NCBI GenBank assembly: GCA_027592745.1
Contig: JAQCLG010000021.1
Coordinates: 1 to 34,463, forward strand
Length of the DNA stretch: 34,463 bases
DNA from: Pseudomonadota bacterium
GTDB taxonomy: Bacteria; Pseudomonadota; Alphaproteobacteria; SP197
Direction of reading: 5' to 3'
Below the pieces are notes generated by a model. The model worked only from the letters and a program-made list of their open reading frames with translations, had not been told where the DNA came from and made no database searches. Below are positions 1 through 34,463 of this stretch, piece by piece (positions within the stretch are counted from its first letter, which is position 1; each line of letters opens with the position of its first letter). The position numbers were made by a program, and so were the translations under genes.

Positions 1-1220
1 GGCGCTCCGCGCGGTGCAGTGGCGCCGCCGCCCGTTCCCTCGCCGCCCTCGCGCAGCAGGCGCACCGCCTCCTCGGGCGTGGGCAGGTCGGCGGCATGGG
101 CCAGGCGCACCAGGGTCATCTCCACCGCCTGCAGCGGCGAGGGCGTCTGGCGCGCCTCCTGCAGCCCCTTGAGCAGGATCTGCCAGGCGCGGGTGAGCTG
201 GGGAATCGAAAGCCGTTCGGCCATGGCGCCGCCGCGCTCGCGCTCGAACTGGGGTGCTGCCTGACGGGCGGCGTCCGGTGCGGCCTTGCAGCGGGTCAGC
301 CAGTGGGTCAGTTCCAGCAGGTCCTCGATCACGACCACCGGATCGACGCCCGCGGCGTACTGGCTCTCTAGGCCGGTCAGCGCCTCGGCCAGCCGGCCGC
401 CCATGACCGCCTCGTAGAGGTCGAAGACCTGGCCGCGGTCGGCCAGGCCCAGCATCTCGCGCACGTCGGCCTCCTCGACCGTGCCGCTGCCCTGGGCGAT
501 CGCCTGGTCGAGGATGGAAAGGCCGTCGCGGGCTGAACCGTCGGCCGCCCGCGCGATCAGCGCCAGCGCCTCGGGCGAAGCCTGGGCATGTTCCCTGGCG
601 ACGATGTCGGCGAAGTAGTTCGCCAGCACGTCGGCATCGATCCGGCGCAGGTCGAAGCGCTGGCAGCGCGACAGGATGGTCGCCGGGATCTTGCGCAGCT
701 CGGTGGTGGCAAAGACGAACTTCAGGTGCTCGGGCGGCTCTTCCAGCGTCTTCAGCAGGGCGTTGAAGGCCGGGGTCGAGAGCATGTGCACCTCGTCCAT
801 GACATAGACCTTGTAGCGGCCCATGGCGGGACGGTAACGCGCGGTTTCCAGCAGCTCGCGCATGTTGTCGACGCCGGTGTGGCTGGCCGCATCCATCTCC
901 AGCACGTCGACGTGGCGGTCCTGGGCGATGGCGACGCAGTGGACGCAGACGCCGCAGGGGCTGGCGGTGACCCTGCCGGTGCCGTCCGGACCGATGCAGT
1001 TCAGCATGCGCGCGATGATGCGGGCCGTGGTCGTCTTGCCGGTGCCGCGGATGCCGGTCAGCAGGAAGGCCTGGGCGACACGTCCGGCCGCGACCGCGTT
1101 GCGCAGGGTGCGCACCAGCGCATCCTGGCCGACGACCCCCTCGAGGTCGGTCGGCCGGTACTTGCGCGCAAGGACGCGGTAGTTCTCCGGCTTGGTCGGG
1201 GCGCTGTCGCTGTCTGCCAT
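1..1220 (-). CDS. dnaX: DNA polymerase III subunit gamma/tau, 3' part cut by window edge
   Basis: This is the clamp-loader ATPase subunit of the replicative polymerase. About 406 codons are visible and no stop is reached before position 1. The start ATG is at 1220-1218 and reads MADSDSAPTKPENYRVLARK. The P-loop GIRGTGKTTTARI, a zinc-binding cluster with CGVCVHC, the Walker B stretch VYVMDEVHML and the sensor motif SRCQRF lie in the usual order of AAA+ clamp loaders. The visible part covers the ATPase core and domain III; the tau-specific C-terminus is outside the window. The SRP RNA gene lies just upstream on the same strand, a common alphaproteobacterial arrangement. Whether a frameshift product (gamma) exists cannot be judged because that region is missing. 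Confidence 0.96.
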   Translation of the reverse strand, partial: MADSDSAPTKPENYRVLARKYRPTDLEGVVGQDALVRTLRNAVAAGRVAQAFLLTGIRGTGKTTTARIIARMLNCIGPDGTGRVTASPCGVCVHCVAIAQDRHVDVLEMDAASHTGVDNMRELLETARYRPAMGRYKVYVMDEVHMLSTPAFNALLKTLEEPPEHLKFVFATTELRKIPATILSRCQRFDLRRIDADVLANYFADIVAREHAQASPEALALIARAADGSARDGLSILDQAIAQGSGTVEEADVREMLGLADRGQVFDLYEAVMGGRLAEALTGLESQYAAGVDPVVVIEDLLELTHWLTRCKAAPDAARQAAPQFERERGGAMAERLSIPQLTRAWQILLKGLQEARQTPSPLQAVEMTLVRLAHAADLPTPEEAVRLLREGGEGTGGGATAPRGA

Positions 1221-1287
1221 GGCTCCGGCCGTGGTTGGGCCGCACCCGCGGGCGGCAACATGGGGGCGAGGCCCCGGCAAACGGGTT

Positions 1288-1381
1288 GGAAGGCCGGCAC
1301 CGACCCGGGCACATCTCGCTGCGGCTGCTTCCTTCCGGACCTGACCGGGTTCACGAGGCGGCCCGTCCAGGCCGACCTTCC
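1288..1381 (-). ncRNA. ffs: Signal recognition particle RNA (4.5S type)
   Basis: Read on the minus strand, the region contains the hallmark SRP domain IV sequence GGTCCGGAAGGAAGCAGCC with the GGAA tetraloop. The two ends pair: GGAAGGTCGGC at the 5' end (1381-1371) against GCCGGCCTTCC at the 3' end (1298-1288), a closed 11-bp terminal helix with one G-U pair. The resulting RNA is about 94 nt, close to a bacterial 4.5S RNA without an Alu domain. It partners with Ffh to target nascent membrane proteins. Exact ends are inferred from the helix. Confidence 0.93.
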
Positions 1382-1387
1382 GAGCAG

Positions 1388-1417
1388 ACCATATCGACCG
1401 GGTCCGCACCGGCGCAA
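1388..1417 (-). promoter_or_regulatory. Candidate sigma-70 promoter of the SRP RNA
   Basis: On the minus strand TTGCGC (1417-1412) is followed after 18 nt by TATGGT (1393-1388). Transcription starting about seven bases after the -10 would begin at the GGAAGG that opens the predicted SRP RNA helix. The agreement between the promoter and the RNA 5' end supports both, but the hexamers are only partial matches to consensus. Confidence 0.55.
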
Positions 1418-1478
1418 GCCCCGTCGGGCGCGCCATGGCCGATTGATGGCCCGGCGGGGCCGTGGCAACGTCGCCGCC

Positions 1479-2384
1479 ATGATCGATCTTTCCCATTACA
1501 GCGGCACGGCCTTCGACCGCGCCGGGCAGCGTCGTCGCGACGCCGCCTGGATCGCCACCCGGCTGAACGACCCGCAGACGCGCCTGGTGCCGGTCTGGCG
1601 CGGGCGCAGCCTGATGCGCGGCGAGGAAGCGGCCTATCTCGACCCCGCCGGTGGCTGGCACCTGATCGACAGTGCACCCAGCGCGCCGATCTTCCTCGGC
1701 ATCGACGAGCGCCATGCCCTGTTCGCCCTCGACGTCTCGCACCTGGAGGAAGACGACATCGTCGACCTGGTGCCCGGCGCGGCCTTCACCGAACTCTACG
1801 GCGTGGCGGCCCAGCTCATGCGGCGCGAGGCCTCCCTGCTCTCCCATGCCGCCTGGATGGTGCACTGGAGCACACGGCACCGCTTCTGCGGCGCCTGCGG
1901 CCATGCCAACCGCGCCATGGACGCAGGCCACATGCGCAAGTGCAGCAACCCGGACTGCGGCATGATGCATTTCCCGCGCACCGATCCGGCGGTGATCGTG
2001 GTCGTCGAACACGCCGGCCGCTGCCTTCTGGCGCGCCAGAAGGGCTGGCCCGACCCCCTGCATTCCTGCCTGGCCGGGTTCGTCGAACCCGGGGAATCGG
2101 CCGAGGAGACCGTGGCGCGGGAGGTGAAGGAGGAAGCGGGCGTGACCGTCCACACCATTACCGCCCGCGGCAGCCAGCCCTGGCCCTATCCCTGTTCCCT
2201 GATGCTGGGTTTCTGGGCGCGCACCGACGATCCCACGCTCGACCTGGCCGACGACGAACTGGCAGAAGCCCGCTGGTACAGCCGGGCCGAACTGGCCGAT
2301 CCCGATGCCCTGGGCATCCGCCTGCCGCGCCACGATTCCATCGCACGGCGGCTGATCGACGACTGGGTCGCGCTGGGAGACTGA
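1479..2384 (+). CDS. nudC: NAD(+)/NADH diphosphatase, NudC type
   Basis: This Nudix hydrolase cleaves NADH to NMNH and AMP and, in characterised NudC proteins, removes NAD caps from RNA. The 301-residue product starts MIDLSHYSG. It has the NudC-specific zinc ribbon (CGACG, then CSNPDCG) around residues 143-166. The Nudix box starts at GFVEPGESAEE and continues through REVKEEAGV. It is followed by SQPWPYPCS, the family-specific motif after the Nudix box. The start at 1479 fits the family N-terminus; no strong ribosome-binding site is seen. It is divergent from dnaX and the SRP RNA and is followed by gloB 68 bases downstream. Confidence 0.93.
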   Translation: MIDLSHYSGTAFDRAGQRRRDAAWIATRLNDPQTRLVPVWRGRSLMRGEEAAYLDPAGGWHLIDSAPSAPIFLGIDERHALFALDVSHLEEDDIVDLVPGAAFTELYGVAAQLMRREASLLSHAAWMVHWSTRHRFCGACGHANRAMDAGHMRKCSNPDCGMMHFPRTDPAVIVVVEHAGRCLLARQKGWPDPLHSCLAGFVEPGESAEETVAREVKEEAGVTVHTITARGSQPWPYPCSLMLGFWARTDDPTLDLADDELAEARWYSRAELADPDALGIRLPRHDSIARRLIDDWVALGD

Positions 2385-2452
2385 CACCTGCGGGGTTGCC
2401 TTGACGCCCGCTCTGGCCACATAGGTACAGGACACGCCAAGAGGTCCCGACC

Positions 2453-3223
2453 ATGAGCAAGCTGCAAATCCACCAGATTCCCGTGCTTTCGGACAACTAC
2501 GTCTATCTCGCCCACGAGCCCGAGAGCGGCGCCACGGCGGTGATCGACCCGGCGGTGACCCAGGACGTGCTGGACGCGGCAAAGGCCAAAGGCTGGACCA
2601 TCACCCACATCCTCAACACCCATCACCACGGCGACCACACCGGCGGCAACCTGGAAATCAAGCAGGCGACCGGCTGCACCATCGTCGGCCCCAGGGCCGA
2701 CAAGGGCCGCATCCCCGGCATCGACGTCGAGGTCGACGAGGGCGATACCTACGACCTCGGCAAGGCGCGCGCCAAGGTCTTCTTCGTGCCCGGCCACACC
2801 CGCGGCCACATCGCCTTCTGGTTCGAGGATTCCGATGCCCTGTTCTGCGGCGACACGCTGTTTGCCATGGGCTGCGGCCGCCTGTTCGAGGGCACGCCGG
2901 CCCAGATGTGGGCCTCGCTCTCCAAGCTGAAGGCCCTGCCTGATGCCACGCGGGTCTATTGCGCCCACGAATACACCCAGTCGAACGGCCGTTTCGCCCT
3001 GTCGGTCGAACCGCAGAATGCCGCCCTGGTGGCGCGCATGAAGGAGGTCGTGGCCAAGCGCGAACGGGGCGAACCCACCGTGCCCTCGACCCTGGCCGAG
3101 GAAAAGGCGACCAACCCCTTCCTGCGCCCCGACAGCCCCGACCTGCAGTCAACCGTGGGCCTTCCGGGCGGCAAGCTCGTCGAGGTCTTCGCCGAGACCC
3201 GGGCGCGCAAGGACAACTTCTAG
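2453..3223 (+). CDS. gloB: Hydroxyacylglutathione hydrolase (glyoxalase II)
   Basis: This 256-residue metallo-beta-lactamase-fold enzyme hydrolyses S-lactoylglutathione to lactate and glutathione, the second step of methylglyoxal detoxification. The binuclear metal site THHHGDHTGG is near residues 54-63. Further metal ligands are in the PGHTRGH and FCGDTLF stretches. CAHEYT, with the histidine expected late in the family, lies near residue 169, and the C-terminal ARKDNF is typical. The ATG at 2453 follows AAGAGG at a normal spacing. The gene converges on pheA with only 12 bases between stops. Confidence 0.95.
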   Translation: MSKLQIHQIPVLSDNYVYLAHEPESGATAVIDPAVTQDVLDAAKAKGWTITHILNTHHHGDHTGGNLEIKQATGCTIVGPRADKGRIPGIDVEVDEGDTYDLGKARAKVFFVPGHTRGHIAFWFEDSDALFCGDTLFAMGCGRLFEGTPAQMWASLSKLKALPDATRVYCAHEYTQSNGRFALSVEPQNAALVARMKEVVAKRERGEPTVPSTLAEEKATNPFLRPDSPDLQSTVGLPGGKLVEVFAETRARKDNF

Positions 3224-3235
3224 CTTGGTGCCGTC

Positions 3236-4117
3236 TCAGTCGTCGCCGGCGGCGTGCGCAGCCAGGCGTTCGGACTCGATGCGGTAGGGATGGGCCGGAT
3301 AGGTGCCCAGCACGCGGACCTCGCGGGCGAAGAAGCCGAGTTCCTCCAGCGCCAGCTTCAGCGGCCGGTCGTCGGGATGGCCCTCGGCATCGGCATAGAA
3401 CTGGGCGGCCGAGAAGGCGCCGCCGATCATGTAACTTTCCAGCTTGGTCAGGTTGACGCCGTTGGTGGCAAAACCGCCCAGCGCCTTGTAGAGCGCGGCC
3501 GGCACGCTCCTCACGCGGAAGATCAGGCTGGTGACCAGGGGACCCGAACCGGCCGCGGGCACATGGGGCTCGCGGTCCAGGATGACGAAGCGCGTCGTGT
3601 TGTGGTCGGCGTCCTCGATGTCGGAAAGCAGGATGTCGAGACCGTAGATCTCGGCCGCCAGGGCCGAGGCGATGGCGCCCCGGGCGCGGTCGTTCCAGAC
3701 CGTGACGTCGCGCGCGGCCCCGGCGGTATCGGCATGGACTACGGGTTTCAGGCCATGCTTGCGCAGGGCGGCGCGGCACTGGCCCAGGGCGTGGACATGG
3801 GAATGGACCTCGGCGAGGTCGCCCAGGCGCGCGCCCGGCGCGCCCAGGAGCTGGTGCTGCACCCGCAGGAAATGCTCGCCCACGATATGCAGGCTGGAAT
3901 GGGGCATCAGGTGGTGAACGTCGGCGACCCGGCCGGCGACCGAGTTCTCGATCGGGATCATCGCCAGGCGCGCCTCGCCGCTTTCGACGGCATGGAAGAC
4001 ATCCTCGAACGACTCGCAGGGCAGCACGTCCATCTCGGGATAGACCTGGCGGCAGGCCATGTGGGAATAGGCGCCGGGGTTGCCCTGGAAGGCAATGAGG
4101 TTGTCTGCGCTGCTCAC
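3236..4117 (-). CDS. pheA: Prephenate dehydratase
   Basis: This enzyme converts prephenate to phenylpyruvate in phenylalanine synthesis. The 293-residue protein is monofunctional: there is no chorismate mutase domain. It has the periplasmic-binding-like catalytic fold, starting [16 protein letters not shown], with the [10 protein letters not shown] segment and the TTRF catalytic motif. A C-terminal ACT domain for phenylalanine control contains [11 protein letters not shown], the position where other families show ESRP. The start is GTG at 4117, overlapping the kdsB stop by four bases (GTGA), so the two are translationally coupled. Confidence 0.95.
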
Positions 4118-4857
4118 GGGTCTCTGCTCTCGCTCAGGAGGGCACGCGCCCGTTCGAGGTCGGCCGGAGTATCGACACCCAGGGGAACCGCGTCAACGCG
4201 GGCCACGGCGATCGTCATGCCCGCCTCCAGGGCGCGCAGCTGCTCCAGCTTCTCGCGCGTCTCCAGCGGGCTGGGCGGCAGGGTGACGTAACGGTCGAGC
4301 GCGGTGCGGCGGTAGGCGTAAAGCCCGATGTGGTGGAACAGCGGTCCCTCGCCCGACGGCGCGGTGGCGCGGGTGAAGTAAAGCGCGCGGCCCAGCCTGC
4401 CGTCCGGCTCCCAGGTGACCACCGCCTTGACGACGCTGGGTTCGGTGCGTTCGCTCTCGCGGGTGATCTCGGCCGCCAGGGTGGCGATTTCGGCGCCGCT
4501 TTCCTCGAGCGCCTGCAGCGCGGCGCGGATCGACTCCGGCTCGATCGTGGGCAGGTCGCCCTGAACGTTGAGCACGACGTCGTGAATCCAGCCGGGGTCG
4601 CCGCGTTCCAGGGCCTGATGGATGCGGTCGGAACCGGAGGGAAGGTCCGGGTCGGTCAGCACGGCGCTGCCGCCGGCCCGCTCCACCGCCTGGACGATCT
4701 CGGGTTCGGCGGCCGCGACCAGGACGGGGCCCAGCCTTGCTTCCATCGCGCGGCGCCAGACCTGGACGATCATCGGCGCACCGCCTATATCGGCAAGCGC
4801 CTTGCCCGGCAGCCGGGTCGAGGCCATGCGTGCGGGAATCACGATAATAGGGTTCAT
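4114..4857 (-). CDS. kdsB: 3-deoxy-manno-octulosonate cytidylyltransferase (CMP-KDO synthetase)
   Basis: This enzyme activates KDO with CTP for lipopolysaccharide inner-core assembly. The 247-residue protein begins [20 protein letters not shown], the nucleotide-binding signature of the family. [34 protein letters not shown] and the C-terminal [14 protein letters not shown] follow in order. An in-frame TTG six bases upstream could extend it by two residues, but the ATG at 4857 matches the family start. It is the first gene of a two-gene unit with pheA and is divergent from the cytochrome c gene. Confidence 0.95.
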
Positions 4858-4971
4858 TCGCAACAGCCCCGCAGGGGTTGAATACGCGACCGTCCCATGG
4901 CTAATCTCCGCCCGCCTTTTTCCGGGGTCCGAAACGCGTCGGCCCCTCCCTCACCACTGGGGTCGGTACAC

Positions 4972-6153
4972 ATGGATTCCCTGACTTTCAACAAGTTTGC
5001 CGCTGGCATCCTGGTTGCTCTCCTGCTCGTCATGGGCATCGGGAAGCTCGGCAGCATCCTCTATGGACCCCAGGAGGTCGCGCGCGACGAGGGCGTCATG
5101 GAAGCGGGCGGCCAAGAGATGGCCGCCGACGAATCCGGTCTGGCCGAACCCGAGGAAGAGGGCATGTCGCTTGCCGCGCTGCTCAACGTCGCCGATCTCG
5201 ACGCCGGCGCCGCGGTCTCCAAGAAGTGCGCGAGCTGCCACACCTTCGACAACGGCGGTGCCAACCGCGTCGGCCCCAACCTGTGGGGCGTGGTCGGCGG
5301 GCCCACCGCCCACGTGGCCGATTTCTCCTATTCGGCGGCCATCGCCGACCTGGGCAGCACCTGGACCTTCGAGGCGCTCGACGCCTTCATCCACGCGCCC
5401 AAGGCCTTCGCGCCGGGCACCAAGATGACCTTCGCCGGCCTCAACAAGCCCGAGGATCGCGCCAACCTGCTGGCCTGGATGAACCAGCAGAGCAGCAGCC
5501 CGATCGCCCTGCCCGAGCCGCCGGCCGAGGAACCCGCGACCGAGGAAGCGGTCGAGCAGACCGAGGATGCCGCCGCCGCGACCGGTACCCAGACCGAGGG
5601 CGAGACCGCCGTCGCCGCGGCCGAGAACGGTTCCGAGAACATGGTCGATGCCATCGGCAACGCCGCGGGCGAACTGGCCGACGATGCCGGTGAAGCCATG
5701 GAAGCGGTCGGCGATGCCGTGGCCGATGCCGTCGAAGGCGCCGGCGACGCCGTGGACGAGGCCACCGGGGCTTCCGATGCCTCCGGCGGCAACGACATCG
5801 AGGCAGCCATCGCCGCAGCCTCGCCCGAAGAGGGCGAGAACGTCATGAAGAAGTGCAAGAGCTGCCACACCTTCGACGAAGGCGGTCCCAACCGGGTCGG
5901 TCCCAACCTGTGGGGCGTGGTCGGCAGCCCGGTCGCCAGCCACGAGGGCTACAGCTATTCCAGCGCGATGAAGGACTACGGCGGCGACTGGACCTACGAG
6001 CGCCTGTGGTGGTACCTCCACGACCCCCGCGGCACCGTTCCGGGCACCAAGATGACCTTCGCGGGCATCAAAAACGACGCCGATGTCGACAACCTGCTGG
6101 CCTGGATGCGCCTGCAGGCCAGCGAGCCGGTGCCGCTCGACGGCGGGCAGTAG
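4972..6153 (+). CDS. Membrane-anchored tandem cytochrome c (two haem domains)
   Basis: The 393-residue protein starts MDSLTFNKFAAG and has one N-terminal membrane anchor (about residues 8-31). Two class-I cytochrome c domains follow. Domain 1 has CASCH at residues 86-90 and a likely axial Met152 in GTKMTFAG. Domain 2 has CKSCH at 295-299 and Met361 in the same GTKMTFAG motif. Both carry GPNLWGVVG after the haem site. They are joined by a linker of roughly 95 residues rich in Ala, Glu, Asp and Gly. The position divergent from kdsB-pheA is that of the single-haem CycM/c552-type cytochrome of other alphaproteobacteria. The role is probably electron transfer from the bc1 complex to an oxidase; that part is inferred. 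Confidence 0.88.
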   Translation: MDSLTFNKFAAGILVALLLVMGIGKLGSILYGPQEVARDEGVMEAGGQEMAADESGLAEPEEEGMSLAALLNVADLDAGAAVSKKCASCHTFDNGGANRVGPNLWGVVGGPTAHVADFSYSAAIADLGSTWTFEALDAFIHAPKAFAPGTKMTFAGLNKPEDRANLLAWMNQQSSSPIALPEPPAEEPATEEAVEQTEDAAAATGTQTEGETAVAAAENGSENMVDAIGNAAGELADDAGEAMEAVGDAVADAVEGAGDAVDEATGASDASGGNDIEAAIAAASPEEGENVMKKCKSCHTFDEGGPNRVGPNLWGVVGSPVASHEGYSYSSAMKDYGGDWTYERLWWYLHDPRGTVPGTKMTFAGIKNDADVDNLLAWMRLQASEPVPLDGGQ

Positions 6154-7098
6154 GTGACGGGCGTGGCGGACGCTTCCTATCTCAAGCACAAGGACCTCGA
6201 CGGCCGCGTCATCGCCGCCGATCTCCACGAGGAGGTTCTCCGCCACGTCGCAGATCTCAAGGAAGGCGGCTGGTCGCCGCGCCTGATCTCGGTGCTGATC
6301 GGCGATGTCGATGCCGTGGAGATCTACGTGCGCAACCAGAAGCGCACCGCCGAGAAACTCGGCATCGCCTTCGAGGAGCGCCACTTCCCGGCCGACATCA
6401 CCGAGTCCGAGATGCTGGCGGCGATGCAGGCGATGAATGCCGACCCGCGCATCACCGGCATCATCGTGCAGCGCCCGGCACCCGGCCACATCAACGTCAA
6501 GCGCCTGCAGTCGGCGATCCATCCGCTGAAGGACGTCGAGGGCCTGCATCCGGCCTCGATCGGCAACATCGTCTACAACGAGATCGACCTTGGCCCCTGC
6601 ACCGCCATGGCCTCGGTCCACATGCTCAAGTGCACCGGCCTCACCCTGTCGGGGCTGGAGGTCGTCGTCGTCGGCCACAGCGAGATCGTCGGCAAGCCGA
6701 TCGCCTTCCTGCTGATGGCCGAGGGCGCCACCGTGACGGTCTGCCACCACATGACGCGCAACCTTGCGGTCCACTGCCGCCAGGCCGATGCGGTGTTCGT
6801 CGCCGTGGGCAAGCCCGGCCTGGTCACCGGCAACATGATCAAGCCCGGCGCGGCGGTGATCGACATCGGCATCAACCGGGTCGAGGACGCCGACGGCAAT
6901 GCCCGCACCGTGGGCGACTGCGACTATGAGTCATGCCGCGAGATCGCTGGCTGGATCACGCCGGTGCCGGGCGGCGTCGGGCCGGTGACGGTCGCCATGC
7001 TCATGCTCAACACCGTGACCGCGGCACGGCGCCAGATGGAGCACTATCGGCAGGCCTTTGCCGCCGACGCCTGGACAACCCTGCCCGACAAGGGCTGA
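6154..7098 (+). CDS. folD: FolD-family protein (methylene-THF dehydrogenase/cyclohydrolase homologue) with altered active site
   Basis: FolD normally interconverts 5,10-methylene-THF, methenyl-THF and 10-formyl-THF. This 314-residue homologue aligns without gaps in the active-site region and keeps Tyr58 (E. coli Tyr50) and Gln106 (Gln98). The catalytic lysine (E. coli Lys54) is Gln62, encoded by CAG at 6337-6339. Asp121 is Glu129 in KDVEG, and PCTP reads PCTA. The nucleotide-binding loop GHSEIVGKP and the late PVPGGVGPVTVAML are intact. The start is taken as the GTG at 6154, which directly abuts the cytochrome stop; a GTG nine bases later is equally possible. The substitutions suggest loss or change of cyclohydrolase activity. 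Confidence 0.85.
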   Translation: MTGVADASYLKHKDLDGRVIAADLHEEVLRHVADLKEGGWSPRLISVLIGDVDAVEIYVRNQKRTAEKLGIAFEERHFPADITESEMLAAMQAMNADPRITGIIVQRPAPGHINVKRLQSAIHPLKDVEGLHPASIGNIVYNEIDLGPCTAMASVHMLKCTGLTLSGLEVVVVGHSEIVGKPIAFLLMAEGATVTVCHHMTRNLAVHCRQADAVFVAVGKPGLVTGNMIKPGAAVIDIGINRVEDADGNARTVGDCDYESCREIAGWITPVPGGVGPVTVAMLMLNTVTAARRQMEHYRQAFAADAWTTLPDKG

Positions 7099-7143
7099 AC
7101 GTCAGCCGCCTTAGGCGCGCACGCTGGTGGGCTGGGTGCGCAG

Positions 7144-7686
7144 TTACTCGAGCAGGCGCTGGTCCATGGCACCGTTGACCACCAGCCCGGCATCGCGCTG
7201 GAAGCGGTCGACCGCCTCGCGCGTCTTGGGCCCGGCGATGCCGTCGATCTCGCCATGATAGTAGCCGCGCTCGACCAGCTCGATCTGGACCGAACGCACA
7301 AAGACCGGATCGAGCGAAGGCACCGGCTCGGAGCCCGAGGTCGCCCCGCCCTTGTTGAACAGCATGTATTCCAGCAGTTCCTTGCTCGCCACGCCGTCGA
7401 CCGGCAGGCCGACGTCGCGCTGATAGGCGCGGATGGCGCCGCGCGTGCGCTGGCCCATGACGCCGTCGATGATACCGGCATTGTAGCCGCGCGCGATCAG
7501 TTCGCCCTGGATGTCCTCGATGTAGGCGCGCGCCATCTCCGCCGGCATCTCCTCCACCGTGGTCGCGATGCGGACCAGGCCGGGGGATTCCTGCATGTCG
7601 AGGCCGGGATTGCCGAAGCCGGCCTGTGCGCCGCCCGCGGCAAGGACGAGAACGAAGCTGCAGGCAACGAGACGGATCGGGGTCAT
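7144..7686 (-). CDS. Secreted protein with two peptidoglycan-binding domains
   Basis: The 180-residue product begins MTPIRLVACSFVLVLAAGG and has a clear signal peptide that would be cut after AQA (about residue 22). Two PG_binding_1-type repeats follow. The first covers QGELIARGYNAGIIDGVMG and TRGAIRAYQRDVG; the second covers QIELVERGYYHGEIDGIAG and TREAVDRFQRDAG. No catalytic domain is present, so it probably binds the cell wall in the periplasm as an accessory protein. The ATG at 7686 is chosen over an upstream in-frame start because GGAGA precedes it and the signal peptide begins there. It converges with folD. Confidence 0.82.
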   Translation of the reverse strand: MTPIRLVACSFVLVLAAGGAQAGFGNPGLDMQESPGLVRIATTVEEMPAEMARAYIEDIQGELIARGYNAGIIDGVMGQRTRGAIRAYQRDVGLPVDGVASKELLEYMLFNKGGATSGSEPVPSLDPVFVRSVQIELVERGYYHGEIDGIAGPKTREAVDRFQRDAGLVVNGAMDQRLLE

Positions 7687-7772
7687 GACGGGTCTCCAGA
7701 GCATGAGGCACAGGGAATAACGCACAATTGCGGCAAAAGATCGCCTTCAGAGCAAATCTATCTTGTCGAGGT

Positions 7773-7834
7773 AGAGCGGATTCACACGATTGCCCGGAAC
7801 CGACCAACGGTTTCGGGCAATCGTGATCCGCTCT
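7773..7834. repeat. Large intergenic inverted repeat
   Basis: Two arms of about 28 bases face each other around ACCAA. The left arm starts AGAGCGGAT and contains CGATTGCCCGGAACCG; the right arm contains CGGTTTCGGGCAATCG and ends ATCCGCTCT. They differ by one substitution and a three-base indel. It lies between the stop of zapE and the start of the peptidoglycan-binding gene. It may end zapE transcription, or be one copy of a dispersed palindromic repeat; no T-run follows the arms. Confidence 0.7.
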
Positions 7835-7861
7835 CGTGCCACATTCGCGCTTCAGCCTGGC

Positions 7862-8968
7862 TCAGCCCCGCACATGGGCGAGGTACTCGGCCGAGCGCAT
7901 CTCGATCAGGCGCGACGCCGTGCGTTCGAACTCGAAGGCGCCGTCGGGGCCCTCGTAGAGCGCTTCGGGCGGGGCATCGGCCGAACAGATCAGGCCGACG
8001 CGGTTGTCGTAGAGCACGTCGATCAGGGCGATGAAACGCATCGCCTCGTTGCGCTGCTCGCGGCCCATGCGCGGAATGCCGTCCAGGATGAAGGTGTGGA
8101 AACGTTCGGCCAGCGCCAGGTAGTCGCGGGCGCCCAGGGGACGCGCGCAGAGGTCGCCGAAGGCGAACCGCGCGACCTGGCGGGCCTGGCAGGGCACCTC
8201 GATCAAACGGCCCTGGACCTCCACGGTCTCGGCCGTGGCCTCGCCGTCGCCGATGAGATGGGCAAAGGCCTCGTCCAGCGCCCGGCGCGCCGCGGCGTCG
8301 GCGGGCACCAGGTAGACGTCGTGGGCCGCCAGGAATGCCAGGCGGTAGTCCTCCCGGGCTTCGACCGGCACGATGTCGAGCCGTTCCTCCAGCATGGCGA
8401 TGAAGGGCAGGAAGAGCTGGCGGTTGATGCCCCCGGCATAAAGGTCGCCGGGCGCCCGGTTGGAGGTCGCCACGACGACGAGACCGCGGGCAAACAGCTT
8501 CTCGAACAACCGGCCCAGGATCATCGCATCGGCGATGTCGGTGACGTGGAATTCGTCGAAACAGAGCAGCCGGGCCTCTGCGGCGATGCCGTCGGCGACC
8601 ATGCCGATGGTGTCGTGGGTCTGGTGGCCGTTCTGGCGTTCCTCGTGGATGCGCCGATGGACGTCGCGCATGAAGGCGTGGAAGTGGACGCGGCGCTTGC
8701 GCGCGACCGGCGCGCTTTCGAAGAAGAGGTCCATCAGCAGCGACTTGCCGCCGCCGACCCCGCCCCACAGATAGACGCCGCGCGGCACCGCATCGCCGCC
8801 ACGCCGGCCGAACAGGGCGCCCAGCAGGCCATGGGACGCCCGCCCCTGCTCGCCCAGTTCCCGGGCCAGGGTCTGCAGGCGCCCGGCAGCGGCTTCCTGG
8901 GCGGGATCGCGGCGCAGCGTGCCGGACGCGCACAGGGCGAGATAGCGGTCGAGGGGGCCGTCGGTCAT
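7862..8968 (-). CDS. zapE: Cell division protein ZapE (AFG1-like ATPase)
   Basis: This AFG1/ZapE-family P-loop ATPase in bacteria associates with the Z-ring and in mitochondria assists inner-membrane protein turnover. The 368-residue protein has the Walker A loop LWGGVGGGKSLLMDLFF near residues 67-83. It is followed by KRRVHFHAFM, the family's histidine-rich segment. Walker B is LLCFDEFHVTD, and VATSNRAPGDLY is the sensor I region. Length and motif order match typical ZapE proteins. The ATG at 8968 is the family start. The gene is divergent from the amidase gene by 122 bases. Confidence 0.92.
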   Translation of the reverse strand: MTDGPLDRYLALCASGTLRRDPAQEAAAGRLQTLARELGEQGRASHGLLGALFGRRGGDAVPRGVYLWGGVGGGKSLLMDLFFESAPVARKRRVHFHAFMRDVHRRIHEERQNGHQTHDTIGMVADGIAAEARLLCFDEFHVTDIADAMILGRLFEKLFARGLVVVATSNRAPGDLYAGGINRQLFLPFIAMLEERLDIVPVEAREDYRLAFLAAHDVYLVPADAAARRALDEAFAHLIGDGEATAETVEVQGRLIEVPCQARQVARFAFGDLCARPLGARDYLALAERFHTFILDGIPRMGREQRNEAMRFIALIDVLYDNRVGLICSADAPPEALYEGPDGAFEFERTASRLIEMRSAEYLAHVRG

Positions 8969-9090
8969 GGGGCTCGGAGGACGCTTGGAAGGTCCGTGGG
9001 TTTAGCCCGACGGCGCGCCATGGGCAATGCGCGGGCTTGACGGCGCCGCCGTGCTGCCGTGGGATCGCCCGGAACCGCAAGGACCACGCC

Positions 9091-10503
9091 ATGACCGATC
9101 TCGATCTCTGCTACACGCCCGCGTCCGAACTGGCCCGGCGCATCCGCAACAGGGAGCAGTCGCCGGTCGAGATCGTCGCCAACAGCCTGGCGCGCATCGA
9201 AGAGGTCAACCCGGACCTCAACTGCTTCTGCTTCACCTTCCCCGAGGAAGCGCTGGCTGCCGCAGCCGCGGCCGAGGAGGCGGTGATGCGCGGCGAGCAG
9301 GTCGGAGCGCTCCACGGCGTGCCGATCGCGATCAAGGACTTCACGCCGACCCGGGGCAAGACCACGACCATGGGCAGCAAGGTCTATGCCGACTGGGTGC
9401 CCGACGAGGATGCCCAGATCGTCAAGGACCTGACGCGGGCCGGCGCCATCATGGTGGGCAAGACGACGACGCCGGAGTTCGCCCATGCCGGCTTCACCCA
9501 CAGCCCGCTCTGGGGCGTCACGCGCAACCCCTGGAATACGCAGCACACGCCGGGCGGCTCCTCGGGCGGCTCGGGCGCGGCGGTGGCCTCGGGCTGCGTT
9601 CCCCTCGCCGAGGGCTCCGACATGGGCGGCTCGGTGCGCATTCCCGCCTCCTGTTGCGGCACCGTGGGCCTCAAGCCCAGCCTGGGACGTATCCCCATGA
9701 CGGTGCTGCCCACGGTGTTCGACAACATCAGCCACTTCGGCCCGCTGGCGCGCACGATCGACGATGCCGCCCTGTTCCTGGCCGCCGCCCAGGGGCCCTT
9801 CGAGCGCGACATCATGAGCCTGCAGACCCCGCTCGGCATCGCCCTGCCCATCGGCGGCGACGTGAAGGGCCTGCGCATCGCGCTCGACATGGATCTGGGC
9901 TTCTACGCGGTCGATGACGAGGTCGCCGCCAATGTCGAGGCCTGCGCCGCGGCCCTGCGCGATGCCGGCGCCATCGTCGAGGAGGTCGACCTCGGCTGGA
10001 CACGCAGGATGAGCGATGCCTGGAACGTCTACTGGGACGTCTATCTCGCCGCCTTCTTCGAGCAGCATCTCGACAGCCGGCGCGAGGACCTCGATCCAAC
10101 GATCGCGGCCATGTTCGACTCCGCGCGCAAGGTCGATGCCATCACCTTCAAGCGGCTGGAGTTCGTGCGCACGCAGCAGTGGCAGGCCCTGTGCGACATC
10201 TTCGAGCGTTACGATGCCCTGATCTGCCCGACCTGCCCGATTCCTGCGCCCCCCGCCGACGCACGTGATGCAGAGCTTTACGGCGAGACGGACGAGGGCA
10301 AGCTGCGCGCCGACGCCATGACCGAGGTCTTCAACAACATCGCCCAGTGCCCTGCGCTTTCGGTGCCCTCGGGCTGGTCGAAGGCGGGGCTGCCGACCGG
10401 CCTGCAGATCGTCGGCCATCGTTTCGACGACCTGATGGCCCTGCGCATCGGCGCGGCGATCGAGCGCCTGCGCCCCTGGGCCGACCGGCGTCCGCCGCTC
10501 TAG
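9091..10503 (+). CDS. Amidase-signature family amidase
   Basis: This 470-residue Ser-cisSer-Lys amidase would hydrolyse a small amide, but the substrate cannot be read from sequence. The catalytic residues are visible: Lys82 in VPIAIKDF, the cis-Ser157 in TPGGSSGGSGAAVA and the nucleophile Ser181 in GSDMGGSVRIPA. The 24-residue spacing of the two serines equals that in characterised members. It is not obviously GatA, because no gatB or gatC neighbours are present. The start at 9091 is preceded by AAGGA. Its stop overlaps the stop of the convergent DUF423 gene within the palindrome CTAG (10500-10503). Confidence 0.88.
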   Translation: MTDLDLCYTPASELARRIRNREQSPVEIVANSLARIEEVNPDLNCFCFTFPEEALAAAAAAEEAVMRGEQVGALHGVPIAIKDFTPTRGKTTTMGSKVYADWVPDEDAQIVKDLTRAGAIMVGKTTTPEFAHAGFTHSPLWGVTRNPWNTQHTPGGSSGGSGAAVASGCVPLAEGSDMGGSVRIPASCCGTVGLKPSLGRIPMTVLPTVFDNISHFGPLARTIDDAALFLAAAQGPFERDIMSLQTPLGIALPIGGDVKGLRIALDMDLGFYAVDDEVAANVEACAAALRDAGAIVEEVDLGWTRRMSDAWNVYWDVYLAAFFEQHLDSRREDLDPTIAAMFDSARKVDAITFKRLEFVRTQQWQALCDIFERYDALICPTCPIPAPPADARDAELYGETDEGKLRADAMTEVFNNIAQCPALSVPSGWSKAGLPTGLQIVGHRFDDLMALRIGAAIERLRPWADRRPPL

Positions 10504-10859
10504 CTGCGCCAGCGCAGACCGGCCAACGCAAGAGCGAGCCAGCCGGCGATGAAGGAGAGGCCCCCGGCCGGCGCCAGCAGGGTGACGGCCTGGTGGCCGC
10601 CCAGGGCCGAAAACGCCAGGGTGCCGCAGAAGAGGACCATGCCGGAAAGGAACAGGCCGCCGGCGAGGTTGGCCCAGCGGCGCGCCGCGGTCGTTGCCAG
10701 CCAGGCCACGCCGACCAGTGCCAGGGCGTGCCACATCAGGTAACGCACGGCGGTCTCCAGGCGATGGGCCGCCTCGGGTTCGGCGACATGGGCGGCCATG
10801 GCGCCCAGCGCCACGGCGAGCGCGCCGGCCAGCCCGGCGATGATCAACCAGGGTTTCAT
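10500..10859 (-). CDS. DUF423 family small membrane protein
   Basis: The 119-residue hydrophobic protein starts MKPWLIIAGLAGALAVALGA and has four predicted membrane segments. It has the early Gly-Ala-rich helix with AAH typical of DUF423 (YwdK/YgdD-like) proteins and the later PAGGLSFIAGWLALA segment. The biochemical function of the family is not established. An upstream in-frame extension is possible but would add a non-family N-terminus, so the ATG at 10859 is preferred. Confidence 0.85.
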   Translation of the reverse strand: MKPWLIIAGLAGALAVALGAMAAHVAEPEAAHRLETAVRYLMWHALALVGVAWLATTAARRWANLAGGLFLSGMVLFCGTLAFSALGGHQAVTLLAPAGGLSFIAGWLALALAGLRWRS

Positions 10860-10949
10860 GGCGCCAGCTTTCGGCGAGATCGACAGGCAACGCAAGCGCG
10901 TTCCGGTGATTGTTGTGGTCAGAGCGATCACAACAAGAGGAACCGAGCC

Positions 10950-11130
10950 ATGAGCAAACTGGACGGAAAACGCATCGCCATTCTCTCGACCAACGGTTGC
11001 AAGCAATCCAGGCTGGAAGGGCAGGGACTGGGGCAACGAGGTCGACGTCGATTTCGCCCTGGGCTGGCCGCGCGGCCGCAACGAGAGCTACATCGAGCGG
11101 CTCGGGCGCGAACCCGAGCAGGGTCAGCCG
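10950..11130 (+). pseudogene. Remnant of a PfpI/DJ-1-like glutamine amidotransferase-fold gene
   Basis: An ATG at 10950 behind AGAGGA opens MSKLDGKRIAILSTNGCKQS, which resembles the start of PfpI-family proteins (glyoxalase III/protease-like). After about 23 residues the frame diverges. The +1 frame then reads KGRDWGNEVDVDFAL, which resembles a later internal segment of the same family. The roughly 40 residues expected between these segments, the GG-box, the catalytic Cys-His region and the rest of the protein are missing. I read this as a gene destroyed by internal and 3' deletion. It overlaps the end of the DUF2474 gene on the other strand. Assignment is by pattern memory only. Confidence 0.45.
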
Positions 11131-11246
11131 GCGACGACGTCGAGCAGCCAGTGCAGGCCGTAGGCCACGCCCGCCACGCCCACGACGCCTGCGGCATAAA
11201 GGCCGGCGAACCAGAGCCAGCGGCGGCGCGCCTCAGTCGTGGCCAT
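11124..11246 (-). CDS. DUF2474 family small protein of the bd oxidase operon
   Basis: This 40-residue protein starts MATTEARRRWLWFAGLYAAG and ends LHWLLDVVAG. It has a basic N-terminus, a WLWF motif and a single transmembrane helix, as in DUF2474 proteins found after cioAB/cydAB genes. Its ATG (11246-11244) lies inside the end of cydB, overlapping it by 14 bases in another frame, so translation is probably coupled. It may be a small accessory subunit of the oxidase, analogous to CydX; this is inferred from position and topology. Confidence 0.8.
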   Translation of the reverse strand: MATTEARRRWLWFAGLYAAGVVGVAGVAYGLHWLLDVVAG

Positions 11247-12237
11247 AACCGTCGTCGCGCGAGGGCGGGCCGCGGAACACCCAGTAGGTGTAGGCCGTGT
11301 AGCAGAGGATCACCGGCAGAACGATGACGACGCCGACCAGGAGCAGCTGCTGGCTCGCGGGCACAGCGGCGGCCTCCCAGATGGTCAGGACACGCGGCAC
11401 GGCATAGGGCCACAGGCTGATGCCCAGCCCCAGGAAACACAGCAGGAAGGCCGCGATGGCGCTGAGGAAGGGAAGCAGGGTGCGGTCCCGGACCAGGCCG
11501 TACCACATCGACGCTAAGGCCGCGGCGGTCAGGAACGGCACCGGCATCAGCCAGAGCATGTCGGGCCAGGTGAACCAGCGCCGCTCGATCTCCGGGTCGA
11601 CGAGCGGCGTCCACAGGCTGACGACGGCCATGGCGATCAGCACCAGGGCGGCCAGGCGCATCGCCATGGTGCGCGCCCATTCGCGCAGTTCGCCCCTGCT
11701 CTTGGTCACCAGGAAACAGGCGCCCAGCAGGCCGTAGCCGGCGACCAGCGCCGCGCCCGTGAACAGGTTGAAGGGATGGAGCCAGTTCCACATGCCGCCG
11801 ATGTGGGCGCCGTCCTCGAAGTTGAAGCCGCCGACGAAATGGCCGAGCACGATGCCCTGGCAGAAGGTCGCCAGGGTCGAGCCGGTGGCAAAGACCCGGC
11901 GCCAGATGTGTTCGCTGCCGGGGGAGCGGTGGCGGAACTCGAAGGCGACGCCGCGCAGGATCAGGCCCAGCAGCATGACAAAGATCGGCAGGTAGACCGC
12001 CGGCAGCAGCATCGAATAGGCGCGCGGGAAGATCGCCAGCAGGATGACGCCGCCCAGCACCAGCCAGGTCTCGTTGCCGTCCCAGACCGGGGCGATGGTC
12101 GCCATCATGTGATCGCGTTCTTGGCGCGACCGGGTGAAGGGAAAGAGGATGCCGATGCCCAGGTCGAAGCCGTCGAGCACGACATACATGATGACGCCCA
12201 CGACCAGGATCAGGGCCCAGACGACGACGAGGTCCAT
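11233..12237 (-). CDS. cydB: Cytochrome bd-type ubiquinol oxidase subunit II
   Basis: The 334-residue integral membrane protein starts [20 protein letters not shown] and has about eight hydrophobic segments. Family signatures include LDGFDLGIGILFPF, the segment PVWDGNETWLVLGG and, near the C-terminus, the VILCYTAYTYWVFRG stretch. It pairs with subunit I to form the quinol oxidase that reduces oxygen in the inner membrane without pumping protons. The start ATG overlaps the last base of the cydA stop (TGATG). The gene is also called cioB in cyanide-insensitive enzymes. Confidence 0.95.
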   Translation of the reverse strand: MDLVVVWALILVVGVIMYVVLDGFDLGIGILFPFTRSRQERDHMMATIAPVWDGNETWLVLGGVILLAIFPRAYSMLLPAVYLPIFVMLLGLILRGVAFEFRHRSPGSEHIWRRVFATGSTLATFCQGIVLGHFVGGFNFEDGAHIGGMWNWLHPFNLFTGAALVAGYGLLGACFLVTKSRGELREWARTMAMRLAALVLIAMAVVSLWTPLVDPEIERRWFTWPDMLWLMPVPFLTAAALASMWYGLVRDRTLLPFLSAIAAFLLCFLGLGISLWPYAVPRVLTIWEAAAVPASQQLLLVGVVIVLPVILCYTAYTYWVFRGPPSRDDGYGHD

Positions 12238-13574
12238 CAGCCTGCTCCCCCGCCCGAAGCCGGTTGCGGTCCCTGTGCGATGAGCCGTGCGCCCACGCCC
12301 AGGAAGACGATCATGATGGCGCTATAGACCACGCTGATGGCGATCAGCGAAAAGGCGACCCCTCCGGTGGTCAGGCTGGGCGTTACCGCATCGGCGGTGC
12401 GCAGCACGTTGTAGACGACCCAGGGCTGGCGCCCGGCCTCCGTGGTGATCCAACCCGCCAGGGTGGCGACCACGCCCAGCGGGCCGACCAGCATCAGCAG
12501 GCGCAGGTACCAGCGCGTTTCGGCCAGGCGTTTGCGGTGACGCAGCCATTGCCCCGCGAAGGCAACGGCGATCAGCAGGAAACCGATGCCGACCATGACG
12601 CGGAAGGAGAAGAAGACGAGCGGCACGTAGGGCCGGTCGGCCGCCGGCACTGTGTTGAGGCCGACCAGGGTGCCGTCGAGCGTATGGGTCAGGATCAGGC
12701 TGCCCAGGTAGGGAATGCTGACTTCCCAGAGATTGCGTTCCAGCTCCATGTCGGGCCAGGCAAAGAGGATCAGCGGCGCGCCCGAGACGGTTTCCCAGTG
12801 GCCCTCGATCGCGGCGATCTTGATCGGCTGGTACTCCAGCGTGTTGAGGCCGTGCTGGTCGCCCAGGAAGGCCTGCAGGGGTGCGGCGACCACCGCCATG
12901 GCCAGCGCCAGCTTGAGCGAGACGGTCATCGCCTCGCGTTCCCTGTCGCGCAGGATGCACCAGGCCGAGATGCCGGCCACGACGAAGGCCGAGCTGACCA
13001 GGGAGGCATTGACCATGTGGAGCAGGCGGTAGGGGAAGGACGGGTTGAAGATCACCGCCAGCCAGTCCTCCGGCACGGCGTAGCCGGCCGCACTGATGCT
13101 GTAGCCCGCCGGCGTGTGCATCCAGGAATTGGCCGAGAGGATCCAGAACGCCGAAAAGGTCGTGCCCAGCGCGACCAGGCAGGTCGCCGTGAAATGCAGG
13201 CGCGGCCCGACCTTGTTGACGCCGAACAGCATGATGCCGATGAAGCCGGCTTCGAGGAAGAAGGCGGTCAGCACCTCGTAGCCGATCAGCGGGCCCAGGA
13301 CGTCGCCGATGAAGTCGGAATAGCCGCTGAAGTTCAGGCCGAATTCGAAGGAGAGCACGACGCCCGAGACGACGCCGATGCCGAAGGCGAGCGCAAAGAG
13401 CTTCACCCAGAAGCGGTAGAGGCGGATGTAGACCTCGCGCCCGGTCTTCAGCCAGAGCCCCTCGAGAAAGGCCAGGAACAGGGCCAGACCGATGGTCATG
13501 GTCGGGAAGATGATGTGAAACGCCGTGGTCAGGCCGAACTGGATGCGCGACAGCAGGAGAGCGTCAACGTCCAC
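12237..13574 (-). CDS. cydA: Cytochrome bd-type ubiquinol oxidase subunit I (CIO-like, short Q-loop)
   Basis: This 445-residue subunit carries haems b558, b595 and d. Conserved parts include [20 protein letters not shown] with an axial histidine near residue 20, [21 protein letters not shown] with the two acidic channel residues, and [20 protein letters not shown]. The length and short Q-loop resemble the cyanide-insensitive CioA group rather than the longer E. coli CydA; that grouping is inferred. The start is GTG at 13574, preceded by AAGGA. It opens the operon cydA-cydB-DUF2474. No cydDC genes are seen nearby. Confidence 0.94.
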
Positions 13575-13613
13575 GGCGCACGTCCTTTCGCGCCGACCTG
13601 CTCTCGCGCGCCA

Positions 13614-14438
13614 TCAGTTGAGCGCCATGCGGAGCTTGTCGAGCATCTGCTCGACCTCGGTGCGTTCGGCGCCGCGCGGGGGTTCGCTGGAGAGGAAGGC
13701 GTGGAAGGCCTCGATCGCCGCACCGACATTGCCGCGATGGGCCTCGACCATGCCGAGGTCGCGCTTGAGGGTGACGCTGTCCGGCGCGATCAGGATCATG
13801 CGCCGGGTCATCTCGGCGCCCCGTTCCAGTTCGCCCTCCTGCAGGGCGCGCGTGCGGATGTTGTTGATCAGGCGCAGCAGCACGGAGCGGTTGTCGACCG
13901 GCTCGAACCAGGCGCGGTCGAGTTCGGCATGGGTGCCCAGCACCTGCTTGGCGAGGTTGCGCAGGTCGAGGGTGTCGCGTGCCGCGCCGCCCTCGAAGGG
14001 GTCGATGATCAGCCGTTCGCCCTTGCCCTCCAGGCGCAGCAGGAAATGCGAGGGGAAGCTCAGCCCCTCGACCTTCCAGCCCACGGCCCGGGCGGTATGC
14101 ATGTAGAGGATGCCGAGCGCCACCGGGATGCCCTTGCGACGGGCGATAACGCGCATCAGGTCGGCATTGTCGGGATCGTCGTAGGTCTCGCGGTCGCCGC
14201 TGTAGCCGTGGCGCTCGAAGAGGACGCGGGCGATCGCCCAGGCGCGCCCTTCCAGGGTGCCGCCGCGATGGCCCAGCGCCGCGGCATCGGCCGCCAGCGC
14301 CGCCAGATGCTGGCGGCAGGCGTGGCCACTGGAGTCCGGGTGATCGAGCAAGGCAAGCAGCAGTGCCGCCTCGGCGATGTCGATGGCCTCGTCCTCGGCC
14401 TCGCCCATGGCGGCGAGCCTTGCCCTGATGTCGTCCAT
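13614..14438 (-). CDS. SirB1-like protein with transglutaminase-like and TPR regions
   Basis: The 274-residue protein starts MDDIRARLAAMGEAEDEAID. It contains the YDDPDNADLMRVIARRKGIP segment, then VALGILYMHTARAVGWKVEG and SFPSHFLLRLEGKG, which are landmarks of the SirB1/transglutaminase-like family. The usual catalytic cysteine of true transglutaminases is not evident. A C-terminal helical region with LINNIRTRALQEGELERGA and RDLGMVEAHRGNVGAAIEAF looks like tetratricopeptide repeats. The function of the family is poorly defined. The gene lies 39 bases downstream of the cydA start on the same strand and is divergent from the HNH gene. Confidence 0.85.
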   Translation of the reverse strand: MDDIRARLAAMGEAEDEAIDIAEAALLLALLDHPDSSGHACRQHLAALAADAAALGHRGGTLEGRAWAIARVLFERHGYSGDRETYDDPDNADLMRVIARRKGIPVALGILYMHTARAVGWKVEGLSFPSHFLLRLEGKGERLIIDPFEGGAARDTLDLRNLAKQVLGTHAELDRAWFEPVDNRSVLLRLINNIRTRALQEGELERGAEMTRRMILIAPDSVTLKRDLGMVEAHRGNVGAAIEAFHAFLSSEPPRGAERTEVEQMLDKLRMALN

Positions 14439-14528
14439 GGCGTTCAAGCGAATCCCGTCCCTGCCGTGCCACCGCGGCGCGATCATGCCACATTGACCGG
14501 CAACGTGCAGCCCGAGCGTGCCTGAAAG

Positions 14529-14834
14529 ATGACGAGCAAGACCGCCCCAGACGATCTTGGACCCTGCCCCCTGTGCGGGCGTCCCATGGTGGACGGCCCG
14601 AGCATCGACCGCCACCACTGGGTGCCCCGAAGCCGTGGCGGACGGCAACAATCGGCCATGCACCAGGTCTGCCACCGCAAGATCCATGCGGTGCTCTCGG
14701 AGGCAGAACTCGCCCACGACTATGCCGACGCCGAGGCCCTGCGGGCCCACCCCGAGATCGCCCGTTTCATCGCCTGGGTCCAGCGCAAGCCCCCGGAATG
14801 GAACGCCTGGCACCGCAGCGCGGGACGGCGCTGA
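14529..14834 (+). CDS. Small HNH-nuclease-like zinc protein
   Basis: This 101-residue protein has CPLCG (residues 13-17), then DRHHWVPRSRGG and HQVCHRKIHAVL. The two CxxC/CxxH pairs and the central HH resemble the beta-beta-alpha metal motif of HNH nucleases. It stands alone with no recognisable partner, so a restriction or phage role is not indicated; it may be a stand-alone nuclease or an inactive zinc protein. The ATG at 14529 is the first start. Its stop lies one base from the convergent MFS stop. Confidence 0.72.
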   Translation: MTSKTAPDDLGPCPLCGRPMVDGPSIDRHHWVPRSRGGRQQSAMHQVCHRKIHAVLSEAELAHDYADAEALRAHPEIARFIAWVQRKPPEWNAWHRSAGRR

Positions 14835-14835
14835 G

Positions 14836-16005
14836 TCAGGCGGCCTGCGGCATCGTGCGCAGGCGCCGGATGGGCGAAAGCAGCAGCACGAGCGGCGCCA
14901 GCAGCCCGCCGACAACGCCGATCCAGAGTGCCGTGCGCGGGGCATCGAGGGTGGCGATCTGGCCGGCAAGCACCGCGCCGACGGGAAGCAGGATGCCCGC
15001 TGCGACATGGAAGCTGGCATTGGCCCGGCCCAGCACGGCCTGGGGCAGCACGGTCTGGCGCAGGCTCATGGCGTGGATCAGGAAGGCGACGATCAGGGCG
15101 TCGCTGAACAGCTGGTGGGCGCCCAGGAACCCCAGGACCCGCCACTCCGGTCCGCCGGCCAGCGGGATCAGCAGGGCCAGCGCCTGGCCGCTGGCCAGCA
15201 GCACGATCATGGCCGGGCCGAGACCCAGGGTCTGCATCAGGAAGATCATGTAGATGCCGTAGAAGAAGCCGCCGAAGAAGGCCTCGATCGCGGCCACCAG
15301 GAAGAGCGGGCGCACGAGGTCATGGCGCCAGCAGGCGCCCAGGCCGAGGACGAGGTTGCTGACCAGGGTGGGGCGCACCTCGGGCAGCGGCGAAAGCGTC
15401 TCGCGCACGCGGATCGAGAGCAGGAACGCCGCCGAGACGAGGTAGGAGACGGCATCGGCCAGGATCGCCAGGGGTGCCGTCAGCAGGTCGACCAGGATGC
15501 CGCCGGCGCTCGGCCCGCCGATCTCGGCGACGGCGTCGGTCGCCTCCAGCTTGGCGTTGCCCTCGGTCAGGTGCTCCCTGCCGATCAGCACCGGCAGCCA
15601 GGTGTTGTCGGCGATCTGGAACAGGGTCGAGCAGGCGCCGACGCCGGCCGCCACGATGTAGAGCTGGGCCATGGAGAGCATGTCGCACCAGGCCGCGATG
15701 GGCACGGTGAACAGCAGGCCGGCGCGCATCAGGTCGCAGAACACCAGCATCGGCCGCTTGGCGCTGCGGTCGATGCGACCGCCCAGTAGCAGGCCGACCA
15801 GGATGCCCGGTGCCACGGCCAGGGCCGAGAGGATGCCGATCTCCCAGGGCAGCGCGCCGACCACCAGCAGGGCGACGATGGGCAGGGCGGTGCGGCTGAT
15901 GCGGCTGCCGAATGCGCTGATCGCCTGGGCCGCCCACAGCCGCATGAAGTCGCCGTGGCGCCAGAGGCCGTGGCGCGGCCAAACCGTGATCTCGCGCAAC
16001 GCCAT
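14836..16005 (-). CDS. MFS transporter, EntS-like (DHA3 type)
   Basis: This 389-residue major facilitator protein has about twelve hydrophobic helices. The N-terminal part includes FMRLWAAQAISAFGSRISRT and the loop between helices 2 and 3, GGRIDRSAKRPMLVFCDLMR, a variant of the MFS motif A. The second conserved loop region contains ADNTWLPVLIGREHLTEGNA, which is typical of the DHA3/EntS-like exporters. It probably exports a small molecule such as a siderophore or drug; the substrate is unknown. It is divergent from a second MFS gene, separated by 98 bases. Confidence 0.85.
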   Translation of the reverse strand: MALREITVWPRHGLWRHGDFMRLWAAQAISAFGSRISRTALPIVALLVVGALPWEIGILSALAVAPGILVGLLLGGRIDRSAKRPMLVFCDLMRAGLLFTVPIAAWCDMLSMAQLYIVAAGVGACSTLFQIADNTWLPVLIGREHLTEGNAKLEATDAVAEIGGPSAGGILVDLLTAPLAILADAVSYLVSAAFLLSIRVRETLSPLPEVRPTLVSNLVLGLGACWRHDLVRPLFLVAAIEAFFGGFFYGIYMIFLMQTLGLGPAMIVLLASGQALALLIPLAGGPEWRVLGFLGAHQLFSDALIVAFLIHAMSLRQTVLPQAVLGRANASFHVAAGILLPVGAVLAGQIATLDAPRTALWIGVVGGLLAPLVLLLSPIRRLRTMPQAA

Positions 16006-16103
16006 CGCCGCCCCGTCCCCTGAACCCGCACGGCGCGCTCGCGCCTGTGCAAACTGCTCTATAGTGGCCTTCGATCCCTTCCGCCAACCGCCCGGCCAAC
16101 CGC

Positions 16104-17348
16104 GTGACCCAGCCCCTGCCTGCGGACGAGGCGCCCGCCCAGCCCGACCGCCGCTTTGCCTTTTTCCTGCTGTTTGCCAGCCTGGTCTGCGTCGGCCTGG
16201 GCCAGTCCCTGCTCTTCACCGTGCTGCCGCCCCTGGGCCGGGCCATGGGGCTGGTGGAGTGGCAGGTCGGCACCATCTTCGCCTTCTCGGGTGCGATGTG
16301 GTTCCTGATGAGCCCGTTCTGGGGGCGCAAGAGCGATGTCTGGGGGCGCAAGCCCGTGGTGCTGCTGGGCATCACCGCCTACGCCATCTCCATGACCCTG
16401 TTCCTGGTCATGGTGAAGGTCGGCATGCTGGGCCTGCTGCCGCTCGCCATCGCCTTTCCGCTGATGGTCCTGACCCGCGGCATCTTCGGCCTGGTCGGAT
16501 CGGGCAGTTTCCCCGCCGCGCAGGCCTATGTCGCCGACCGCACGACACGGGCCGAGCGCACCAGCAACGTCGCGCTGATCAATGCCTCCTTCGGCGTCGG
16601 CGTCATCTTCGGCCCCGGCCTGGGCGCAATGCTCTCAGGCATCGACCTGCTGGCGCCGCTCTACGCCGTGGCCGCCATCGCCTTCCTCAGCGCGCTCGCC
16701 ATCGCGATCTTCCTGCCCGAGAAACGTGCGCCGATGTCGGCGCGCACGACGACGGTGAAGATGAGCCCCTTCGACCGGCGCATCATGCCGCTGGCCGGCG
16801 CCAGCGTGGTGATGAGCATCTGCCAGGCCGCGACCATGCAGACCGCGGCCTTCTTCGTCATGGACGTGCTGGAACTGACGCCCGAGCAGACCGCGCAGAA
16901 GGCCGGCATCGCGCTCACGGCCTCGGCCGCCGCGGCCCTGCTGGTGCAGGTCTTTGCCATCCGCAAGTTCGACCTGACGCCGCGGGTGCTGCTGCGCTGG
17001 GGGGCGGCGATCTCGCTGATCGGCTTCATCGTCTTCATCTTCAGCGGCAGCTACGTGCCCCTGGTCATCGCCCTGATGCTGCACGGCATCGGCCAGGGCA
17101 TGCTGCGGCCTGGCTTGGGTGCCGCGGCCTCCCTCGCCGTGGGACCGCACGAGCAGGGCGGTGCGGCAGGCCTGATCACGGCGACCGGGCCGGTCGGCCA
17201 CGTGCTTTCGCCCTTCATCATCATGCCGCTCTACCAGTTCAACCATCACGGCCCCTACGTCATGAACGGCGTTCTGATGGCCGGCCTGCTGGTCTATATT
17301 TTCACCAGTTCCCGCATCCGCGCCGTCCTGAACCGCGCCCGCATCTGA
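16104..17348 (+). CDS. MFS transporter, TetA/DHA1-like
   Basis: This 414-residue protein has twelve predicted membrane helices. Motif A appears as SPFWGRKSDVWGRKPVVLLG after helix 2. A further conserved stretch is RGIFGLVGSGSFPAAQAYVA, as in tetracycline/multidrug H+ antiporters. The start is a GTG at 16104 reading VTQPLPADEAPAQPD; there is no earlier in-frame start that keeps the first helix in register. Drug or metabolite efflux is the family expectation. It is followed 11 bases later by the M20 hydrolase, whose ribosome-binding site overlaps this stop codon, so the two form an operon. Confidence 0.85.
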   Translation: MTQPLPADEAPAQPDRRFAFFLLFASLVCVGLGQSLLFTVLPPLGRAMGLVEWQVGTIFAFSGAMWFLMSPFWGRKSDVWGRKPVVLLGITAYAISMTLFLVMVKVGMLGLLPLAIAFPLMVLTRGIFGLVGSGSFPAAQAYVADRTTRAERTSNVALINASFGVGVIFGPGLGAMLSGIDLLAPLYAVAAIAFLSALAIAIFLPEKRAPMSARTTTVKMSPFDRRIMPLAGASVVMSICQAATMQTAAFFVMDVLELTPEQTAQKAGIALTASAAAALLVQVFAIRKFDLTPRVLLRWGAAISLIGFIVFIFSGSYVPLVIALMLHGIGQGMLRPGLGAAASLAVGPHEQGGAAGLITATGPVGHVLSPFIIMPLYQFNHHGPYVMNGVLMAGLLVYIFTSSRIRAVLNRARI

Positions 17349-17359
17349 GGAGCCGCCCC

Positions 17360-18529
17360 ATGGCCGTGATCAACCGCATCGCCGAATTCCACGACGACAT
17401 GACGGCCTGGCGCCGCGACATCCACGCCCATCCCGAGACCGCCTTCGAGGAGATCCGCACCGCCGATACCGTGGCCGCCCTGCTCGAGGGTTTCGGCATG
17501 GAGGTCCACCGGGGCCTGGCCACGACCGGGGTGGTGGGCACGCTGAAGGCCGGCAGCGGCAGCCGCAGCATCGGCCTGCGCGCCGACATGGACGCGCTCC
17601 ACCTCCACGAGAAGAACAGTTTTGACCACCGCTCGGTCAACGACGGCAAGATGCACGCCTGCGGCCATGACGGGCACACCACCATGCTGCTGGGCGCGGC
17701 CCGTTACCTTGCCGAGACGCGCAACTTCGACGGCACCATCCACTTCATCTTCCAGCCGGCCGAGGAGAACGAGGGCGGCGGCCGGGTGATGGTCGAGGAG
17801 GGCCTCTTCGAGCAGTTCCCCTGCGACGCCGTCTACGGCATGCACAACGCGCCGGGCATCGAGGTCGGCAGGTTCGCGGTGCGCGAGGGACCGTTCCTGG
17901 CCGCCTTCGACATCTTCGAGATCACCGTCACGGGCGTGGGCACCCACGCCGCGATGCCCGACCGCGGCATCGACCCGATGATCCCGGCAGCACAGATCGT
18001 CACCGCCCTGCAGACGATCCCCTCGCGCCGGGTCTCGCCGCTTTCCTCGGCCGTGGTCTCGGTGACGCAGATCCACGGCGGCGACACCTGGAACGTCATC
18101 CCCGATCAGGTCGTGCTGCGCGGCACCTGCCGCTGGTTCGACAGGACCGTGCGAGACCTGCTCGAACCCGCGATGCGCCAGATCGCCGACGGCATCGCCG
18201 CCGCGCACCGCTGCAGCGCCAGCCTGCGCTACGAGCGGCGTTACCCCGCCACCGTCAACGCCCCCGCCGAAACCGCCTTTGCCGCCGGCGTCGCCGAGGC
18301 CTTGGTCGGCCCCGAACACGTCGACCGCAACTTCGAGCCCGACATGGGCTCGGAGGATTTCGCCTTCATGCTGGAGCAGAAACCCGGCTGCTACATCCTG
18401 ATCGGCAACGGCCCCGAGGAAGGCGGCTGCCTGCTGCACAACCCCCACTACGACTTCAACGACGCCGTCCTGCCCCTGGGCGCCAGCTACTGGGCCAGGC
18501 TGGCGGAGGCGGCGCTGGCGCGGGGGTAA
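17360..18529 (+). CDS. M20 family amidohydrolase (hippurate hydrolase/aminoacylase type)
   Basis: This 389-residue dinuclear metal hydrolase removes acyl groups from N-acyl amino acids or related amides. Motifs are HAHPETAFEE near the start, LRADMDALHLHEKN, MHACGHDGHTTMLLGAARYL with the metal-binding His and Asp, FIFQPAEENEGGGRVMVEEG with the catalytic glutamates, and DMGSEDFAFMLEQKPGCYIL near the end. The lid/dimerisation domain lies between about residues 185 and 300. The ATG at 17360 follows GAGGAG at a good spacing. Being co-transcribed with an MFS transporter suggests that one handles the transport of a substrate or product of the other; this is inferred. Confidence 0.9.
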   Translation: MAVINRIAEFHDDMTAWRRDIHAHPETAFEEIRTADTVAALLEGFGMEVHRGLATTGVVGTLKAGSGSRSIGLRADMDALHLHEKNSFDHRSVNDGKMHACGHDGHTTMLLGAARYLAETRNFDGTIHFIFQPAEENEGGGRVMVEEGLFEQFPCDAVYGMHNAPGIEVGRFAVREGPFLAAFDIFEITVTGVGTHAAMPDRGIDPMIPAAQIVTALQTIPSRRVSPLSSAVVSVTQIHGGDTWNVIPDQVVLRGTCRWFDRTVRDLLEPAMRQIADGIAAAHRCSASLRYERRYPATVNAPAETAFAAGVAEALVGPEHVDRNFEPDMGSEDFAFMLEQKPGCYILIGNGPEEGGCLLHNPHYDFNDAVLPLGASYWARLAEAALARG

Positions 18530-18552
18530 TCCTTCCACATGGCACACCCTGC

Positions 18553-18575
18553 GGCTTGCCTACATAGCGCAAGCC
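18553..18575 (+). terminator. Stem-loop after the M20 gene
   Basis: GGCTTGC (18553-18559) and GCAAGCC (18569-18575) form a perfect 7-bp stem around a 9-nt loop, 24 bases after the M20 stop. It may end the MFS-M20 operon. There is no strong T-run, so confidence is limited. Confidence 0.4.
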
Positions 18576-18585
18576 TTGTGAACCG

Positions 18586-18622
18586 CTCCCCCTCTCCCCC
18601 TTGTGGGAGAGGGCAGGGTGAG
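18586..18622. repeat. Left arm of a palindromic repeat pair (interrupted by the IS)
   Basis: This 37-base sequence begins CTCCCCCTCTCCCCC and ends GGGCAGGGTGAG. It forms its own hairpin (CCCTCTCCC with GGGAGAGGG). It matches the reverse complement of 19837-19872 except for one extra C. Its last two bases (AG) are the core at which the IS110 element joined. The arm continues on the far side of the element at 19775-19789. Confidence 0.85.
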
Positions 18623-18635
18623 CGACTGTCTGCAT

Positions 18636-18641
18636 TGTCAA
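18636..18641 (-). promoter_or_regulatory. -35 hexamer at the IS right end (half of a circle-junction promoter)
   Basis: On the minus strand TTGACA overlaps the transposase stop codon and points out of the right end. If the element circularises at the CT core, TTGACA would be followed after 17 nt by TATCTG from the left end. This would give a promoter driving the non-coding left end and the transposase. Junction promoters are known for IS110-family circles; here it is inferred from sequence. Confidence 0.6.
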
Positions 18642-19576
18642 GCTGTCATGGTGATAGTTGCGCGGACGTCACGTGCTTTCGCGTTGAGTCGAACGAGGAG
18701 CTTTCGAGCAAGAGCGACACGGATTTCCTTTTTGGACTTGCCGGCCTGGCTCAACCTTCGATGGAAGTCTGCGAAGTCGGGATTGTGGCGCCGGACGACG
18801 TCAGCGACGACGAAGAGGATGGCCCTGAGGCTCCTTCGTCCTCCGTGGACGCGTCGTTTTCCGCTGTGTTTTCGGCTGTCCTTGGCCATGGGGGCCAGAC
18901 CGGCGAGTTTGCCGGCGGCCTTGTTGGAGATAGTCCCGATCTCGGCGAACTCGGCCATCAGGGTGGCGACGGTGTGATCGGCCACGCCCTTGATCTCGCG
19001 GAAGGCCTGGTCGAGGGCCTGCCACAGGGGATCGTCTCCGATGAGGGCTGCGATCTCGGCCGAGAGTGTCCGGACCTGGCGTTTGATCACGGACAGGATC
19101 TCGTCGATCGAGGCGAGCGCGGAAGGATCGCGCACCAGTCGGCGCTGGTTGGTCTGCGTGGTCTTGATGACGGTGATCTGGCGCAAGCGGGTGACCAGGG
19201 CGCGCAGGCGATCCTGGTTGGCATCGGCCGGCGTCCGGGGTTCAGGCTGGCAGACCTCGCCATACCGGGCGATGACGGCAGCATCGATCCGGTCTGTCTT
19301 TTCCAGGAAGCCCATCGCCTCGGCCAGCCGGCGTACCTGGCGCGGGTTGACCACGGCGCAGGCCATGCCGGCCTCCCACAACAGGCTGAAGGTCAGCCTC
19401 TCGTATCCGCCGGTGGCTTCCAGCACCACCAGCTCGGCATCATGGTGCCGACAGAACACGATCAGCTCAGCAATACCCTCGGCGGCGTTGGCCACGCGAA
19501 CCTGGGCACCGGCCAGGCCGATGCTGGCATCGAGATGGTCCTTCGAGACATCCACTCCACAGATGATCTTGGTCAC
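18638..19576 (-). CDS. IS110-family transposase (DEDD recombinase)
   Basis: This 312-residue recombinase has an N-terminal RuvC-like DEDD domain. The acidic residues are Asp9 in CGVDVSKDHLD, Glu53 in VLEATGGYE, and Asp95 and Asp98 in KTDRIDA. The C-terminal Transposase_20-like domain starts around GVADHTVATLMAEFAEIG and contains KLAGLAPMAKDSRKHSG, where a conserved serine acts in this family, followed by RRSLRAILFVVADVVRRHNP. The reading frame is intact. The start is GTG at 19576, with AAGGCAGG upstream as ribosome-binding site. It would move the element through a circular intermediate guided by the non-coding RNA from the left end. Confidence 0.93.
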   Translation of the reverse strand: MTKIICGVDVSKDHLDASIGLAGAQVRVANAAEGIAELIVFCRHHDAELVVLEATGGYERLTFSLLWEAGMACAVVNPRQVRRLAEAMGFLEKTDRIDAAVIARYGEVCQPEPRTPADANQDRLRALVTRLRQITVIKTTQTNQRRLVRDPSALASIDEILSVIKRQVRTLSAEIAALIGDDPLWQALDQAFREIKGVADHTVATLMAEFAEIGTISNKAAGKLAGLAPMAKDSRKHSGKRRVHGGRRSLRAILFVVADVVRRHNPDFADFHRRLSQAGKSKKEIRVALARKLLVRLNAKARDVRATITMTA

Positions 19577-19772
19577 GGTAACCTGCCTTGTGCGTGCGAT
19601 TGGCGATCAAGCGACTGTTCGGTCGTACGTGACAGCGGCCAGGATCCCAGGGCTCACCCACGGTTGTTGCCGGAGGGGGTACGGGCGACCTGGACCGCGC
19701 ACGGGGACCGGTGGCCACCGGTCCCCGTGCGACATCGCTTCCATCACAACGCGATGCCAAAATCCAGATACA
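19577..19772 (-). ncRNA. Predicted bridge (seek) RNA region of the IS110 element
   Basis: These 196 bases upstream of the transposase have no coding frame of note but are rich in structure. In 5' to 3' order on the minus strand: a stem GCATCGC/GCGATGT (19757-19751 with 19738-19732); a 34-base perfect palindrome (19731-19698); and an internal loop flanked by CCAGG/CCTGG and closed by CGG/CCG. That loop holds ACCCCCT on one side (19680-19674) and GGGTGAG on the other (19659-19653). Next come ACAGTCGCT (19618-19610) and ACAAG (19591-19587). GGGTGAG is complementary to the target right half with core, CTCACCC. ACAGTCGCT is identical to the right-end donor with core. ACAAG is complementary to the left-end donor CTTGT. 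The left target guide match is weaker (CCCCT only). Confidence 0.7.
19698..19731. repeat. 34-base perfect palindrome inside the IS left end
   Basis: Every base of the two 17-base arms is complementary, with the centre at TGG/CCA and no spacer. In RNA it would form a very stable hairpin between the 5' stem-loop and the predicted target-binding loop of the bridge RNA. It could also act as an operator-like site in DNA. It lies wholly within the element. Confidence 0.9.
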
Positions 19773-19774
19773 AG

Positions 19775-19872
19775 GGGTCTTGCGCGCGGCAGGCCGGGCA
19801 CTTCGGATCATGTCCGCGCTACCGCGCGCAAGACCCCTCACCCTGCCCTCTCCCACAAGGGGAGAGGGGGAG
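19775..19872. repeat. Rest of the palindromic repeat pair, with an intact IS target copy
   Basis: GGGTCTTGCGCGCGG (19775-19789) continues the left arm. A 32-base loop follows, then the full right arm (19822-19872) with CCGCGCGCAAGACCC, the core CT at 19837-19838 and CACCCTGCCCTCTCCC. Without the element, the two arms would be about 51-52 bases each and nearly identical in inverted orientation, a BIME-like intergenic palindrome. The right arm is the unoccupied twin of the IS insertion site. Together with the IS left end this fills the gene-free stretch 19577-19899. Confidence 0.85.
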
Positions 19873-19899
19873 GAAATTCTCAGGGCCGAAGGCGGCGGC

Positions 19900-20364
19900 T
19901 CACCCGTCCAGGTTGGGCAGGTCCGGGAATTCGCCGAATTCGATGCCTTCGTCGGCCAGTTCGGCGGCCTGTTCGCGGGTCGCCTGGCCGTAGATGCTGC
20001 GCTTGTCGGTTTCGCCGTAGTGGATCTTGCGCGCCTCGTCGGCAAAACGCGGGCCGACGTGCTCGAAGTTCTTCTCCACGTGTTCCTTGACCGCGCGCAT
20101 CATCGCCAGCACCTGGCCGGCCTGTTCCTTCTGCTGGGCCAGGCTCAGGGTCTTTTCGGGCGCCGGGGCGGCCAGCTCGGCCGATTTGGCCGCCGAGGAG
20201 CGGGTCGCGACATTGGGCGCCATCAGCGCCTTGGCGATCTTCTTGTCGCCGCAGACCGGGCATGCGACCTCGCCCGCGTCGGCCTGGGCCTGGAACGCGC
20301 TGCTGTCGGCGAACCAGCCCTCGAAGACATGGTCCTTGCGGCATTTGAGGTCGAAGACGATCAT
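19900..20364 (-). CDS. DUF1178 family zinc-ribbon protein
   Basis: The 154-residue protein starts MIVFDLKCRKDHVFEGWFAD, a characteristic DUF1178 opening, with Cys8 and a later CPVCGDKKIAKAL pair that make a likely zinc ribbon. The C-terminal half contains ARKIHYGETDKRSIYGQAT, another family landmark. The function is unknown. In other alphaproteobacteria this gene follows the comF-grxC-nitrilase genes on the same strand. Here a gene on the opposite strand separates it from them. Its end lies 27 bases from the repeat next to the IS. Confidence 0.88.
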   Translation of the reverse strand: MIVFDLKCRKDHVFEGWFADSSAFQAQADAGEVACPVCGDKKIAKALMAPNVATRSSAAKSAELAAPAPEKTLSLAQQKEQAGQVLAMMRAVKEHVEKNFEHVGPRFADEARKIHYGETDKRSIYGQATREQAAELADEGIEFGEFPDLPNLDG

Positions 20365-20444
20365 GTGCGGGAACGCCTCGTGAAATCAGGGCCTTAGACC
20401 CTCGTGGATCATGACTATATGTGCCCTTTGCCCCCGGTAACAAG

Positions 20445-20987
20445 ATGACAGGCACGCGACATAGCCATGGCGCCGATCTCCCGGCTTCCCCCTGGATCGC
20501 ACGTTTTGCGCCGCTGATCCCGCAAGGCGGGCGTGTGCTCGACGTCGCCGCCGGCGGCGGGCGCCACACCCGTTACCTGCTGGAGCGCGGCCACAGGGTG
20601 AGCGCGATCGACGTCGATGTCTCTGGCCTGGCCGACCTTGCCGGCCATCCCGGCGCGGAGATCGTCGAGGCCGACCTGGAAACCGGCGAACCATGGCCCT
20701 ACGGCAGCCACCGCTTCGCCGCCGTGGTGGTGACCAACTACCTCTACCGTCCCCTGCTGCCCAACCTGGTCTCCTGCATCGGCCCCGGCGGCCTGCTGCT
20801 CTACGAGACCTTCGCGGAGGGCAACGAGCAGTTCGGGCGGCCGAGCAACCTTGCCTTCCTGCTCAGGCCCGGCGAACTGCTGGAGGCTGTGGCCGGCCGC
20901 CTGCGCGTGCTGGCCTACGAGGACCTCATCGTCGATGAACCCAGACCCGCCGCCGTGCAGCGCATCTGCGCCCGCCGGGAGGGGTGA
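20445..20987 (+). CDS. Class I SAM-dependent methyltransferase (TehB-like)
   Basis: The product is 180 residues from the ATG at 20445, starting MTGTRHSHGADLPASPWI; a GTG at 20421 in frame would add eight residues. The SAM-binding motif I is VLDVAAGGGRHTRYLLERGH, followed by the acidic motif II VSAIDVDVSGL. VVVTNYLYRPLLPNL and IGPGGLLLYETFAEGNEQFG are in the positions of motifs IV-VI. It resembles TehB-like small methyltransferases; the substrate is unknown. It sits on the plus strand between genes that are usually contiguous on the minus strand. Confidence 0.82.
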   Translation: MTGTRHSHGADLPASPWIARFAPLIPQGGRVLDVAAGGGRHTRYLLERGHRVSAIDVDVSGLADLAGHPGAEIVEADLETGEPWPYGSHRFAAVVVTNYLYRPLLPNLVSCIGPGGLLLYETFAEGNEQFGRPSNLAFLLRPGELLEAVAGRLRVLAYEDLIVDEPRPAAVQRICARREG

Positions 20988-21026
20988 ACGACCAACCACA
21001 GCGTTGGGGTCAGGAGGGCGCGGGCC

Positions 21027-21875
21027 CTACTCCGCCGCGGCCTTCGCGGCCGCCTCAGGCGCACTGTAGCGGCGGTCGTGCCGGAGGGCGGGCAGGATGC
21101 CGCGGACGCGCGCGACCTCGGCCATGTCGCATTCGGCCATGATGAAGCCGACCTCGGTGCCGCCGTCGGCCAGCACCGTGCCCCAGGGATCGATGATGAG
21201 CGAATGGCCGCAGGTGCGCCGGGCGCCGGGATGGCTGCCGGTCTGGCAGGGGGCAAAGACGAAGGCGCCGCATTCGATGGCACGCGCCCGCAGCAGGACC
21301 TCCCAGTGGGCATCGCCCGTCACCCTGGTGAAGGCCGCCGGGCAGGTCAGCATGGTGGCGCCGGCCTGGGCGAGGTCGCGGTAGAGGTGGGGGAAGCGCA
21401 GGTCATAGCAGATCGTCATGCCCAGCGGTCCCCACGGGGTCTGCGCCAGCACCGCCTTGTCGCCGGGATGGAACATGCTGGATTCCCGGTAGCGCGAACC
21501 ATCGGGCAGATCGACATCGAACATGTGGATCTTCTCGTAGTCGGCGACCGTGTTGCCGTCGGGATCGAACAGGAAGGCATGGTTGGCGAGCGTGCCGTCG
21601 GCGCGCAGCGCGGCCACGGAACCGGCCTGCAGCCAGGTGCCGGTTTCCTTCGCCACGGCGGCAAAGGCCTTCAGCGCGGGATGTTCGGCGGGGCGCCTGG
21701 CGTTTTCCAGACGCTGTTCCTCGCTGGCGGCCATCAGGGCGACGTTCTCGGGCAGGCCGATCAGCTCGGCGCCGGCCTCGGCCGCCCGGCGCACCAGGTC
21801 GCAGGCGGTCTCGACGTTGCGCGGCAGGTTCTCGTCGGCGTTGACCTGGACGCAGGCGATCTTGACCTTGTTCAT
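21027..21875 (-). CDS. Carbon-nitrogen hydrolase, Nit1/deaminated-glutathione-amidase-like
   Basis: This 282-residue nitrilase-superfamily amidase has the Glu-Lys-Cys triad: Glu43 in LPENVALM, Lys115 in DYEKIHMFDVDLPDG and Cys156 in TICYDLRFPHLYR. The YEKIHMFDVD segment and the LRFPHLYRDLA run are characteristic of the Nit1/NIT2-like branch, whose members repair deaminated glutathione or hydrolyse omega-amides. The neighbouring glutaredoxin gene is consistent with a link to glutathione. The start overlaps the glutaredoxin stop by four bases (ATGA), so translation is coupled. Confidence 0.88.
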   Translation of the reverse strand: MNKVKIACVQVNADENLPRNVETACDLVRRAAEAGAELIGLPENVALMAASEEQRLENARRPAEHPALKAFAAVAKETGTWLQAGSVAALRADGTLANHAFLFDPDGNTVADYEKIHMFDVDLPDGSRYRESSMFHPGDKAVLAQTPWGPLGMTICYDLRFPHLYRDLAQAGATMLTCPAAFTRVTGDAHWEVLLRARAIECGAFVFAPCQTGSHPGARRTCGHSLIIDPWGTVLADGGTEVGFIMAECDMAEVARVRGILPALRHDRRYSAPEAAAKAAAE

Positions 21876-22135
21876 GCCGCGATCCCCAGCAGCCCGTCGA
21901 GCTTGCCCTGGCGCTCGAGCGCATGGAGTTCGTCGCTGCCGCCCACGGGCACGCCGTCGATGAAGATCTGCGGCACGGTGCGGCCCCCGTTCGACAGGCG
22001 GGTCATCTCCTCGCGCCTGGCCGGGTCCATCATCACGTCGATCTCGGTGAACTCCACGCCCTTGGACTTCAGCAGCGCCTTGGCGCGATGGCAGTAGGGG
22101 CAGAACATGGTGCTGTAGACGACGACTTCGGCCAT
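21872..22135 (-). CDS. grxC: Glutaredoxin 3
   Basis: This 87-residue dithiol glutaredoxin starts MAEVVVYSTMFCPYCHRAKA with the CPYC active site at residues 12-15. The cis-proline motif TVPQIFIDG and the GGSDELHAL glutathione-binding segment follow. It reduces protein disulfides and glutathione mixed disulfides in the cytoplasm. It is the second gene of the minus-strand run comF-grxC-nitrilase, 37 bases after the comF stop. Confidence 0.95.
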   Translation of the reverse strand: MAEVVVYSTMFCPYCHRAKALLKSKGVEFTEIDVMMDPARREEMTRLSNGGRTVPQIFIDGVPVGGSDELHALERQGKLDGLLGIAA

Positions 22136-22172
22136 GGGGCGCTCCGGCTCGGGACGGGCTGAGGATAACATC

Positions 22173-22919
22173 CTAGGTGGTGGCGCGCACCACACGCGCA
22201 AGGGTGACGACGTCCACGCCCGCCGCGCCGGCCCGGTAAAGTGTCCGTGCGCAGGCCTCGACCGTCGCGCCCGTGGTGAAGACGTCGTCGACCAGCAGGA
22301 TGCGCCGGCCCGGCACCAGGGCGGCCCGGTGCGGGCGCACCGCGATGGCGCCGCGCACGTTGTCGAAGCGCTGGTTGCGGTAGAGCCCGCCCTGGGAGGG
22401 TGTCGCCCGCGTGCGCGCCAGCAGGTCGATCGCCACGGGCCGGCCGGCCAGGCGGGACAGCGCCAGGGCGAGCATGGCCGACTGGTTGTAGCGGCGCGCC
22501 AGCAGGCGGCGGCGGTGGAGCGGCACGCAGGCGACCAGGTCGGCCTCCTCCAGCAGGGGACCGGCGGCACGCTGCAGCCAGCGGGCAAAGGCCGGCACCA
22601 GGTGGGTGCGGTCGGCGCGCTTGAAACCCACGATCAGGCGGGCCGAGAGATCGTTGTAACGCAGCGCCGCACGCGCCCGCTCGAAGGCCGGCGGCGATGC
22701 GGCGCAACCGCCGCACAGGGCGCCCTCGCCCAGGTCGAAGTCGAAGGGCAGGCCGCAGCGGGCACACTGCGGCGCGGTGATGAGATCGAGACCCGGCCAG
22801 CAGTTCGCGCACAGCGCCGTGCCCGCTCCGACGATGCCGCCGCAGGCGATACAGCGCGGCGGCAGCACGGCATCGAGCATCGTTCGGCCGGCAGCGGCAA
22901 ACAGGGCGGGCATCTCCAT
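22173..22919 (-). CDS. comF: ComF family protein (phosphoribosyltransferase fold)
   Basis: The 248-residue protein has an N-terminal zinc-finger region with CIACGG, LCANCW, CARCGLPF and LCGGCA (about residues 23-73). A C-terminal type I phosphoribosyltransferase domain contains RRRLLARRYNQ and the PRPP loop ILLVDDVFTTGATVEAC. In naturally transformable bacteria ComF helps single-stranded DNA uptake; in many alphaproteobacteria its role is unproven. The start is taken as ATG at 22919, though an ATG two codons later is possible. It is divergent from the NDUFAF5-like gene by 79 bases. Confidence 0.9.
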   Translation of the reverse strand: MEMPALFAAAGRTMLDAVLPPRCIACGGIVGAGTALCANCWPGLDLITAPQCARCGLPFDFDLGEGALCGGCAASPPAFERARAALRYNDLSARLIVGFKRADRTHLVPAFARWLQRAAGPLLEEADLVACVPLHRRRLLARRYNQSAMLALALSRLAGRPVAIDLLARTRATPSQGGLYRNQRFDNVRGAIAVRPHRAALVPGRRILLVDDVFTTGATVEACARTLYRAGAAGVDVVTLARVVRATT

Positions 22920-22998
22920 GAACCGATTCCCGCGCAGCGGGCAGGCGCCGTCAAGGCCGGTCTTGCGGCAGCGGCCGGCAGCGGGCAGAACGGCTGCG

Positions 22999-23886
22999 AT
23001 GAACGACCCGATCGCCCCCTTCGACCGCAACGCCCTGCGCCGCCACCGCGCACGGGCGGCGCGGATCGATAACGCAGATGCCGAGTTCCTCTTCGCCGAG
23101 GTCGGCGAACGCCTGATCGACCGGCTCGACGACATCCGCCGCAGCTTTCCCGTGGCCCTGGAGATCGGCGCCCGTCGCGGCGCCCTGCGTACCGCACTGT
23201 CCGGGCGCAACGGCATCGTCACGCTGATCCAGGCCGATCCCTCCCCGGCCATGGCCGCGGCCGGGACGGGGCCGCGCCTGGCGATGGACGAGGAGGCGCT
23301 GCCCTTCGGCAACGCCAGCCTCGACCTCGTCCTTTCCAACCTGGCGCTGCACTGGACCAACGACCTGCCCGGCGCCCTGGCGCAGATCCGCCGCGCCCTG
23401 CGCCCCGACGGACTGCTGCTGGCCGCCATGATCGGCGGCGACAGCCTGATCGAATTGCGCGGCGTTTTGGCGGAGGCCGAAGCCGGCGTGACCGGCGGGA
23501 TGAGCCCGCGCCTCTCGCCGCTGGTCGACGTGCGCGATGCCGGCGCCCTGCTGCAGCGCGCCGGCTTTGCCCTGCCCGTGGTCGACATCGACCGCATCGA
23601 CGTCAGCTACCCCGACGCGCTCGCCCTGATGCGCGACCTGCGCGCCATGGGCGAGGCCAATGCCCTGGCCGAACGGCCGCGCACCCTCGCCCGACGCGAC
23701 GTCATGCTGGCCGCCGCCGCCCTCTACGCCGAACGCCACGGCGATGCCGAGGGCCGCATCCCTGCCACCTTCGACATCGTCTATCTCTCCGGCTGGGCGC
23801 CCGACGCCAGCCAGCAGAAACCCCTGCGTCCCGGCAGCGGCCAGATCAGCCTGACGCAGGTGCTGGGGGAGGACGACGTCTCGTAG
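22999..23886 (+). CDS. NDUFAF5/BioC-like methyltransferase-domain protein
   Basis: The 295-residue protein starts MNDPIAPFDRNALRRHRARA, an N-terminus shared by alphaproteobacterial relatives of the mitochondrial complex I assembly factor NDUFAF5. The motif I region reads VALEIGARRGALRTAL, degenerate compared with canonical LDLGCGTG. LALHWTNDLPGALAQIRRAL and DGLLLAAMIGGDSLIELR are typical of the family. The C-terminus contains FDIVYLSGWAPDASQQKPL, also a hallmark. The human homologue hydroxylates an arginine of a complex I subunit, so a role in complex I assembly is plausible but inferred. It converges on mutT. Confidence 0.85.
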   Translation: MNDPIAPFDRNALRRHRARAARIDNADAEFLFAEVGERLIDRLDDIRRSFPVALEIGARRGALRTALSGRNGIVTLIQADPSPAMAAAGTGPRLAMDEEALPFGNASLDLVLSNLALHWTNDLPGALAQIRRALRPDGLLLAAMIGGDSLIELRGVLAEAEAGVTGGMSPRLSPLVDVRDAGALLQRAGFALPVVDIDRIDVSYPDALALMRDLRAMGEANALAERPRTLARRDVMLAAAALYAERHGDAEGRIPATFDIVYLSGWAPDASQQKPLRPGSGQISLTQVLGEDDVS

Positions 23887-23907
23887 GTCGCCGGCCGTGC
23901 CTTTTCC

Positions 23908-24001
23908 TCCTCATTCCCGCGAACGCGGGAATCCAGGGTGGCAGGCGCTCACCACTGCCACAGCCCGATACCCTGGGCGCCCGCTTCCGCGGGCGTGAGG
24001 A
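23908..24001. repeat. Paired intergenic palindromes (BIME-like) between convergent genes
   Basis: The left arm has ATTCCCGCGAACGCGGGAAT, then CCAGGGT. The right arm, in inverted orientation, has ACCCTGG followed by CGCCCGCTTCCGCGGGCG and TGAGGA. The arms keep stem pairing but differ in stem bases, so they look like two diverged copies of one repeat facing each other. They lie between the NDUFAF5-like and mutT stops and may terminate both. Confidence 0.75.
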
Positions 24002-24035
24002 GAGATTTGTAGCGAGGCATGAAGGGCCTGGGGGC

Positions 24036-24434
24036 TCAAAGCAGGTCGCAGAGCATCGCGACCAGGGGCACGTCGGCGGCGGGCATGGGGTAGGCCGACA
24101 TCCGGTTGGGCCGCACCCAGGCGAGTTCGGCGTGTTCCAGCGCGCTCACCGTGCCCTTCCAGCGGCGGCAGACGTAGAGCGGCATCAGCAGGTGGAAATC
24201 GTCGTAGGCGTGGCTGGCGAAGGTGAAGGGCGCCAGGCAGGCCTGCGTCACGTCGATGCCCAGTTCCTCGCGCAGCTCGCGGATCAGCGCCACCTCCGGC
24301 GTCTCGCCCTGCTGCACCTTGCCGCCGGGAAACTCCCAGAGGCCCGCCATCGGCTTGCCTTGCGGGCGGCGGGCAAGCAGCACCCGGTCGTCGATGTCGA
24401 CCAGGGCGCAGGCAACGACCAGCACGGACTTCAC
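24036..24434 (-). CDS. mutT: 8-oxo-dGTP diphosphatase-like Nudix hydrolase
   Basis: The 132-residue protein starts at a GTG (24434) reading VKSVLVVACALVDIDDRVLL and has the Nudix box GGKVQQGETPEVALIRELRE continuing ELGID. ARRPQGKPMAGLWEFPGG precedes the box, as in MutT, which removes oxidised guanine nucleotides. The GTG start overlaps the stop of the upstream GNAT gene (GTGA), so the pair is coupled. Confidence 0.9.
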   Translation of the reverse strand: MKSVLVVACALVDIDDRVLLARRPQGKPMAGLWEFPGGKVQQGETPEVALIRELREELGIDVTQACLAPFTFASHAYDDFHLLMPLYVCRRWKGTVSALEHAELAWVRPNRMSAYPMPAADVPLVAMLCDLL

Positions 24435-24976
24435 GAGCGCCACTCCTGCCGTGTCAGCCGGTAGCATTCGCCGATCATGCTGCCGCCGCGCTCGGGCAGG
24501 ACGTCGAAGGCGACATTGCCGATGCGCCGCAGCCCGGCCTTGGCGAGCACCCGGCAGGAGGCCCGGTTGACGACCGCGGCATGCGAATGGAGGGCATCGA
24601 GGCCGAGGTCGACGAAAGCGAAGTCGACCACGGCCCGGGCGGCCTCGGTGGCGTAACCCCGGCCCCAGAGCCAGAGCGCAAAGATGTAGCCCAGTTCGGC
24701 GGCACGGCGGTCCTCGAAGAGATCGAGGCCGATGGAGCCGATCGCCTCGCTGCCCGTCTTCTCGAGCACGACCCAGACATGGCCGCCGCCGTGGCGGCGT
24801 TCGGCGACCACGGCCTCGGCGAAGGCGATGCCGCCGCCAGTCGGGTAGGGATGGGGCACTTCCGCGGTGTAGCGCGCGACCTCCCACAGGCGGGCGTAGG
24901 CCTCGACGTCGCGGCCGTGGCGGGGTTCCAGGGGCTCCAGCCGCAGGCGCCTGGTGATGAGGGTCGGGATCGTCAT
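24431..24976 (-). CDS. GNAT family N-acetyltransferase (RimJ/RimL-like)
   Basis: The 181-residue protein starts MTIPTLITRRLRLEPLEPRH, the usual opening of RimJ/RimL-like acetyltransferases. The acetyl-CoA region is AELGYIFALWLWGRGYATEA, and NRASCRVLAKAGLRRIGNV forms the C-terminal conserved part. The acceptor is unknown. It is coupled to mutT by a four-base overlap. A paralogue lies directly upstream, with matching LWEV-RYTA--PHPYP segments. Confidence 0.87.
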   Translation of the reverse strand: MTIPTLITRRLRLEPLEPRHGRDVEAYARLWEVARYTAEVPHPYPTGGGIAFAEAVVAERRHGGGHVWVVLEKTGSEAIGSIGLDLFEDRRAAELGYIFALWLWGRGYATEAARAVVDFAFVDLGLDALHSHAAVVNRASCRVLAKAGLRRIGNVAFDVLPERGGSMIGECYRLTRQEWRS

Positions 24977-25019
24977 GGCGCGCGCGTTCTAGCCCCCGCC
25001 GCACGCGCCGTCCACGGCC

Positions 25020-25568
25020 TCAGCGCAGCTGCGACCAGTAGGCACGGTAGGCCTCGCACAACATGTCGGTGTCGCGCGCCGGGGCGGGCATCCTCTGCTC
25101 GCCGATGCGGCGCAGCCCGGCCTTGGCCAACACGCGGCAGGAAGCGGGGTTCTCGACATTGGCGTAGGCCTCGATCAGGTCCAGCCGCATGTAGCCGAAC
25201 CCTAGGCGGATCATGGCACGCGCCGCCTCGGTGGCGTAACCCTTGCCCCAGGCCCAGGGGGCGAAGGCGTAGCCCAGTTCGCCGGTGCGGCGGTCGTCGG
25301 CAAGGGTGATGTCGATGACGCCGACCATGCCCTCCTCGCCCCCGCCGATCACGGCAAAGACCCAGCCGCCGCCGTCGCGCCGCTCCTGGGTCGAGCGCCG
25401 CGCGAAATCCTCGGCGCAGCGCGGCGGATAGGGGTGGGGAATGTTGGCGGTGTAACGCGAGACCTCCCAGAGCCGCGCGAAACGATCGAGACCGCGGGCG
25501 TGTTCGAGCACCAGGGGCTCAAGACGCAGGCGTTCGGTCGCAACCGGCCGGGGGCCTTCGAGCTTCAC
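25020..25568 (-). CDS. GNAT family N-acetyltransferase, paralogue of the next gene
   Basis: The 182-residue protein from a GTG at 25568 reads VKLEGPRPVATERLRLEPLV. GELGYAFAPWAWGKGYATEA marks the acetyl-CoA-binding region, and NPASCRVLAKAGLRRIGEQR closes the domain. Both this and the downstream GNAT share LWEVSRYTANIPHPYP-type text near residue 35, indicating a tandem duplication. No upstream ATG in frame gives a family-like N-terminus, so the GTG is the best start. The substrate is unknown. Confidence 0.84.
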   Translation of the reverse strand: MKLEGPRPVATERLRLEPLVLEHARGLDRFARLWEVSRYTANIPHPYPPRCAEDFARRSTQERRDGGGWVFAVIGGGEEGMVGVIDITLADDRRTGELGYAFAPWAWGKGYATEAARAMIRLGFGYMRLDLIEAYANVENPASCRVLAKAGLRRIGEQRMPAPARDTDMLCEAYRAYWSQLR

Positions 25569-25677
25569 GGGCGGCCCCGCGCTGCCGGCGCAAGGCTGCT
25601 GCGGGCACGCCCTTCGTCGTTGCACGACCGCCTGTCGGCGCCGGCAATGGCGAAACTCGGCATGAAGAACCCCCGTT

Positions 25678-27153
25678 GTGCAGCCGCTCGGGCGGCATGC
25701 TAAGACCGCGCCGACTCGGGCGCAAACACCGGAGAGTTCCCTGGACACGAACGCAGGATCGCGCGGCAGCGATGCAACAGGTGCGCCCGGCCGGCGCGCC
25801 GAGCTGATGGCCCTGGCACGCCTGGGCGTGCCGCTGGCCGGCGCCAACCTCGCCGAGCTGAGCATGGCGCTGACCGACATGGCGATCGTGGGCCGCCTGG
25901 GCGCGGTAGAATTCGCCGCCGTCGGCCTGGCCGGCGGCGTCATCTTCAGTGCCGAAGCGATCCTCTCGGGCGTGCTCACCGTCGTTGGCGTGCTGGTCGC
26001 CGAGGCCTATGGGCGTGGCGAGCGCGAACGGGTCGGCGCCATCGCAGGCCAGGGCCTGCGCATCGGACTGCTGCTGTCCCTGCCGCTCATGGCGCTCTGC
26101 CTCATCCTGCCCGGGATCCTGGCATGGACCGGCCAGGATCCGGCGGTGGTCGCCCTGGGCGCGGTCTATCTCAACGCGGTGGTGTGGTCCTTCCCGTTTT
26201 TCATGGCCTATGCCGTGCTGGTCGATGTCGCCACGGCCCTGCACCGGCCCCGCACGGTGTTCCTGGTCTCGACCACCGCCGTGGCGGTGAATGCCGTGCT
26301 GAGCTGGTATCTCGTCTTCGGCGTCGGGGGGTGGAACGGGCTGGGTGTCGCCGGCGCCGGTTACGCCACCAGCCTGGTCAACGCCGCCATGGTGACCGCC
26401 CTGGCCGCCGCCTGTTTCGGCGGCAGGCAACTGCGCCGCTGGCTGCCGCTTGGCGCCCTGCTGCGCGGCGACCGTGCGGCGGGCCGCGACATCGTCAAGG
26501 TCGGCCTGCCGGTGGCCGGCATGACGCTGGCCGAAAGCGGCATGTTCACGGTCGTCATGGTCCTGATCGGCGGTTTTGGCGCGATCGCCCTGGCGGCCAG
26601 CAAGATGGTCTTCGGGTATGTCCAGGTCGCCGGCGCCTTTGCCTTCGCAGCGGCCGATGCGGCAGCGATCCGCGTCGCCCTGGCGGCCGGGCGCGGCGAC
26701 CGCACGGGCGTCTCGCGCGCCGGGCTGCTTGCCTGCATCGTCGGCACGGCGATCCTCGTCCTGCTCGCCCTAGTGCCGCTCGCCTTCCCCCATGGCGTGG
26801 CGGCGGTGTTCCTGGGGCAGCTCGACGGCCAGGACCTAGAGGTCGCCCGGCAGGCCCGCCTGCTCTTCGGCATCGGAGCGCTCTATCTCGTGCTGCAGGG
26901 CCTGCAGACCATCACCGAACATGCCCTGCGCGGCCTGCGCGACACGCTGGTGCCGATGTGGCAGTCGCTGGCCGGCCTCTGGCTGATCGGCCTGGCGGGC
27001 GGCGCGCTGCTTGCCCATGCCCTGGACATGGGGGTCGCCGGCCTGTGGTGGGGCATGGCGGCGGGCGCAGGCATCACCGCCATGCTTTTCCTGCGCCGCT
27101 TCTGCGTCCTGGCCGCGCGGGTCGGCCCGCCCGGGGACACTCAGGAACGGTAG
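25678..27153 (+). CDS. MATE family efflux transporter (NorM/DinF-like)
   Basis: The multidrug and toxin extrusion protein has twelve hydrophobic segments. The first conserved repeat is ALTDMAIVGRLGAVEFAAVG. The second half begins around VKVGLPVAGMTLAESGMFTV and contains LQTITEHALRGLRDTLVPMW. These proteins export cationic drugs or metabolites using Na+ or H+. The start is uncertain: the frame is open from a GTG at 25678 (491 residues), but the first ~40 residues are not family-like. An ATG at 25807 would remove part of the usual pre-helix. It overlaps argJ tail-to-tail by 13 bases. Confidence 0.83.
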   Translation: MQPLGRHAKTAPTRAQTPESSLDTNAGSRGSDATGAPGRRAELMALARLGVPLAGANLAELSMALTDMAIVGRLGAVEFAAVGLAGGVIFSAEAILSGVLTVVGVLVAEAYGRGERERVGAIAGQGLRIGLLLSLPLMALCLILPGILAWTGQDPAVVALGAVYLNAVVWSFPFFMAYAVLVDVATALHRPRTVFLVSTTAVAVNAVLSWYLVFGVGGWNGLGVAGAGYATSLVNAAMVTALAAACFGGRQLRRWLPLGALLRGDRAAGRDIVKVGLPVAGMTLAESGMFTVVMVLIGGFGAIALAASKMVFGYVQVAGAFAFAAADAAAIRVALAAGRGDRTGVSRAGLLACIVGTAILVLLALVPLAFPHGVAAVFLGQLDGQDLEVARQARLLFGIGALYLVLQGLQTITEHALRGLRDTLVPMWQSLAGLWLIGLAGGALLAHALDMGVAGLWWGMAAGAGITAMLFLRRFCVLAARVGPPGDTQER

Positions 27154-28388
27154 TCGGCGTTGATGTCGATGTAGCCGCGCGTCAGGTCGCAGGTCCACAC
27201 GGTCGCCTTGCCGCGCCCGATGCCGACGTCGACCGCGATGACGATGTCACGGCCTGCCATGTGGCGCGCGACGGGAGCCTCGTCGTAGCCCTCCGGCGGG
27301 GCGCCGTTGACCGCGACGGCATGGCCACCGACCAGGATGTCGAGGCTGGTCTCGGCGATCTGCTGGCCCGACTTGCCCACCGCCATGACGATGCGGCCCC
27401 AGTTGGCATCGCCCCCGGCGATCGCGGTCTTGACGAGCGGGGAGTTGGCGATGGCAAGCCCGATGGTGCGCGCCGCGCGCGAGGACTTCGCACCGCTCAC
27501 CGTGATCTCGACGAACTTCTGGGCGCCCTCGCCGTCGCGCACGACCTGGTGGGCAAGGTCGAGGCAGACGCCGTCGAGTGCCTTGCGGAAGGCGCGCAGG
27601 TGGGGATCGGAAAGCGCGCTCACCTTCCGGTGCCCTGCCGCACCGGTGGCAAAGAGCTGCAGGGTGTCGCTGGTCGAGGTGTCGCTGTCGACCGTGATGG
27701 CGTTGAACGAACGGTCGGCCGCCGAGGCGAGCATCGCCTGGAGCACGGCCGGGGGGATCGCCGCATCGGTGAAGACGTAGGCCAGCATCGTCGCCATGTC
27801 CGGCGCGATCATGCCCGAGCCCTTGGCCATGCCGGTGATCGTCACCGGCGTGCCGGCGATCTCGGTCATCACCGAGGCGCCCTTGGGGTAGGTGTCGGTC
27901 GTCATGATGGCGACCGCGGCGTCCTCGAAGGCGCCGGCTTTCAGTCGTTTGTGGACGTTGGGCAGTTCCCGCACGATCTTCTCGATCGGCAGCGGCTGGC
28001 CGATGACGCCGGTCGAGGCGACGAACACCTCGCCCGGCTTGCCGCCGACGAGATCGGCGACGGCGCGCGCGGCAGACGCCACGGCATCGTCGCCGGCCTT
28101 GCCGGTGTAGACGTTGGCATTTCCCGAATTGACGATCAGCGCGCGAGCCTTGCCCCTGGCCAGGTGCTTGCGGCACCAGCGCACCGGAGCGCCCGCCGTG
28201 CTCGATTTCGTGAACACGCCGGCGACGCTTGCCGGACGCTCGAACACCGCAAGCATCAGGTCGAGCTTGGTCGAACTGGCCTTGATGCCGCAGCGCCCGG
28301 TCGCCAGCGCAACGCCGGCGACCGGGAGCATGTCGGGGAAACGCTCCGGTGCGAGCGGCGATACGGCGGTGGTGGGCGAAGCGGCCAT
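27141..28388 (-). CDS. argJ: Glutamate N-acetyltransferase / amino-acid acetyltransferase (ornithine acetyltransferase)
   Basis: ArgJ transfers acetyl from N-acetylornithine to glutamate in the cyclic arginine pathway. The 415-residue precursor contains the autoproteolysis site KGSGMIAPDMATML; cleavage before the threonine gives two subunits. SGNANVYTGKAGDDA, MTTDTYPKGA, DSDTSTSDTLQLFATG, GGDANWGRIVMAVGKSG and the C-terminal INADYRS are all family landmarks. The start ATG is at 28388, four bases after the parvulin stop on the same strand, so both are likely co-transcribed. Confidence 0.95.
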   Translation of the reverse strand: MAASPTTAVSPLAPERFPDMLPVAGVALATGRCGIKASSTKLDLMLAVFERPASVAGVFTKSSTAGAPVRWCRKHLARGKARALIVNSGNANVYTGKAGDDAVASAARAVADLVGGKPGEVFVASTGVIGQPLPIEKIVRELPNVHKRLKAGAFEDAAVAIMTTDTYPKGASVMTEIAGTPVTITGMAKGSGMIAPDMATMLAYVFTDAAIPPAVLQAMLASAADRSFNAITVDSDTSTSDTLQLFATGAAGHRKVSALSDPHLRAFRKALDGVCLDLAHQVVRDGEGAQKFVEITVSGAKSSRAARTIGLAIANSPLVKTAIAGGDANWGRIVMAVGKSGQQIAETSLDILVGGHAVAVNGAPPEGYDEAPVARHMAGRDIVIAVDVGIGRGKATVWTCDLTRGYIDINADYRS

Positions 28389-28392
28389 GGCG

Positions 28393-29223
28393 TCAGTCCG
28401 ATGCGGGTTCTTCCGTGGCGCCCACAATCTCGATGTCGGCGTCGGCGCGCAATGCATCGATGCGGTCGTAGATCGCCTGTTCGGCGATCTGGCCCCGCAG
28501 GGTCGCGGCCATCTCCTCGAAGCCGGGAACCGGCGCGGAGCGGCGCTCCTCGACCTTGATGACATGCCAGCCGAAGGGCGACTGCACGGGGCCGGAAATC
28601 TCGCCGGCCTGCAGGGCAAAGGCGGCATCGGCGAACTCGGGCACCATCTCCTCGTGGCCGAACCAGCCCAGGTCGCCGCCGTCGGGCCCGCTGGGGCCGG
28701 TCGAGGCCTCCTGGGCCAGGGTGGCGAAATCCTCGCCGGCTTCCAGACGCTCGACCAGGGCCTGGGCCTCCTCCTCGCTCTCGACCAGGATGTGGCGGGC
28801 GTGGATCTGCTCGCCCTGGCCGAACGCGGCATACTCGGCAGCCCAGGTCTCATAGGCGGCCTGAAGCTCCTCGTCGCTGATCTCGGCCGACATGACGTCC
28901 TGCATGTAGAGCTGCTGGAGGACCTGCTCGCCGATCATGACCATCTGGTCGCGGTAGGCCTCGCTCTCCTCCAGGCCCTGCGCCTGGGCGGCCGCGACCA
29001 CCAGCTTGCGGTCGATGACCTGGTTGAGCATGGGCTCCCAGAGCGTCTCGATCGGAATCTGCTGGTATTCGGCAGGCAGCCCCTGGATGGCGGCGACCAC
29101 ATCGTCGCGCGTGATCTCTGCGCCATCGACCCGTGCGACGACCTCGTCGCCCTCCTGGGCAAGGGCGGGAAGGGCAAAAACGGCAAGACAAAGGGCGCCT
29201 ACGGCGGCCCGCAACATCCTCAT
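28393..29223 (-). CDS. Periplasmic parvulin-type peptidyl-prolyl isomerase
   Basis: The 276-residue protein starts [20 protein letters not shown] and has a signal peptide ending at ALAQ (about residue 23). A SurA-like N-terminal region follows, then a parvulin domain (about residues 130-230) with [39 protein letters not shown] and [12 protein letters not shown]. It assists folding of exported and outer-membrane proteins. The ATG at 29223 follows GGAGG at a good spacing. The gene is divergent from secA, which fits a shared role in secretion, and leads into argJ. Confidence 0.92.
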
Positions 29224-29303
29224 CAGACATCCTCCAGGGGGAAAGTTGGCGTTTCAGACCATATTGGTCGCCGGGACACAAGGGCCACCCCGATCACGCC
29301 GCG

Positions 29304-29332
29304 TTGACACAGGCGGTGGCGCTCCCTATCTG
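29304..29332 (+). promoter_or_regulatory. Sigma-70-like promoter of secA
   Basis: TTGACA (29304-29309) is followed after exactly 17 bases by TATCTG (29327-29332), 51 bases before the secA ATG. The -35 is a perfect consensus and the -10 is a partial match, so this is a convincing housekeeping promoter for the downstream gene. Confidence 0.68.
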
Positions 29333-29383
29333 TGCCGGGTCACACAGCCTGCTTTCCGCGGGCCCAAAACATTGGATTCACAG

Positions 29384-32155
<2,772 letters not shown>

Positions 32156-32205
32156 GGGGGCCACTGCCGCTCATCCGTCATGGCGGTGCCACGAGAGTTG
32201 CAGCA

Positions 32206-33102
32206 ATGACCGAGCCGGGACGCACCGACGACTTCCAAGACCGGGTGCTGGAACTTCTCAAGGCCATCGAAGGGCACGATGGCCGGGGGCTTGTCGGTAT
32301 CAGCACGCTGCGCAGCGTGCTGCTTGATCTGCATGATTTCCTGCTTTCCGGCGCCGTGAATTCCCGTACGGCTGCCCATCCCAATCCACTCACGCGGTAT
32401 GGCTGCCAGTGCTTCTCGCAATCGGACGAGGACGGTATCACGCTCGAAATCCTGCGCCGTCCCGGAATCTTTGCCGAGTTCGGTGTCGGCAATGGTCTTC
32501 AGAACAACACCCTGATCCTTGCCGCACTGGGCTGGAACGGTGTGTGGGTGGGTGACGAGGCCCTTGCCTTCGATCTCTCGGGGATTCCATCGCAGCGGTT
32601 GAACTTTCAGCAGGTGCGTATCACGCGCGACAACATCGTCGGGCTGGCCCGCAGCGGTCTGGCGGCCCTGCACGCCGAAAACGCTGATGTCATTTCCTGC
32701 GATCTCGACGGCAACGACCTTCTTTTTGTCGAAGCGCTGCTGGAGAGCGGGCTCAAGCCCAGTCTTTTCATCGTCGAGTACAATGCGAAGTTTCCCCCGC
32801 CGGTACGTTTCGCCATCGCCTATGACGCCGAACACCGGTGGCAGGGCGACGATTACTACGGCGCCTCGCTCTGCAGCTTCACCGATCTGTTTGCACGCTT
32901 CGGCTACATGCTCGTCTGCTGCAACGCTCATACCGGCACGAACACCTTTTTCGTGGAGCAACGGCATCGTGAGCATTTCCAGGACGTTCCCGGCGATGTC
33001 ACGGAAATCTACGCCGCGCCGCATCAGCACATGCTCAATCGGCACGGCCAGAAGACCTCTCCACGGACCGTGCGCCATCTGTTCCGAACGACGCCCGGTT
33101 GA
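32206..33102 (+). CDS. Uncharacterised FkbM-like protein
   Basis: The 298-residue protein starts MTEPGRTDDFQDRVLELLKA. The central part reads CFSQSDEDGITLEILRR, then IFAEFGVGNGLQNNTLILAA, which looks like a SAM-binding motif of FkbM-type methyltransferases. VISCDLDGNDLLFVEALLES and FIVEYNAKFPPPVRFAIAYD follow. I recall a loosely defined family with these features, often near polysaccharide genes, but the function is not known. Two lines I counted have about 60-62% GC, compared with 67% in one counted line of the upstream secA gene, which hints at transfer. No glycan genes are visible nearby. Confidence 0.6.
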   Translation: MTEPGRTDDFQDRVLELLKAIEGHDGRGLVGISTLRSVLLDLHDFLLSGAVNSRTAAHPNPLTRYGCQCFSQSDEDGITLEILRRPGIFAEFGVGNGLQNNTLILAALGWNGVWVGDEALAFDLSGIPSQRLNFQQVRITRDNIVGLARSGLAALHAENADVISCDLDGNDLLFVEALLESGLKPSLFIVEYNAKFPPPVRFAIAYDAEHRWQGDDYYGASLCSFTDLFARFGYMLVCCNAHTGTNTFFVEQRHREHFQDVPGDVTEIYAAPHQHMLNRHGQKTSPRTVRHLFRTTPG

Positions 33103-33265
33103 AGCACCCAACCCTGCACCTTAGATTTGTCTGACAGCTTGATGGAATCGTCTGGCGGGGTTCTACTCGCAGCCACCGATGCCATTTGAATTGCAGCGCC
33201 AGCCGATGCGCTGTCGTTGGATACCTGCGGCCCGCAGCCCGACGATCACGAACAAGGAGAGCCTC

Positions 33266-34387
33266 ATGAAACTTCACAAGCTGATCGAGAAGATCCAGGC
33301 CCGGGGCGCCACGCGCCGGGAAATACACGCCGCCATGGCCGGCGCCGGGCTGGGCATCGCAACTTTCCCCGGCACGGCGAGTTACGCGCGCGCCGAGGGC
33401 GAGGTGACCTATTTCACCTGGGCCGGCTAAGACATTCCCGAGTTCGTTCCCGGCTACATCCAGAAGTACGGCGGCCCGCCCGCCTATTCGCTGTTCGGCG
33501 AGGATGAGGAAGCCTTCTCCAAGGTGCGCGCGGGTTATCGCCCCGATGTCGCCCATCCCTGCAAGGTCACCCTGGGCCGCTTCCGCGACGCGGGCCTGAT
33601 CGAGCCGATGGACCCCAGCCGCATCGCCGCCTGGCCCGATGTCTGGCCGGAGCTGAAGAACTCCGACGGCGTGGAGACCGATGAAGGCATCTGGCAGGTG
33701 CCCTTCGACTGGGGCAACGCCTCCGTGCTCTACCGCACCGATCTGGTCGATCCGGCCTATCAGGAGAACCCGACCTGGGAAATCCTCTGGGACGAGCGTT
33801 ATGCCGGCAAGCTGGCGACCTTCGATTCGGTCGATGGCGCGGTCCTGGTTGCGGGCCTGGTCGCGGGCGCCCAGGACATCTTCCACATGACCGACGAGGA
33901 ACTGGCGCGCGCCAAGGAACTGCTGACCAAGCAGCGCGACCTGCTGCTCTTCTACTGGACCGACCAGTCGGCGGTGGAACAGGCGCTGGCCTCGGGCGAG
34001 CTCGTGGCCGCCTACGCCTGGAACGATGCCGTGGTGAACCTCAAGAACCAGGGCCTGCCGGTCGAGTACATGAACCCCAAGGAAGGCATCTTCACCTGGT
34101 TCTGCGGCATGGTCATGATCAAGGACGGCCCAGGCGACAAGGAAGCCGCCTACGACCTGATCAACGCCATGCTGGAGCCGGAAGTCGGCGCCTGGCTGAT
34201 CGACAATTACGGCTACGGCCACGCCAACAGCAAGTCGGCCGAACTGGTCGCGCCCGAGCGTCTGGTCGAGCTGGGCATCAGTTCACCCTCGGCCCTGTTC
34301 GCCGACGGCATCTTCTTTGCCGAGATCGATCCCGATGTGCGCCAGCGCTACATCGACGCCTTCGAGGAAGTGAAGGCCGGCTTCTAG
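33266..34387 (+). pseudogene. Polyamine-type ABC transporter substrate-binding protein with in-frame TAA
   Basis: A single frame of 374 codons begins MKLHKLIEKIQARGATRREI behind AAGGAG and ends EEVKAGF at 34387. It has a Tat-like leader with TRREIHAAMAGAGLGIAT. The mature region reads EVTYFTWAG, then TAA at 33428-33430, then DIPEFVPGYIQKYGG. Relatives of PotD/PotF normally continue through this point, most likely with Tyr. Downstream of the stop the rest is intact: VPFDWGNASVLYRTDLVDP, WTDQSAVEQALASGELVAAY and GYGHANSKSA. One base change in codon 55 explains everything. It is either a recent nonsense mutation or a sequence error; without the stop it would be a normal spermidine/putrescine-type binding protein. 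Confidence 0.85.
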
Positions 34388-34444
34388 ATCGGATCGTCCT
34401 CGGGAGGAACCGCTCGCGGTCCCACCCGAGGAGGTGAATCCGAT
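34388..34444. terminator. Large imperfect palindrome right after the binding-protein gene
   Basis: ATCGGAT (34388-34394) pairs with ATCCGAT (34438-34444). Inside it CCTCGGG-GG-ACCGC pairs with GCGGT-CC-CCCGAGG around a TC centre. The structure starts at the base after the stop codon. It could attenuate transcription between the binding protein and later transporter genes. The last 19 bases of the window show no recognisable gene start. Confidence 0.55.
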
Positions 34445-34463
34445 CCATCTCAACAAGTATGTA

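Follow-up and report, generated by a model that had tools for sequence, protein, structure and literature searches.

A predicted bridge RNA in the left end of an IS110-group insertion sequence, with guides that covary with insertion sites among its relatives

The window studied here is a 34,463-nt stretch of DNA (contig JAQCLG010000021.1, assembly GCA_027592745.1) from a Pseudomonadota bacterium of the Alphaproteobacteria. Positions 18621-19772 of its minus strand are occupied by one complete IS110-group insertion sequence of 1152 bp, including one CT core, which lies inside a REP-like palindromic repeat. The left end (LE) is the 196 bp upstream of the transposase gene, exactly the interval in which the initial annotation had placed a bridge RNA, and the right end (RE) is 17 bp including the core (18621-18637). 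The features of the locus are as follows.

18574-18622, unstranded: right part of the REP-like palindromic repeat holding the element (repeat family in the same genome)
18616-18620, minus: right target half CACCC, adjoining the core CT (18621-18622)
18621-19772, minus: whole insertion sequence, with ends set by comparing over 30 relatives inserted at various sites and further copies in this genome
18636-18641, minus: candidate -35 hexamer TTGACA in the right end (TTGAC in all elements with a right end)
18638-19576, minus: coding sequence of the IS110-group DEDD transposase/recombinase, 312 aa, GTG start (Pfam and IS621 alignment)
19577-19772, minus: left non-coding end with the predicted bridge RNA gene (RNA at about 19577-19758, transcript ends presumed), alignable across 18 relatives and of conserved structure
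19586, minus: predicted donor-loop handshake base G, after the right donor guide
19587-19591, minus: right donor guide (RDG) ACAAG, reverse complement of CTTGT across the core and left end, 5/5
19610-19618, minus: left donor guide (LDG) ACAGTCGCT, identical to right end 18621-18629, 9/9
19635-19698, minus: target-binding stem-loop with arms GCGGTCCAGG and CCTGGCCGC (helices 2-4 of the consensus fold)
19652, minus: predicted target-loop handshake base C, after the right target guide
19653-19659, minus: right target guide (RTG) GGGTGAG, reverse complement of CTCACCC at 18616-18622, 7/7
19674-19680, minus: left target guide (LTG) ACCCCCT, 5/7 match to GACCCCT
19699-19730, minus: 5' stem-loop with a 13-bp stem, lying within a perfect 34-nt palindrome in the window copy
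19765-19770, minus: candidate -10 hexamer TATCTG in the left end (TATCT conserved; weak as a -10 by consensus)
19773-19781, minus: left target half AAGACCC plus the core CT (19773-19774)
19773-19886, unstranded: left part of the same REP-like repeat (repeat family in the same genome)

The 312-residue product matched the Pfam families DEDD_Tnp_IS110 (6.6e-22) and Transposase_20 (1.8e-12), and its only solved relatives by sequence were IS621 (8wt6, 3e-23) and ISCro4 (9t56, 5e-20). Alignment with the IS621 catalytic residues (PMC11208158) placed D9, E53, D95, D98 and S234 opposite D11, E60, D102, D105 and S241, and the reading frame is intact with all five residues kept. The protein thus has the RuvC-like DEDD domain together with a Transposase_20 domain bearing the catalytic serine. 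The long non-coding left end upstream of the transposase gene and the short right end constitute the IS110 layout. An IS1111 layout, which has the RNA region downstream of the transposase gene and long subterminal inverted repeats, was rejected, as the non-coding RNA region lies upstream of the transposase gene and the right end is 17 bp.

On the minus strand, the left flank runs ...AAGACCCCT into left end TGTATCTGG..., and the right end runs ...ACAGTCGCT into right flank CACCCTGCCC.... The CT core is common to both joints, to the target and to the donor, and there is no other duplication. With the element taken out, its flanks form an uninterrupted repeat, and alignments with several intact repeats pass over the joint, either gap-free at that point or with few gaps. 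A large palindrome (CTCTCCC...GGGTGAGGGGTCTTGCGCGCG...CGCGCGCAAGACCCCTCACCC...GGGAGAG) has the two joined flanks as one of its arms. Dozens of copies of this REP-like family, of the form CTCTCCC...GGGTGAG...CTCACCC...GGGAGAG with a GCGCGCGG core, were seen on the contigs of the genome (G000). Since its target is part of a REP-like repeat of the genome, the element comes to lie in intergenic repeats, a habit known for IS110-type elements that insert into REP sequences (PMC1525189; PMC11208160). The nearest relative (G001) carries the locus with neither the element nor its repeat. Three host contigs stop inside further copies of the insertion sequence, where the assembly breaks: C127 and C257 each finish in a right end and C184 in a left end, all three in the host repeat described above and at an identical base. 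Host copies other than that in the window are known as contig ends only, and the element bases present in them are identical over 35-41 (two right ends) and 38 (one left end) positions.

The initial annotation had read two target guides and two donor guides in the left end, and all four were recovered at the places named. The ordered trio of RTG, LDG and RDG was found in 0 of 200,000 mononucleotide shuffles of the left end, although the RTG alone was found in 1.8% of them; the comparative covariation described below is the stronger proof. Only the LTG is imperfect: against the left flank (...GACCCCT/TGTATC) it has mismatches at -4 and -5, the two positions farthest from the core. In pattern searches of the host genome, the whole 12-nt guide was matched at three intact sites (ACCCCCTCACCC; contigs C86, C128 and C140) and, with one mismatch, at about a dozen others. 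The imperfect LTG of the window copy could mean that LTG positions far from the core matter less in this clade, that the guide has drifted, or that the element came in with a guide suited to the repeat of another host.

The folding energy of the single sequence was mildly below that of shuffles (z -1.9), and covariation among relatives was relied upon instead. In the consensus fold, 92% of cells pair, vs 77% in shuffles and 33-46% with partners slid, and the observed structural covariation was reached in 0 of 500 shuffles. The covariance folding of homologous left ends that had been proposed as a check revealed changes on both sides in 11 of the 13 pairs of the 5' stem (94% of cells paired), and the target stem also has compensatory changes. 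The stem of the donor loop is nearly invariant among relatives and hence a weak test of covariation. The window RNA, folded to minimum energy, does form the small CGG/CCG stem that had been described between the target guides, though relatives differ in it. An Rfam search of the region returned no family match except a chance microRNA hit.

A sigma-70 scan of the linear window detected no promoter, as expected, because the candidate -35 and -10 hexamers meet only in the circle: TTGACA and TATCTG are 17 bp apart solely in the circular RE-LE junction. Once the ends are joined, a spacing of 17-18 bp between TTGAC and TATCT is kept in every element with a right end. The TTGACA overlaps the transposase stop codon (cTTGAca), so that the end of the coding sequence and the candidate -35 share bases. 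By sequence analysis, these candidate junction hexamers agree with the junction promoter of IS621.

The guides were then compared with insertion sites across relatives in Alphaproteobacteria, in Acidobacteria and in phyla farther off. An alignment query fetched 80 relatives, where a single-protein query scan of genome contigs had yielded no confirmed ones; a phylum-wide search at E 1e-70 added no genomes, and viral contigs held three relatives only, which were left out of the analysis. The left ends could be aligned over their full length in about 30 relatives (56-65% protein identity; Alphaproteobacteria and Acidobacteria). Guide columns were fixed from the window, each guide was compared with the flanks of its own element and with those of other elements, and whole clusters (left ends at least 90% identical) were permuted. 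The LTG matched its own left flank at 0.72 of positions vs 0.38 for the flanks of others (16 clusters), and the RTG matched its own right flank at 0.93 vs 0.55 (14 clusters); neither value was reached in 20,000 permutations. Individual elements illustrate the correspondence: the RTG is AGGTGAG with flank CTCACCT in Vineibacter, CGCTCAG with CTGAGCG in an Acidobacteriaceae genome, GGGAGAG with CTCTCCC in Methylobacterium, and GAATGAG with CTCATTC in one of two related Rhizobium copies that were compared. The claim that this bridge RNA can be read directly from one genome is upheld.

A blind scan, in which each 6-nt stretch of the left end was compared with each flank in both orientations and no guide was named, gave the same result. 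For the left flank on the same strand the top stretch was the LTG (z 6.0, next 2.9), and for the reverse complement of the right flank it was the RTG (z 6.6, next 3.2); the two remaining pairings of flank and orientation gave no comparable peak (best 3.7 and 3.3). Covariation per position was sharp-edged, extending from -5 to -1 on the left and from +1 to +5 on the right, with none at -6 or +6, and the covarying target is therefore 12 nt with a CT core (5 + CT + 5).

Multi-copy families in two relatives' genomes provided a comparison of guides with insertion sites of the kind that the initial annotation had called for. In one complete genome (G295, 59% identity) 8 copies, and in another (G391, 40% identity) 10 copies, are at sites matching 8-11 of the 11 scored non-core guide positions; background CT sites match 3.5 and 3.2 of 11 on average, respectively. 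The G391 target (CGTCGTCCT/GACG) is wholly unlike that of the window, and the G391 guides differ to match. Among distant relatives (35-41% protein identity), RTGs match at 6-7 of 7 positions, lie mostly 40-49 nt upstream of the LDG, and fit very diverse right flanks.

Some relatives depart from the common arrangement. One Acetobacteraceae element (L060) has no recognisable right end, was omitted from the tests for that reason, and has a shifted LTG; it is probably degraded. Two others (L021 and L047) have, in place of the left end and the first codons, what appears to be the 3' part of an IS256-type transposase gene; identified by eye, these are probably cases of one insertion sequence disrupted by another.

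The close clade has one donor change only: Rhizobium and Mesorhizobium have ATAGTCG in place of ACAGTCG, and their LDG changes with it. When distant relatives were included, with the donor sequences of their right ends read by eye from printed ends before the donor test, there were 10 donor types, and the LDG tracked the right end (1 of 20,000 permutations over types reached the observed value). Homologous copies whose loops stay constant at other target or donor sequences had been named as evidence against a bridge RNA; here the loops change with the target (LTG and RTG) and with the donor (LDG). The best match of the right end within an element's own left end was 7/7 in 29 of 30 elements, nearly always after CCGA or CCGG. 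The RDG matches 5/5 but is almost invariant in the clade, so identity is the evidence for it. In a Microvirga element (L083), a 21-nt tandem duplication in the left end doubles the donor guide (ACCGAACAGTCGC...ACCGAACAGTCGCT). Two Roseomonas elements (L077 and L079) have the right end ACGGTCGCT, which nothing in the 200 nt upstream matches in full, the best in L077 being 6/7 in an odd place; their RNA layout may differ from that of other relatives.

In IS621, the base that follows each right guide is reported to pair, once strands have been exchanged, with the other DNA (PMC11208158). The base after the RTG in the window is predicted to pair in this way with donor -1 G. Of the 30 elements whose right end is known, 29 have C at this place facing a donor G and one has T facing G; two distant elements with donor A have T. 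After the RDG there is invariably a G; among 33 instances, target -1 was C in 30 and T in the remaining 3. As judged from sequence, the bases after the right guides follow the published handshake rule, with few independent changes.

The best explanation for these observations is that this IS110-group element carries in its left end the gene for a bridge RNA of about 180 nt, with guides that pair with the target and with the element's joined ends; the probability of this reading is put at about 95%. Chance matching through shared composition comes close to being negligible. The target and LTG are indeed C-rich, and the RTG alone did occur in some shuffles, but the permutation controls argue strongly against chance, the C-rich flanks of other elements fit clearly worse, and targets that are not C-rich (CATT/CT/GATGA, CT/GAGCG, CT/GGTTA and CT/TTTTC) are matched by their own guides. 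A second possibility is that the structured left end serves chiefly to control transposase expression, as a 5' leader or a small regulatory RNA, and that the guide matches are incidental. Such a role has a precedent in ISPpu9, which also targets REP sequences and for which two small RNAs that regulate its transposase have been described (PMC8450116), and the left end does adjoin the transposase start codon. Sharp-edged loops that copy the left flank of each insertion, and that are the reverse complement of its right flank, are not something a leader would require, and this explanation is very improbable, although leader and guide roles could coexist.

Somewhat less remote, but still unlikely, is that the bridge RNA functioned in ancestors and that the window copy no longer moves. 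This would account for its poor LTG match and for the presence of better-matching intact sites in the same genome. Against it stand the intact reading frame with its catalytic residues and the additional ends, identical in sequence, at contig ends in the same repeat. Partial LTG matches of this kind also occur in copies of G295, a multi-copy family, and of L034. A further reading, tentative and less likely than not, is that guides in this clade are symmetric (7 + 7), the right arm and the three left positions next to the core setting the site; mismatches of the LTG at -4 and -5 would be tolerated, and elements would wander among variants of the host repeat while their guides drift to follow.

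Under the bridge RNA reading, and following the mechanism described for this system (PMC11208160, PMC11208158), the right-left junction of the excised circle would make a promoter that transcribes the left end, and the RNA, by analogy with IS621, would bind the DEDD/serine recombinase. The first internal loop would pair with the 12-nt target, in keeping with the covariation of guide and target found here, in which the LTG would cover 5 nt and the CT of the bottom strand, and the RTG the CT and 5 nt of the top strand. The second loop would pair with the element's own joined ends, as shown by covariation for the LDG and supported by identity for the RDG. The enzyme would then exchange strands at the CT core, aided, as in IS621, by the handshake bases beside the right guides.

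The element resembles IS621 of E. coli (PMC11208160, PMC11208158) in its left-end RNA of about 177-180 nt (predicted here), in the sequence of 5' stem-loop, target loop and donor loop, and in the guide order LTG, RTG, LDG, RDG. The CT core, the RE-LE junction promoter (a candidate here), the handshake bases, insertion into REP sequences and the DEDD and serine residues are also alike. It differs in target and donor, in a recombinase of modest similarity (E 3e-23), and in a very long, GC-rich 5' stem. The covarying target of the window clade is 12 nt (5 + CT + 5) with a 7-nt RTG including the core, whereas IS621 has an 11-nt target, a 9-nt LTG and a 4-nt RTG; longer RTGs have been noted in some orthologues (PMC11208160). 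The ISCro4 transposase (PDB 9t56), likened by recombinase sequence, is the second solved relative and is of lower similarity. The seekRNA of IS1111/IS110 elements (PMC11187229) likewise guides target choice from a non-coding region, upstream of the transposase gene in IS110 types; in IS1111 types the RNA is downstream and the guide order reversed, whereas the window element has the IS110 layout. ISPa11, ISPpu9, ISPpu10, ISRm19 and ISRm22 (PMC1525189) also insert into palindromic genomic repeats, a likeness drawn here from insertion habit.

The element is thus a well-supported added member of the known bridge RNA system and not a new system. Its guides are readable from one genome and can be checked from public sequence alone, and as Rfam returned no match, the clade could be added to RNA annotation. 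The family gains from it a clade of Alphaproteobacteria and Acidobacteria whose RTG is naturally long and whose 12-nt target is clear. Extension of the RTG improved IS621 recombination at non-CT cores, its effect on specificity also having been tested (PMC11208160), and this long-RTG clade is therefore a reasonable source of recombinases to test.
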